Positions 1 through 64,000 of a DNA stretch of 64,000 nt are shown here, one piece after another. Under the pieces are notes generated by a model that did not search any database, was not told the DNA's origin, and saw nothing but the letters and a program-made list of their open reading frames with translations. Both the position numbers and the translations under genes were made by a program. This DNA is from Tridacna crocea. Lineage: Eukaryota; Mollusca; Bivalvia; Cardiida; Cardiidae. The stretch is taken from positions 16,889,001 through 16,953,000 of the forward strand of contig OX031058.1 of assembly GCA_943736015.1 (NCBI GenBank), written 5' to 3'. Within the stretch, counting starts at the first letter, position 1; every line of letters starts with the position of its first letter.

Positions 1-578
1 CCTGTTATCTTACAAGTTGTTGAGGAGTAGCAATTTGATCCATCATTCTGATGCAGATTTCTTCTCTGGTCTAAGATTTAGTGCAAAAAAGCAAGGTTTG
101 GGTGTACTACTTAAAACTAAGGGTAGAACGAGTTGTTTGCAAGCCTGTATGACAGTATTGGTTCTAGTCAGTACCATCACAGTAAGCAGACTTGCTACTC
201 AAATCCACAACAAACATTTTGTAATTTTGTATCCAGATATTTGACGATAATTCTATAGTCTTTTTACAATTCAACAGTATATGGTACGGCTTGAAAATAA
301 ACTCCCTGTTTAACAGGGGAAAAAAAAAGGTGACTCATACTCTGTAAATAAGGATTTTAATGTAAAGCAACAAGTAACAACCTCATATGTTTGCCTGTGC
401 AGTCCTGGCAAGCTGACATGAATCAAAACTCTTTGCTCTTTGTAAAGTTTATGCAATTCCAAGGACAAGAACTATACTACCAAATGATTCCATCAGTTGT
501 AATACACAACGACTTTATGGGTCCATAGCTGTAATGATGATGATTTCTTGGTATAATGTATCACTCAAAAGCATTAAT
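1..578. other. No recognisable feature
   Basis: AT-rich sequence with only short chance open frames. I see no repeat family, exon or RNA gene here. Confidence 0.5.
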
Positions 579-698
579 TTAACCCATTACCATACAATGC
601 CTACTTTTGATGACCCTGAGAAAGAAGCCTTCAGAAAACATTGTGGGAAAAGGAGAAAATGCTGATAACCAGTATTTTCTCCTTTTTCCAGAATGTCT
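579..698 (+). repeat. Hairpin MITE type A, 3'-truncated
   Basis: Starts TTAACCCATTACCA, keeps the first arm and the hairpin, and stops just after the second arm. The stem has several mismatches, so this is an old copy. Confidence 0.7.
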
Positions 699-847
699 TC
701 TACAGTTAAAGCCCTTTTGCCGCAGCACAGCTCATTATACTGTACTCTCAATTTTTACCCCTCCATTTTAGCTCTTTTCTAGTAGCAAAGTATTTGGTGC
801 AAACTCTAAGATAGCGGTCTGTTCAGCCTGATTTCTGAAGGAATTAC

Positions 848-1054
848 TTAACCCTTTACTCCATAGATACTCATTTCTACACATTGCTTGTAGGTGCCTT
901 TGGAAAACATTGTGACGTGCAATTTCACCTGTTGCCACAATGTTTTCTATGCTATCAAAAGGTGTCATATACACGTAAGAAACAGCTTCATCTTTGCTGT
1001 TATTTAGGGTCAAATAGAGATATCATAGAAATGCCTTATGGGGTAAAGGGTTAA
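848..1054 (+). repeat. Hairpin MITE type B
   Basis: Runs from TTAACCCTTTACTCCATAG to GGGGTAAAGGGTTAA, the type-B termini. The central palindrome has lost part of its first arm, which shortens the copy to 207 bp. Confidence 0.8.
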
Positions 1055-1149
1055 CGCAGGCAATAGGTGCATTTGGTTTTTTTTTTTTCTTTTCTTGACT
1101 GCTCCCACAAAATGATATCATTTTGTCCTAAATGTTTCAGTTTTTTCTT

Positions 1150-1365
1150 AGAGACTCTTTTCCGGATGACAATGTTTCACAGACTTGTCCAAATTGAAAG
1201 TTATTGTAGATTATGTATTAAATGTGGCTCAGATGAAGACATTTGATATCTAAAGGGTAGACAACAATGCGAGAAAAGGAGAAAATGCTGCTCTCTGGCA
1301 TTTTCTCCTTTTCCATCAATGTTTTTGGGATCATTTGGCCAAAGGTGTGACTCAAAGGGTAAAGG
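1150..1365 (-). repeat. Hairpin MITE type A, degenerate
   Basis: Reverse copy recognised by the tract ACTTGTCCAAATTGAAAG and by a GGAGAAAATGC / GCATTTTCTCC stem around a different loop (TGCTCTCTGG). Its TTAA ends are no longer visible. Confidence 0.6.
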
Positions 1366-1540
1366 CAATTCTTACAGAGATCTCTCACAAAGTGCCTCAA
1401 ACATATATCAATTTAATGGATGTTTTTGCACACTCAGCTCAGAAAACCTTTTACAGAGTCTCTAATTGTTACAGCTTTGACAAAACTGATTCTTCTGTAC
1501 CATAAGTGCTTGAGACAGCCCTATTTGGTTTGAAACACTC

Positions 1541-1632
1541 AACCCTTTACCAAACAATCCATGGTTTTTACAACCCTCGTAAAGAAGGTTTTTGATTTAA
1601 AACCAATTTCCCCCCAGTGCTTTCTACCCTAT
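1541..1632 (+). repeat. Hairpin MITE type A fragment
   Basis: Begins AACCCTTTACCAAACAATCC and keeps the far side TGCTTTCTACCC, but the hairpin itself is missing. Confidence 0.5.
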
Positions 1633-2041
1633 CTAAGGAAACTCCGGACCCCCAGTCCCCCCTCTGGATCCACCCTTGAGAATGTTTTCAAGATACTTAC
1701 TGTCAATTGGTATGGTTTTGCGATGACCCGTAAAACCAGTTAATTGGCATAACAAGAATTTGATTGGTTCTGCACTTCTTGTGTATCCCTACGCCTGATC
1801 ATTTATAGACATGTTTCGCGGGCTTCTGCACAGTTTGTTTAACTAGTGAAGACAGTCAGTCTCTTGAAATTTTTTAAATTGATTCTGAACAAAGGGTTAG
1901 CTGTGTCTTTGTTCTATAACTACGATAGATTTAATATTGTATGCTGAAGAGAACCTTGATTATAGTGGACTAATTCTTTTTGTACTTCAATGGGACTCCA
2001 GTGGGAGTAACAATTTGTTTAAACATTATTTACAACTTTAA
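1633..2041. other. Unassigned sequence left of the TTAA MITE
   Basis: No coding potential. 1640-1680 carries a GGACCCCC...CTCTGGATCCACCC tract like the ends of the small inverted-repeat element at 13125-13430. The true left end of the neighbouring retroelement could lie here, but I could not find a matching terminal repeat by eye. Confidence 0.4.
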
Positions 2042-2414
2042 GGTAAGACCTGTGTAATGGAAAACAGCTTTTTCCACTAAAATATCATCCTGCAAAATTA
2101 GCTATAATTAAAAATGAGTATTATTGAACTACTTTCACCTTTTCATTTTTTCCTTTTTTTCCTTCTTTGAATTATCATTTATAAATCTAAAACCGCTATA
2201 TTTTCAATTGAAAAAGAGATAATAATTACCCCCCTTTTTAGAAAACAAACAAAAGTATCAAAAAAAAGTTTCAAGATAGGCATAAACGGAATTTCTGATC
2301 CGTTAAAAATGTGCAAAAATATTATTTCGGCATAAATCCTTATTTATTCTTATTTAACAACCAATTAGAATTTTTGCCCAATATTCACCGGAAGTGCATT
2401 ACACAGGTCTTACC
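2042..2414. mobile_element. 373-bp MITE with TTAA target duplication
   Basis: Perfect 18-bp terminal inverted repeats, GGTAAGACCTGTGTAATG at the left and its complement at the right, flanked by TTAA at 2038-2041 and 2415-2418. It has no open frame. TTAA duplication points to a piggyBac-type mobilising enzyme (family knowledge). Its termini differ from the hairpin MITEs elsewhere in the window. It lies about 70 bp upstream of the retroelement's first open frame, so it may have landed in that element's 5' leader. Confidence 0.85.
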
Positions 2415-2487
2415 TTAAACTCTTTATTGTAAAATGACATTTATGGCAGTGCAATTCTGTGTGTGAGAAGTCAAGTACAGTAAAACT

Positions 2488-3582
2488 ATGGCCGAAAAGA
2501 AATCTTTACGTGACCGCCCTATCGTGGACTACAAAAAAATGCATGAATTTGGTGTAGATGGATCCGTCTTTTCTCCCCCGTCAAGCCCCATTGTACGCCG
2601 AGAACTAGACCAATGTAAACAAGTGAGTCAGGAACCAGATTTGAATGAAGAAAACTTCCGGGAGGAGAAGGAACGGCTGACGGCACGTTTGAAAGAACTA
2701 CGACAAGCTAAAGAGTTACAAAACTTGAGAGAGGAGGTAGCAAGAGCGGAGAAAGATCTATTATTGGACAAAAAATCAAGTAATAGGGACATTTCACCCA
2801 AAAAGAAAGTGGACACACACGGTGACAAAGGTAATTATTTAAAGTTGGACGATTTGAGAAAATTGCCAAACCTTAAGAAGAAGTCACAAAAGGAAATTGT
2901 AAAATTAGGTTTGTTTGATAGTGACAGCGAAAGTAGTGTTTCAGAAACTGAATGTGATTCTTTACAATTCAAATCTCAAAAGCATAAATCGGGTATAATA
3001 TCAAAAGCGTCAGATTCTGTCGTCTGCCCACAAAAATACCCTCATTCCCATTTAAGATTTGAATTTGTCAATCGATCTGTTGATTATGACAAACTATCAT
3101 TCAACATGTTTGTTGCAGGTGAGCTGGAAATAATTTCCAGTAGTGACATTTCATCCAATGAAAGAACGGGTCGAACCGAGTTGTTAAAACGTCTTATGTA
3201 TTTAAACAATGCATATGATTTCAGTGTGTTAAAATCCTTGTATGCGGCAATCCTGAGAGAAATTGAATTGGGCTACAGAAAGTGGGGAGAGGACTTCATA
3301 TATATTGAAAATACTATTTTGGCATCAGCCTCCAATAAACTTAGACCAAAAACAGATTTCTCTCAGGGTTGTTCTATGCCCACATCAGACAAACAAGAAG
3401 ATAGAATATGGTTTTGCTCGAAATTTCAACGTAATAAATGTACATTTAAAGATTCACACATAGTTCAAATTAAAGGCAAAGTTAAAATGGCAAAACACAT
3501 ATGTGCAACTTGTTGGCAGAAGGACCGAAAGGAACTTTCTCATCCAGAATGTTCTTCTGCTTGTCATTATGCTACACAATGA
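2488..3582 (+). CDS. Gag-like protein of the Ngaro-type element
   Basis: A 364-residue open frame. Residues about 55-95 are highly charged and probably coiled-coil (REEKERLTARLKELRQAKEL). A Ser/Asp/Glu-rich tract follows near 145-160. The C-terminus has a zinc-knuckle-like Cys/His cluster (CSKFQRNKC...HICATCW...CSSACH), typical of the nucleic-acid-binding tail of DIRS/Ngaro first proteins. By family knowledge it should package the element RNA. Assignment rests on position and the Cys/His tail, not on a recognised capsid fold. Confidence 0.7.
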   Translation: MAEKKSLRDRPIVDYKKMHEFGVDGSVFSPPSSPIVRRELDQCKQVSQEPDLNEENFREEKERLTARLKELRQAKELQNLREEVARAEKDLLLDKKSSNRDISPKKKVDTHGDKGNYLKLDDLRKLPNLKKKSQKEIVKLGLFDSDSESSVSETECDSLQFKSQKHKSGIISKASDSVVCPQKYPHSHLRFEFVNRSVDYDKLSFNMFVAGELEIISSSDISSNERTGRTELLKRLMYLNNAYDFSVLKSLYAAILREIELGYRKWGEDFIYIENTILASASNKLRPKTDFSQGCSMPTSDKQEDRIWFCSKFQRNKCTFKDSHIVQIKGKVKMAKHICATCWQKDRKELSHPECSSACHYATQ

Positions 3583-3903
3583 CTTTCTATTATTGATGAA
3601 CAAAAATTACTGAAGTTTAACGATGCAGCAGAAATTTTCTTTCCACATTTCTGTAAATTCAGGTCTTTTAATGTTTTTAATGATTGTAAAAAAGATAATG
3701 CACAATCCATTTCTGCTTTTTCGCAGCATTGTAAAAATTACGATAGTAATTCCGAAAATTGTACACTATGTACAAAGATTAAACCTATACTCCATTCAAG
3801 CACCATAGATAAATTACGCTTACATGATTTAGTAGTAAATTCTGGCCAGTTCAATTATCAATGTTGTAGAGTACAGATAAATTTCAAATTCAATGTAGAC
3901 TTC

Positions 3904-5501
3904 ATGAAAAGAATGTTACATGGATATAGAGACATGTTAGTTTTAGATTTGTTAAAATTTGGGTTTCCAATAGAGTTATCACAAAAACAAATTACTTTAG
4001 TTAAAAAGCCAAAATTGAAAATAAAAAATCATCAAGGAGCAGAAAATTATCCCAAGGATATTAATAATTATTTAGTCAAAGAGGCCACTTATGGTGCAAT
4101 TATTGGGCCTTTTTCTAGTAATCCTTTCAAGGATATTCTTTGGTTGTCTCCACTGAATTCAGTTCCAAAAAATAACTCCAAAGAAAGAAGAGTAATTCTA
4201 GATCTTAGTTTTCCTAGAGATGGAAACAATGTAAATAGATATATAGATAAAGATTTTTATTTGGGGGAAAAAGTAGAGTTACTCTTTCCAAAAGTTGATG
4301 ACCTCATTGCATTAATTCAAAGTAAAGGATCAGGTGCTTTGATGTTCAAATTAGATTTAAAAAGAGCTTACAGACAAATCAGTATTTGTCCATCTAGTTA
4401 CAATCTTGTTGCTTTTAAATGGAAAAAGCATATATTTTGTGACACAGTGTTACCCATGGGTCTGCGTTCGTCAGCTCAGATTTGTCAAAGAGTGACTAAT
4501 GCCTTTTCATATATGTGTTTAAATTTAGGAATAGCGGTTCTTAACTATTTAGACGACTTTGGAGGTGTGGAGAAAAAGGAATTAGCATGGTTTGCTTTTA
4601 ATACAGTTAGAGAAATTTTCAAACGTAGTGGATTCGAAGAAGCTTTCGAAAAAGCCTGTGAACCCTCTGAATCCATGGTGTTTTTAGGTGTTCTTTTTAA
4701 CACAAAAACAATGACTGTGTCGGTCACCCTGATAAATTAATGGAGATACGTAATTTGGTCAAAATTTGGCAGGATAAAACATCTGCGTCTTTGAAAGAAA
4801 TCCAAAGTCTTTTAGGCAAGTTGAATTTTGTTGGTGCATGTGTCAGATCTAGCAGAATATTTATAAACAGAATTCTTAATTGGCTTAGAGATTGTTATGC
4901 TTTGAAATCCTCTTTAAGTCTTTTTGAAGTACCATTTGAGGTTAAAAAGGACCTAGTGTGGTGGGACAAGTTTCTCCCAAAATTCAATGGAATTTCCCTA
5001 ATTGATCATGGTCAATGGACAGATCCCGATGTCATCATTAGTTCAGATAGTTGTTTATCTGGCTGTGGTGGGTTTTTCAACAAAAGATATTTCCATGCAC
5101 AATACCCAGATTTCATTTTAGATAAAAATTTACACATAAGTGCCTTAGAATTATTAGCCATAGTTATTTGCCTTAGAGTATGGGGTTCTCTTTTAAAAGG
5201 CATGAATATACATATTTTTTGTGACAATTTAGCAGCCTGTATTGTCATAAACTCAGGTAAAGCAAGATGCTCATTTTTACAGCAGTGTTTGAGAGAAATT
5301 TGTTTTTTGACTTCAACTCTAGATATTCACATGAAGGCAAGTCATCTAAACAGTAACGAAAACAGGTTAGCAGACAGCTTGTCTCGTTGGCATTTAGAAG
5401 ATAAATATAAAAAATTCTTTTTCTCAAACTTCAAAGATCATTCAGATCTTGTAGAATGTGCTATAGAGAAAGATTACTTTCACTTTTCTCATCAATGGTA
5501 A
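3904..5501 (+). CDS. Reverse transcriptase-RNase H region of the Ngaro-type element
   Basis: Copies the element RNA into DNA. The RT palm is clear: a LDLKRAYRQI block, LPMGLRSSAQ, and the catalytic YLDD. The RNase H domain follows with SSDSCLSGCGG, an ALELLA helix, a FCDNLAA block and the closing ADSLSRW, giving the acidic residues expected of the fold. The region spans two abutting open stretches and is treated here as one fossil part. It lies between the gag-like frame and the recombinase, as in Ngaro and DIRS elements. Confidence 0.85.
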
Positions 5502-5541
5502 TTCCATTTCAGGTAAAAATCTACAGGTTTTAACTAGGCAT

Positions 5542-6474
5542 ATGAGACAGTCAACCAAGTCAGCCTTTGCTGTTGGTACTCATTCCAACCTGATAGTTCA
5601 GTGGGAAGCCTTCATTATGTTTTGTTTATACTTTAAATTGTCTTTTTTACCTGCATCATGTGAAACGCTAAGATTATATGCACAATTTCTCTCTAGATCA
5701 TTTAAATCAGTTGACAGTATCAAGAATTATATCGCAGGTGTTAAGACTTTGCATATTCTAGCAGGAAAAGAGTTGTCTCCCTTTTCTGAATTTTCTTTAA
5801 GTTTAACTCTTAAAGGTTTATCAAGATTAAAGCCACATATGCAAAAAAGAGCAAGTCCTATCACAATAAACTTATTAAAAGAATTTCATAAGAATATGGA
5901 TTTTAGTATCAGTGATAATATTGTGTATTGGTGTTTATTTCTTTTTGCTTTTTTTTTAGCTTCAAGAAAATCAAACTTAGTTCCGACAACTCAGAAAGAC
6001 GTAGAATCTGGCAGATTTCTACATAATGATGACATAGAAATTTATGATAATTTTTTACTAGTAAAATTTAAATGGTCTAAAACTATACAATTTGGACAAA
6101 GGGAGTTAATGAGTCCCCTTGTACCTTTAGCGGATAAATCAATTTGTCCTGTGACAGCTTTTCATAAATTAAAAGCTTTAAAATTTACACATCCTTCAGG
6201 AGCTCTTTTTGTAAACAGTAAGGGAAAATGTATTACCTATTTCTTATTTCAAGAGAAATTACGTGAATTTGTAGAAAAGTCAAAATTAGATCCAAAATCC
6301 TTTTCCACACATTCTTTTAGAAGAGGTTTTGCCACATTAGCCTTCCAGGCAAATTTGCCTTCAGAATACATTCAACTGTTAGGAGATTGGAAGTCAGACA
6401 GTTATAAATGTTATTTGGAACTATCCTGGAAAGATAAGTTGGTCATTCTGCAAAACATGCTCAAGGAGCTGTAA
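5542..6474 (+). CDS. Tyrosine recombinase of the Ngaro-type element
   Basis: A 310-residue open frame of the phage-integrase (tyrosine recombinase) superfamily. The first catalytic Arg lies in FFLASRKSNLVP. The HxxR box is HSFRRGFATLAF, followed by LLGDWKSDSYKCYLEL, which supplies the Trp/His-position residue and the nucleophilic Tyr. By family knowledge it inserts a circular DNA copy without making a target duplication. The N-terminal part (residues about 1-110) resembles the SAM-like core-binding domain. It starts 41 bp after the RNase H region. Confidence 0.85.
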   Translation: MRQSTKSAFAVGTHSNLIVQWEAFIMFCLYFKLSFLPASCETLRLYAQFLSRSFKSVDSIKNYIAGVKTLHILAGKELSPFSEFSLSLTLKGLSRLKPHMQKRASPITINLLKEFHKNMDFSISDNIVYWCLFLFAFFLASRKSNLVPTTQKDVESGRFLHNDDIEIYDNFLLVKFKWSKTIQFGQRELMSPLVPLADKSICPVTAFHKLKALKFTHPSGALFVNSKGKCITYFLFQEKLREFVEKSKLDPKSFSTHSFRRGFATLAFQANLPSEYIQLLGDWKSDSYKCYLELSWKDKLVILQNMLKEL

Positions 6475-6509
6475 AATTGTTGTCCACTTCTCTGATACAT
6501 GTATAATAT

Positions 6510-6526
6510 TTGGTTTCCTCTATTTT

Positions 6527-6558
<32 letters not shown>

Positions 6559-7082
6559 TTTCAGAACAAATACTAGTCCACATTATTTCAGACTCGATTG
6601 CGAAGCATGTAAATGGTATCAACCACACAAAAGTGCATGCCTTTCCTGGTATTAACATTTCTCGTTTGTCTCGCCGAGTAGAAACTCACCCAGAATTACT
6701 GAACACAAAATTCATTATATTACATGTTGGTACTAATGATATCACCACTCTATCTGTTGGAGAGATAATGAGTAGTTTTCAAAACCTCATCACCATTATC
6801 AAAAACAAGTCAGATGTTAAAATAATAATTTCCAGTATTTTACCACGCCCAATTGATCATTCTACCTTAGGATTAAAGGTGAAAAATGTAAACCTTGGTT
6901 TGAAAAATCTTTGCATTACTAGAAAAATACAATATCTTCATTCTTATCGTCCTTTTCTCAAAGGAGGTCAACCTATCAGAGAGTTGTTTGCTATAAGGGA
7001 TCGGGGACTGCATTTGAACTCAGAAGGCACAAGAAGGCTTCGATCATTTTTTATCAATTGTGTTGCACATTTATTGAAATGA
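6510..7082 (+). CDS. SGNH-hydrolase-like protein of the Ngaro-type element
   Basis: SGNH/GDSL-esterase fold: block I in HIISDSIAKHV (the Ser of DS), a Gly in HAFPGINISRL, block III in LHVGTNDITTL (GTND, Asn), and the C-terminal DRGLHLNSEGTRRL (Asp and His). All four diagnostic blocks are visible within 190 residues. Ngaro-type elements are known to carry such a domain; its substrate is not known. The first ~20 residues come from a (TA)n and poly-T tract ending in CAG at 6551-6564, so that segment may be an intron end and the true first codon may lie downstream or in an upstream exon. Confidence 0.8.
6530..6551. repeat. (TA)n microsatellite
   Basis: Short TA run directly followed by an oligo-T tract, between the recombinase and hydrolase frames. 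Confidence 0.9.
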
Positions 7083-7130
7083 TATCATCAAGTTCTTTAT
7101 TTTTGGGGAAAGGGTATTTGCAAACTCTTT

Positions 7131-7297
7131 AATGAAGATATTTTACTTCATTGGAGTTCTTACCATGTATTAGTGGTATCTTACACTTTTCTTGGTAAAG
7201 GATAGGGAGGGGCCCTTCTTAATGAAGGTATTTTACTTCATTGGAGGTTATAATCCTGGTTGAAAGTGGTACCTGACACTTTCCAAGGATTGGGTAG
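7131..7297 (+). repeat. Two diverged direct repeats at the retroelement 3' end
   Basis: AATGAAG-TATTTTACTTCATTGGAG occurs at 7131 and 7221, each followed by a related tail (about 75 bp). The first part of each unit is itself a small hairpin (AATGAAG / CTTCATT). These may belong to the split-repeat end of the retroelement, but I saw no third copy on the left side. Confidence 0.55.
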
Positions 7298-8044
7298 GTT
7301 AGACTTGATAATGATTTTTTTTTTCTTTTTATTCATTATATCACCTGTAGAATTTATGAATTCATTTTTTTTTGTTACTATGATTGTATGTGCGTTTGCT
7401 ATTGTTTGGGGGGGGGGGGGGGGGGGGGGGAGTGAAGCTTGTATTTGGCCGCAATTCAATGCTTCCGTAACAGATTACATTCATTTGTAAATAACTCCTT
7501 CTTCCATGTTTTTTAGAAAATCCATCCATTATCTGTTTCGTAAGTATTGTTTTGTTGACTTGTTAAACGCTTATTTGTTTGTTCTGCTTGTTTTCATACT
7601 TGATAATAAAGTTGAAGCATGCGGTAAATTCCTTTCTTCTAGTTCATAATGTCTTTAGATTAAGTTTAACTAAGTGTAACTGACTTAGTATTATAGATTA
7701 AGTCATGTAGACTGCATTTAGTTATAACTTATACATATTATTTTGTCAGAGACTATATTGGTGCTTTGATTTGTATTATCAAAATTTTACTACAGAAAAC
7801 TGCATGGCATGTAATTGCTTGTTTGTATATTTATGATTCAGTTTGTATGTTGATATATACATGTATGTTTGCATCTATTTGTGTTTAAATTGCTTAAAAA
7901 ATTGGACTGACTGATAATCCACATTAAATCATGTATATTTATTTTGTTTGTTTTTCAAATTCTTGTTTTACATAGCTAATTAGCCTTTACTAAAATTTAG
8001 TTGTCTGCTACATCCTGCACAAGCTTTGAAATTTTCTGATCTTT
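7298..8044. other. AT-rich 3' flank of the retroelement
   Basis: Non-coding. Contains an uninterrupted run of 23 G at 7408-7430 and an AATAAA at 7605-7610. I see no other repeat family. Confidence 0.5.
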
Positions 8045-8052
8045 GTAATTAC

Positions 8053-9227
8053 TAGTGGTGGGCCGATGATCGACTATAGTCGAAAGTCAGTTGGTTTTGG
8101 CTTCCGATTCCGATAATCGATTGAGAAATCCCGCAATCGATTGTAGTCGTTTGATAAGCTGGCTTGGTGCCAAAACTTGAATTCTGGTTTTTAACGCTTT
8201 GTTTTGTGACTATTATCAATCACAATCTTGGATTTTAAACATAGTAGATAACAAACACTAAAACTAGCAGCAAAATGAGAAACAAATCTTTGTCCATGAA
8301 TGTCTTGACAAAAGTTGATAACTCGGCAAGCTTCCCTGAGCCCGGGTTTTGACATTGGCAAATTTGAAACGACCTGTCTTTGGCGATGAAAGATATTTAC
8401 CTAAATGTCAATCTGAGGCATGAAATTATCATCTAAAACTTCGTATAACCTAGCTTGCGTTCATCGGGCAGAAAAATGGATTAAACACTATCAGTATAAA
8501 ATGCAAAGGACACCCGGATGATAATGAAGCTGGCGAGTCTATTATGACAGAGTAACGAAGGTGTTATTCCTCTTTTCTAGTGTAAAGTGACGGCATTTTA
8601 AGTTACTTGCTATTTAAACTGACTAAATAATGTCAAATCATGTAGTAATACTTCTCCAGAAACTAATTGTCAATAAAAAATCGATTGCCAAAAAAGCGCG
8701 AAAACCAATAACACTACCATGAGCAGCGTGGCATCGTCCGATCAGAGAGACTTCAAACCATCTTCTTATCTTTAATAATGAATTTTAACAGTGAATTTAC
8801 GCAAATTTCTGAATAAAGCAATAAGTGGAAGTTTAAATTCTGTTCATGAGTGGAAAAAAATGTTGTTTTATGAAATGAAAATATAGGGGGGGGGGGGGGG
8901 GGGGGAGGAATGGGGGGAATGGGGGGAAAGAGGGTCGTCTGCAAATGTTTGAACTATAAGGTATATGTCTGATTCTTTTTTAACTCGTTTGGAAATTATA
9001 AGGAACAAAATGAATGATATTGATTAAAGTGCAGAATACATCTTTATAAATTTAATACATGAAGACTGTCATGTTTACAATATTGTCACAGTATTTTAAG
9101 CAAAAAGTCATTCTCAGTTAAATGCAATGACAGTCTAAACCGATTGTACTATCGATAGCTAGTTGGTTTGCTCTTCCGATTACAAAGCGATAATCGATTA
9201 AGGTTTAAAACCGATTGCCCAACACTA
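8053..9227. mobile_element. Non-autonomous hAT transposon, 1,175 bp
   Basis: Flanked by a perfect 8-bp duplication GTAATTAC (8045-8052 and 9228-9235). The 8-bp size is the hAT hallmark, and T at position 2 with A at position 7 fits the Ac-type target pattern. Termini are TAGTGGTGGGC at the left and GCCCAACACTA at the right. Subterminal regions on both sides are rich in CGATTATCGATTG-like motifs (8060-8150 and 9130-9215), likely transposase binding sites. No transposase frame is present. A 20-base G run sits at 8886-8905. Confidence 0.9.
8886..8905 (+). repeat. Poly-G run inside the hAT element
   Basis: Twenty consecutive G followed by AGGAATGGGGGGAATGGGGGG, giving several further G-tracts on the same strand. 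Confidence 0.9.
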
Positions 9228-9239
9228 GTAATTACTGAA

Positions 9240-9400
9240 GATATATTATTTCAATCTTGGGCCAGGAGAAAATGCTCTTGGCTAGTATTTTCTCTATTTC
9301 TACTCTAATATTTTCTACTCTTTTACAAAATAATCAAATGAATTTACTCATGTTTAGGGTATTGTACTTGGTAAAAAATTAATTACTAAATGGGGGTATC
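9240..9400 (+). repeat. Hairpin MITE type A, very degenerate
   Basis: GGAGAAAATGCTCTTGGCTAGTATTTTCTC preserves the stem outline, and TTTCTACTC and TTGGTAAAAAATTAA match the distal half. Ends are uncertain. Confidence 0.4.
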
Positions 9401-9609
9401 CATTCCACTTAGGCAGGTAACTCTCACAATATCTGAGAGTTTTCTCCCTTTTTTCCCCACTTAAAAATTTTCCCAGAAAAAGTAACTGTTGGAAAAGCTT
9501 GGGAACTAATGCATTTGGTACTCTTATTTTATTTCTATTTCAACCATTCACAATATATAGTAGTACTTAGCTACCAACATTTTTTTAGACCCAAAAGCTA
9601 AAGTTTGTC

Positions 9610-9790
9610 TTAACTCATTACTAAATGAAAAAATTTTAGCCCTGTCCAAATTGAAAGCATTTGCAGACGACAAAATAAAAGTGACTGAAAATTTGAAATT
9701 TGTTTTGTGAAGGGTAGAAAACATTGTGGTTACCAGCATTTTCTCCTTTTCCCACCAGGTTTTCCAAAGGCTTCTTTCTCAGGGTTGTCA
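9610..9790 (-). repeat. Hairpin MITE type A, truncated
   Basis: Starts TTAACTCATTAC. The long AT-rich arm is intact, but one side of the hairpin is deleted (ACATTGTGGTTACCAGC), and the copy runs into the tandem repeat that follows. Confidence 0.7.
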
Positions 9791-10597
9791 AAAGACCAGG
9801 TTTCAGGCGTTTTGGACAAAAATTGTGGCTATTAGAGCATTTTACACAAGACTTTTTCTAAGACTTGACCTAGTGACCTTAAGTTATTGACCTTCACATG
9901 ACCAATTTTCAAAGTCATCTGTCAGATTACGACAAATATAAGTTTTGGCCTGAAAATCTGGCCCCTGGAGCATACACAAGATTTTTCTAAGATATGACCT
10001 TCTGACCTCGTTTTTGACCTGACATGATCCATTTCCAACCTTGTTCAAGGTATCATCAAGAAAACCATTCTAACCAACTTTCAAGGGTTTGGACAGAAAA
10101 TTTGCCTTCTAGAGTGTCCAGAAGTTTTTTTTTAGGATTTGACCTAGTTTTTGACCGTACATGACCCATTTTCAAACTCACCCAAGATATTATCATAACA
10201 AACAACTTTCAGCACATTTCGACTGAAAATGTACACAAAGTTTTCATAAGATATGACCCAGTGACCTTGTTTTTGATATAACATGACCCATTATCAATCT
10301 TGTGCGTGATATTATTGAGACAAACATCCTGACCAGGTTTCAGGAGTTTTGGACTGAAAGTGTAGCCTCTAGAGTGAACACAAGGTTTTTGTAAGATTTG
10401 ACATAGGGACTAGTTTTTTATTCGACATGACCCATTATGGAGCTGGTCTGAGATATTATCGAGACAAAAAAACTTGATCAAGTTTCAGGAGCATTCGACT
10501 GAAAATATGGCCTCTATTGCGAACACAAGGCAGAAGTGGAAGACGCAGCACCATCACAAAAAGCTCACCTTAAGCACTTTGTGCTCAGATGAGCTAT
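9790..10597 (+). mobile_element. Pearl/Helentron-associated-type repeat, 5'-truncated
   Basis: About five degenerate units of roughly 120-145 bp, each with a CACAAG(G)TTTTT...GACCTAGTGACC...ACATGACCCATT core. It ends in AGCTCACCTTAAGCACTTTGTGCTCAGATGAGCTAT, the same terminal hairpin seen at 40.27 and 63.57 kb. The 5' start seen in those copies is missing, and unit divergence says it is older than the 61.4-kb copy. Confidence 0.7.
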
Positions 10598-10757
10598 AGA
10601 CATTTCCAGCATATTAAATGAGTGTTACAAACCAAACTTTCATTTTACAAACACCTCATGATAACATACACTGTAGATCAAAAATCAGACTGCACAAGAT
10701 TTGGATACTAATCCTTGGCATACATTCCCCCCCCCCCCAAAAAAAAAATCATATTTT

Positions 10758-10980
10758 TAACCCAACATCATACAATTCTTAATTTATGTGACCCAAAGGA
10801 GTATGTCTTTTGAATACATTGTAGGAAAGGAGAAAATACTGGTAACCAGCAACTTCTCCTTTCCCCATATTATCCTTAACAAATACAAATCTCATCATTT
10901 GGACCTTGAATGACAAATAAATTGTCAGCATGAGCATTCATTTTGGACAGACTTAATTGGATACTATTTGGTCAAATGAT
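10758..10980 (+). repeat. Hairpin MITE type A, degenerate
   Basis: GGAAAGGAGAAAATACTGGTAACCAGCAACTTCTCCTTTCC keeps most of the stem. The right side ends near TTTGGTCAAATGATT without TTAA. Confidence 0.6.
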
Positions 10981-11505
10981 TATTATCTCAAAACCCATGA
11001 GCATCTTTTCTAACAAACTAAACTTTAAAACTGTTAAAAACATAAATTTACGCATGAAATATTAAATCTGATGATCATTAGCAATTTCTCCGTCTACAAC
11101 AAATTTTTCATCAGAAACAAGAAATGTCTGTATAAAAAAGACAGCATAAATTTGCCAACAAATATGCATCAACCCTTTGAATAAACATGTCTGCATTTTG
11201 ACAACAGGTGCCCTGAGAATAAAAATATGTACATTTTTGACCAATCACCATTTTCTATCTATTCATTTGTTATTAGTACCAAAATGTACGCCAAAAACCT
11301 TCACAGTCAGCTAAGCTAAACCAACTGTCTGGTGCAGAGGGATTAGAGCATTTTTCGAACACAGAAGGATAAGACTTATTGAATTCGCTTTCCTTTCAAT
11401 TTTGTCTTCTTTCCTTGGACCCCTGGAGTCTGATTCAATTACATAAGTTGTCTGTAAATGTTATTCCTTATATGGTATGGTTATTTAATTGTCTGTTGAC
11501 CTTAT
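10981..11505. other. No recognisable feature
   Basis: AT-rich. Only a short open frame in the minus direction, with no family signature. Confidence 0.45.
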
Positions 11506-11714
11506 TTAACTCTTCCGAACAACGGAACATTAGGCTCAACCAAATCTGAAAGCACTGCAGAGGACAAATTAAATGTAGCTTAAAATACGATTATATCAGA
11601 CTTAGATGGGGTGGACTATATCATGGGAAAAAGAAAAAATATTGTTTACCAGCATTTTCTCTTTGTTTGATGTTTTTAAAAAGCATCTGCCTCTGGGTTG
11701 TGTAGTAAAGGGTA
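11506..11714 (-). repeat. Hairpin MITE type A, diverged
   Basis: TTAACTCTT at the left and GTAGTAAAGGGTAAC at the right; one hairpin arm is eroded (GAAAAAATATTGTTTACCAGC). Confidence 0.65.
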
Positions 11715-11823
11715 ACAGAGAGAGATTCCCAGGAAGTACAAGGCCATTTCGAGCCAATAAAGACTACGCTATTCCAAATTAACGGCTGTTTGTCCTCCAA
11801 TGCTTTTCAAAATTTTAGACAGA

Positions 11824-11876
11824 GTAGATTCAAGGTCAGACAGCTCAATCTGTGCAGCCTGATCTTCGATCTACAT
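11824..11876. repeat. GATCAGACTGCACA hairpin family copy
   Basis: TAGATTCAAGGTCAGACAGC pairs imperfectly with GCAGCCTGATCTTCGATCTA. This is the first of at least eight such foldback cores in the window. Confidence 0.6.
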
Positions 11877-12129
11877 CATGTGCAAGAGTACCTGATCCCA
11901 TCCTTTGCCTGCAACCAGTTCACCCTTGAAGCACTGAACCTTGATTAATTGACTTGCGTTGATAGTATAGGTCAAGATCAGACAGCACAGATCATGTTCA
12001 TCTTAGGTTTACACTGTCCTTTGTCCCATGCCAATTGTTTTAACAAGAACAGGTTTGAAATGGTAACATCTTACTTAACCTTTATCATTTACTACGATTG
12101 TCTTTTTTCCTACAAGGGTTAGCCATCAG

Positions 12130-12358
12130 TTAACCCATTACCAAACGACAATATTTTAAACTGGTCCAAATTCAAAGCATGTGCAGATGACAAAATAAAA
12201 GTGACTGAAAATTTGAAATTTGTTTTGTAAAGGGTAGAAAACATCGTGGGAAAAGGGGAAAATGCTGGTTACCAGCATTTTCTCCTTTTCCCACAATGTT
12301 TTCTAAAGGCTTCTTTCTGAGGGGCATCAAAAGTAGGGATTGTGTGGTAATGGGTTAA
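12130..12358 (-). repeat. Hairpin MITE type A, full length
   Basis: 229 bp, TTAA to TTAA. The near-complete palindrome has one base difference between arms (CATCGTGGG against CCCACAATG). Confidence 0.9.
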
Positions 12359-13124
12359 GAATAGATAAGTTGGAAAAAAGCAAGATTTACTGTGCAGCCA
12401 GTCTGTCTTTCACATTTCAGATATCATCTAATTATATATCTATCTATGTATGCCATAAAATTGCATCAGAAGACAATTTGAGCAGGCTGGCAACATTTTA
12501 TTTTCAACTCCTTCATTTTGACACAAGTTTGCCGTAGAAGCTTTGACAAAATCCTGTGAGCCATATATCTGGCTTGTGTGATAAAGAGATAATCATAATT
12601 TACTTTCTCACTATTGCATAGCTGCTTGCGTATGTCCCGTGCATTGCAATAAGAAAGGAAGGCTGCGACTATGTCGCAGAAATGACAACTTACATAGCTA
12701 ATACTCTCTAGTATATAGCATGATCTCCTTGTGCGCGGAGGGGCAACCTTTTTTTAAGTCCACACTTAAAAATAGGTAGCACCTATGTAGTAGCTGTGAT
12801 ATGTCATGCTTACGTCACACATCTGCCTAAAGGCCAAAACAATGCAGAAGTGACGCTGCAGGGACAAAGCTTGAACACTTATTTTATAATAATGTTTTAT
12901 AACATTGGTTTATTTGATATGTCTGACTTCTTTTGTATGAATGACAGCAACAAAGTGAGCAGAGCTGTTTTCCATCAGTGAACACCCTATTTACGCAAGG
13001 AACATTGTGCTAACAAAGAAGTCATACCACAGTAACATGTCATACCCCATGCTTACGCCTCAGTAAGCCATACTGCATGTCCCACAAACCCGATACAAAC
13101 ATAGATATGTCACAGGATACACAA
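12359..13124. other. No recognisable feature
   Basis: Only a short hairpin CTGCGACTATGTCGCAG near 12663-12679 stands out. No exon or repeat family was recognised. Confidence 0.45.
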
Positions 13125-13430
13125 CATGCGCAGATCCAGATATCTTTCTCAGGGGGGGTCCCACCGAAAACGCACTCGTCTTATTATAAGATACTTTGAT
13201 TTCCGGATTTCAGTGGATGTAAGCCTTTTACAAGAAAAGTCAACGTTTCCAGTTCTAACCATGAGGAGGTCTCCACATTTAGAACCTTTTCTTTTCAAAT
13301 TTATGACTGTATTTTACATAAATTCTGTATAATATCAAACCAGTAGCATTTCACGAATCCGATAACCACATTTTTGCCAAAATTCCAGGGGGGTCCAGAC
13401 GCCCGGTCCCGCCTTCTGGATCCGCCCATG
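13125..13430. mobile_element. Small inverted-repeat element, 306 bp
   Basis: CATGCGCAGATCCAGA at the left matches the complement of TCTGGATCCGCCCATG at the right in 14 of 16 positions, and each is followed inward by a GGGGGGTCC tract. The target duplication is not clear, and the superfamily is unassigned. Confidence 0.6.
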
Positions 13431-13814
13431 CACAAGAGGAACACCACAGAAACATCGTAGATACACTGTGACTTTAATTTTGAACAAAATACGCTTCAGT
13501 CCTTGGCATTTGACCCCTGTTAAGAAATTTTGTTTCATACACCGCAGATATGCAAAAGTAAGGGAGTAGCATTAGGCTGAGCATTACTCAATGCGCTGTT
13601 GTGGACAGAGTACATCAAGGTCAGACAGCACAGAAAAGTAACTAACTTCAAGTGCCAAGTGTCACAGCTTTACTGCTTGTGAAGATCATGAACAGGCTAC
13701 AAAGAATCTGCGATCTTACCTTTGAGCTTAGAAACTGTCTGATTTGCTCATCATACACTTCAAAAAGTAACCTTGAAATCAAAGGTCCAGATAAGAGGGA
13801 TTGATGGTATTCTA
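13431..13814. other. No clear feature; a half-site of the GATCAGAC family
   Basis: TACATCAAGGTCAGACAGCA near 13610 is one arm of that hairpin family without its partner. Nothing else was recognised. Confidence 0.4.
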
Positions 13815-13925
13815 AATCCATCATTTCTCTCCAAAACCCTATATTGTGGGTACTCATAAGAATCGTCTCAATGAGACGATTCTAATGAGTACCAACAACA
13901 CAGGGTTTGGTGTAGAATGATTAAT
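13815..13925. repeat. Foldback element with perfect central stem
   Basis: The centre pairs AGAATCGTCTCA with TGAGACGATTCT at 13858-13885, extended by GTACTCAT / ATGAGTAC. An outer imperfect stem of about 25 further bases uses ATCATTTCTCTCCAAAACCC and its partner. A short palindromic MITE is the simplest reading. Confidence 0.7.
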
Positions 13926-14330
13926 ATTTTCAATTCTGAAATAAAAAATCACCCCCTCTATCTGGAGCTCTGCTTGAAATTGCAATTATTTGAGCCTTAT
14001 CTGTAGACTAGATTGTCTGTTAGTTTTTTGGGGCTCTAAGGGACAGTATACACTCTAGACATGCAAGAATCAGCAGTAAATTGGTTATGGGAACAAACAA
14101 TTTACTCTAGAACAGATAATAGGTTAAGTGTTTCTTGTAATAAATGTCCAGAGACTCAGCCATAATATTGTTACAAGAATTGGATTTATCTACAAATAGC
14201 ACACTATTATAGGGACACTTTTCTCTCTTATTTTTTCTGTTTTACAATCCTTTACCCTGAGAGTTCAAAATCCTATGGCCCTGGCTCGAAACCTGTAAAG
14301 ACAGACCTAGGGAATCAACCATAATGTTGT
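13926..14330. other. No recognisable feature
   Basis: AT-rich spacer without open frames or repeat signatures. Confidence 0.45.
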
Positions 14331-14559
14331 TTAACCCTTTCCCAAACGGCAAATTTTCGACCAGACCAAATTGAAACCATTTTGCAGATGACAAATTAAC
14401 AATTGCTAAAAAGATGATTTTTCTATATGATAGGGTAGAAAACATTGTGGGAAAAGGAGAAAATGCTGGTAACCAGCATTTTCTCCTTTTCCCACAATGT
14501 TTTCAAAAGGCTTCTCTTGCTGACCCCTAAAAACCAGGGATTGTTTGGGAAAGGGTTAA
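14331..14559 (-). repeat. Hairpin MITE type A with CCCTTTCCCAAAC end
   Basis: 229 bp with a perfect stem. Its termini (CCCTTTCCCAAACGG / GTTTGGGAAAGGG) are the variant otherwise seen on type C copies. Its right TTAA is shared with the next copy. Confidence 0.9.
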
Positions 14560-14783
14560 CTCTTTACCACATAATCCTGACTTTTAACGACCCTGAGAAA
14601 GATGCCTTTTGAAAACATCATGGGAAAAGGCAAAATGCTGGTAACCAGCGTTTTCTCATTTTCTCACAATGTTTTCTAATCTATCAAGGACAAATTTTGC
14701 AATTTTAAGCACATTGAAATTGTCGTCTGCAAATGCTTTCAATTTCCACCAGTCTATTATTTTGTTGTGTGGTAAAAAGCTAA
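14556..14783 (+). repeat. Hairpin MITE type A abutting the previous copy
   Basis: Starts in the same TTAA (14556-14559) that ends its neighbour. The distal TTAA has mutated to CTAA. Confidence 0.85.
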
Positions 14784-14867
14784 CCTGTAACTGACATGGA
14801 AATATTCTTTCTTCACTATAAAAATAAAAAAAAAACAAATCAAATGTGGCTTAAATTGATTGGTGAA

Positions 14868-15047
14868 TTAACCCATTATCACACAACCACTATTTTTGAC
14901 GACCCTGAGAAAGCAGCCTTTGGAAAACATTGTGGGAAAAGGAAAAAAATGCTGGTAACCAGCATTTTCTCTGTTTCCCACAATGTTTTCTACCCTTCAC
15001 AAAACTAATTTCAAATTTTCAGTTACTTTTATTTTGTTGTCTGTAAA
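14868..15047 (+). repeat. Hairpin MITE type A, cut by a SINE
   Basis: Intact from TTAACCCATTATCA through the hairpin to the GTCTGTAAA tract, where a SINE begins. The remainder is not found beyond the SINE. Confidence 0.8.
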
Positions 15048-15050
15048 CTG

Positions 15051-15325
15051 AATGTTGTTGCTTGGTTGTATTGGGGTTTAACACCATTTTACAGCTAAGG
15101 TCATATCATGGCTGTCGGTGACACACATTTGTTTTCTGGCTTTCTCACACCAGTACTAACATAATTTGCTTTCCAAAGTTACCCACTACTTTTCTTACAT
15201 GCTTCACCAGAGGTGAGTGGCAAAAATATATCGGAAAGAAAGTTTGCCGGTTATCAAACTCACAACCACCAGGTCATGAGTACGACACGCTCACCAATGA
15301 GCCACCTGGGTGGGCTTGGTCTAAT
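15051..15325 (-). mobile_element. tRNA-derived SINE, near full length
   Basis: On the minus strand the tRNA-like head reads GGTGGCTCATTGGTGAGCG (A-box region) and GGTTGTGAGTTTGATAACC (B-box region). The body ends in GGTGTTAAACCCCAATACAA. A sister copy lies at 41888-42152 and a tail fragment at 37370-37485. Confidence 0.85.
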
Positions 15326-15389
15326 GATTTCTGTCTTTGATAGGCAAGAAAATGCTCTAGCTGTCTCCATGAAAGACAGTTTTCATAAT

Positions 15390-15618
15390 TTAACCCTTTA
15401 CCACACAATCCCAACTTTTAATGACCCTTAAAAAGAAGCCTTCTCAAAACACTGAGGGAAAAGGAGAAAATGCTGGTAACCAGAATTTTCTCCTTTTCCA
15501 ACAATGTTTTCATTCCTTCCCAAAATAAAATTCAAATTTTCAGTCACTTTTATTTTGTCATCTGCAAATGCTTTCAATTTGGACCAGTCTACAATATTGT
15601 CAATTGGTAAAGAGTTAA
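15390..15618 (+). repeat. Hairpin MITE type A, full length
   Basis: 229 bp, with a few stem mismatches (CACTGAGGG, CCAACAATG). Confidence 0.9.
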
Positions 15619-15692
15619 ACAATATTTACATTGTAGTCTGCAAATGCTTTCTCGGGGTCCTAAAAACTAGTGACTGTTTGGTAAAGGGTTAA
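15619..15692 (-). repeat. Hairpin MITE remnant
   Basis: Keeps GTCTGCAAATGCTTTC joined to TGTTTGGTAAAGGGTTAA; the hairpin has been deleted. It directly follows the preceding copy. Confidence 0.55.
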
Positions 15693-15712
15693 AATTTTGT
15701 AGCTTGGTTGAC

Positions 15713-16080
15713 ACTATGGTCACAATGTGAAACTGCCGCCTGCCGATTTTTAGATATCGGTGGATTCTTAAAATTACATGCCGCCGGCCGATTTTTTACA
15801 AATCGGTGAGAGTGGTCATAAATAACTGCCAGTAAAAGGCCGCCTGACGGAACCCGGGCGGCGACAGGCAGTTTTTTTAAGGACGAGTGGTGCGTAACGT
15901 CGCCAGGATGTCGGCCGGTGGCAGTTAGGCGACAGGCCGGCGGCCGTCAGATTCTACATGCCACCGCCCTGCGACCTGGCGGACACCAGGAATATACACC
16001 TGCCACCGGCCGGCGATCGGGTGTTCTGAATGCCACCGGCCGGCACCACCCCCCGATAATCTGACGGCGGCAGGCTGGTT
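15713..16080 (+). repeat. Left GC-rich terminal region of the Harbinger element
   Basis: Repeated GCCGCCGGCCGATTT, TGCCACCGGCCGG and GTCGGCCGGTGGCAG blocks in both orientations. Probable binding sites for the Myb-like protein or transposase, by analogy with the subterminal sites of other Harbinger elements. Confidence 0.75.
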
Positions 16081-16091
16081 TACGAGGGATA

Positions 16092-16097
16092 TATAAA
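16092..16097 (+). promoter_or_regulatory. TATA box of the Myb-like gene
   Basis: TATAAA within GGATATATAAATCT, 91 bp upstream of the start codon, at the inner edge of the GC-rich end. A transcription start about 30 bp downstream would leave a 5' leader of about 65 bases. Confidence 0.6.
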
Positions 16098-16188
16098 TCT
16101 AGATTGCTCTCGTATCAATACAAAGTGTTCATTATTATCATTAGATAAATAGACCAATTTTTTTAAAGAAAATTTTCCTCTGAACAAG

Positions 16189-18685
16189 ATGCCCCCTAAA
16201 GGCAGCGGCAAAGGGAAGGAAAAGGCACCAGCCCCGAAACGCAAGAGACAAGAGCCCCAGCCACAGCGGGAACCCAGCAGCAGCAGCGACGACGACGAGA
16301 TGGAGCCCGTGCCTGCTCTCGATGTGGAGGAGGAATATGATGAGGAAACCAATAATAAGGGGGTCCAACAGATCGACGACAAGATATGTGAGTTCTTCGA
16401 ACAGAACAGTTTTTACTATGACCTGACGCACGAGTCCTATAAGGACAAAAAGAGGAGGGACATCACCCTTGCCGAATTTGCTCTGACGCTTGGCCCAGAT
16501 TGGAGTGGGGACAAGATATGGAATAGGTTCAAAAGCTTGCGGACCGATTACTGCAAGATTAAAGCTCAACTCAAGAAAGGGAAAAGCGGATCCGGTGCCA
16601 AGAAATTGACGCAGAAACAACAGTGGAAGCTAAGGGCCTTCCAATTCCTTGAACCGTACAGCCGCAAGGGAGCCTGCATCAGCCAAGACACAGAACTTGG
16701 ACGGGTAAGCCAGGACAAGTTTTTTTAGATACACATTAATTACTCGCGTTAAATTCTTCACATTTATAATTTCTCATCTTATTTTATATCTTGTGCTTAT
16801 GCTTCTAGATACCCACACAACCAGGAGACGACGACGACACTTCCCACCAAGACGATACCATAGAGACAGCCTATACCTCAGTAAAAGCCGGCCCTTTTCA
16901 GCCGAAGCAACAAGGAAAGAAACCCAAGGGGTCGTCGGAACTCGTGTCGTTGTGGAAGAAGGTTTTGCTAGCTGACCGTGCTCAAGAGGACAACATGAGA
17001 AAAACGGTGAGTACCATTGTTTATCTGCTGACAGATTTATTGTCAGTTCATAGTTGCACAATGTTTAGGCCTACTTTGACATTCATTATTTTTTATGCTG
17101 TTGTATAAGTGCGAGCTTATTGTTGGTTCTTTACTTTAAATCCAAGATTATTCCCATGATTTTAAAGCCAAATAAATAAATAAATTTTCTTGGGATCGAT
17201 AACATTGTCATTATTTCTAGGTAATTCGCCAATACCAGTTAATCATATCAAGCACCCTACATTTGTTCTTTATCTTTAAAACACGCCATTGTACTGTTTT
17301 ACTGCTCCACTGTTGTTCTTGGTAACTTTACGTTTTATGTACTACCCATGTGAAGTTAGCAGTTAAGCAGTAATAGCAGCAGTTACTGCTCTTACTTCTC
17401 TTACTGTCAACTTCACATGCATCCTTGTGTACAGGTGCAGGACTTGGGGAAGACGCCGGATGCCAGGCAGGCTTGGGCTGCGTGGTTTGCCTCTGTTTGC
17501 CAGGACGTCCCTCAAGAGCGTTTCAGGGAGTTCCAGCACGAGACATTCACAGTGTCCATGCGATACCTCCAGCAGTCTTCCCAACAGGTGCCCCAGCAAC
17601 AGCCAATATGGCAGCCCCTGCCGCCCAAAAACCAGCTACCCATGTGGCAGCCCCCCAACGCCACAGCCCCAGCAGCAACCTGGGTAGGGTCATCCCAGCC
17701 GCTGCAGCAGCAGCACCTGCAGCTTCCCCTGCAGCACCGGTCGTACACACCCACCCAGGACGTACAGAGATTCACTGTAAGTATCTATTTGCTTATTTTA
17801 CTGTCACATGATACTTTGACATAATTATGTCTCTCCCATTTTTAAAATGGGGAGACATTGTTTTTGTCAGATTTGTCTGTCCGTCCGTCCGTTCGCCCAC
17901 CGCTCGACCGTCCGTCAGTCCGTCTGTCTGTCTGCCTGTCACAAATTGCGTTCTTGACTTGCAATTCTGTTCATCCGCTGAAATTAACAACAAAGGATTT
18001 AATTGCGCTTCGGATATATCGTATATCTGAAGCGCAATTAAACCGAATTTACAGGCCTAACACATTTCAAACCATTTATGGAATAGATGAATTCATCATT
18101 ATTCTCAGAACTTGTATTATGTGTTAGAAATATTCTGCACGTTTCTTGTTCTTCGAACATATCTAAAGCCTGCGACAAATGTGGTCTGAGTCGTAGTCCG
18201 ATATTTTCCGTATCACAAGTGTATCGCCAGTATGTTAGTTGGATATGAAGCTCGTACATCGGTCTTTCCATGTACGATAGAGCTGGGCTCGAGGTTCACG
18301 GGACAGCTCGAGCGCTACGCGCTCTCGGTGTCACATGAACCTTGTGCCCAGCTCTTTCTTAGACGGAAAGACCAATGTACTCGATCGTATAACCATTACA
18401 TCTGTATGTTTCCAGACTATCACCTTAGGTGAGATGGGCATCTCAACTGGTAACCTCAGGCCCAAGTCAGCCCCGTCGTCATCCAAAATCATACAACAGG
18501 CCTTAAATGTAACTATGGAACCGACCGCCAGCACACTCAGCCCAGTACTGACATCACAGTACCAGCCTCCGTCACTGCCGTCATCTGCACAGCCACAGCC
18601 AGAGCAGCAGTCCACAGATCCTGGCGCGTCGCTCAGCCTTTCCCTCGGCTTATCCTCTGGGCTGCACGATTCCAGCTTGGAATAA
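16189..18685 (+). CDS. Harbinger MADF/Myb-like DNA-binding protein, four exons
   Basis: By family knowledge, this partner protein binds the element ends and helps nuclear import and recruitment of the transposase. Exons are 16189-16704, 16809-17006, 17435-17776 and 18416-18685. Every junction is phase 0 with GT donors (GTAAG, GTGAG, GTAAG) and AG acceptors, giving about 441 residues. Residues 1-30 are basic (KRKRQ, a likely nuclear signal), followed by a Ser/Asp/Glu stretch. Residues about 60-155 form a MADF/SANT-like domain (ICEFFEQNSFYYDLTHESYK...WNRFKSLRTDY). Exon 3 has a conserved-looking DARQAWAAWFASV...FQHETFTVSMRYL block, then Gln/Pro-rich sequence. The third intron holds two repeat insertions but keeps its splice sites. 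A poly(A) signal follows at 18915. Confidence 0.85.
17821..18050 (-). mobile_element. Microsatellite-bearing repeat in the third intron
   Basis: Begins with a palindrome (GTCTCTCCCATTTTTAAAAT against ATGGGGAGAC, 17829-17854), then a degenerate CCGT/CTGT tetranucleotide tract (17875-17940). It resembles the microsatellite end of pearl/Helentron-associated repeats in reverse orientation. The far limit is uncertain. Confidence 0.6.
17999..18041. repeat. Near-perfect 43-bp palindrome
   Basis: TTAATTGCGCTTCGGATATA pairs with TATATCTGAAGCGCAATTAA around TCG, with one mismatch over 20-bp arms. It lies inside the third intron of the Harbinger Myb-like gene. Confidence 0.85.
18256..18380. repeat. Foldback insertion next to the last exon
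   Basis: The arms share GGTCTTTCC, AGAGCTGGGC and AGGTTCA blocks in matching order and spacing, closing at GAGCGCTACGCGCTC. It lies 36 bp before the acceptor of exon 4, so it could affect splicing. Confidence 0.7.
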
Positions 18686-18914
18686 ATGTTAGATAGCAAC
18701 AACAACTAGGACCCCTGGAGTAAAATGTATAATGTGTGTCTTTGGAGTATTGTGTGCCTTAGGATTATTATAGGAGACTGTGGAGTATTATGTGTGACTT
18801 ATGTGTCGGTTTGTGATTGAACTGTGCTGGAACTGTGTTGGAACTGCGCTGAACTGTTAATAGTTTTTAGTTTTAATTTGTTTTATTTCATTGTCTGCTA
18901 TGTTTGTGGCCAAT

Positions 18915-18920
18915 AATAAA
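18915..18920 (+). terminator. Poly(A) signal of the Myb-like gene
   Basis: AATAAA in a GCCAATAATAAAGATTACC context, 230 bp after the stop codon, followed within 35 bases by a T/G-rich stretch (ATTTCTGTATTGTGTTTTC). Confidence 0.7.
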
Positions 18921-19220
18921 GATTACCTGGTCTGAGAGAATATTTCTGTATTGTGTTTTCATTATATTCAAATCTGCATGCGAAAAATATAGGTTTAGGG
19001 GGCTGAAATTGTAGCCAGGATTCTTATTTACAGTACCCCATGGGCTATAAGAATGCATTCTGAGGAAAGAACTCCTGTAGGAGCTGTTTCATCAGGGTAT
19101 ATGCTTTTTGCCAACGCACTTAAACTCGCGCTTGCAAGGGAAAGAGTTAATAAAGCTTGTTATGAAGCAGCAATCTATTTCAAGAAAATTTCTAGAAGGA
19201 ATAAGTTGTACTGAAGTAAA

Positions 19221-19226
19221 TTTATT
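19221..19226 (-). terminator. Poly(A) signal of the transposase gene
   Basis: AATAAA on the minus strand, 136 bp beyond the transposase stop codon. The two genes therefore end about 300 bp apart, facing each other. Confidence 0.6.
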
Positions 19227-19361
19227 ATATAATACATAGAAGATATTCATTATGTCGACAAAAAATGCTATAACTGATACAACAAAAGCAACATTATTGA
19301 TACACAGTAAAACTAGGTATTGATACAAATGATACAGTGAATGAAACACTAAAACCAATTT

Positions 19362-20690
19362 TCAATCACGTGGTGCGATGGCTGCCTCCTGCCATGGCAC
19401 ACTGCCAACGTCACTGTTGTAATAGGCTTTGAGATATGCGTGCAGTTCTTTTCCCTGTACCGTCTGTCGTGGCCCACGTCCCTCTGTACGAATCTCCTCC
19501 AAAACTCCAGCATCTCTCCATGCCCCTGGTATTATGTCCCCGTTTTCCAGCTCAACGTCCAGTTCGTTTGCAGCGATGGTAGGGCGTTGGTCACGCATCA
19601 CGTTGTGGAGGGTCACACAAGCCTTTGTTATCCACGCAGCAACTTGTGGTTCAACCCACAAGCATGAGTGAAGGCATCTAAACCGGGCAGCCAGGATGCC
19701 GAAAGCATTTTCAACAACGCGCCTGGCTCGTGAACACCGGTAGTTGAAGATGCGTTGGTCGTGGTCCAGTAATCTATCCGGATACGGCTTCATCATATAG
19801 GTATGAAGAGGGAATGCATCGTCACCGACGAGGAAATAAGGGATGTCTCTGTCGTCGTGGGGCAAGGGGCTCGGCCTGGGGAAGGCGAGGGTGTCCTGTC
19901 GAAGTCCAGGTTCTAATTGAGACCTATTGTAGACACCACAGTCTGAGTACGATCCAGGAGACCCCACGTTGACCCACAGGAACTTGTACTCCGCGTCAAC
20001 AAGTCCCAGCAGTACGATTGAAAAGAACCCCTTGTAGTTGTGATAGAGGCTGCCCGACTTCCTTGGCTTCCGGATGCGTATGTGTTTCCCGTCCAACGCC
20101 CCGCACACATGATTGAAGTTCCATCTGGTGCTGAACTTCTCGGAAACTTCTTCCCATTCTCCTTCGGTGCTAGGGGTGGTCCACTGTTCTTCTTTGAACT
20201 CTTCAATTATGGCCTGGCATACCTCCGGCACAAACAGTGATATGGTGTTGTGTGCCACCCGAAAATCGAACTCCAAGGCTCGGTATGAGATTCCTGTTGC
20301 CAGGAATCGTAGGGTAATGGCAAGCTTCATACCCGGGCTTATCGGCAATCGGTTCTTCCGACACTTCGTGATGTGGGGCGCCACTCTTTCCAGTATATGA
20401 ATGAAGATGTCGAAATCCATCCGTAGGAAGGATTTAAAGCCCCCACGGTCTTCCATACGCAGCTCGTTCATGAGTGTGTCGTACTGGCCGAGTAGCACTC
20501 TTCGCTGCAGCCATGGCCGCACCCAGCAAGTCCGTGTTCTTCGCTGCTGTTGGGCACGCTGTTCTTCTTCAAGCAGCAGGGAAGCCAACAGTAACTGCTG
20601 TCTTCTTTCAGTCCTTTGCAGCCTCCATCTCAATTCGGCAATACGAACGTCTCTGATTCGCTCTGGTGCAATAAGAATCGCCATGACCAC
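19362..20690 (-). CDS. Harbinger DDE transposase (HARBI1-like)
   Basis: Single-exon 442-residue protein of the DDE_Tnp_4 superfamily, of normal length for the family. It cuts and joins the element ends. Residues about 113-160 are a helix-turn-helix-like region (ISPGMKLAITLRFLATGISY...). The catalytic triad is visible: Asp200 in GALDGKHI, Asp290 in VGDDAFPL, and Glu327 in VVENAFGILAARFR. Family blocks YHNYKGFFSIVLLGLVDAEY and GSYSDCGVYNRS are intact. The N-terminal 60 residues are Arg/Gln-rich. Two nearby Met codons (positions 1 and 3) could start it; the TATA box is so close that the second is equally plausible. No interruption is visible. It converges on the Myb-like gene within the same element. 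Confidence 0.95.
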   Translation of the reverse strand: MVMAILIAPERIRDVRIAELRWRLQRTERRQQLLLASLLLEEEQRAQQQRRTRTCWVRPWLQRRVLLGQYDTLMNELRMEDRGGFKSFLRMDFDIFIHILERVAPHITKCRKNRLPISPGMKLAITLRFLATGISYRALEFDFRVAHNTISLFVPEVCQAIIEEFKEEQWTTPSTEGEWEEVSEKFSTRWNFNHVCGALDGKHIRIRKPRKSGSLYHNYKGFFSIVLLGLVDAEYKFLWVNVGSPGSYSDCGVYNRSQLEPGLRQDTLAFPRPSPLPHDDRDIPYFLVGDDAFPLHTYMMKPYPDRLLDHDQRIFNYRCSRARRVVENAFGILAARFRCLHSCLWVEPQVAAWITKACVTLHNVMRDQRPTIAANELDVELENGDIIPGAWRDAGVLEEIRTEGRGPRQTVQGKELHAYLKAYYNSDVGSVPWQEAAIAPRD

Positions 20691-20717
20691 TATTATGTGT
20701 GTTGGATGGCCTTGAAT

Positions 20718-20723
20718 TTATAT
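20718..20723 (-). promoter_or_regulatory. TATA box of the transposase gene
   Basis: TATAAA on the minus strand, 28 bp before the first Met codon. A start site 25-30 bp downstream would leave almost no leader ahead of that Met. Confidence 0.55.
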
Positions 20724-20725
20724 AT

Positions 20726-21215
20726 TCAGGGGCCCGGGAGTTTGCACGGAAGATCGCCGTCATGCCACCTACTAACACCAACAGCCGCCTCCCAGCCGCC
20801 TTTCGATCTCCGCCCTGCTGCCGGTAGATATTTGAAATCGTACGGCAGCATGTCGGTAGCATAACGGCAGCAGGCCGGATGCTGGAGAGTGGCAGTTAGT
20901 TCCTACAGACCTTCGGTCAAAGTTTGAAGGCCATCGAACCGAGTAAAAATCGCGCTGCAGCCCGCCTGCCGCTTGACAGCCACCGCGCGACTTCGAAATG
21001 CGCCCGGCCGGCGCCCTGACGATAGGCACACTGGGAAAAATCGGCCGGTGGCAGTCAGAATTTTAACTTTTTCTTAAAACTTCAGCGGAGTCCTAGCGGC
21101 GTCTAAAATGCCGCCTGCCAATTGTGCCTGCCACCGAGCTGCCATCGGCCGATTTCGAGCGAAAACTGGCAGTTAACACGCCGGCCGGCGGCATTTACTG
21201 ATTTGTGACCGTAGT
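20726..21215 (-). repeat. Right GC-rich terminal region of the Harbinger element
   Basis: Mirror of the left end in composition: GCCGGCCGGCGGCA, ATCGGCCGGTGGCAG, GCCGCCTGCCAATTG. The outermost 13 bp match the left end as an inverted repeat; further in, the similarity is motif by motif and not collinear. Confidence 0.75.
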
Positions 21216-22040
21216 ATGAGTCAGTTGAAGGGTTGTTTTCAGTTCATGATACTGCTATTACCGTATATGGAGCAGACGGGTGTCTATCTATTTTAGAACT
21301 GACAGCACTTTCTGTACAGTCCAATACTGATACCTACAGTCTACAAAAGCATTTTACATCATTCTGAACTTGACACAGTATGGATTCATATGAACTCCTT
21401 TGTCATTATTATCTAAACCTTGTCACAGTTTGTCCAATCTTGTTCAACTTTGTCTAGGTCCAAACACAGCATCTGAGTAAACATCACTTGAAACCGTTGT
21501 CAATTAATGAACCTGAAAGCACCTTTCATGGATTTATCGGCTATGCAAATATTGTAGATAAAGATCAGACAGCACAAAATGTGCATTCTGATCTCTAATC
21601 TGCGTTGTCTACCTTGAGAGACATTTTGGATATACTTATGACATTGCATTTATTTAGGTCTTATCTAGAATAAGAGTCTGTTGGGTTTATGCTGGACGCC
21701 ATGGGTAACCCTCAGACTGCAACTCGCTGACCTTTTATGGACAGGTGTAGATCAAGATCAGACTCCACAGCATGTGCAATTTAAATATATTCTCCACCCG
21801 CTCCCCCCCCCAAACCCCCCCCCCCCCCCAATACCTTTGAAACAGCAAAAAAAAATTTTTTTCGCGCCTTAAAATTTCAGTTTCATTTATAGGAGGATAA
21901 GAGTTAACAGCTTGATCTTCTATTATTATCCAATACTCTTTAGAGGTTTGTCTCTCTTGTCAATTTTGTTACATGTGAGAACAAGACACCAACATTTCCT
22001 ATCCTATTTTGCTTAAACCTTTACCAAACTATTCTACACA
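21216..22040. other. Spacer with two GATCAGAC hairpin copies and a C-run
   Basis: Hairpin cores lie at 21554-21612 (both arms) and 21747-21778 (one arm). A C-rich tract (CCCCCCCCAAACCCCCC...) is at 21805-21830. No gene was recognised. Confidence 0.5.
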
Positions 22041-22270
22041 TTAACCCATTACCACACAATCCCTACTTTTGACGCCCCTGAGGTAGAAGCCTTTTGAAAA
22101 CATTGTGGGAAAGGGAGAAAATGCTGGTAACCAGCATTTTCTCCTTTTTCCACAATGTTTTCTACCCTTTCCAATTCAGAATTCAATTTTTTTATTCACA
22201 TTTATTTTGTCGTCTGCAAATGCTTTCAATTTGGACTAGTCCAAAATTTTGTCATATGGTATAGAGTTAA
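22041..22270 (+). repeat. Hairpin MITE type A, full length
   Basis: 230 bp with a near-perfect stem; shares its right TTAA with the next, oppositely oriented copy. Confidence 0.9.
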
Positions 22271-22499
22271 ATTTTTACCAAACAACAAAATATTTTGCTA
22301 GTCCAAATCAAAGGCAGCTGCAGACGATAAAAGGAATATGGCTGAAAAATTGAAATTCGGTTTGGGTATGGTAGAAAACAGTGGGAGTAGGAGGAAATGC
22401 TTGTTATCAGCATTTTCTCCTTTCCCCAATATGTTTTCATAAGGCACAGATCTACTTTTCAGGGTTGTTAAAAGTTGGAATGGTGTGGTACAGAGTCAA
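22267..22499 (-). repeat. Hairpin MITE type A, diverged
   Basis: Head-to-head with the preceding copy at one TTAA. The stem is decayed (GGAGGAAATGCTTGTTATCAGC) and the right end reads GAGTCAA. Confidence 0.75.
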
Positions 22500-22620
22500 T
22501 GACCCTGTGGAGAAAGACCATTCCAAACCACTGCTGGAAAAGCATCAGTATTTTTTTTTCCTTTTGTCCCAAAATGTTTTGTGTCAATCCTATTGGCCAA
22601 ATTTGTTTTTTTTTTTAGAA
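22497..22620 (+). repeat. Hairpin MITE fragment
   Basis: AATGACCCTGTGGAGAAAGACC and a poor stem follow directly from the previous copy; the distal half is lost. Confidence 0.4.
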
Positions 22621-22759
22621 AAATGATTTCCACGCAGAAGGGTAGTCAAAATTTTCGATGTCTAGAAAAGTGTTTAAATATCCCTGATAGAAAACAATGA
22701 TGACTTTTTCCCTGGGGGTCAAAGATTGGTCTTTTGTTCTTGAAGCAATTCTTTTTAGA

Positions 22760-22984
22760 TCCTTATGAAACCTATATCAAACAAGAAAATTGTCCAAAAT
22801 GGAAGTATTTGCAGGCAACAAAATAAACTTGACACAAAAACTTTAACTTGATTTTGGAAGCTACGAAAACATTGTGGGAAAAACAGAAAATGCTTGTTAC
22901 GTTACCAGCATTTCCTCTTTTACCTACAATGTTTTCAAAAGTCTTTTATCTCATCATAAAAACCAGGGATTGTCAAAGGGATAA
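22760..22984 (-). repeat. Hairpin MITE type A, diverged
   Basis: The loop is expanded to TTACGTTACC. The outer stem ACATTGTGGG / CTACAATGT is kept. Confidence 0.65.
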
Positions 22985-23022
22985 CCAAAAGAGACTGCCT
23001 GTGTAAGACAACAAATGTGTAT

Positions 23023-23250
23023 TAACCCATTACCACACAATCCCTACTTTTGACGCCCCTGAGAAAGAAGCCTTTTGAAAACACTGTAGGAAAAGGAGAA
23101 AATGCTGGTAACCAGCATTTTCTCCTTTTCCCACAGTGTTTTCTACCCTTCCCAGAACAAATTTCAAACTTTCAGTAACCTTTATTTTGTCGTCTGCAAA
23201 TGCTTTCAATTTGAACCAGTCTAAAATTTTGTTGTGTGGTAATGAGTTAA
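23023..23250 (+). repeat. Hairpin MITE type A, full length
   Basis: 228 bp. Carries the paired stem variant CACTGT / ACAGTG, and shares 23247-23250 TTAA with the next copy. Confidence 0.9.
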
Positions 23251-23475
23251 CCCATTACCACACAATCCCTACTTTTGACGACCCCCGAGAAAGAAGCCTT
23301 TAGAAAACATTTTGGGAAAGGAGAAAATGCTAGTAACCAGCATTTTTTCCTTTTCTCACAATTTTTTCTATCCTTCACAAAACAAATTTCAAATTTTCAG
23401 TCACTTATATTTTGTTGTCTGTAAATGCTTTCGATTTGTACAAGCTAAAAATTTTGTCATTTGGTAATGAGTTAA
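23247..23475 (+). repeat. Hairpin MITE type A, tandem to the previous
   Basis: 229 bp in the same orientation, joined through a single TTAA. The stem carries the plain CATT form with several mismatches, so this is a separate insertion and not a recent duplication. Confidence 0.85.
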
Positions 23476-23539
23476 ATATGGACTTTGTCTTTGAAAGGGT
23501 CGAAAAGGTTGTTAAAAAAGAAAAAGACATAAAAAATAT

Positions 23540-23630
23540 CCAGAGAGATAGTTTGCCACAACCAGGTATCGCATCTGCAACTTCCAGATCGCAAGTCAGG
23601 GATATGCTAACCACTGAGCTACCCTAAGGG
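23540..23630 (-). mobile_element. tRNA-like SINE head
   Basis: On the minus strand: GGGTAGCTCAGTGGTTAGCA (A box) followed by a degenerate B-box stretch. Different from the 15.05-kb SINE. The body is not recognisable. Confidence 0.6.
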
Positions 23631-23869
23631 CTTGTCATCTCCAAATGCTTCAATATTAGGACAATGTTAGCCTTCCTTTCAAACAGCATTTTGAAACTTA
23701 ATATTCCTAAACCCAATAATTAGTTAATTAGATTTTGGAATAAATGAATATTTACCAATATCAGAAGATATTATTTACTTAAATTGTATTATGTAACGAT
23801 TACCATTAGGCCAGCTGTCAGCAATACAATTAAGTACAGCATTTCATCCCAAACCTTTCTCCCTGTAAA

Positions 23870-24003
23870 CTTTGGGATAGAAAAAACATTGTGGAAAAAG
23901 GAGAAAATGCTGGTTACCAGCATTTTCTCTTTTTCCTACAATGTTTTCAAAAGCTTCTATCTCCATGTTGTAAAAACCAGGGACTGTTTGGTAAACGATT
24001 AAA
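23870..24003 (-). repeat. Hairpin MITE type A, half copy
   Basis: Hairpin and short distal arm only, ending GTTTGGTAAACGATTAA. Confidence 0.7.
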
Positions 24004-24034
24004 CACCTTCCTCTGAATCAGCAGACTATAAATT

Positions 24035-24130
24035 TTAACTCTACGTTACCAAACAGAGAAATTTTAAACAAGTCTAAATGGAAAGCAGTAGCAGATGACA
24101 AATCAAAATTAATGTAAATGAAATATTGTG
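24035..24130 (-). repeat. Hairpin MITE type A, other half
   Basis: Starts TTTTAACTCTACGTTACC and keeps only the long arm. Confidence 0.5.
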
Positions 24131-24218
24131 TTTTGTCTGTATCAGTCGATCACAGATATGTATAAAGCACCCTTATCACGGATCACAAAACAAATTCTCA
24201 CATCATTTCCTGGAAACC

Positions 24219-24395
24219 TTAACCCTTACAAAACAACAAATTTCAGAATGGTCAAATTTGAAAGCACTTGCAGACAACATTGTGGGAAAAGAAGAAAATG
24301 CTGGTAACCAGCATTTTTCTCCTTTTCCCGCGATGTTTTAGAAAGGTTTCTATCTCAGGGTCATAAAAACCAGGGATTTTTTGGTAACAGGATAA
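24219..24395 (-). repeat. Hairpin MITE type A with internal deletion
   Basis: TTAACCCTTACAAAACAAC joins GCAGACAACATTGTGGG, skipping the arm between. The stem is good apart from a bulge. Confidence 0.7.
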
Positions 24396-24457
24396 CCAAT
24401 ATTCCCACCATGACAAAAGTTAGTTCCTGAAATTGTAAAATTTTATATTGAAACATG

Positions 24458-24480
24458 CCCCCCCCCCCCCCCCCCCCCCC
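24458..24480 (+). repeat. Poly-C run
   Basis: Twenty-three consecutive C. Third homopolymer of 20-23 G or C in the window. Confidence 0.9.
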
Positions 24481-24596
24481 ACTTTCCACCACCACAGGAA
24501 TTGAGCCCAAACCTTTGGGAGGTGAGAAGCAGAACCTGACTAGTATAGCCTGTGACTGCCACCAACACAAGCTCTGTAATAAGAAATGAGATAGAG

Positions 24597-24824
24597 TTAA
24601 CCCATTCCCACACAATCCCTACTTTTGACGCACCTGAGAAAGAAGCTTTTGGAAAACACTGTGAGAAATGGAGAAAATGCTGGTAACCAGCATTTTCTCC
24701 TTTTCCACAATGTTTTCTACCCTTAATAAAACAAATTGCAAATTTTCAGTCACTTTTATTTTGTCGTCTGCAAATGCTTTCGATTTGGACAAACCTAAAA
24801 TTGTGTCATTTGATAATGAGTTAA
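24597..24824 (+). repeat. Hairpin MITE type A, full length
   Basis: 228 bp; CCCATTCCCACAC start, with a one-base gap in the second arm. Confidence 0.9.
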
Positions 24825-25008
24825 AGGCGTTTTCTCCACTACAATTTTAATCCCCACATTTTTGGGTGGATAAGGGGCCATTTAACACATTACCATGCCA
24901 TTCTGTCACATAATAAATGCATTTTGGGACAACAAAGTGATGACACTGCATAACATCACCAATAGGGTTTGTGTGAGACTGGTAATCCTGAGCTAATTGT
25001 AGTATAGT

Positions 25009-25226
25009 TTAACCCATTACAACACAATCCCTACTTTTGGCGACCCTGAGAAAGAAACATTGTGGGAAAAGGATAAAATGCTGGTCACCAGCATTTTGTC
25101 CTTTTCCCACAATGTTTTCTACCCTTCACACAACAAATTTCAAATTTTCAGTCACTTTTATTTTGTCATCAGCAAATGCTTTCAATTTGGACAAGCCTAA
25201 AATATTGTTGTTTGGTAATGAGTTAA
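25009..25226 (+). repeat. Hairpin MITE type A, 218 bp
   Basis: A short deletion after CCTGAGAAAG removes about ten bases. The tip is GGTCACCAGC, flanked by paired changes GGATAAAATG / CATTTTGTCC. Shares its right TTAA with the next copy. Confidence 0.85.
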
Positions 25227-25356
25227 TTCTTTACCACACAAATTCAAATTTGGAAGACAAATCCTTTGAAAACATTCCAGGAAAATGGAGAAACTGCTAG
25301 TAACCAGCATTATGCCATTGGACTATCAAATAATTTTGTCCACTGGAAAAGAGTTA
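25223..25356 (+). repeat. Hairpin MITE fragment abutting the previous
   Basis: TTAATTCTTTACCACAC through one hairpin arm, then a deletion to TTTTGTCCACTGGAAAAGAG. Confidence 0.6.
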
Positions 25357-26321
25357 TTGCTTGTGCAGCTAATTGTAAAAATTACCTCTTTTGGGATATT
25401 ATCCAATACATTATCAGGTTTATATCCATTTTCATTATTTTTTTCCATCTCTTACAGTTTTTTTTCTTTAAATTCAGTTGACCATTCAATCCCTTTTTTG
25501 TTCACCCATAAGGTCACTCATAATTTCCACAAGTCTCCAAAACACCAGCTTATCGATTTGAATTCTCAAATTCCAATCTTAACAAAATCACTGCTATAAT
25601 CTTAAATATTTTTATTCAATGTGACATGTTATTTCAAGGGGGCGAGATGTCAAACTCAAACATTTACATAGCGATAGGTTAAAATCGGCTATATGCACGG
25701 CTAATCTTCTTACGTCCACTTTGTCCACTGTTTGGCCACTTTTTCTCACAATATTACGGTAATCAGACATTCTTTAGAGCACAATACCCCACTTAACTGG
25801 TACCTAATTCCTATACAAACACCAGGGATTATCTTTCACCCATTGCATTATTGACTGATGATGGTTAGCAAGTATTTCTACCCAACTTATTGTTTTTGAC
25901 TTTCACAAAAAGAGATTTAGATTAATTTTTTTGGTAGTTTTCATGGCTCATATGACTAAAAACAGTAATAGAAAAGCAGGAAGTGCTTATCGGAATCAGA
26001 TAGGATGTTTGGTGTGGCTAATTCTGATTTACACTTTCCACAAAATTCATCCTTTAGAAAACATGGAAAGATAAGAGTTTTGATTTTTTCCCCCTTCAAA
26101 ATAAATCCCTCAAGAGTTAAATATAAGTTAACAGATTTTCTGGGTGATGTAGATTAAGATCATATTGCACAGAGTGTGCAGTATTTTCATTTCCCAACAT
26201 ATCTTGCGATTTGCTTTACAGTACAGACCTAATAACTGATATTACATACTTTTGTGAGCCGGTACATATAATTGCATTTCTTGTGTTCTTTTTAATCTTT
26301 TCTCTGTCTGTATAATAACAG
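25357..26321. other. No recognisable gene; one GATCAGAC half-site
   Basis: AT-rich; GTAGATTAAGATCATATTGCACA near 26148 is a decayed arm of that hairpin family. No exon was recognised. Confidence 0.45.
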
Positions 26322-26541
26322 TCCAACACCACAAAACTTTGGATGTGACAAAATTGACATGGGCAGACGACAAAGTAAATGAACCTGAAATGATAATCTC
26401 TGTCATAGATAGAGTACAAAACACTGTCAGAAAAGAAGAAAGTGCTGGTTACCAGCATTTTCTTTTTTTTTCCACAATGTTTTTAAAAAGTCTTCTTTCT
26501 TCAAGGTTGTTAAATCTCCAGATTGTTTGGTAAAAGGTTAA
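26322..26541 (-). repeat. Hairpin MITE type A, diverged
   Basis: GCAGACGACAAAGTAAATG arm and an ACACTGTCAG stem; ends TTTGGTAAAAGGTTAA. A further fragment continues to about 26625. Confidence 0.7.
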
Positions 26542-26749
26542 GTCTCTTACCTGTCTCTTATCATCCCTATGACTGAGGCTCTTAAACATCGTGGAAAGAG
26601 AAGAAAATGCAAAATATGTCAAGAAAACTGATACAACTTTGTCTTTACAGAGCTACAGATATTGCTTATAAGTTGGGGTTTGAAGAGTAATATCATCTTA
26701 TATCTTTAGCAATACTTATGTTGTGGGTACACTGTCATTGGAGTTGTCT

Positions 26750-26950
26750 CAATGACCCAATCTAACCTAGTGCTGTCACTGAACTTGACTTTATACCCCC
26801 GCCAGTGCTTTGACAGTAAATTGGACACAGACAGACACACGGACAGAGACGGACACAGAGATGGACACACAGACAGACACACGGACAGACAGGCTGATTC
26901 CAGTATACCCTCAAAACATTTCTTTTGTTGGAGTATAATGACTGCCCACA
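26750..26950 (+). mobile_element. Microsatellite-bearing repeat end
   Basis: TATACCCCCGCCAGTG, then GACA/GGACA-type tetranucleotides (26820-26890), then CAGTATACCCTC. Similar in plan to the end of the repeat at 40300-40790. Confidence 0.55.
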
Positions 26951-27300
26951 ACACAGATTTTGGGTTAAGAAAGTTCTATCCCTCAACCTAGTGACAAAGA
27001 CAAATACCTACTAAGTGAAAGGGAGAAGAGAGTCCCTGTAATCCCAAGATAAGATTGGGCGTATAATATAACAAAAGCGGGTAAAAAGTAAACAATACCC
27101 AAGTTTTGATGTGACCATCAGAGTGACCTTGTCCAATGGCCGGGGCATTCTGACAATGTGAGTTAACATGTCTATATGTAACTTGTGTGGACAGGGCAAA
27201 CAAGGATTATTTATGTTTCAACAGTCCTGTATTCTCATCCCTCCCTCTTTCACACATTTCCTTTGGTAGTTGACTGGTTAACATCTTAAAACAGGTCAAT
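26951..27300. other. No recognisable feature
   Basis: Only short chance frames; no repeat signature seen. Confidence 0.4.
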
Positions 27301-27724
27301 TTAACCCTTTACCAGAAAATCCTAAGTTTCAACAACCCTGAAGAAGAAACATTTTCTCTTTTTATCACAATGTCTAATAAAATGGTAAATAAAAAAATAA
27401 AGTTCACACACCTATATATCCCAACACATGTAACTGAGAGGGACACAGCACCGCATGATAATAATGTTAAGCTTGCTTCTACAAGTGTTGGAAAATAAAT
27501 ATGCAAGGGGAAAATTTGCACCATGTAATAAGCAGCAGTTACTGTTGCTGTTCCAGCTTCATTATTAACAGCTATCTACTGCTGGCAATAAGTGTTTTCT
27601 TTTCCCATGATGTTTTCTACCTTTCTCAAATCAAATGTGAATTTTTGAGTCAACATTTATTTTGCAGTGTGCAGTGGGTTCCAGTGGACCATTCTAAAAA
27701 ATTTGTTGTTTGGTCAAGGGTTAA
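27301..27724 (+). repeat. Hairpin MITE type A interrupted by about 180 bp
   Basis: The left part (TTAACCCTTTACCAGAAAATCC to 27390) and right part (from about 27565 to GGTCAAGGGTTAA) are complementary halves of one element. The intervening sequence is unassigned, and the hairpin is largely lost. Confidence 0.5.
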
Positions 27725-27817
27725 CATAGATTTTGCAACTGGCTTTTTGAGAGGAAAAAAAGTTGAAAGAAGGGCATGGCACTCGGAATCCTTATCCCTC
27801 AGCAGCAAAATTAATGT

Positions 27818-28040
27818 CTTTTGCTACACAATCCCAAGCTTTAAAGAACCTGCAAAAGAAGCCTTTTGAAAACACTGTTGGAAAAGGAAAAAATGCTGAT
27901 AACCAGCATTTCTTCCATTTCCCACAATGTTTTCTATCCTCCACAATAGAAACTTCAAAGTTTGAGTCAAATTTATTTTGTCAGATACAAATACTTTCGC
28001 TTTACTAGTCTTGGACTTTGCCCTTTTGTAAAAAGTTCAC
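27818..28040 (+). repeat. Hairpin MITE type A, diverged
   Basis: GATAACCAGC tip, AACACTGTTGG outer stem. Left TTAA lost; right end AAAAAGTTCA. Confidence 0.65.
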
Positions 28041-28195
28041 CTCACAAACTTTAGTTCTAACTACCGAGGAAGAAACCTGTTATAAACATTGTGAGAAAGG
28101 CAAGCATTTTCTTTTTTCCTCACAATATTGTCTACCCTTTCAACTGCAAATCCCATGAGTTTGGTCACATAACTTTCAATCTGCACGGCTTTTAA
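28037..28195 (+). repeat. Hairpin MITE remnant
   Basis: Keeps TTAGTTCTAACTACCGAGGAAG and ACATTGTGAG / CTCACAATAT, but the tip is deleted to GGCAAGC. It runs into the TTAA of the next copy. Confidence 0.5.
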
Positions 28196-28412
28196 ACTGT
28201 TACCACACAAATCTGATCTTTAATGACTAAGAGAGAGGGCTTTTAAAAGCAGCCTGGGAAAATGCTGGTAACCAGCATTTTTTCCCCTTTTTCGAAATTG
28301 TTTTTTTTACTCTTCCAGAAACAAATCTTACCACTTGAGCCACATTTTATTTATTTTCTCAAAATACTTTCAGTTTAGAAAGTCTAAAGTTTTGTAATGT
28401 GGTGAAGAGCTC
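28192..28412 (+). repeat. Hairpin MITE type A, diverged
   Basis: TTAAACTGTTACCACACAAATC start; tip AATGCTGGTAACCAGCATT perfect although the outer stem is decayed. Confidence 0.65.
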
Positions 28413-28655
28413 ATTTGGACAAGTTCGGAATTTGTCTAAGTTGGTAAAGGGAGCAGTATATTTCTTCAATGGTGATAGGTGAAAGCTGAGAGTGACAAGC
28501 TGATGGATCATCTGTTCTTTAGTCTATTTGGACCAAGGCCCTTATTTCAACATGATAGACAATTGGTTTTCTGGTCTATTATTAATTTTTTACCACAGAA
28601 GCAGGAGGTTTAACCCCTAGGCTGCTAAGCACAACTCACTGACCTTTTGTGAACA

Positions 28656-28702
28656 GTGTAGATCAAGATTATGTGCAGTCTGATCTTGACACCACACTGT
28701 CA
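28656..28702. repeat. GATCAGACTGCACA hairpin, short form
   Basis: GTGTAGATCAAGATTATGTG followed by GCAGTCTGATCTTGA. Upstream GCTAAGCACAACTCACTGACC recurs in part near 35500, suggesting a longer host element. Confidence 0.5.
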
Positions 28703-28759
28703 GACAAGAATATTCTTTTCTCCACATAAATATATTTGAAATATCAAGTAGTCTAGCTT

Positions 28760-28984
28760 TTCAACTCTTGACCGCACAAGGCAATTTTAGACTGGTCCAA
28801 ATTGAAAGCAGTTGCAGACAAAATAAATGTAATTCAAAAACTGAAATTGTTTCCAGCAGGGTAGAAAAGATTATGGAAAAAGGAGAAAATGCTAGTTACC
28901 AGCATTATTTCCTTTTGCCACAATGTTTTCCAAAGGCTTCTTGCATAGGGTCGTTAAAGTCGGGATTGTGTGGTAAAGGATTAA
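28760..28984 (-). repeat. Hairpin MITE type A, diverged
   Basis: 225 bp, with TGGTAAAGGATTAA at the right and TAGTTACCAGC at the tip. Confidence 0.75.
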
Positions 28985-29203
28985 AAGTCAAGTCCTAATT
29001 TTGAGGGAACTTAAATTTATAACCTTTAAATGCTTTGAGTTTGAATCAGCCTAAAGTTTTGTTGCATAGTACAGATAAAAATGTCAGGTCCCTGGTACTT
29101 TCTAATGACTATAATCAGGTGTTAATTAATTAAATACTATGGCAGGGTGTTTTGGCAGATGAATAAATGACAGTGGACACAGAGGGTCATACTGACCATT
29201 TAT

Positions 29204-29284
29204 TAACCTCGCCTCCTTACCACACAATCCAGAGTTTTAACTATTCTGGGAGATTAGACTTTGAAAACATTCTGGGAATCAGAC
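29204..29284 (+). repeat. Hairpin MITE fragment
   Basis: CCTTACCACACAATCCAGAG to ACATTCTGGG; stops before the tip. Confidence 0.45.
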
Positions 29285-29394
29285 CCCGAAACAAAATGTA
29301 TTTCTGAATATGTAGTGAAGCAGGAAATTGTTGTAACCTTTACCTCCATACCACATACGCCTTTGTTTCAATTGCCCCTTGGAAAAAAGGCACT

Positions 29395-29623
29395 TTAACC
29401 CTTTACTCCATAGATACTCATTTCTACGCATTGCTTGTAGGAGCCTTTGGAAAACATTGTGGCAAAAGGTGAATTTGCTCATGACGAACAACTTCACCTT
29501 TTGCCACAATGTTTTCTATGCTATCAAAATGTGTCAAATACACATAAGAAACAGCTTCATCCTTGCTGTTATTTAGGGTCAATTAGAGATACCATAGAAA
29601 TGCCGTATGCGGTAAAGGGTTAA
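29395..29623 (+). repeat. Hairpin MITE type B, full length
   Basis: Best type-B copy: TTAACCCTTTACTCCATAG to GGTAAAGGGTTAA, stem ACATTGTGGCAAAAGGTGAA with its partner. Its right TTAA is also the left TTAA of the 4-kb element. Confidence 0.9.
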
Positions 29624-30231
29624 CTAGCATTCTCCCTAAGAATCATGCAGGCCCTGTAGAAATGGTGATAAGTGACTTTTTCAGAATACCAAAAAAAGTT
29701 AGTGCAATTGATTCCTTTAGTCACAAAAGTTCAAAAGCCAAAGGGAAACTTTTATTGTCATGCTGTTACCATGGCAACGGCCACAGAAAGTTTTTGCCCC
29801 CAGAGGCATATTTTTTCCTTTTTAAAACTTGAAAAATTAAGCACTTTGAAGTTAATACAACATATTTGTCACCAAAAGTCCGGTCAGTTGGCAACAAACA
29901 AAGGCTGTAATTCGCATTTCTGCTGGTGGCTTAAATTGACAAATTTCTATCTCAATTATCTCCTAACAGCAAAGCTAGGATTTAAGGTTTCAATATTGGG
30001 CATAAAGACTAATGTATTGGGTCACAAATAAAAAAATAAAAAAGGTCAAAATGTTTTTAGGTCAGGTTACCATGGCAACCAAAGTGACAACAGATTTAGA
30101 AAATTTGGAAAATGCTGTATTTTATGCAAAAAAATGACCACTAAACACAAATATTTGAACATCAGTTAATATGACATATGAAGTATTAACACAAATTTGA
30201 AAAGCTGCAAACAAGATATTTTGGTTTTGTG

Positions 30232-31085
30232 TCTAAATTTGGTTTCCATGGCAACCTGAATCTCGACACTGGCATAAAATTGCAATTTTTGCTTATTTTC
30301 ATGGCAAAATTGTAGAAACTAGAGTAAGTAAATTGAATAACTTTGGTTTTAGAAATAGCTATTGATCTAACATGTTGTCGATGAAAAAATAACAATGAGC
30401 ATATCAAATCATACTCTAGGTAACCATGGCAGCCAAAGTGGCAATGTATCGGTAAAATTGAGAAAATACCATTCTTTCAAATAAAATGAACAACAATTTA
30501 GAATCTTCATACCCCTCTATATATGGTTCATGGCATGTCAGTTTCATTAGCTCCACTGGCAGAAGGCCAGCTGGCTTATGTCATGCCCAGGTATCCGTCT
30601 TGCGTCTGTGTGTGCGTTTGTGTGTACACGTGCGTGGTATGTGTGTGCATATGTTAAATTTTATTTCAAACATCTTCTCTGAAACTACCCATCCAAATTT
30701 GATGAAATTTCACAGAAATTATCCGGCCATGATCTTCTTCAGAATTTTTTAAAAAGAATTTTATTCCTTAAAAAACTCTGGTTTCTATGGCAACCTTAAT
30801 CTCGACACTGGCATAAAACTGCAATTTTTGCTTATTTTCAAGGCATAATTGTAGAGACAAGAATGAGTAAACTGAATAACTTTGGTTTTAGAAATCGCTA
30901 TTAGTCTAATGTATTGTCCATGAAAAAATAGCAATGAGCATATCATATCATACTTTAGGTTACCATGGCAGCCAAAGTGGCAACATATCGGTAAAACTGA
31001 GAAAATACTATTATCTATCAAATAGAATGACCAACAATTAGGAATGTTCATACCCCTCTATACATAGTTCCTGGCATGCTAGTTT
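30232..31085 (+). repeat. Direct duplication of about 300 bp with an insert
   Basis: Copies at 30232-30540 and 30781-31085 share the landmarks CTCGACACTGGCATAAAA, AATAACTTTGGTTTTAGAAA and CATACCCCTCTATA. The middle segment (30545-30780) has a TG-rich microsatellite and is a separate repeat. Confidence 0.75.
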
Positions 31086-31119
31086 TCATTCATAAAGTAG
31101 CATACATGCTAATTATCTC

Positions 31120-31535
31120 CCGCCAAAAAGGCGGCTATGTATATGGTAATAGTAGCCATCTGTCTGTCTGTCTGTCTGTCTTTCTGTCTGTCTATCCATT
31201 CTTCCTCCATTCTGTCTATCCGTCTTTGCATCCCAATTTCTTGTATGGAGCACAACTAAAAAACTATTTGAGATATAAAAATGAAACTACACAGATGGAT
31301 AGATCTCATAAAAGAGAAGTGCAGTACATAAGAACCATAACTCTTGATTGCGTATTTTAAGGGTTATTGCCCTTTATTTTCTCACTTAAATTTTGTCTAC
31401 AGCATAACACAAAAACTATTTGAGGGATAAACATGAAACTTCACAGATGGATAGATCTCATCAAAGAGAAGTGTGGTGCATAAGAACCATAACTCTTGAT
31501 TGCATATTCAAGAATTGTTGCCCTTTGATATTTTG
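31120..31535 (-). mobile_element. Microsatellite-tandem repeat inserted in the 4-kb element
   Basis: A (CTGT)n tract at 31160-31200 follows a CCGCCAAAAAGGCGG hairpin. Then come two units of about 153 bp that share AAAAACTATTTGAG and CATAAGAACCATAACTCTTG. Pearl-like plan, in reverse. Confidence 0.6.
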
Positions 31536-31856
31536 TTATTTTCCATACTTTTATGGGGATGAGTTTACTGTTCTGTTGCCATGGTAACATTTTTTTTCTG
31601 AAGTGTTGAATACTTTTTATCTTTTGTATGTGCATAACACATATTAGTCATTTAAAGTAGGTTTAATTCATTTAGATGATTTTTAGCTGGAAGGGGTTAA
31701 CTTGCTTTGAACAAGCTGTTATTTGTTATGGTTCATTGATTTGGTTGCCATGGTAACATGACTGGGCCATTATTTTTTTCTTTTACATTTTAATATTGAC
31801 AAACAGATGAGGGTAATTTAAGTAAGTATTATTTATCAATGTAATCCTTTGTTAAT

Positions 31857-33460
31857 GGGCGGTAGTTTACTTTGAATGTGCTGATTTTTGTTAGAATCGC
31901 AAAATGTTGGATAGTTTGGTTGCCATGGAAACTAATATTTGGATTGTTGCAGAACTTAGATTTTTCTGTATTGGTTGAACAGATGTGGATCCATTCAATA
32001 CGTAAATACACTGTAAATATTTTTCCTAGCAGAAGGGAGATAATTTGCTCTAAAATTGCCACTTTTTTGAAGAAACACTGACGGGTCAATAGTTTTGTTG
32101 CCATGGTTACAACAATTATTAACATTTTGAGTTTTTTCATTGTTGGCTGTGAAAAATCAGATGTTGCTCGTTTAGGCACTACATGTATTTTGCATATGCA
32201 CCTTTGCTGTTAGAAGATAATTTGGCTTGAAAATCTTCAAAATTGGAAGTTTGAAACATTGGTTTCTATGGCTAAACTTTTGTTGCTATACAACACAATG
32301 CAAGTGACATTTTATATTTTTCTATATTTTTCTATGTAATTTCAAGTACTACTCATGCCGTCCTTTTGACATAAGTAGTAGTATAGATAATCTAAAAGGG
32401 CAGTAGTTTACTTTGAGTGTGCAGATTTTTGCTAAAATCGCGAACTGTTGGTTAGTTTGGTTGCCATGGTAACTAATATTTGGATTGTTGCAGAACTTAA
32501 TTTTGTCTTTATTGGTTGAACAGATGTAGATCATTTAATACATAAATACACTGTAAATATTTCTCTTTGCAGAAGGGAATTAATTTGCGTTGAAATTGCC
32601 ACTTTTTTTTGAAAAATCACTGACGGGTCAATAGTTTTGTTGCTATGGTTACAAAAATTATAGATATTTTGAGTTTTTTTATTGTTGGCTTTGAAAAATC
32701 AGATGTTGCTCGTTTGGGTACTATATATATTTTTCGTATGCACCTTTGCTGTTAGAAGATAATTTGGTTTGAAAATGTTCAAAATTGGAAGTTTGAAAAA
32801 CTGGTTTCTATGGCTAAACTTATGTTGCTATGCAACACAATGCAAGTGACATTTTTTATTTTTCTATGTAATTTCGAGTACTACTCATGTCCTCCTTTTA
32901 ACATAAGTAGTAGTATAGATTATCTGAATGGGCGGTAGTTTACTTTGAATGTGCTGATTTTTGTTAAAGTCGCAAACTGTTGGATAGTTTGGTTGCCATG
33001 GTAACTAATATTTGGATTGTTGCAGAACAATTTTTTTTCTTTATTGGTTGAACAGATGTGGATCATTTAATATGTAAATACACTGTTAATATTTCTCTTT
33101 GCAGAAGGGAGATAATTTGCTTTGAAATTGCCACTTTATTGCAAAATCACTGACGGGTCAATACTTTTGTTGCCATGGTAACAAAAATTATAAACATTTT
33201 GAGTTTTTTTATTGTTGGCCGTGAAAAATCAAATGTTGCCCATTTAGGCCCTATATGTATTTTTCATATGCACCTTTGCTGTTAGAAGATAATTTGGTTT
33301 GAAAATATTCAAAATTGGAAGTTTGAAAAACTGGTTTCTATGGCTAAACTTCTGTTGCTATGTAACACAATGCAAGTGACATTTTCCATTTTTCAATGTA
33401 ATTTTGAGTACTACTCATGTCCTTTTTGTAATATAAGAAGTAGTTTAGATAATCTAAATA
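31857..33460 (+). repeat. Three tandem units of about 535 bp
   Basis: Units start with GGGC(G/A)GTAGTTTACTTTGA at 31857, 32398 and 32930 (periods 541 and 532). Each contains two good X-box-like palindromes and one decayed one (TTTCTATGGCTAAA), about 178 bp apart, so the unit looks like a trimer of a nucleosome-length monomer. Confidence 0.85.
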
Positions 33461-33702
33461 ATAATTATTTGTCAAAAACCACCCTAAAAAGTGTCATTTT
33501 TCAATTTTTTGACTGACAACTTTTGACCAATTTCCATGAAATTTTGATTTCTCGTTTCCATGGTAACCACTGTCAGAAACTGGGAATGCTTTGTTTTTGG
33601 AAAGTTTCTCAACAAGTCTGATGGAATGAGGGTAAAACCAATGAATTCTGTGACTAGTCACTTATCACCATCTGCATGATTCTTAGGGAGAATGCTAGTT
33701 AA

Positions 33703-34310
33703 AACCTTGTGAGAGAACTGTCGCAACTTGAGCATTTCCTCCTTTTCCAGCAGTTTCTTCTTTCCTTTTCAAAGATCGAAACAGATCTACCACTGCTTGC
33801 GCTACATTGAATTTGTTACCTGCAAAGGCTGTCATTTTGACAGTGACAACATTTTTGTCACCCATGACTTAGTATGAAATATCTTAGAACTATGTTTGTC
33901 CTGGAATTTTGATTCAGACTCTAATACAAAATAGTTCTGAACATAATACTGTGGAGCAAGAAGTGAATATAATCTTTTAGCACCCTTACCACATAATTCA
34001 GGATTTTGACAGCACTGAAAAAAAAGGCTTTTGAAAATACTTGTGGGAGATAGGACAATACAATAATTTGAGCCACATTTTGTCATCCACAAATTGCTTA
34101 GATTGAAAGAGCATTCAATTTTGTCCCAATGCAAAGAGCTTGAACATTCCAAGGACAAGTTTCTTTGCTTGAACTTAACTTTGTCGTCTGGAAAAGCTCT
34201 CAATATGGACAAGTCTAAATTTTGTCTGGTAAAGAGTTAACCCATTACCAAAATTTAATGACCCTCAAAGAAGACACCCTCTCTTTTTCCATTTAAGACA
34301 TTTTTCCTGT
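33703..34310 (+). repeat. Cluster of degenerate hairpin MITE pieces
   Basis: Recognisable pieces: 33703-33860 (TTTCCTCCTTTTCC and the distal arm), 33980-34150 (CCTTACCACATAATTCAGG, GGCTTTTGAAAATAC), 34165-34240 (TTGTCGTCTGGAAAAGC to GGTAAAGAGTTAA), and the start of another at 34237. None is complete. Confidence 0.5.
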
Positions 34311-34400
34311 GATGTCCATGGTTCTGAGGTAGACCTCAGCCTTGTGACCATGAGGTCCAGAGTTTGCGACCTGGGAGCAGGTGTCACCTTTAGGATTTTG
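34311..34400 (+). mobile_element. tRNA-like SINE head, decayed
   Basis: CTTGTGACCATGAGGTCCAGAGTTTGCGACC resembles a tRNA anticodon arm plus B box. The A box is poor, and no body is identified. Confidence 0.4.
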
Positions 34401-34917
34401 TCATTGGCCCACACGTTCAGCATGAAGACTGGTGTAGTTCCCTTGAAGCAGATTCGAGAGGGATTAGTATAAGTTGTAAGAACTTGTTTCTCAATCGATA
34501 TAAAACAAATTCATTTAAAGTAAACTAAGACATTTTGTATCCCTTGAACCACGTTCAATTTTGTGCAGGCAAATGCTTTGAATATGGACAAATGTATGAT
34601 TTTGATAAACAGTGGACTACAGGTCCAAATTGGAGGGAATGGTCACCACAAATCTGGTATCCAGAGATCTGGGTCAATATGTAATAGATATGAGTAGTCA
34701 CACACATAAACCTCAATGTGACTTAATTGGAATTTTTACAGATAACCATGATCTAATTAAAATTCCTGCAATGTCTATTTCATTATCTATGCTCCCAAAC
34801 CCTTTATCATCAACCTGGAGTGGCCATACTGACCTAAGCAAAATAAGTTTCAACCTTTCTCATTGTGCTTGCAAGCCATTTGAATTGCTGCTGCAGTGTT
34901 TTCGAAATGAAAAATAA
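34401..34917. other. No recognisable gene
   Basis: Contains a 101-residue open frame at 34612-34917 with no family signature and no supporting signals. Treated as chance. Confidence 0.4.
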
Positions 34918-35115
34918 ATAATTTATTTAATGACGCTAAGGAAAAAGGCTTTGGAAAACATCAGAGCAAATGGAGAAACAATAGAATTTCTGCCTTTTCC
35001 CATGTTTCCTGTCTTTTCAGAGACAAATCTCATCAGCTTTGGCATATTGAATTTGTCAATTGCCAGAATTTCAAAAGGGAGAAGTCTAAAATTTTGTCAT
35101 CTGGCAACAAGTTAA
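34918..35115 (+). repeat. Hairpin MITE, tip lost
   Basis: TTTAATGACGCTAAGGAAAAAGGC and TTTTGTCATCTGGCAACAAGTTAA ends; the stem is replaced by CAATAGAATT. Confidence 0.55.
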
Positions 35116-35338
35116 CCCTACCCCATAAGGCATTTCTATGGTATCTCTAAATGACCCTAAATAACAGCAAAGATGAAGCCGTTTCTTGTGTGTATATGAC
35201 ACCTTTTGATAGCATAGAAAACATTGTGACAAAAGGTGAAATTGCTCATCACAAGCAATTTCACCATTTGTCACAATGTTTTCCAAAGGCCCCTACAAGC
35301 AATGCGTCTAAATGAGTATCTGTGGAGTAAAGGGTTAA
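35112..35338 (-). repeat. Hairpin MITE type B, full length
   Basis: 227 bp, inverse orientation to the 29.4-kb copy. Stem tip GCTCATCACAAGC. Shares its left TTAA with the preceding MITE. Confidence 0.85.
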
Positions 35339-35802
35339 GCCTTGTCCAGTTGAATATGTGAAAAGAAACTTTCTAGGCAATGGGAAAAACCCGAAGTGCT
35401 ATCTTAAAATTATACAGACACAAATATCTCCTTATTGTACAGTGCTGATGTAAGATCAGACTGCACATTCTGTGCCGTCTGAATATGATCTACACTGTCC
35501 CTAAATGGTCAGCGAGTCACTCTTAGAAGGTCATGGGTTCACAAAAATCTAGAGAAACTTACAACTTTTTGACAGAAGATAATGCAAATTCCTGGACAAG
35601 GAGATATTCAATGGTAGTAAATTACCAAAGAAATGTTTATTTATAATAGCCATTCTGTCACAGTGTTAGAAACATGATCAATCTACTCAGAGCAAAGCTA
35701 AACATTATTTCCATCATATTCTGTTGATTCTCAAGGACAGCTTTATACAGCTGTATAGGCAAGAAAAACCTCAGTTTAGTACAGCACTGCAGTACTGACA
35801 TC
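35339..35802. other. Spacer with a GATCAGAC hairpin
   Basis: Both arms at 35446-35501: TAAGATCAGACTGCACA and TGTGCCGTCTGAATATGATC. No gene recognised. Confidence 0.5.
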
Positions 35803-36032
35803 TTAACTCTTTACCACACAATGACGACTTTTGACGACCCTGAGATAGAAGCCTTTTGAAAACATTGTGGGAAAAGGAGAAAATGCTGGTAACCAGCATT
35901 TTCTCCTTTTCCCACAATGTTTCCCACCCTGCTCAAAACAAATTTCAATTTTTGAGTAACATGTATTTTGTCATGTGCAAGTGCTTTCAATTTGGACCAG
36001 TCTATAAATTTGCCAATCGGAAAAAGAGTTAA
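35803..36032 (+). repeat. Hairpin MITE type A, full length
   Basis: 230 bp with a perfect inner stem. Confidence 0.9.
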
Positions 36033-36239
36033 ACAATGTTGCATCTTTGCAGACTATATATCATTATTATCAATAACATCTTCACCATTTGTCACTGTTT
36101 TAATTGAAATAGCTAATATAACCCTGCACGAAATAATCAAAAGACAAGTAGTGCAAAGTGAAAGCATCTGCAGCAAACAAAATATAACTTGTACAAAATA
36201 ATGAGGTTTTACAAACAGGAATAAGTGAAATTGGACCAA

Positions 36240-36550
36240 GTTTACAAGAGGAATAAAGTTTACATCTTTACAAGATGAATAAATAAAATTTGGATGGAGG
36301 TTTCCATTGAGAATATGCAAAATATGCAAAATTTAGATGCATGTTACATAGAAAATTGGTATAATTTGGACAAAGTCTTACATGAAGAAAAGGCAACATT
36401 TGGGCAGTAGTTAGCTTTAATAAAAAAAAAAGCAAAATTTGGAGAGAGATACTTCTATAGGCAATATGTGATTGAGGTTTCCTTGGGAGATAGGAAAAGT
36501 TTGGACCGATGTCATGACATGGTGAATAGGTAAAAATCACATCAGAGGAA
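36240..36550 (+). repeat. Degenerate minisatellite
   Basis: Loose recurrence of GGTTTCC(A/T)TG...AAAATTTGGA blocks about every 50-60 bases. Units are too diverged to set a firm period. Confidence 0.4.
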
Positions 36551-36572
36551 CACCAGCACCAACCAGCACTGC

Positions 36573-36801
36573 TTAACCCATTACCAAACGACAATATTTT
36601 AGACTGGTCCAAATTGAAAGCATTTGCAGACGACAAAATAAAAGTGACTGAAAATTTGAAATTTCTTTTTTGAGGGGTAGAAAATATTGTGGGAAAAGGA
36701 GAAAATACTGGTTACCAGCATTTTCTCCTTTTCCCACAATGTTTCCTAAAGGCTTCTTTCTCAGGGGCGTCAAAAGTAGGGATTGTGTGGTAATGAGTTA
36801 A
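36573..36801 (-). repeat. Hairpin MITE type A, full length
   Basis: 229 bp; one stem change (ATATTGTGGG) and one tip change (ATACTGGTTACC). Confidence 0.9.
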
Positions 36802-36828
36802 TCGACTTCTTTCGACCTATGAGACATG

Positions 36829-36990
36829 CTACTATCTTTGATGTGTCGGGGCTTGTCACCAGGGAGCACATCTTCAGGAGGAGATATGCTTTGGTCTTTG
36901 TTGATCTACATGCTACCATCTTGGATGTGTTGGGGCTTGTCACCAGGGAGCACATCTTCAGAAGCAGACATACTTTGGTCTTTGTTGGTC
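36829..36990 (+). repeat. Two 81-bp tandem units
   Basis: GCTA(C/T)(C/T)ATCTTTGATGTG...GGGGCTTGTCACCAGGGAGC occurs at 36829 and 36910. The period is a multiple of three, and a 94-residue frame (36783-37067) reads through both units. No protein family was recognised. Confidence 0.7.
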
Positions 36991-37369
36991 TACTTGGAGT
37001 TGCTTATTTCAATGAGAATTTTGTTTGCACCTATGGTACTCTTGGCAGTGCAGATTTGAGTGTGTGAGAATCTTAGTTGAAGAGATTGGCCATGGAAGTG
37101 TCCTTATTTAGGTTTATGCGACAAACCTAAGGCATAGATTAAGCTTATAAAGAGATTTGCAACAGTAACAAAAAATGCTAAATTAGTGAGGAAATTTTAA
37201 GTTTGTGTCTTGCCTAAAAAGTATTATTTTCTGCCTATTTGGAAAAATCCAGCTGTAATGACACAAGACAGACAATTTGATATGTTTTTGCAGACAATGC
37301 ATGTTACTTGTAACTGAAGCATGTGAGAAAAGTAGTCAGTAGCTTTAGAAAGAAAGTTGTGTTAGTACT
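36991..37369. other. No recognisable feature
   Basis: AT-rich spacer between the 81-bp units and the SINE tail. Confidence 0.4.
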
Positions 37370-37485
37370 GGTGTGAGAAAGCCATTGGGAACACATGTGT
37401 GCCACCGACCGCCATGAAATGACCTTAGCTGTTAAAGTGGCGTTAAACCCCAATACAACCAACCAAACATCAAGAGATTATCCAA
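37370..37485 (+). mobile_element. SINE tail, 5'-truncated
   Basis: Carries the SINE body: CTGGTGTGAGAAAGCC, ATGAAATGACCTTAGCTG, GTGGCGTTAAACCCCAATAC. The tRNA head is absent. Confidence 0.75.
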
Positions 37486-37821
37486 CATATAAATACTGTC
37501 AAGTGTGTTAAAATACAACATATTTCTGTTTTTTCTTCCTCTGAAAATGTATTACTTTTTTATTTCAATTCTTAAAGCCAGCTAGTTGGTTAATCTGTTT
37601 GAAATAAAGGTGTAAAAACTATGGATAATCTAAGAAAAGGGTACTAATCTGACTTAAGTGATTAGAAGTTACTAAAGTCTTGGCACAAGTTTCAAATCCA
37701 ATATTAAATGTCAGACTTAATCCATTGGGATAATCCCTCCATTAATCTCTATTTGTCAGTGAAATGCACTGAGAGACCATACATCTCTTGACCATAAAAG
37801 AAAATTTCAAATTTGCCTAGT
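37486..37821. other. No recognisable feature
   Basis: AT-rich, no open frame of note. Confidence 0.4.
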
Positions 37822-38044
37822 TTAAGCCTTTACCCCATAAAGGATTTCTATGGTATCTCTAAATGACCCTAATAACAGCAAGGATGAAACTTTATGTGTA
37901 TACATGACACCCTTTGATAGCATAGAAAACATTGTAACAAAGGTGAAATTGCTCAACATGAGCAATTTCACCTTTTGCCACAATGTTTCCAAAGGCTCCT
38001 ACAAGCAATGCGTAGAAATTAGTATCTAAGGAGTATAGGGTTAA
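37822..38044 (-). repeat. Hairpin MITE type B, full length
   Basis: 223 bp, from TTAAGCCTTTACCCCATAAAG to GGAGTATAGGGTTAA. Tip GCTCAACATGAGC. A partial type A copy follows from the same TTAA to about 38180. Confidence 0.8.
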
Positions 38045-38180
38045 ATATAACTTGCAGAAGAAAACATGTTGAAAAAGGAGCAAATACTTGCCAATGCTCA
38101 TTTCCCTTGGTCAAAAAAGTTTTCAAAAGCCTTCTTTCAAAAGATCACAAAAACATGAGAATTTGTTTGAAAGGTTTATA

Positions 38181-38489
38181 AGCTGTTGATGATAAAATTT
38201 TAGTCTTCTCAAGATTGAAAGTAAGTGCCAATTTCAAATTCTGTGTGGTATGAAAGATGGGATTTTGTCACATGATTGTAAGTGTTCTAACTGCATTTTG
38301 AATGTTTCCAGTAAATGAGGGTTGTGACATGATTTTTTTGATTCTAAGAATTTCTGAACCAGGGCCTGTAATGCAAAACTGATTTCATGGCGAGATAGAA
38401 GAACTCTTCAAGACAATTCCAAGTATAAAAATCTCAAATTTCAAAAAAAAAATGGAGTTTGAACATTATTATGAAAAACTGATGGTTTG
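38181..38489. other. No recognisable feature
   Basis: AT-rich spacer. Confidence 0.4.
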
Positions 38490-38695
38490 TCTTTGAAGAG
38501 GGTAGAAAACATTGTGGGTCAAGAAGAAAATGCTTAGTATTAGCATTTCCTCTTATTTTAACAATATTTTCAAATACCTTTCTTTTTAGAATTCTTTTAA
38601 CACAATTTGAACTTCTAATGACTCTGAGAAAGGTATTTTGAAAACATTTTTGGGAAAATTTTCTCCTCTTCCACAAAGTTTTCTACTGTTTAAAC
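38490..38695 (-). repeat. Two degenerate hairpin MITE halves
   Basis: GGGTAGAAAACATTGTGGG with a decayed tip (GCTTAGTATTAGC), then CTAATGACTCTGAGAAAGG and CTCCTCTTCCACAAAG from a second copy. Confidence 0.45.
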
Positions 38696-38929
38696 TACAG
38701 CTATCACTAAACGTGATCATACCCCCCAACAGCTCCTTGTCACAAAACAGATTAATATCACAGGAATGCAAAATAAGTGACTGGAGAGTCAATTATACCA
38801 GAGCTATCACTGAAGGTGATGAATATTCTGCAATGGCTTCTTGAAGCTGTGTTAAAAGTATACTATCAAAAGTATAATTTATTTTCATCAATTCAGCAAG
38901 GGCACCGTCATAAAGAGAACGACAAACAA

Positions 38930-40294
38930 GAGGGCCAAGATGGCCCTGGATCGCTCACCTGAATTTTTGAGATGACCATAGCCTATTTTTTTTTTAGGTA
39001 TTGAAACATTGGAACCAAATTTATAATTTTGCTAAGCAATTTTCAAAAGGTCACCTATAAAATTAATTTCGAAATCTGACCATCAGTTTCAAAAAGAAGA
39101 ATTTTTAAGAATTCTTCATCTCTGTATAAGAGCAAGTATCCCCCATCCATGAGAGCCATGTTTCTTGATGGATCAAAATTTACAAACAAGTTTTGAAAAG
39201 GGTCACCCAAGGAACATTTAGGAAATTTTCTTTTAAAATCTGACCAGGGGTTTCAGAGAAAGAGAATTTTCAAGAATTTCATCATGTCCAAATAGTGCAA
39301 GAAGCCCCCATTCACAAGAGCAAGGATCACCAAGGAACATCTCTGTCAAATTATTTTAAAATCTGACAAGGGGTTTCAGAGAAGAAGAATTTTCAAGAAT
39401 TTCTTCATTTCCCTATAGTGCAAGTAGCCCCCATTCACCAGAGGCATGTTTCTTGACCAATCAAAATTTTGCAAACACTTTTTGAAAAGGGTCACCCAAG
39501 GAACATCCCTGAGAAATTATTTCAAAATCTGACCAGCGGTTTCAGAGAAGAAATTTTTTTAAGAATTTCCTCATTTCCCTATAGTGCAAGTAGCCTCCGT
39601 TTAACAGAGCCATGTTTCTTGACCAATCAAAATTTCGCGAACAATTTTTTAAAAGGGTCACCAAAGGAACACATCTGTGAAATTATTTCAAAATCTGACC
39701 AGTGGTTACAGAAAAGAAGATTTTTTAAGAATTCCTTCATTTCTGTATAGTGCAAATAGCCCCCATTCACCAGAGCCACATTTTTTGACGGATCAAAATT
39801 TCACAAACAATTTTTGAAAAGGGTCACCCAAGGAACATATCTGTGAAATCATTTCAAAATCTGACCAGCGGTTTCAGAGGAGAAGATTTTTAAAGAATTC
39901 CTTGATTTCTGTATAGTGCAAGTAGCCCCCATTCACCAGAGCCACAATTTTTGACGGATCAAAATTTCACGAACAATTTTTGAAAAGGCTCACCCAAGTA
40001 ACATATCTGTGAAATAATTTCAAAATCTGACTCGCGGTTTCAAGAGGAGAAGATTTTTAAAGAATTTGCTAAAAAATTCCATTTGGTTGCCATGGTAACC
40101 AGAGTTTTTGACGGAATCAAATTCTATGAACAGTTTTTAAGGAGGACCTCCCAAAGAACATTCCTGCCAAGTTTGGTCCAAATTGGCTCAGCGGTTTAGG
40201 AGGAGTTGATGTTTAAAGAATTGTTGACGACGCTCGACGGACACCCAGTGACCCTAAAAGCTCCCCTTGAGCATGTTGTGCTCAGGTGAGCTAA
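38930..40294 (+). mobile_element. Pearl/Helentron-associated-type element, 1.37 kb
   Basis: Starts with an AGGGCC-aagat-GGCCCT hairpin and TCGCTCACCTGA. Ends with GACGGACACC, a TGAGCATGTTGTGCTCA hairpin and GGTGAGCTAA, so the termini TCGCTCACC / GGTGAGC are inverted and the last bases are CTAA. The core is about six units of 166 bp (landmark GACCAGCGGTTTCAGAG at 39250, 39539, 39705, 39871, 40037, with one shortened unit). This matches the plan of bivalve pearl elements. Non-coding. Confidence 0.75.
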
Positions 40295-40299
40295 AAAGG

Positions 40300-40790
40300 G
40301 CTAAGCTCTTGGAAACTTTATTTAATTAACTAAGAACAATTTATGATATGCATATCTTTGCTGAGTGAAAAGTCTATCCATGAAGTTTGAAAGAAATTTG
40401 TCCAGAATCATCAAAGGGCCATAACTCCATGAAACCTAAATAAACCACAACCAAAACAGGATATGCACATCTCTGCTTGATACTGAGTCTATTTGTGTAG
40501 TATGAACCAAATCTGTCCAAAAGTTGATCAGAAAAAGAGTGGACATGAAATTTCATGAAAGGGCCATAACTCAGTCAAAAATTGATGCACCATAACCAAC
40601 ATTTCATATGCACATCTCTGCTTGATACTGAGTTTACCTGTAAAGTTTGAATAAAATTTGTCCAGTAGTTTATGAGAAATAGAGCGGACAAAAAGCTACA
40701 GACCGACCGACGGACGGACAGACAGACCGACCAACAAGCTGACTCCTATATACCCCCCAAACAGAGTTTTGGGGGGTATAATGACAAATT
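40300..40790 (+). mobile_element. Second tandem-core repeat with GGAC microsatellite
   Basis: Units of about 143 bp share GCACATCTCTGCTTGATACTG (40467, 40610). A CGGACGGACAGACAGACC tract follows (40695-40730), and the element closes with a CCCCCCAAACAGAGTTTTGGGGGG hairpin and TATAATGA. Different termini from the 38.9-kb element. Confidence 0.65.
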
Positions 40791-40952
40791 TGATACCTGA
40801 AGCCACCCTTGTCCTCTGATAAAAGGTTAAACTCCAAATTGTGAGATAATGGGTCCAGAAGAATTTCACATATATAACAATATTATTTCTTTTTCAAATG
40901 GATATTTTTTTCTTCTAAGAGAAAGTTAGCCCTCTCATGCTTTAACAGACAG

Positions 40953-41128
40953 CTTAATCCTTTACCACACAATCACAACTTTTAACAAGCCTTTTGAAAC
41001 ATTGTTGGAAACAGAGAACATGCTGGTAACCACAATTAAGTTTTCTGTAACTTGCATCACTTGAGCCCCTATGAAATTGTCATTTTCAAATGCTTTCAAT
41101 TTGGAAAGGTCTAAAATTGTGCTAGAAA
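40953..41128 (+). repeat. Hairpin MITE type A, degenerate
   Basis: TTAATCCTTTACCACACAATC start; the second hairpin arm is lost after GGTAACCACAA. Confidence 0.55.
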
Positions 41129-41187
41129 GGTTTCAACTAGATCATACAACATCAGCTCATTTGTACCATAATATCAAGGTTTTTACC

Positions 41188-41345
41188 TCTTTACCACATG
41201 ACAAATTTTTGAACTCGTCCAAATTCAAAGCATCTGCAGACAACAAATTAAATCTTGTTAATATGATGATTTCTGACTTTGATAGGATAGAAAATATTCT
41301 GAAAAAGGAGAAAATGCTGGTTATCTGTTTATTATTCAGGGTCAA
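41188..41345 (-). repeat. Hairpin MITE type A, truncated
   Basis: ACCTCTTTACCACATGAC start and GCAGACAACAAATTAAAT arm; breaks off at GCTGGTTATC. Confidence 0.55.
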
Positions 41346-41467
41346 AATTTCATTGAGTCTTTTTGTTGTCTATAAACAATTTGGAACTGGACAGATAGAA
41401 TACTTTGTCAGAATTAAAACCTTTTAAGCGCCATCTCACCACTACAGTTGCCAGCTTGCAGCCAGTT

Positions 41468-41772
41468 CAGATCAAGAATAGGCTGCACAAAATTTGCAGT
41501 CTGATCTTTTGATCTATGCTGTCCACTTTGCTGAAACACTGTAGACAAAAGCAAACCTGAAATTGCAGTTATTTGAGTGATATTTCTGGAATGAGAATGT
41601 CTTTCTGGTTAGTTAATTTGGCACTGTAAGGGTTAGCCCATACAGGCTAAGCATAAATGAAGTTGTTTTTGTGGACACTGTGAATCAAGATTAGACGGTC
41701 TTTAATTGACAATATGGATTAAGATTAGACTGAATAGGATAAGCAATCTGATCTTGAATCTACACCATCTTT
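41468..41772. repeat. Two GATCAGAC hairpins in a row
   Basis: The first pairs CAGATCAAGAATAGGCTGC with GCAGTCTGATCTTTTGATC (41468-41517). The second uses GGATTAAGATTAGACTG and CAATCTGATCTTGAATC (41715-41765). Confidence 0.55.
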
Positions 41773-41887
41773 TATTTCTTGAAATAATCAGGATAAAACA
41801 CCCTTTAAATTCAAAAGCTTTTGTCCATTCTTGTCCTTCAGAGAAGCCCTTTGATTTATGCAGCAATTCACAGTTTCTATAGATGAT

Positions 41888-42152
41888 CAGTTGTGTTGGG
41901 GTTTAACGCCACTTTAACAGCAAAGGTTATATCATGGTGGTCAGTGATGCACATGAGTTACCTGGCTTTCTCATACCAGTACTAATACTACTTTCTTTCC
42001 AAAGCCACTGACTACTTTTCTCACATGCTTCAGCAGAGGTGAGAGGCGAAAATACGCCTGAAAGAAAGTTCGCCTCAACTGGGTATCGAACTCACAACCA
42101 CCAGGTCACGAGTCCGACACGCCCATCACAAAGCCACCAGGGCAGGCCACAG
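41888..42152 (-). mobile_element. tRNA-derived SINE, near full length
   Basis: Best copy: B box GTGAGTTCGATACCC on the minus strand, preceded by TCGGACTCGTGACC where a tRNA anticodon loop would sit. The body ends GTGGCGTTAAACCCCAACAC. Collinear with the 15.05-kb copy throughout. Confidence 0.85.
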
Positions 42153-42387
42153 TTTTTATAAAAGTTCAACTCTTCAAAGTTTCTATAAAAGTTCATTTGA
42201 CATCTAAACTTTGATTCATCAAACAACCTTATCACACCATTTATTGAATCTTTTTTTTACCAAAAAGAAAAAAATTGTGCATATCAACAAAAAAAACATG
42301 TAAAATTACAGCTGTTACTGAGCTTAAAACAAAGAAATCTTACCATCTGACCCAAAAATCTTTTCTTTATTATGTTTCATAACTCTT
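42153..42387. other. No recognisable feature
   Basis: AT-rich, with a short direct repeat AAGTTTCTATAAAAGTTCA-like near 42150-42190. Confidence 0.4.
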
Positions 42388-42606
42388 GAATAGACACCAA
42401 AATTTTGGACAAGTCCAAATTGAGGAATTTGGCAAGTATGTATCAATTGTGCCTTTAGTCACAAGATTTGTATTTGATAGGCTAGACCACATGGTAAAAG
42501 GAGAAAATCTTGGTTAGCAACAATTTCTGCTTTTCCCAGAGTGATTTCAAAAGTCTCTCTCCCCTGCTTCATTTGAACACAAGATTATTATTTGGTAAAG
42601 AGTTAA
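42388..42606 (-). repeat. Hairpin MITE type A, degenerate
   Basis: GGACAAGTCCAAATTGAGG arm, decayed tip TTGGTTAGCAAC, right end TTTGGTAAAGAGTTAA. Confidence 0.65.
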
Positions 42607-42663
42607 AATAATTGCACTAATTAGGGAAACCTTAAAGAAGAAAACCATTTCAAATTAACTTCT

Positions 42664-42894
42664 TTAAATCTTTACCCAACAGTAAAATTTTAGACTTGTC
42701 CAAATTTATACCATTAGTACAATGATAATAGCAGTGTGACTCAAATGATGACGATTGTCTGTAGAAGGGCAGAAAAAATTGTGGGAAAAGGAGAAAATGT
42801 TGGTTACCAGCATTTTCTCCTTTTCCCACAATTTTTTCAGTGGCTTTCTTCATCAGGGTTTGTTAAAACACGAGATTGTCTGGTAAAGAGTTAA
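42664..42894 (-). repeat. Hairpin MITE type A, full length
   Basis: 231 bp. Stem variant with paired AAATTGTGGG / CCCACAATTT: both arms carry the same change. Confidence 0.85.
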
Positions 42895-42984
42895 CTTCTT
42901 GATGATTATCTCCCTGAAGTATGAAAGCCCACTTGCAACCAATTCCAAGTCATTCTAAGGGCTGATTGCAAACAAAGAGTGGTC

Positions 42985-43110
42985 AATTAGTTCAACCTTT
43001 TGTCCTAAACAATACCATGTTTTACCCATACTAAGAAAAGGGGCTTCGAAAAGAGAAAATAAAGTGCTAAAAGGAGAAAATGCTGGTTTTCTACCTTTTC
43101 AGACAGTAAT
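42985..43110 (+). repeat. Hairpin MITE fragment
   Basis: CAACCTTTTGTCCTAAACAATACC start; one arm and GTTTTCTACC kept, other arm deleted. Confidence 0.45.
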
Positions 43111-43154
43111 CCTTTTTACAAGGCCACATAACATAAAACATGTATGCAAATGCT

Positions 43155-43387
43155 TTAACCAATTACCACACAATCCCTACTTTTGACGCCCCTGAGAAAG
43201 AAGCCTTTTGATAACACTATGGGAAAAGGAGAAAATGCTGATAACCAACATTTTCTCCTTTTCCCACAGTGTTTTCTACCCTTCCCAGAACAAATTTCTG
43301 TTTTTTAATCACCTTTATTTTGTCGTCTACAAATGCTTTCAATTTCACCTGACCCATCTAAAATTTTCTCGTGTGGTAAAGAGTTAA
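43155..43387 (+). repeat. Hairpin MITE type A, full length
   Basis: 233 bp; stem ACACTATGGG against CCCACAGTG, tip GATAACCAAC. Confidence 0.85.
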
Positions 43388-43536
43388 TTTCGACAAGTTC
43401 AGCATAATTATTATTCTTGTTGCATAGAGAGTTAAATTCTTTTGTATTTTTACATCAGTTGGGAAACAATTCCTTTGAACTTTCTCTAACTGCTTTTGAC
43501 TCTGCATCCTGGAAACTTCACCAGCTATTAGTCCCA

Positions 43537-43765
43537 TTAACCCTTTACCAAACAACAAAATTTTAGACTGGTCAAAATTGAAAGCACTTGCAGACGACAA
43601 AATAAATGTAACTCAAAAGTTGAAAAGTGTTTCCATCAGGGTTGAAAACATTGTGAGAAAAGGAGAAAATGCTGGTTACCAGCATTATCTCCTTTTCCTA
43701 CAATGTTTTCTAAAGGCTTCTTTCTCAGGGTCATAAAAACCAGGGATTGTGTGGTAATGGGTTAA
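43537..43765 (-). repeat. Hairpin MITE type A, full length
   Basis: 229 bp; ends GTGTGGTAATGGGTTAA. Confidence 0.9.
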
Positions 43766-44319
43766 CTGTGTCTGGGGCCAATGAACAGTCCCAAAGTTGG
43801 CACCTGCTCTGGGATATCAAAAAGATGACGTTAAAAGATGGAATGGTTTGGTAAAGGGACAACAAGTACTTGCTTGAATTAATCTGTTTCTGCTGCAGCT
43901 CAATATAAGAAGTACAACCCTGTAAAAATTGAGGATGATTCTGTATGCAAATGAATACTTTAAATTGCAGAATATCCAGACAATGTGGAGCTATAATTTT
44001 TTTTTTCAAAACAATCAATCTAAATATTGAAAACCCTGTTTTTCTGATTATGTAAACTTTTGTCTGTACAGAACAGAAAGACTGACTGATCATTCAATAC
44101 AAACACTGTTTGATAAGTATAAAGTACTTCTTAATTCCATTACTGAGAACTTATCCAATGTTTTGAGGTAGAAACAAAGAAATGAAAGCTAAATTAATCT
44201 TTTTATATTAACCTACATTCCGAAACATAATTAAACAGTTGTAATTAAAAAGTTCATTTTACTCTTCTGTATTGTTGTTTGGGGTTGTTTGTTCAAGTAG
44301 AAGTGACCCAGTACCAAAG
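43766..44319. other. No recognisable gene
   Basis: Only a MITE end fragment (GGTTTGGTAAAGGG) near 43845. A minus-strand open frame of 120 codons overlaps it and the preceding MITE and has no signature. Confidence 0.4.
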
Positions 44320-44549
44320 TTAACCTTTTTCTCCATAGATACTCATTTTGACGCATCAACAACAGACAGCTTTTGAAAACATTGTGGGAATAGGAGAAAT
44401 TGCTCGTAACGAGCAATTTCTCCTTTTCCCACAATGTTTTCCACTCAGTCAGATATTTGTATCCTCATTTGTCCATATTTTTGACATCATATCTTTATTT
44501 GCTGCTGAAATAGAAGAGCTTCAAATTGGCATATCAGGTAAAGGGTTAA
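44320..44549 (+). repeat. Hairpin MITE, mosaic of type B end and type C tip
   Basis: Left end TTAACCTTTTTCTCCATAGATACTCATTT is of type B. The stem tip GGAGAAATTGCTCGTAACG is perfect type C. The right arm is unlike either. Confidence 0.8.
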
Positions 44550-44929
44550 AGTACAATAGTTCTCCTAATAAAAGCTCCTGGGAACTATGCAAACCATAGA
44601 TAGGGAGCCTTTTGTACCCAATTTGCCAAGCAAAAAGTCTGTCCAATTTTGTATATCTTTGTGCTTTAGGGTACTTAAGAGGAAATATTAAACAAATTAG
44701 AGGAAACAATCATCAAATTCTTCAAATATTGTCATTTTAATCAACTAATGTACTTTATCATGATTAAGGGTTTTTCTGGGTGGGAGGGAGCTACTATTCA
44801 AAAGGGGTGGGCTTTTTTAGGAGAAACACCATATATCTAACTTGAGCTGCAAGTTGTTTAGAATGGTGCAACTGGCTTGGATAGCTAAAACTATCTGATG
44901 CCCTTCAAATCAACAACATTTTTTTATGC

Positions 44930-45115
44930 ATGAGAAAAAGCTTTTGAAACTATTATGCACAAATGTGAGAATATTGGTAACAGGTATTTTCTCCTTTTCT
45001 CTTCATGGTTTCCACTCTGTTTAAGATCAATTACATCACTTGAGCCACATTCAAATTGTCATCTACAAATGTTTGCAACTGGGAATGACTGCATCTTTGT
45101 TGTCAGGTTAAGAGA
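44930..45115 (+). repeat. Hairpin MITE, degenerate
   Basis: GAGAAAAAGCTTTTGAAAC, ATTGGTAACAGGTATTTTCTCC and TTGTTGTCAGGTTAAGAG are the surviving landmarks. Confidence 0.5.
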
Positions 45116-45770
45116 TAAGAAAAATAATGACACAAATACTTTTGAAAGGCTACACAAAACTTGAGAAAAAATATTTCCTCTGGAAAATAGGCCAGGGAAA
45201 ATTTTCTTTTTGTGTAAACATAGATCATAATTGGTTTCCAATGGAAGACTACAGACCTAAAAAAAACAATTGAATTAGCAGAATGCTGATTAAACAATCT
45301 AGAAAAGAAGTATTTTTGACTGCCTGATGCTGGTGACCTTAGGGACAGGATTTCACACCCATATGACAAGAAATGGTGTAAGAATGAATCTGAGGACTGT
45401 TTTAATTTAGTTAAAAGATTAGAAACACTTGTTTGGAGACCATTCTTGCACCCTAGTATCCTATTAGTTTACCATGTCATGTTTCGTCATTCTCTTTGTT
45501 TCTTTTAAATGAGGGTCTTATTAAGCAATTTTAAACTTGGTCTCAATTAATCAAGAATCTCTTCACTTGTAATTTTGATAATGGAAGACTCTGAAGACAG
45601 TCTAAAATGGTGGATTTAAAAAAAAGTAAGTAATTACAGACAGCAGAATATCATCAGTGATCATTTTGATATACTATGAACAATTTATGGAAGATGCTTG
45701 GTCATTGTTTCATGAAAGTTTGAATTCTATTATGGTATAAAGTGCACTTATCCATGCTTTCATTGGTTTC
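45116..45770. other. No recognisable feature
   Basis: AT-rich spacer with chance frames only. Confidence 0.4.
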
Positions 45771-45960
45771 TAGCACTTTGTACCATATTCTTTCCTAGCC
45801 AGTGGCTGCTTTCTCACATAAATATCATCCAGCTCAGCTAACGAGAGATGTGAACATGACTATAATAGATGCCATCAGTCCTCAGAAAAAATGTTGCAGA
45901 ACAAGAAATCAAACCTAGGCGACTCTTGGATTTTAAGCCCTGTATTTTACTGGCCAACTT
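45771..45960 (-). mobile_element. Decayed SINE
   Basis: CTTTCTTTCC-, CAGTGGCTGCTTTCTCACA- and AGAAATCAAACCTAGGCG (B-box remnant on the minus strand) follow the order of the 41.9-kb SINE at low identity. Confidence 0.5.
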
Positions 45961-46099
45961 ACTTTGCAATTTATGGAAAACCTGAAATACTAACCAACAA
46001 GATGATGTGCAGCATATCTCTAGCTAAAAACCTCTTTGACAATTCTTATGAACAAAGTCCCTAAAAAAGAAATAATTGAACAAATGCAAAGCACAAATA

Positions 46100-46157
46100 C
46101 TGGGACCAGGCAGGATTTGAACCTAAAATGCCCTGACAAAAGGCCGCAGTTGTTTGG
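46100..46157 (-). mobile_element. tRNA-like fragment
   Basis: Minus strand: TTTAGGTTCAAATCCTGCCTGG is a good B box plus 3' stem, preceded by AACTGCGGCCTTTTGTCAGGG. No upstream A box of quality, so a SINE head remnant and not a tRNA gene. Confidence 0.5.
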
Positions 46158-46159
46158 TA

Positions 46160-47001
46160 CAGTAAAACACATTTACAACGAACTCTGATATTGCGAATTT
46201 CTATTTTGTACGCAGTGAAATCAATTCCCCAACCAAAAGCTTCTTTAGCTCATATGAAATATAATTGTTACAGCGAATTTTGATTCAATGCAATGCAATT
46301 TTGCATCTTGCGTCCAATCTAGTGATTATATTATAAATTGCTAAGTACCGCAATGTAATGTATAAATTGACCACAAATTGAGTCATTTTTGTCTTCAGAT
46401 GCTTTCAATTTCGAACCGTCTTGAATGTGTTTTTCAAGGATTAATATTGTTCCTTTCTTGCTTCGAGGATGTAACTTGCGTCGTGTGATGTCATAGCGGG
46501 TGATTTAACAATGATTGATGCTGATTTGGTTTCTACAGAGACAAGGTCAGTAGATGACACTGTTTCTGCTATTGATGAAGAGGAGGAGGTTTTAGTCATG
46601 CCCACAATATATGAGACAAAATACTTCTGCTTGTGACTGTTTATACCCTGCTTTTGAATGTCAGTCAGAAACGCCGCATGACTTTTTTACGATGTTGCAA
46701 AAGATGAAAGCATTTTTTGAAAATTGCCAAACAGCATATTTGAAACAAAGACAAATGACTTTTTTAATGCTAAATAATTTATTGGCTTACTTTGACATTG
46801 TACACTGAATTATTGTATATAAATATGAAATCATTTTTCATGAAAAGGTATGCTGGAACTACGTTACATTCATTGAATAAGAGTTATACTGTGTATACAT
46901 GTGGCCATCTTTGAGTCCCAAAATATAGCAAAGTTTGCACTATCGATATGGTGAATTAAAACTGGCAGTCCCCTGTAATTCGCAATATCAGAGTTTTACT
47001 G
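46160..47001 (+). mobile_element. pogo/Tigger-like transposon relic, 842 bp
   Basis: Ends are CAGTAAAAC (46160) and GTTTTACTG (to 47001), flanked by TA on both sides, the Tc1/mariner target. CTCTGATATTGCGAATT follows inward on both sides; the left end has about 14 extra bases including ACAACGAAC, reminiscent of pogo termini. The remaining interior (46590-46810) is a short decayed stretch that may derive from the transposase end, but no domain is recognisable. Confidence 0.8.
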
Positions 47002-47202
47002 TATTGTATTTGAATTGAAATGAAGCCATGCATGAAGGAGTGGTCTCCCGTAACACAATAACTAAATACCATCTTGTTGTTATGAGCAGAGTGCTGCTGA
47101 AAGCACTGAAATTAAACTAGTGAATGTGTCAAATTGGCCCACCATAAATTCACTAGTGTTCCTTCTAGAAGCAATGATGAAGTTTTTAAATTCATGTCCT
47201 CA

Positions 47203-47404
47203 TTAACCCTTCCCCAAAATATCACATTTTTACAATCCTTTGAAAGAAAACTTTACAAAACATTGCGGGAATAGGAGCAGCACTTTCTTCATCAACCAAT
47301 TTTCTTTTCTTTCAAAGACAAATCTGGTTAGCTGAGCCACATTTCATGTAATCTGCAAATCCTTGCATCATGGCAGGTCTGAGTTTTTGCAATCTAGAGA
47401 GTTC
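47203..47404 (+). repeat. Hairpin MITE, degenerate
   Basis: TTAACCCTTCCCCAAAATATC start; second arm and tip mostly lost. Confidence 0.55.
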
Positions 47405-47858
47405 AATGATGTGAGGAAGAAATAAAGACTATCTTCATGGCACATTTATCCCTTGCCTTTGGGCAATCCATGTGTCCAAAAGACATTTTATTCAAAGCTG
47501 AAATTACATCATCATCATTTCTATTTTATTGACAGAGCTCACAGACAACTTTAATTTTAGATTTTCAAATGTCTCTTGCCCGAGACTTCAGGCTATAATT
47601 ATTCCTCCATAATGGCCTAGTAACCGGTTCCCAATATTTGTTCTTTCAAAAAATGACTGATAGAACTCTTTTACCAAGAGGCAAGGAAATTTCTCTTTTT
47701 CTGCGAGGTTTGTCATATATTCATATGTTAAGAATACAGTATTGGCATAAGTATAACAGAGATCAGACTACATGTTCTATCATCCAGAGTCTGATGTTGG
47801 TCTACAACACCAATGAAAGCTATTGGTTACTGAAGACTGTATCACAGTAGTAAGAGGG
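47405..47858. other. No recognisable feature
   Basis: Spacer; AGATCAGACTACATGTTC near 47761 is a possible GATCAGAC half-site. Confidence 0.4.
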
Positions 47859-48087
47859 TTAACTCTTTACCACACGACAAAATTTTAGACTGGTTCAAAT
47901 TGAAAGCATTTGCAGACGACAAAATAAAAGTGACTGAAAAATTGAAATTTGTTCTGGGAAGGGTAGAAAACACTGTGGGAAAAGAAGAAAATGCTGGTTA
48001 CCAGCATTTTTTCCTTTTCCTACAGTGTTTTCAAAAGTCTTCTTTCTCTGGGGCATAAAAAGTTGGGATTGTGTGGTAATGGGTTAA
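47859..48087 (-). repeat. Hairpin MITE type A, full length
   Basis: 229 bp with the paired CACTGTGGG / CTACAGTG stem. First member of a chain of four elements linked by single TTAAs. Confidence 0.9.
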
Positions 48088-48183
48088 CCCTTTACCAACC
48101 AACAGAAAGTGGATCTGGTCTGAATTGATAGCATTTGCAAACATCTTATCCAATATTACTCAGAAGATAGGATTTGCCTTTAA
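48084..48183 (-). repeat. Hairpin MITE fragment, chain member 2
   Basis: TTAACCCTTTACCAACCAACAG, arm only; ends in the TTAA of the next copy. Confidence 0.6.
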
Positions 48184-48406
48184 CCCTTTCCCAAACAAGC
48201 TCTGGTTTTTATGTGTCTGCAGTAAAAGTCTTTTGAAAACACTGTGGGAAAAGGAGAAATTGCTCATAACGAGCAATTTCTCCTTTTCCCACAGTGCTTT
48301 CTACCCTTTTTCAGAACTTTGTCATTTTCTCCAAATCTAAAATTGTCGTCTGCAAACTCTTTTGGTTTTGGAAGAGTCCAAAATTTGTTGTTCGGGAAAG
48401 GGTTAA
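48180..48406 (+). repeat. Hairpin MITE type C, full length, chain member 3
   Basis: 227 bp, CCCTTTCCCAAACAAGC to TTCGGGAAAGGG. Long stem AACACTGTGGGAAAAGGAG with tip AATTGCTCATAACGAGC. Confidence 0.9.
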
Positions 48407-48518
48407 AGAGAAAGCATTATCGAAATTATGGTAACCATCATTTTCTGTTTTTCCTATGACGTATTCAAAAGCCTTCCTAACTTTTATCATATCCCTGGAG
48501 TATGTGGTAAAGGGTTAA
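48403..48518 (-). repeat. Hairpin MITE half copy, chain member 4
   Basis: TTAAAGAGAAAGC, a decayed tip and GTGGTAAAGGGTTAA. Confidence 0.65.
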
Positions 48519-48845
48519 ATTCTCTCAGACTTAGAACTCATTACATCTCAGACATTTTTTCTTGTCTTTCAACAAACTGCTTTCAAAAACACTGGCAAGA
48601 AGAACATTTTGCTCGCAAGCATCCATATTTCTTTTTGCCACATTGTTCCAAATGTACTGTTGACTGGTGTTCATCAAATTACAAACACCCCAAGCTGATG
48701 AGGTATAAGAGTTCAAGTATTTGGTCAAATGCTATTCTGTAAAGGGCTGTTGTAGGAGCCCAAAACCAAGTGTAATACAGAACTGCCACAGCCACCGATA
48801 AATTGTGCTGACTGGAGTATGAACAATAATGCCCTCTTTTATCAT
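48519..48845. other. No recognisable feature
   Basis: Spacer with chance frames. Confidence 0.4.
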
Positions 48846-49040
48846 TTCATCCCTTCACCATACAATACTGAGTTTTAACAAACCTGATGCGAGGGGCTGA
48901 TGAAAACATTCTATGGAAAGAAGACAATGCTGGTAATCAGCATTCTCTCCTTTTCCCCTCAAGGTTTTTTAGAGTCTTAAAGATGAATACCATCATTTGA
49001 ACTACTTCTTATTTGTTGTCTACAACTTTCCACAATTTGT
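48846..49040 (+). repeat. Hairpin MITE type A, degenerate
   Basis: CCCTTCACCATACAATACTG start, tip AATGCTGGTAATCAGCATT nearly intact. Another remnant follows at 49045-49190. Confidence 0.55.
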
Positions 49041-49190
49041 ACGACAAAGACAGCTTTTGAAAACGAAGTGAGAAAATGTTGGTTACCATAATGTTATAAA
49101 TACTTTACTGTTAGTTGAGTCTTATCAAAATTCTCCTCGGCCAATGTTTTGAATTTGGATGAGTGTAAGATTGCCTTGCCTGGTAAAGAT

Positions 49191-49820
49191 CTTCAAGGTA
49201 TAGTTACACAAGAACACTGCATGTTGTAGCCAAAGCTCAGCTTTCAGTGAAATTTTAAGTCCGAAAACTGTGTCTGAATACAATTACATGCCCCTGTTGT
49301 TTAAGCATTTCATTTGAAAGTAAACAACTTTTGCAAGTTTGAAGTTGATATCTTCAGTAATTACAGAGATATTAAAAAATGTCTGTGTTTGCAAGACAAC
49401 GACAACACAGATGCTGATGGGGCTAGGGCTTTGACAACACCTAGTTATGTTCTTCCGAAAGAGCCAAGCAAAAAATTTAGGCCTTGTAATGTTTTTCCCA
49501 ACAAAAAGCTAACTGAAGTTCCATCAATACCTTTTTTATAACACTATGACATCAGAAGAATGTTAGAATGTAACAGCCAGCTAATTATCTCACCACCATC
49601 ACTGTTTGTACCAGCATCAAAGATGAGTTACATTGTCTTAGATGCTTATCTTGACATCCCTAATGGCAACTGAACAGTTCATGATGACAGAAGAGGTGTA
49701 CCCAATAATTAGGCAAGAATTCTTTGATCTTTACCACGTTTGTTCCATCGTGTTTCTCAAATTTACAATTTTGGATGTATTAATGTCAGCCTTGAGTTAC
49801 GTTTTATCACAAATCAAAGT
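49191..49820. other. No recognisable gene
   Basis: Short frames at 49314-49541 (75 codons) and 49642-49833 (63 codons) lack any signature or splice context I could trust. Confidence 0.4.
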
Positions 49821-49825
49821 CAATG

Positions 49826-50000
49826 AGCCCTGATCTTGTATCTACATTGTGTGGCATATTTGTGAGAAAAGAAAGAAAGCTTGCAGATTGAGTGTCTCTG
49901 ACTTTGATAATGGAGCCTCATCTTGGATCTACATTGTGTGGCATATTTGTGACAAAAAAAAAGAAAGCTGGCAGCTTGTGTCTCTTTGAGTTTGAAAATG
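49826..50000 (+). repeat. Two tandem units of about 88 bp
   Basis: ATCTACATTGTGTGGCATAT recurs at about 49840 and 49928, each followed by a GTGA(G/C)AAAA-rich tract and GTGTCTCT. A third, decayed unit (GGGGTAACATACTTGTGAC) begins near 50046. Confidence 0.7.
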
Positions 50001-50305
50001 TCCAATTGATTCCTGGCTCCTTTTGCCTCTCTCTTGGTTTGATTTGGGGTAACATACTTGTGACAAAAACTTAAGACAATATTTCAGGTCAGGTTATTTG
50101 AGTATTTTTCATAAAACATCATTATCATTTATGCTTTCTTTTTCTTCCACAGTCCTTTGTAATGGCGAATACAACATTAAAGTTGCTCAGTTTGCCCTAG
50201 CAATAGAGATGTGTGTCTGCAACATGAACTGGATGCACAGTTACTGTTTGTTACAAACAGATGATGCCTTCATAACTGCATTCAGATTCCTCCAAAGTTA
50301 TATAA

Positions 50306-50505
50306 TCCATTACCAGGCAACAAAATTTTAGCTTTGTCCAAACTGAAAGCATTTGCATCCAGATAACAAATTGAATGTGGCTCAAATGATGCAATTTTTC
50401 TTTGATATAGTATAAAGCATGGTAATGGAGAAAAAGCTGGTAGCAAGCATTTTCTCCGTTTCCAACAGTGCTTTCAAACGGCTTCTTTCCCAGGTTCATT
50501 GAAAG
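50306..50505 (-). repeat. Hairpin MITE type A, diverged
   Basis: ATCCATTACCAGGCAACAAA start; stem decayed to AAAAAGCTGGTAGCAAGC. Confidence 0.65.
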
Positions 50506-51012
50506 CTGCCAAGGCTAAAAGTGCTGAGAAACTGTGGAGACCAAATTTGCTACATTCCGCAGCACATTATTGTATTCACTGTTGTAGGTATGTGAAATAG
50601 GTAACAAGATAAAAAGTTGACATTCACTGTGATGAAGTTAATGGCATTAAGGGACCTAGTCTGACAAACCTGTCATGATGGAATGCATAGTCAACATTTA
50701 ATTTTCTTGGTTTTTCTTCTTTTTCATCTTTTACCAAATGATCCTAAGATTAAACAACCCTTAATTGAAGAGGGCATTGAAACCACTGATAAAAAGAAGA
50801 GAAAACCAACATGTCTGGTAAGTTAGCACATCAACAAAAATTACATTATTACTAATCTGATTTGCAGTGTATCTAGTGCAATATCTAATAGTTTCCTCTT
50901 AAAAAAAGTGAAGATTTATATCAGACTGCAGTAAAATTTGCAATATGATCTGTATCTACATCACTACTTTGTCAGATAATTATTCTGTCCAAAAAAATTT
51001 TGACAATTTCAT
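50506..51012. other. Spacer with MITE and GATCAGAC remnants
   Basis: CTTTTACCAAATGATCCTAAG at 50728 is a MITE start. ATATCAGACTGCAGTAAAAT with GCAATATGATCTGTATC (50918-50965) is a hairpin core. Confidence 0.45.
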
Positions 51013-51241
51013 TAACTCTTTACCACACAATCCCGACTTTTAACGACCCCTGAGAAAGAAGCCTTTTGAAAACATTGTGGGAAAAGGAGAAAATGCTGGT
51101 AACCAGCATTTTCTCCTTTTCCCACAATGTTTTTTACCCTTCTCAACCCAAATTTTAATTGTTCAGTCACTTTTATTTCGAGGACTGTAAATGCTCTCAA
51201 TTTGGACCAGTCTAAAATTTTCTTGTGTGGTAAAGAGTTAA
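51013..51241 (+). repeat. Hairpin MITE type A, reference-quality copy
   Basis: 229 bp. The stem is perfect: 32-bp arms at 51069-51100 and 51102-51133 around the single base A at 51101. Confidence 0.95.
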
Positions 51242-51711
51242 GACACTTCTTTTAAACTCTGTGCTCTCAAAGAAATCAAATTGGTGCATTCAATACAAAA
51301 CCAACACTGCAAATGTCAGCAAAGCTAGTATCAAATCCAAAACTGCTTTCAAATCCAGCAATTAACTAATAAAATTGTTATTTATTAAATAAGTTTGTAT
51401 TGGCCGAGTTACTAGTCAGAGGTCTCATGTCAGAGGCACGATCCCGTTCAGCAATTATGAAAGCTCTGAGTGATAAATAACTGTATATATTGGGTCTTGA
51501 CGACTTGTTTTTTTAACACCCCTAATATGAACACCAGTAGAACATCTAGGTAGGTATCGGTACTTAATGGATGATTATAATGGCTTCAGAACCAAAACGG
51601 ACAACAATGTGGCCCAAATGACAGTTTTGTCCAAAAAAGTTGAAACCATTTTGGGGGAAAAGAATGAAAATGCTGAAAGCAGATTTTCACAGAGAGGTTT
51701 CAAAATAATCT
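51242..51711. other. Spacer; possible tRNA-like remnant and MITE remnant
   Basis: GTCTCATGTCAGAGGCACGATCCCG near 51421 is weakly B-box-like. GAAACCATTTTGGGGGAAAAG near 51644 is a MITE stem remnant. Confidence 0.35.
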
Positions 51712-51936
51712 TTGACCCTTTACCAAACAATCCCTGGTTTTAAGACCCAGAGGAAGAAGCCTTCTGAAAAGAGTGTGGGAAATGTGGAAAATACTGGTAA
51801 CCAGCATTTTCTCCTTTCCCATATGTTTTCTACTCTTCTAAAGTCAGGTTCCAATTTTTGAGTCACATTTATTTAGTGGTCTGCAAATGCTTTCAATTTC
51901 AATAAGTCTAAAATTGTGCTGTTTGGTAAAGAATTA
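51712..51936 (+). repeat. Hairpin MITE type A, diverged
   Basis: TTGACCCTTTACCAAACAATC to TTTGGTAAAGAATTAA; one stem base lost in the second arm. Confidence 0.8.
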
Positions 51937-52302
51937 AAAGGCTTAATTTTAAGTACAATGATACCCTTTCTCTCCCAGCCCTCCAACCCCATTCTTGTTT
52001 TCATTATCACCCCATCGAAATGTGTGACCCAGTTTAATTTGGGAAAAAAAAGGAATAAAGAAAAAAAATTGCCTGCCCTCTTGTCCACAGGGGATTCCAA
52101 ATTTAACATCAATTCTCCAATTTTTGTCACCCAGAGCGACACATCAACCAACCACTTTCTTCTACCAATCGAAATGGCCTTCTGCAGAGCTCTCATGATG
52201 ATGTCATAGACATTGGGGTCCCATAGACTCCCATTAGATAATCTGAGAGTGCAATGAATTATGGAATAATTGATCCCTCACTATAACAATGATTTAATAT
52301 CC
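51937..52302. other. No recognisable gene
   Basis: Slightly higher GC than its surroundings. Overlapping frames on both strands (about 100 codons) show no family signature. Confidence 0.4.
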
Positions 52303-52534
52303 TTAACTCTGTACTACACCGCAAAACATAAGACTGGTCTCACTTCAAAGAGTTTGCAGGTGACAAATCAAATTTTGCTCAAATGGGGAGATTTGTCTTT
52401 AACACAAAGGGAAATATAGCAGGGAAAATGTGAAAATGCTAGTTACCAGCATTTTCTTCTTTTCCCACAACATTTCCAAAAGCCTTTTTATTTTCCAGGG
52501 TCAATAAAAGTCCAGATTGTGTGGCAAGGAATAA
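52303..52534 (-). repeat. Hairpin MITE type A, diverged
   Basis: TTAACTCTGTACTACACC start, TAGTTACCAGC tip, GTGTGGCAAGGAATAAC end, 4 bp before the next copy. Confidence 0.75.
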
Positions 52535-52537
52535 CTC

Positions 52538-52749
52538 TTAACCCTTTACCAGATGACAAAATTTTAGCCTTGTCCAAATTGAAAGCATTCAATTTTGCAG
52601 ATGACAATATTACTGTGGCTCAAATGGTTAAAATTTTCTTTGATAGGGTTGAAAACATTGGGGAAAAGGAGAAAATGCTGGTTACAGTGTTTTCAAAAGG
52701 CTTCTTTCCAAGAGTTGTTAAAAGTCGGCTTTGTGTGGTAATGGGTTAA
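52538..52749 (-). repeat. Hairpin MITE type A lacking the second arm
   Basis: 212 bp. The stem stops at GCTGGTTAC and resumes at AGTGTTTTC, an internal loss of most of one arm. Ends GTGTGGTAATGGGTTAA. Confidence 0.85.
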
Positions 52750-52834
52750 CTGCCTGTCAAAATTGTAATTTCATGTTTACTCACAATGACTGTGTATGAC
52801 AAAGAGATTTTGTCAAAATGGTGGGGATCATCTT

Positions 52835-53063
52835 TTAACCCATTACCACACAATCCCTACTTTTGACGCCCCTGAGAAAAAAGCCTTTAGAAAACATTGT
52901 GGGAAAAGGAGAAAATGCTGGTGACCAGCATTTTCTCCTTTTCCCACAATGTTTTCTACCCTTCACAAAACAAATTTCAAATTTTCAGTCACTTTTATTT
53001 TGTCGTCTGCAAATGCTTTTGATTTGGACAAGCCTAAAATATTGTTGTTTGGTAATGGGTTAA
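52835..53063 (+). repeat. Hairpin MITE type A, full length
   Basis: 229 bp with a near-perfect stem and tip GGTGACCAGC. Confidence 0.95.
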
Positions 53064-53184
53064 GCCCTAGAAAAAAGTTCAGAAAAAGGACCAATGGTAC
53101 CATCATTGTATCCTGTTCCCAGTGTTTTCTAAAAAATGATTTCTCAGGGTCTGACAGAGACATGATCCTTTGGTAAAGGGTTTA
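53060..53184 (-). repeat. Shortened hairpin MITE abutting the previous
   Basis: TTAAGCCCTAG start from the shared TTAA. Centre AATGGTACCATCATTG is unlike the other tips; ends TTTGGTAAAGGGTTTAC. Confidence 0.55.
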
Positions 53185-53439
53185 CATCCCTCAGAGAATT
53201 ATGAGCTTTAACAAAGGAAACTGTAATTTTAACCCCTAGAGTGCCAAGTAAATGAAATGGGACTTCAGCTCATGAAATAGAACCATGTTGGCAATCACCA
53301 TACTAATTTGAAAGAATTATCCAAAAAAAAAAAAAGTCCTCAACATTTTAGGTCGAAGACTACAGATACTGTGTAGTTTGATCCTAATCTATTCTGTAAC
53401 AGGAGCAAGTTTCTTGGTCATCGACTTAAAAAAATATTT

Positions 53440-53622
53440 TCCACACAATTAAAGAATTCATGACCTTAATGATGAAGGAAAAGGAAGAAATGCTGGTAAC
53501 CAGTATTTTATTCCCCATCAAAGAATAGAATCAAAATCATTTGAGCTACAAATCAAATTGTTGTCTGCAAATGCTTTGAAATTGGACTAGTCTACAATTT
53601 TGTCTATTTGGTAAAGACATAA
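53440..53622 (+). repeat. Hairpin MITE type A, diverged
   Basis: AATGCTGGTAACCAGTATT tip and TTGTCTGCAAATGCTTTG arm; ends TTTGGTAAAGACATAAG. Confidence 0.65.
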
Positions 53623-53846
53623 GGGTAAACTGCTTAGAAAAAGAGACATCAGGCAGATGTCTGACTCCCTCAGTGACCTTGCCACACTTTTCCCTCCAAT
53701 TCTTTGATGTAAATGCCAGTTGGCACTCCAAGGCAATCATGTTTCATACTTTAAATCTTGTAAAACACTCTCCTGTCACCAATCCTGTCTTAACCCTTGC
53801 AGCTCCTTTCACAACTATAGATGCTTTAGTTACCTGTGTAAATGAA

Positions 53847-53895
53847 GATCAGACTGCACTAAACATGCAGTCTGGTCTTTGCTCTACACTGTCCA
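53847..53895. repeat. GATCAGACTGCACA hairpin, best copy
   Basis: AAGATCAGACTGCA pairs with TGCAGTCTGGTCTT around CTAAACA, followed by GCTCTACACTGTCCAC. The surrounding 53623-54035 has no other recognised feature. Confidence 0.7.
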
Positions 53896-54035
53896 CATTG
53901 CAGAAACACTCAACCCTGACATTGCTCCTATCAGGTTACAGTTTAAAAAGTCAAAGCACCCTTTTTTTTTTTCAATTTCAAGGGCAGATAACTCTGAAGA
54001 TACTGGTCCAACCATGCTAAATATCACACTCATCC

Positions 54036-54210
54036 TACCTTTGGAAAACATCGTGGCAAAAGGTGAAATTGCTCGTGATGAGCAATTTTACCTTTTGTCA
54101 CAATGTTTGCTATGCTATCAAAAGGTGTCATATACACATAAGAAACGGCTTCATCCTTGCTGTTATCTAGGGTCAATTAGAGATACCATAGAAATGCCTT
54201 ATGGGGTAAC
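54036..54210 (+). repeat. Hairpin MITE type B, 5'-truncated
   Basis: Begins inside the element at TTTGGAAAACATCGTGGC; tip GCTCGTGATGAGC; ends CCTTATGGGGTAACATGTAA. Confidence 0.8.
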
Positions 54211-54269
54211 ATGTAATCAGGTTTGGGAAAAAAATGCTGCTAGAGAGTAAACAGTCAAATTTAAATGCC

Positions 54270-54838
54270 TAGGTCACAAATAAAACGGAAGCTGGACGAT
54301 TTCTTCCAATTAACTTCGCTGATTCAAAATTTTGAGACAGCATCCGGGCATCGTTAATGAGGTGAGGCATCAATATACACTTTTATTATATACTGATCAT
54401 GTTGCCAAAGTAAATGTTTGCCGTCTGGTCACTGTCTGTAAATAATTCACAAAATCAATGCTGGACTGCGATCTGACCATCACTGGACAATGCCCGGATG
54501 AATATTTAGAATCTGGCGGTGCCTGTCGGGATGGATGCAGTGCAGTCCCTGGATGAAAAGGAGATAAGCATTTTCATAAATATCATCACCGGACAGCGCC
54601 CAGACGGAGCCTGAACGTCAAGTTAACATACTCTCCGATGGCCCAAAAATCATACAGTCACCGTCCAATTATAACTTTATCCTAAACTTTGAACAGGTGC
54701 CCGACAGCATCTCAAAGTTGAACTGCCGGCTTTCAAATGTAACTACCACCGGATGGCCACCGTGTGGTTCCCCGGACAATTGAGTCAAAGTCTCCTGAAA
54801 AACTCGCTGTCTGGTGGAGGTTGGTTATTTGTGACGGG
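54270..54838. mobile_element. Possible Harbinger-derived MITE, about 570 bp
   Basis: Inverted 11-bp ends GTCACAAATAA (54273-54283) and TTATTTGTGAC (54825-54835). These resemble the terminus CGGTCACAAATCAG of the 15.7-kb Harbinger. The interior is richer in CCGG/CGG motifs than its surroundings (CACCGGACAGCGCCCAGACGG). No clear target duplication, so the origin is inferred. Confidence 0.5.
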
Positions 54839-54963
54839 GGCATTAGCAATTTTTCAAATTCATGGGCAGGTAACTCTGGACATTCTGGTCAATAATACTC
54901 ATATTCAAACTCATGAGAGATCTTGTGGGGATATTCACTTTGACCAAGCTTGATTCTGACTGC

Positions 54964-55193
54964 TTAACTCATAACCAAACAACAAAATTTTAGACTGGTC
55001 CAAATTGATAGCATTTGCAGACAACAAAATTAATGTGATTCAAAATTTGAAATTTGTTTTGGAAGGGGAAGAAAATATTGTGGGAAAAGGAGAAAATGCT
55101 AGTTACCAGCATTTTCTCCTTTGCCCACTTTGTTTACAGAAAGCTTCTTTCTTTGGGTCATTGAAAGTCAGGATTGTGTGTGAAAGTGTAAAC
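54964..55193 (-). repeat. Hairpin MITE type A, full length
   Basis: 230 bp; one tip mismatch (GCTAGTTACCAGC); right end eroded to GTGTAAAC. Confidence 0.85.
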
Positions 55194-55582
55194 ATCAAAA
55201 TTTGGAGAATAACAGACACTGCAAATTCGACAATCCTCATATCTCACTATGACTGCTTTTGTGGTCAGGTAAGCTACAGAAAAATGGGATGGTAAGTAAA
55301 TAAGCTCTGTTTCCTTTACTCAAATTGTTTTCAAAAGTCCACCTATTATGATTATGAGGTATAGGGTTATTAATATGACAGTTGAAGTGTCCCTACTTTT
55401 TCTCTAAAATTCAAGTACTCAACATTTCATCAAATGACTGGCATACTTGAGAAAGGAAAGAAAAATTAAACGATATCAAATTAACAATCGCATCTTAATG
55501 AACAATTTAAATATTCAACAAATGTCAATAAGAGTTAATGCCCTTGTCACTCAAATATGACGGAGTCAGGAAAAGAGAACTT
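55194..55582. other. No recognisable feature
   Basis: AT-rich spacer. Confidence 0.4.
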
Positions 55583-55811
55583 TTAACCCATTACCACACA
55601 ATCCCTACTTTTGACGCCCCTGAGAAAGAAACCTTTTGAAAACACTGTGGGAAAAGGAGAAAATGCTGGTAACCAGCATTTTCTCCATTTCCCACAGTGT
55701 TTTCTACCCTTCCTGGAACAAATTTCAATTTTTCAGTCACCTTTATTTTGTCGTCTGCAGATGCTTTCAATTTGGACCAGTCTAAATTTTTCTCGTGTGG
55801 TAATGGGTTAA
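55583..55811 (+). repeat. Hairpin MITE type A, full length
   Basis: 229 bp. Clear paired stem substitution: CACTGTGGG in one arm, CCCACAGTG in the other. Confidence 0.95.
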
Positions 55812-55843
55812 TTTCATAACAATGGAATTTCAATTGAGCCATG

Positions 55844-56072
55844 TTCAACCGTTTATCAAACAATCCAGAGTTTTTAACAAGTGTGTGGGAGAAGGCTTCT
55901 GAAAACATTCTGGAAAAGGAGAAGCAGCTGCTTATCAGCATTTTCTCCTTTTCCCACAGTTTTTTTAAATTCTTCAAAAAGCTGATATCATCATTTGCGC
56001 AACTTCTAATTTATCATCTGCAAATGCTTTCAATTTGGAAAAGTCTAGAATTTGTTCTTTAAGTAAAGATTA
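55844..56072 (+). repeat. Hairpin MITE, diverged
   Basis: TTCAACCGTTTATCAAACAATCC to AGTAAAGATTAA; inner stem reshaped to GCAGCTGCTTATCAGC. Confidence 0.65.
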
Positions 56073-56228
56073 AGCCAGACGTTTTTCTCAAAGCCTTCTC
56101 TTCTAGCATGGTAAAAATTCTGGATTCATAACTTTGGTAAAGGTCTAAGAAAATAATTATGAAATAAGAACACATAAGCCGTAGATAAAAGAATTTATGA
56201 AAACATCTTATGCAAAGGAGAAATTGCT

Positions 56229-56457
56229 TTAACTCTTTACCACACAATCCCGTCTTTTAACGACCCTGAGAAAAAGGCCTTTTGAAAACATTGTGGGAAT
56301 AGGAGAAAATGCTGGTAACCAGCATTTTCTCCTTTTCCCACAAAGTTTTCTACCCTTTACAAAACAAATTTTTAATTTTCAGTCACCTATATTTTGTCGT
56401 CTGCAGTTGCTTTCGATTTGGACAGACTTAAAATTTTGTCATTAGGTAATGAGTTAA
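56229..56457 (+). repeat. Hairpin MITE type A, full length
   Basis: 229 bp; stem changed at two bases. Confidence 0.9.
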
Positions 56458-56870
56458 AAGAAGAGTTTTATGCGAGTCTAATTGCTTTCAAAAGTGGTTT
56501 ACAGCAAGATAAAAAATAGTCATCTTGCCACCAAGTACAATTTGATTGTGTTAGTGACAACCTCTCCAGTGAATTTTCCCTTATTGGAAAGAGAGAACAA
56601 AATTGGAAAGGAGGCATAATTACAACACAGCCCCTATAGACAGAACCCTTAGGGGCCAAATATTTAATTTACAAAAAGCAATACCGAAAAATGGTATAAT
56701 TTGTGGCCACTCTTACAAAACATCTGTTATTTTAGTCTGGACTTTCTCTGAAAACCCACTTCAAAATGTCAATATTGGAATTAATATTGAGCCGACAGAG
56801 AAACATTTTTGGCTGTAAGAAGCAATGTCACAGATAACAGACTGAAGTTAATTAACACTATAATCTAATA
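56458..56870. other. No recognisable feature
   Basis: AT-rich spacer; small chance frames. Confidence 0.4.
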
Positions 56871-58012
56871 CCCCCACTCCACTAGGCTGCAATCTACGGC
56901 GCTCCGTGCAGATCGCCTCAGATCGCTGCCGGATAGGTGATTATGTCCAAGGACACTCATGCTCAGATAATAACCAGATGATGATCCGCTGGTGATTAAG
57001 TAACGACCATTGAGATCCAATAGCGATTGAACTGTACATAATCACTATCGTAGCCTCGCTAGGAGTTGCGATCTTATACAACCTGTTTTCGCTCCGTTGC
57101 CGACTCGAGGGTTTGACTCTCCTTTCGCTCTTTACCCTGGGTAGCATACTGTAGTTGACTAAAGAATTTATTGTACCTACATCAGGTGGTCTCCAAATGC
57201 GAAATGATGATATGATGACTCTGTAGGATTAAGGTCCCTCTGTGCTCGGGGCATATATGGTATTGACCATTACAGAAAAAGAATCAGATACAAGGAAATT
57301 CGGGTACAATCCCTGAGCTCTTCTTTGAATAGATCTCCTTGGTTCCTTAACGTGCCCAGTGTAAAAGTACCGATACAAGCGAGGCTACCTCTGAGTAGTT
57401 CACCAGTTCACCTGTAGTTAAGTGGGAAACACAAGGTGTCTCAGAACGGGTATCGAACGGCAGGCCTCAGGATTGAAAGTCCGGCATTTTACCACAGTCC
57501 GAGAAACAGACACTCTTTTATAAAGTCCTCCAAAAGCGTGATCAGAGCGCCATCACATCACCACTTGATCGTAATGGAGCACTATCCTATCGCTGCTTGA
57601 TCGTAACAGAGTGTCGCCACTTGATCGTATGGGAGTGCAATCATATCGCCAGTTGATTGCAACAGAGCACTACTGCTTCTCTAAGGGTCGCTATCTGATC
57701 ACATAGGAGCGCACTGACTGACATACTGGAGGAACATTTGTGCACTTGGGCGATCCGATAGAGCTGCATTTATGATGTTTATGTTTAAGTTACATTTGTT
57801 TTGATAGTGATTTAAGAGATTAAGTAGCAACCTGAAGGTGTTCTGAACAGAGCACCACAGATCTTTGTGCAAGGGAGTGGACTGGTGGCGATCTTGGAGA
57901 TCCGCTAAAGATCTGTTAGCAATCTTGGCATTCTTGGCAATCTTGGCACTCTGCATGGTGATCTACAGTGCTCTGTGAGAGCGCTGTGGATAGCGGTCTA
58001 GTAAAATGGGGG
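56871..58012. mobile_element. 1.14-kb inverted-repeat element with GATCGT repeats
   Basis: Imperfect inverted ends of about 34 bp: CCCCCACTCCACTAGGCTGC at the left, with the complement of CTAGTAAAATGGGGG at the right, both continuing into ATC(T/C)AC(G/A)GCGCTC. The interior is GC-richer than its surroundings and full of GATCG/GATCGT motifs. At 57540-57690 a loose unit of about 35 bp (CCACTTGATCGTAATGGAGC) recurs four or five times. A tRNA-like stretch sits at 57430-57505. No transposase frame; superfamily unassigned. Confidence 0.7.
57430..57505 (-). mobile_element. tRNA-like SINE head inside the inverted-repeat element
   Basis: Minus strand: GTGGTAAAATGCCGGACTTTC followed by CCTGCCGTTCGATACCCG, a good B box. 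The 5' half is shortened, so not an intact tRNA gene. Confidence 0.55.
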
Positions 58013-58140
58013 TTAGCATAGAATATGCAGTCTGATCTTGATCCGCCCCCAACAATAATGTGTTAATATGCCTCTCAAAAAGTATGACTTTGCAATGTGA
58101 TGCTACTTTTTTCAGAGTTGAAACAGCATGTGCACTCTAT

Positions 58141-58352
58141 TTAACTCTTTACCAACCAACAAAATTTTACACTGGTCCTTGCAGACGACAAAATAAATGT
58201 AACTCAAAAATTGAAATTAGTTTCCAGCAGGGTAGAAAACATTGTTAGAAAAGAAGTAAATGCTGATTACCAGCATTTTCTCCTTTTCCAACAATGTTCT
58301 TGTAGGCTTCTATCTCAGGGTCGTAAAAACCAGGAATTGTTTGGTTAAGGAT
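58141..58352 (-). repeat. Hairpin MITE type A with a short arm deletion
   Basis: TTAACTCTTTACCAACCAAC start; CTGGTCC joins CTTGCAGACGAC directly, losing about 17 bases. Confidence 0.8.
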
Positions 58353-58366
58353 GAAAGTTGCAGCCA

Positions 58367-58420
58367 GTGTAGATCAAGAACAGGCTGCACAAACATGCAA
58401 CCTGATCTGTGATCCGCTTT
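58367..58420. repeat. GATCAGACTGCACA hairpin copy
   Basis: GTGTAGATCAAGAACAGGCTGC pairs with GCAACCTGATCTGTGATC around ACAAACAT. Confidence 0.6.
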
Positions 58421-58945
58421 GCCGATACACTGCAGTCAAAAGGAACTAGAAAAATCCCAATTATACGGGCGGTATTTCTACCATAAAAATTCTGTTGGGC
58501 TTATTCAGCCCTCTAAGGCTTCACCCTGAACAAGTGCATTCAGAAATAATTTTTTTCTGTGGAGAGTGTGTTATCTGTTGTGCTTATTTTCTGGTCAAAA
58601 GCACCTTCAAAATATGCCATATTTTTCAATCTATTTCAGGACAGAAAATGCATCTCTTAAACAATACCATATAAAAGTATGGATTATTATTTCATGCTTT
58701 CCGGTAGGATATCGAGAAAAAGCAGTGAAAATATTTTTCGATCTTACGCTGGTACCACCAGTGAAAATACCGATTTTCACGTTCTTGTTGCCTAAGTAAA
58801 TTGCGCGTGCCTAACAACCAGATGGGAAATATGACGTCATATACCTTACATTTCTCGCGCTTGACGTAACGTTGCTATGAAAAGAACTGTACTGAATTTT
58901 GATAAAGCTTCACCCAGAAAGGGTAAAAGGCATGAAATAAATAGA
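58421..58945. other. No recognisable gene
   Basis: May be the outer part of the foldback that follows. ATGACGTCAT at 58831-58840 is a lone CRE-like octamer without other promoter signals. Confidence 0.4.
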
Positions 58946-59100
58946 ATATTTGTATTTTTCGGATAAAGATCGAAATTTATTTCATCTCGTGAACACCATC
59001 AGTTATATTTTCACTCGTGGCTGTGCCAATCATGAAAATATTACCGATGGTGTCCAATCAATGAAATAAATTTCGATCTTTCACCGAAAAATACAAATAT
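58946..59100. repeat. Foldback with arms of about 55 bp
   Basis: ATATTTGTATTTTTCGG-TAAAGATCGAAATTTATTTCAT at the left and its complement at the right, then GTGAACACCATC / GATGGTGTCCA nearer the centre. Loop of about 45 bases. Confidence 0.85.
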
Positions 59101-59262
59101 CCTCTATATATTACTGTGTAGATAGCAATCTGTTATTGTATTGTCAGTCTGAGTGTAAGTAACTAGCAAAAAGATTAATTTTTTATAAATGTCAAAAGTT
59201 GCAAGGTTGCTCTTAGATATTTGACAAGGTAGATTCATAATCAAAATTGGCATTATGTGCAT

Positions 59263-59466
59263 TCTGGGTCTGTATTCACCCACTATTCTTAAGAAAATTC
59301 TTAGTTTTACTCTTCAGAATTTCGTCAATGTGAAAGTAACAGAACTTCTGATTGGTTAAACCATTTTGGTTTAGCCAATCAGAAGTTCTGTTACTTTCAC
59401 AATTCAAAAATCTTGAAGAGCAAGTTAAAGAATGGTCTTAGGAATGGTTGGAGAATATGGACCCGG
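59263..59466. repeat. Palindromic MITE, about 204 bp
   Basis: The core pairs GTGAAAGTAACAGAACTTCT and GATTGG(T/C)TAAACC over 33 bp with one mismatch around ATTTT (59330-59400). Outer arms continue for about 65 bp at lower identity to CTGGGTCTGTATTC / GAATATGGACCCGG. Confidence 0.9.
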
Positions 59467-59556
59467 ATCTTGGATTTAAATTGCCAATACAAGTATCAGC
59501 TGCTGTAGTTCATTAGCTAAGAATTTTAGAGCAACTTTCTAATGATTAACAATAAT

Positions 59557-59790
59557 TTAATCCTTTACCAAATACCATAATGCCTGGTCTTACAACCCAG
59601 ATAAAGAAGCCATCTGAAAACACAGTGGGAAAAGGAGAAAATGCTGGTAACCAGCATTTTCTCCCTTTCTCACAATGTTTTCTACCCATCTGGAAACCAA
59701 TTCCATTTTGAGTTATGCCTGATTTTGTCCTGTGCATGTGGCCTTTCAATTTGGACCAGACTAAAATTTTGTCGTTTGATAAAGACTTAA
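59557..59790 (+). repeat. Hairpin MITE type A, full length
   Basis: 234 bp; TTAATCCTTTACCAAATACC to TTGATAAAGACTTAA. Confidence 0.85.
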
Positions 59791-59892
59791 GACTGACTTT
59801 TTCCTGTTAATTTGAATGCATCATCCAGATGTGGTTCAAACCTAATTAAAATTTATCTTTGAAAGGGTACAAAAAATTTAGTATGTTAAGGA

Positions 59893-60482
59893 TTGGTCAG
59901 ACCGGCTTATGGATAACTAACGGGGGAAAAACGGACAAAAATATGCAAAATTTGGTTATCCGGTGACAAAATTAATCTCTTCTGTCGCTCAAGGCTCATG
60001 CGATTGGTGTGTGGAGCGAAGAAGCCATACAATGACCACACGAGTGCCACACATGCAACGGAATAAATGCATGTTTACCAGATATGTACTGGATAATAAA
60101 CGGTCTAAAAAAAGGATATCGTACCGGAATAAACGGAAGTGCAATGCATGAGAACCAGTAAAAATGTTCTTCCAACGTACTATAAACCGAAATGTACCAA
60201 ATACCAATGTACGAGCAACGTACCGGTCACGTGACATGCCAAGGCTATAGATTGTCAGAAGCATGCAAAGTCTGTAATTTGCATGTTCTCTGTCTGTTTT
60301 GTCCGGTGGAAATTTTGAACATACTCAAAACTTCCTACCGGACGGAACAGACATCACCGGATATTGCCGGACAAGAAGCGGATTCACCGGATAAGAAACG
60401 GACATAAAACGGATACGAACGGACACAAATGGATAAGATGATTTATTATCCGTTACTTGTCTGTTACCTTGGCGTGACCAAG
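59893..60482. mobile_element. Possible inverted-repeat element rich in CCGGA/GGATAA
   Basis: TTGGTCAGACC...AACTAACGG at the left aligns loosely with the complement of CCGTTACTTG...TGACCAAGG at the right. The interior has many ACGGA, CCGGA and GGATAA words (60330-60440). End similarity is weak; a Harbinger link through GGTCA is a guess. Confidence 0.4.
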
Positions 60483-60577
60483 GCTTTAGAGATTCTAGGA
60501 ATTTTCAAGGAATTTCATGGCTTCTAGATAATTCTAAACTCTACTGATTAAAATGGGTTACTTTGCACTCTGACTCA

Positions 60578-60816
60578 CTCAATCCTTTACCATACAATGC
60601 CCACTTTTAACCACCCTATGCAAGAAGCCTTTTAAAAAACTCTGTGGGAAATGGAGAAAATGCTAGTAACAAGCATTTTCTTCTTACCCCACAGTGTTTT
60701 CTACACCTCCAACAACAAGACTTTATAGTTTCAATTTTTCGACCACATTTATTTTGTCACCAGCAAATGCTGTCAATTTGGACCAATCTAAAATTCTGTC
60801 AATTGGTAAAGAGTTA
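60578..60816 (+). repeat. Hairpin MITE type A, diverged
   Basis: TCAATCCTTTACCATACAATG to AATTGGTAAAGAGTTAA; outer stem CTCTGTGGG / CCCACAGTG, tip GCTAGTAACAAGC. Confidence 0.8.
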
Positions 60817-61071
60817 AGAACTAGTCCAAAATTTTAGTGCTGCAAGTTGCCATGCACACTGACTCATTCTGTAGTCCCTATTCAGTGCAGAATATAATTT
60901 TAGTGGGTAAACCTACAATTAATGTAATTAGCCCTTTCCTTCATATAAAATAGGTTCAGATAATGTTCTCACATATTATATATTTTTTAATCAAATTGCG
61001 ATGCTTTTCGGTTCACAAAAGGTCTTCTCTATTTCATTTCGTTCTAAATGAAATAGAGCATTATCTAAACT

Positions 61072-61250
61072 CTTTTGACTCTTTCCTGGACATCAAAGTT
61101 TAGACTTGTCCAAATTGAAGGCATTTGCAGATAACAATTTCAATCTGGCTGACTTGAATGGATTTGATTTTGTAAGCTTAGAAAACATTGTGGGAAAAAA
61201 AGATGCTTCCTTTCTTGGAACTGTTAAAACTCTGGAGTTTGTGGTATGGA
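61072..61250 (-). repeat. Hairpin MITE, tip deleted
   Basis: GACTTGTCCAAATTGAAGGC arm, ACATTGTGGGAAAAAAAGATGC, then directly the distal end. Confidence 0.55.
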
Positions 61251-62224
61251 ATTTTATTCTGACGTTTGGATTTTTGTGATGACTCTACCAACAGTTCTTA
61301 CTTAACTGTTACAAGTCTTTACTCCAAATTTGCTATATGATTGGCCAAGACATTCTGCCATTCAGGTGGCTTATCGTGGAATTTAGAACAAGAGGACCAT
61401 GATGGTCCTATATCGCTCACCTGAGTACCAAGCAGCAAAGGTCTACAATAAAGATAAATACCAAATATCAAGGTTCAAGGCTAAATGATAATGAAACAAG
61501 AGCAGCGATTTGTCACAATTTGACTTGAGGCTTTGAAGTTCCATTCAAGACAAGCAAGAAATACTGTAAGAATGAAGATCAATGTGGAATTACATGAAGT
61601 TCGCACTACGTAGAGTTATGCTTCTTGCACATTGTACTCTGTAATACTGCAACAAACATGCATACCAAGTTTGAAGTCGTTCTGACTTGAGATGACAAAC
61701 TTATATTCCAGACAGGCACTAAATGCTGTAAAAATGACATTAAAATGGAAATAACTCGACAGCACGAATTAGAGTTACAATTCTTGTGCACTACACTTCC
61801 AAATATTGCACCAAATAATCATACCCAATTTCAAGTCATTCCTACTTAGGATGACAAAGTTTTGCTCCAGACAAGCAAGAAATGCTATGAAAATGAAGTT
61901 CAAAGGGGAAATAACTCAAAATTCAAGCTAGGAAGAGTTATGGTTCTTGTGCACTGCACTCCATAAATATACAACGATCATGCATATCAAATTTGAAGAT
62001 GTTTAGGCTATAGATGACAAAGTTATATTCCAGACGAGCAGAAAATGCTGTAAAAATGATAATCAAAGGGAAATAACTTACAGACAGTATACGGTAGAGT
62101 TATGGATCTTTCACATTGCACTCTGCATTATTGCAACAAACACAAATATCAAGTTTCAAGTCAATCAGACTGGAGATGACAAAGTTATGCTCTGGATTAA
62201 GAACTATTATAAAGAACTTTCTAA

Positions 62225-63490
62225 TTCAAGGGCAAATAACTCCAGTTGTTTGCCTCCGATTATACCCATAATTAAACTCATCCAAGATCTTATGGTCATA
62301 TATATTTTGATAAAGTTTGGTGCTGATTGGTAGATATTTATAGATGCTAGAGTGTAAACAAAGTGAAATACAGCAATTTTTCTAATTCAAGGGCAAATAA
62401 CTCCAGATGTTCTGATCTGATTAGACCCAAAATCGAACTCATCCGAGATCTTATGGTCATATATACTTTGACTAAGTTTGGTGCTGATTGGTTGATATTT
62501 GTAGATACTAGAGTGTAAACAAAGTGAAATACAGCAATTTTTCTAATTCAAGGGCAAATAACTCCAGATGTTCTGGTCCGATTAGACCCAAAATCGAACT
62601 CATCCGAGATCTTATTGTCATATATACTTTGACCGAGTTTGGTGCTGATTGGTTGATATTTGTAGATGCTAGAGTGTAAACAAAGTGAAATACAGCAATT
62701 TTTCTAATTCAAGGGCAAATAACTCCAGATGTTCTGGTCCGATTAGACCCAAAATCGAACTCATCCGAGGTCTTATGGTCATATATACTTTGACCAAGTT
62801 TGGTGCTGATTGGTTGATATTTGTAGATGCTAGAGTGTAAACAAAGTGAAATACAGCAATTTTTCTAATTCAAGGGCAAATAACTCCAGATATTCTAGTC
62901 CGATTAGACCCAAAATCAAACTCATCCGAGATCTTATGGTCATATATACTTTGACCAAGTTTGGTGCTGATTGGTTGATATTTGTAGATGCTAGAGTGTA
63001 AACAAAGTGAAATACAGCAATTTTTCTAATTCAAGGGCAAATAACTCCAGATGTTCTGGTCCGATAAGACCCAAAATCGAGCTCATCCGAGATCTTATGG
63101 TCATATATACTTTGACCAAGTTTGGTGCTGATTGGTTGATATTTGTAGATGCTAGAGTGTAAACAAAGTGAAATACAGCAATTTTTCTAATTCAAGGGCA
63201 AATAACTCCAGATATTCTAGTCCGATTAGACCCAAAATCAAACTCATCCGAGATCTTATGGTCATATATACTTTGACCAAGTTTGGTGCTGATTGGTTGA
63301 TATTTGTAGATGCTAGAGTGTAAACAAAGTGAAATACAGCAATTTTTCTAATTCAAGGGCAAATAACTCCAGATGTTCTGGTCCGATAAGACCCAAAATC
63401 GAACTCATCCGAGATCTTATGGTCATATATACTTTGACCAAGTTTGGTGCTGATTGGTTGATATTTGTAGATGCTAGAGTGTAAACAAGA
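62225..63490 (+). repeat. 161-bp tandem array, eight units
   Basis: TTCAAGGGCAAATAACTCC recurs at 62225, 62386, 62547, 62708, 62869, 63030, 63191 and 63352, exactly 161 bp apart every time. Units are nearly identical after the first, so the array is young. Confidence 0.95.
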
Positions 63491-63498
63491 AAATGTGA

Positions 63499-63545
63499 AC
63501 GGACGGACGGACGGACGGACGGACGGACGACGGACACCGACGGAC
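63499..63545 (+). repeat. (GGAC)n microsatellite
   Basis: About seven GGAC repeats, then GACGGACACCGACGGACGG, directly after the 161-bp array. Confidence 0.9.
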
Positions 63546-63612
63546 GGTGAGTGATCACAATAGCTCACTCTGAGCACTTCGTGCTCAGGTGAGCTAACAA
63601 GAGAAATAGAAT

Positions 63613-63840
63613 TTAACCCTTTACTACACAATTACAACTTTTAACGACCCCTAGAAAGAATCCTTTTGAATACACTGTGGGAACAGGAGAAAATGCTTTT
63701 AACCAGCATTTTCTCCTTTTCCCACAATGTGTTCTTCCCTGCTGGAAACAAATTTCAATTTTTCAGTTATGTTTAATTTGTCATCCCAAGTGCTTTCAAT
63801 TTGGACCAGTAAAGAACTATGTCATTTGGTAAAGAGTTAA
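63613..63840 (+). repeat. Hairpin MITE type A, full length
   Basis: 228 bp; tip GCTTTTAACCAGC shows two changes in one arm only. Confidence 0.9.
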
Positions 63841-63841
63841 T

Positions 63842-64000
63842 TTAACCCTTTCCCAAACAAGCCCTGGTTTTTACGTGAATGCAGTACAAGTCTTTAGAAA
63901 ACACTTTGGGAAAAGGAGAAATTGCTCGTAACAAGCAATTTCTCCTTTTCCCACAGTGTTTTCTACCCTTTTTAAGAACTTTTTGCCATTTTGTCAAACT
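63842..64000 (+). repeat. Hairpin MITE type C, cut by the window end
   Basis: CCCTTTCCCAAACAAGCCC start, tip AATTGCTCGTAACAAGCAATT; continues beyond the window. Confidence 0.9.

Follow-up and report, generated by a model that had tools for sequence, protein, structure and literature searches.

The 64,000-nt stretch of the Tridacna crocea genome that was analysed here (hereafter, the window) contains a non-autonomous DNA transposon, element E, with TTAA ends and a body that consists of two mirror-image satellite-like arrays, and the monomers of E retain a 14-bp RFX X-box while the remainder of their sequence has diverged. In its perfect form, the palindrome is located close to the 3' end in a second family, family B, which is far more numerous than E. 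From the sequence evidence, we assign a probability of about 0.5 to the reading that the boxes serve as binding sites for host RFX factors and would be kept for their benefit to the elements, the sites being scattered as a by-product.

The borders and the main parts of element E are as follows.

29620..33702, no strand assigned: whole element E, a TTAA-flanked non-autonomous DNA transposon with a 31-bp perfect inverted match at its ends
29620..29623, no strand assigned: TTAA left of E, probable target-site duplication
29624..29650, plus strand: left 27-bp terminal inverted repeat of E
33672..33698, minus strand: right 27-bp terminal inverted repeat of E
33699..33702, no strand assigned: TTAA right of E, probable target-site duplication
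31854..33458, plus strand: right-arm array in which a ~535-bp higher-order unit, made of three ~177-bp monomers (two boxed, one with a decayed box), occurs three times
33103..33126, plus strand: 'box 2', the second conserved monomer block (reference copy), most commonly 42 bp upstream of an X-box

The inverted match (29620-29650 and 33672-33702) consists of TTAA and the 27-bp terminal inverted repeat (TIR). The borders that it defines agree with the limits 29624-33698 given in the first-pass annotation, which had placed the X-box sites inside a mobile element, and this placement is borne out by the inverted ends together with the genomic copies of the end 31-mer (204 + 204 matches with up to three mismatches, none for the reversed control). 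In a set of ten copies of E, from which L054, with one end missing, was left out, TTAA flanks the element at both ends in eight, the other two having a single base changed at one end, and the flanks of the ten contain no other repeat of at least 4 bp; TTAA, the target-site duplication of piggyBac-type transposons but also a sequence that is its own complement, is a probable duplication here. The TIR starts with YTAGCATTCTCCC across the ten copies, with C for T at the eighth base in one, and does not show the C-rich CCY start of piggyBac-type TIRs in this set. The genome contains at least 118 matches to PF13843 (DDE_Tnp_1_7) and many long piggyBac frames; no piggyBac transposase (PF13843) was found inside the two longest TIR pairs, of 8.8 and 9.8 kb, among the matches listed, the first 100 of the 408 E TIR places having been examined for pairs. 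A long ORF is lacking in the ten copies of E, where the longest stop-to-stop frame is 132 residues.

All 15 sites that the first-pass annotation had pointed to within E carry GTTGCCATGGTAAC with zero to two mismatches on the better strand, seven of them exactly.

29765..29778, minus strand: X-box, exact; terminal left site, invariant across 10/10 copies, 146 bp from the left end
30066..30079, minus strand: X-box, exact
30242..30255, minus strand: X-box, 1 mismatch
30420..30433, minus strand: X-box, 2 mismatches
30781..30794, minus strand: X-box, 2 mismatches
30959..30972, minus strand: X-box, 1 mismatch
31575..31588, plus strand: X-box, exact; first right-arm site
31744..31757, plus strand: X-box, exact
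31919..31932, plus strand: X-box, 1 mismatch
32097..32110, plus strand: X-box, 1 mismatch
32460..32473, plus strand: X-box, exact
32639..32652, plus strand: X-box, 2 mismatches
32992..33005, plus strand: X-box, exact
33169..33182, plus strand: X-box, exact
33554..33567, plus strand: X-box, 1 mismatch; terminal right site

Across the window, GTTGCCATGGTAAC with up to three mismatches yields 34 strand-wise matches compared with 5.18 ± 2.65 expected, a count that none of 100 shuffled sequences reached, so that the proposal, for which a lack of enrichment over shuffled sequence had been named as a refutation, in effect survives this comparison. The identification of the motif as the RFX X-box palindrome holds as well: 12 of the 15 sites fit the published degenerate consensus, given as GYTRYY-N(1-3)-RRHRAC (PMC3414849) and scored here as GYTRYY-N2-RRHRAC, and so do 104 of the 139 sites in ten classes across the ten copies of E. 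A first-order Markov null with the composition of E produced a mean of 0.16 and a maximum of two such sites in 300 runs. A chance or low-complexity artefact is ruled out by the shuffles (0/100) and the Markov null (0.16 versus 12). The X-box is also written as GTNRCC N0-3 RGYAAC, that is, two inverted half-sites, and the half-site GTTRCY is described as kept across fungi and animals (PMC10530576). In the open literature, as far as its accessible text goes, GTTGCCATGGCAAC was found with Drosophila or conserved cilia genes, and no mention of GTTGCCATGGTAAC was found in open-literature text. The genome encodes potential partners for such sites, with nine matches to the RFX DNA-binding domain (PF02257), the best of which closely resembles the RFX1 domain in PDB 1dp7 (E 4.7e-32).

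The strand of the X-boxes flips at the centre of E, from six minus-strand sites in the left arm to nine plus-strand sites in the right arm, and in the ten copies, which share a common box map with small differences, 142 of the 146 boxes (up to two mismatches) are on the expected strand. Such mirror orientation, together with the invariance of the terminal left box, is compatible with a reading that we consider unlikely, namely, that the box is bound by a protein that mobilises the element itself, with its sites mirrored between the arms in the manner of some foldback transposons, and that it is similar to an RFX target without being one. Tetris, Galileo and other foldback transposons have tandem repeats inside inverted arms, an arrangement that E may share; Tetris is, like E, gene-less, and the Galileo tandem repeats inside inverted repeats are described as holding extra binding sites for a protein, the transposase (PMC4079207). 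The arms of E match only in patches (best 54 nt at 81%, TIR aside), and the 27-bp TIR of E lies apart from the arrays. Against the mobilisation-protein reading, a full 14-bp match to the X-box would have to be a coincidence, and the word is common to E, with its TTAA and TIR, and family B, with its 3' hairpin and different ends, which should need different enzymes.

Family B appears to account for the great abundance of the palindrome. The perfect form, GTTGCCATGGCAAC, has 17,995 exact occurrences in the 1.05-Gb genome (0 for the reversed control) and 27,842 with up to one mismatch (27 for the control), and the box form of E itself yields 964 + 961 matches (2 and 0 for the controls). All 20 sampled occurrences of GTTGCCATGGCAAC lie inside family B, which is Helentron-like and distinct from E and has one copy in the window.

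38930..40305 (borders approximate), plus strand: family B element, Helentron-like, with a 166-bp tandem array at 39322-40067, one X-box at 40086-40099 and a 3' hairpin at 40259-40292

The sixteenth site of the window, an exact one at 40086, is located in this element, outside E. The one copy examined has a subterminal inverted motif (gctcacctga near 38953 and tcaggtgagc near 40282) and a 3' hairpin (-10.1 kcal/mol, z -2.9, with 2 of 200 shuffles as good), a combination that is a feature of Helentrons and HINEs; a 5' microsatellite, also a feature of these elements, which insert at TT with no duplication of the target site, was not seen by eye in positions 38930-39060 of this copy. Cg_HINE of Crassostrea gigas, described as non-autonomous Helentrons whose central part consists of ~165-bp tandem repeats, resemble family B, with its ~166-bp array, in the matching inverted motif near both ends, the 3' hairpin and the many dispersed copies, but no RFX box is mentioned for them in the accessible text (PMC7492417), and E differs from them in its TTAA ends and TIRs. 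The consensus sequences of two B subfamilies, which were picked via a downstream anchor, are identical in 14/14 positions of the box compared with 58% in the adjoining 30 bp upstream, 72% in the 30 bp before these and 67% downstream; the B2 consensus leaves out two of 10 rows (L109 and L113) that have no box, both of which were counted as losses. In one of the subfamilies, other stretches are no less conserved than the box, and the exact box is absent in 10 of the 30 B copies that were picked regardless of it (6/20 + 4/10).

For eight slots of E, the boxes were paired across copies (9-10 copies per slot), and the box has accumulated 15 changes in 1092 letters (1.4%) compared with 343 in 9348 (3.7%) for the ±60-bp flanks, that is, it changes 2.7 times slower between copies, although gene conversion among the copies may have influenced these counts. 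The box is the lowest-change segment among the 120 common offsets, and its slowness is significant when compared with random 14-column windows (P 0.0013, or 0.0074 without CpG columns). Slot R1, whose poly-T flank exaggerated the contrast, was left out of the final count (15/1218 versus 471/10422, P 0.00025 when it is included); slot L2 was counted without the window copy, in which the box is missing and the spacing is 301 instead of 203 + 184, slot L6 without the copy L049, in which the box is present in B-like sequence, and slots A, B and L7 remained uncounted, their array copies not being pairable one to one. The conservation is found mainly at the G and C positions of the box, with none at the A positions (6/270 versus 71/2776). 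Among the eleven monomer types of E, the mean identity of the flanks is 52.8% compared with 51.7% for shuffled sequence (70.7% for the closest pair), and that of the box is 90.6%, a value inflated by the selection of sites with up to three mismatches. When the monomers were located via box 2, an X-box with up to three mismatches was found downstream in 62 of the 97, at 42 bp in 39 of these 62; the mean best match in shuffled sequence has 6.2 mismatches. The other 35 monomers have no box at this threshold (16 of them have a decayed one with four mismatches), and therefore, not every box is needed. Tracking of RFX tolerance by the changes in the box was tested and not seen, in a test that is not discriminating: 19 of the 33 private single changes remain within the RFX consensus compared with 18 of the 42 possible ones, and one of the four distinct single-change class variants breaks it.

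Slot L6 of E is a chimera, with family-B-like sequence on one side of the box and E sequence on the other.

30640..30780, minus strand: family-B-like stretch meeting E sequence at the X-box at 30781, with matches of 86.7% at best to 10 of the 22 family B loci

On the other side of this box, positions 30795-30900 match none of the 22 loci, and in the copy L049, the sequence at slot L6 is, by eye, B-like on both sides of the box; thus, exchange between the two families happens. Such exchange is part of an explanation that appears doubtful to us, under which the box is now functionless, a relic of an ancestral monomer of both families that was spread between elements and looks alike through recent copying. 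Bivalve satellite families are described as having two conserved motifs in common, although their monomers have otherwise diverged (PMC5139131). However, outside the box, the monomer types of E have drifted on average to the level of shuffled sequence, and the box is slower to change than its flanks between copies, both of which argue against a relic. Given that the B/E chimera is joined at the box, the palindrome might also be a junction for recombination or template switching during copying, kept for that role, which we consider highly improbable. In the phBglII400 satellite, a 12-bp palindrome has been linked to 13 of the 16 junctions, but BIV160 and Cg170 gave no statistical support for a palindrome link (PMC5139131), a single junction type was seen in E and B, and a role in recombination does not account for the palindrome being exactly the X-box.

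The distances between consecutive boxes in the window copy of E are 301, 176, 178, 361, 178, 616, 169, 175, 178, 363, 179, 353, 177 and 385 bp, and in the genome, 252 pairs of GTTRCCATGGYAAC are separated by a 150-180-bp gap compared with 14 by a 190-220-bp gap. The regular spacing reported at first pass is real in the sequence, at ~169-185 bp, but the phasing to nucleosomes that was proposed along with it, with the spacing as its sole ground, is not supported as stated. In oyster satellite-like tandem repeats, the commonest monomer length is 160-180 bp (PMC7492417), so that a spacing of 169-185 bp is a usual length of such monomers, too, and is insufficient to indicate nucleosome phasing. The ~177-bp period is an inherited monomer length and, alone, is no evidence for such phasing. 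The ~170-bp monomers of alpha satellite likewise share one short protein-binding box, the CENP-B box, but the factor is a different one, and the E arrays are short, mobile and dispersed, with nothing pointing to centromeres.

CTCF sites have reportedly been spread by retrotransposons, and E and B are similar in that a mobile element distributes a short regulatory motif to numerous locations. The same can be said of the placozoan Mutator TIRs that are described at chromatin loop anchors (PMC12221973), although the placozoan motif is tied to loops by chromatin data, whereas the factor for E and B is guessed from the consensus. The pearl family of bivalves (CvA, DTC84) is, like E and B, modular and gene-less, with short satellite-like arrays, and DTC84 has, in a comparison by description only and not by the letters of the palindrome, a conserved palindrome near the repeat junction (PMC5139131); the two mirror-image arrays set E apart from this family. 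Motifs of three RFX family members are reported as amplified in pig SINEs, a case of motif-scan enrichment in a transposon class for which the accessible text describes neither arrays nor perfect palindromes (PMC10471783). No description of RFX boxes in satellite-like transposon arrays was found in the open literature, which was covered mostly at the level of titles and summaries.

With regard to the reading that we favor, host RFX dimers would bind the boxes of both E and B because the motif is the full published X-box and RFX specificity is conserved across animals and fungi. Binding could give the element an advantage, most likely, through an open or transcribed state in RFX-expressing cells, perhaps sperm-forming ones, in which case copies with intact boxes would be mobilised more often and the box would persist amid drifting surroundings. 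A by-product would be the dispersal of thousands of strong RFX sites, as possible enhancers or an RFX sink. No ciliary genes were detected among 20 chosen ORFs beside the five box loci that had not been assigned to a family (L027, L031, L036, L042 and L046), a thin test given that exons can be short, and one of these ORFs had two hits, both below the cut-offs. A more far-reaching version, which seems improbable at this stage, is that most strong RFX sites in this animal belong to transposons. The perfect or near-perfect palindromes of the Helentron-like elements, which number in the tens of thousands, and the ordered arrays of E would make up a dispersed RFX-bound platform that would soak up or redirect a regulator of cilia and sperm; E would then be the mobile counterpart of a satellite to which a protein binds, and the box would be kept because its occupation by RFX in the male germ line favors the element's own mobilisation.

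Transposons carrying transcription factor sites are already known; the site in this case is the classic target of RFX, a conserved cilia regulator, and it is present in its perfect form 17,995 times and, in E, in ordered arrays. If RFX binds these sites, one ancient regulator would be flooded by mobile targets, and the direct question would be whether the transposon profits from the host factor in ciliated or sperm-forming cells. The spread of binding sites for a single regulator by transposons ranks with the clearest examples of how mobile DNA can shape gene control.

All 15 places between 29624 and 33698 for which the first-pass annotation had listed GTTGCCATGGTAAC or a near variant do contain it, 7 of them exactly and all with at most 2 mismatches on the better strand. 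The proposed identity of this 14-bp palindrome as an RFX-type X-box is borne out by a degenerate RFX consensus published in PMC3414849, which 12 of the 15 sites fit; Markov sequences (n = 300) give 0.16 matching sites on average and never more than 2. The suggested check for enrichment over shuffled sequence gave 34 strand-wise matches to GTTGCCATGGTAAC in the whole window with no more than 3 mismatches, compared with 5.18 ± 2.65 in shuffles. As a reading of the sequence, the RFX motif assignment is well founded. The boxes lie in E, a non-autonomous DNA transposon (29620-33702) with these ends:

29620-29650 and 33672-33702: perfect terminal inverted match of 31 bp, consisting of TTAA and a 27-bp TIR

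The 31-mer end occurs 204 + 204 times in the 1.05-Gb genome with at most 3 mismatches, and the reversed control is absent, in agreement with the original description of a mobile element. We compared ten copies of 3.8 to 6.0 kb, namely, the window copy and loci L018, L024, L032, L034, L045, L047, L048, L049 and L053. TTAA flanks both ends in 8 of the 10, with a single changed base at one end in the other 2, and no other flank repeats of at least 4 bp were found in these copies; the TTAA fits a target-site duplication, albeit ambiguously, being self-complementary. The longest stop-to-stop frame among the ten copies is only 132 residues, so that E encodes no transposase of its own. Among the places listed, the longest TIR pairs, matched by eye, span 8.8 kb (C7:48900236-48909079) and 9.8 kb (C12:46947185-46956981); either might contain an insert or an autonomous copy, and none of the piggyBac matches listed falls inside them. 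By BLAST, five copies (L018, L034, L045, L048 and L049) are inserted at a terminal TTAA belonging to a different repeat family, which starts with TTAACYCTTTACC or similar, and the left flank of the window copy, gtaaagggTTAA, resembles that family by eye, without a BLAST match. It seems that the TTAA of one such element has been reused by another.

The boxes form mirror-image arrays. With up to 2 mismatches, 142 of the 146 boxes in the ten copies are on the expected strand, which is minus for the left arm and plus for the right. The four others are the right-end box in three copies, where the other strand is better by one mismatch, and one tie in L049; allowing 3 mismatches, a few further boxes sit on the opposite strand. 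The first box begins at position 146 in all ten copies, and the final box of the window copy, the right arm of which is a higher-order array of ~535 bp with three monomer types, ends 135 bp before the right end. Most neighbouring boxes are 169-185 bp apart or roughly double that distance, and pairs of the degenerate word genome-wide number 252 at gaps of 150-180 bp vs 14 at 190-220 bp, so this spacing is not peculiar to the window copy. The earlier claim of intervals of mostly 169-182 bp or double stands, but we do not count it in favour of nucleosome phasing, because oyster tandem repeats, too, most often have monomers of 160-180 bp (51.41% of monomers in PMC7492417).

Identity between monomer types is 90.6% in the box, 52.8% in the flanks and 51.7% for shuffled upstream flanks (closest type pair, 70.7%); choosing sites at up to 3 mismatches makes the box look conserved, and therefore, these figures mainly show that outside the box the types are, on average, unrelated. 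Two approaches lean less on box choice. When monomers in the ten copies were located by a second block, AGAAGGGAGATAATTTGCTTTGAA (at most 8 mismatches, both strands), an X-box in either of two words followed 20-110 bp downstream with at most 3 mismatches at 62 of 97 places (30 exact), in 39 of the 62 at a distance of 42 bp; at the remaining places, the best box has 4 mismatches in 16 cases and 5 or more in 19, the shuffled-sequence average being 6.2. Across eight box positions matched among copies, each present in 9 or 10 of the 10, 15 of 1092 letters in the box and 343 of 9348 in the flanks are changed, the box offset giving the lowest count of 120 offsets; random windows have as few changes with P = 0.0013 (0.0074 without CpG columns). 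The contrast is mainly at G and C positions, with none at A positions, and the pattern of change within the box does not follow RFX tolerance (19/33 vs 18/42). With gene conversion taken as absent in these counts, there is moderate evidence for purifying selection on the box, either in the lineage of the element or after insertion.

The box extends well beyond E. The genome contains 1,925 copies of GTTGCCATGGTAAC (964 + 961; reversed control, 2 + 0). Of the first 100 listed, 80 were in fetched loci: 48 in ten E loci (including L054, which has a single end within its fetched stretch and is outside the copy set), 23 in the Helentron-like family B, 4 in a third family, C (L029 and L040), and 5 in unassigned loci. 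Exact copies of the perfect palindrome GTTGCCATGGCAAC number 17,995 (control, 0), and 27,842 places fit when one mismatch is allowed, exact ones included (control, 27); among the first 21 places listed, all 20 newly fetched belong to family B by inspection, as does the 21st. The window example is:

~38930 to 40305: family B copy with a 166-bp array, followed in order by a single box at 40086 and a 3' hairpin

This copy has matching inverted motifs close to its ends, an arrangement also described for Cg_HINE Helentrons. Family B merges, partly by inspection, two BLAST clusters of 14 and 9 sites, taken to be a single family whose box was read in either direction. In copies picked by a downstream anchor, independently of the box, the exact box is present in 14 of 20 and 6 of 10, the other four of the second set including two with one mismatch and two without a box. 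The consensus box of the two subfamilies is identical (two box-less rows left out), but similarity in the adjoining 30 bp is 58% on the upstream side and 67% on the downstream side; the next 30 bp upstream reach 72%. In one subfamily taken alone, some other stretches are kept at least as well as the box. Family C (L029 2335-3590 and L040) has six boxes with at most 2 mismatches, at spacings of 141, 427, 148, 155 and 150, largely alternating in orientation within a ~570-bp repeated unit. Upstream of these boxes there is a GGAC-rich microsatellite (2226-2255), a feature also of Helentron left flanks.

The window holds other repeats. Frames at 2467-7082 match reverse transcriptase, RNase H (just under the cut-off), phage-type integrase and GDSL lipase, which is the gene complement of a DIRS/Ngaro-like retrotransposon. 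The GC-rich 16-22 kb stretch includes a MADF DNA-binding frame (16153-16728, plus) near a 451-residue frame with a DDE_Tnp_4 domain (19362-20717, minus), which we take to be a likely Harbinger-type transposon. A 161-bp tandem array (62218-63488; 7.9 copies, 96% match) is close in monomer length to bivalve satellites.

The box at 30781 in the window copy of E has flanks of two kinds: 30640-30780 has matches in 10 of 22 family B loci (66-87%), and 30795-30900, across the box, in none of the 22; thus, E and B sequences meet at a box. At position 1236 of the oriented element in L049, both sides are B-like by eye. This pattern suggests E/B exchange at the box, and gives some support to two of the main rival explanations, that the box is a recombination junction or an idle relic.

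The natural candidate for binding the boxes is RFX: nine stretches of the host genome pass the cut-off for an RFX DNA-binding domain, being exon pieces and so representing fewer than nine genes, the best (C4) aligning to the RFX1 domain of PDB 1dp7 (E = 4.7e-32), and half-site specificity is conserved between fungi and animals, according to PMC10530576. RFX dimers would likely bind the boxes, and the element would, most plausibly, profit through accessibility or transcription in cells with active RFX, our guess being sperm-forming ones; the spread of RFX sites across the genome would be a consequence. The other main rival is that the box binds an element-encoded protein. In kind, E is a transposon with transcription-factor sites. 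Its form is unusual: a TTAA element that lacks genes has a single type of box set out in order in two mirror-image arrays, beside a very large dispersed population of perfect boxes in another family.
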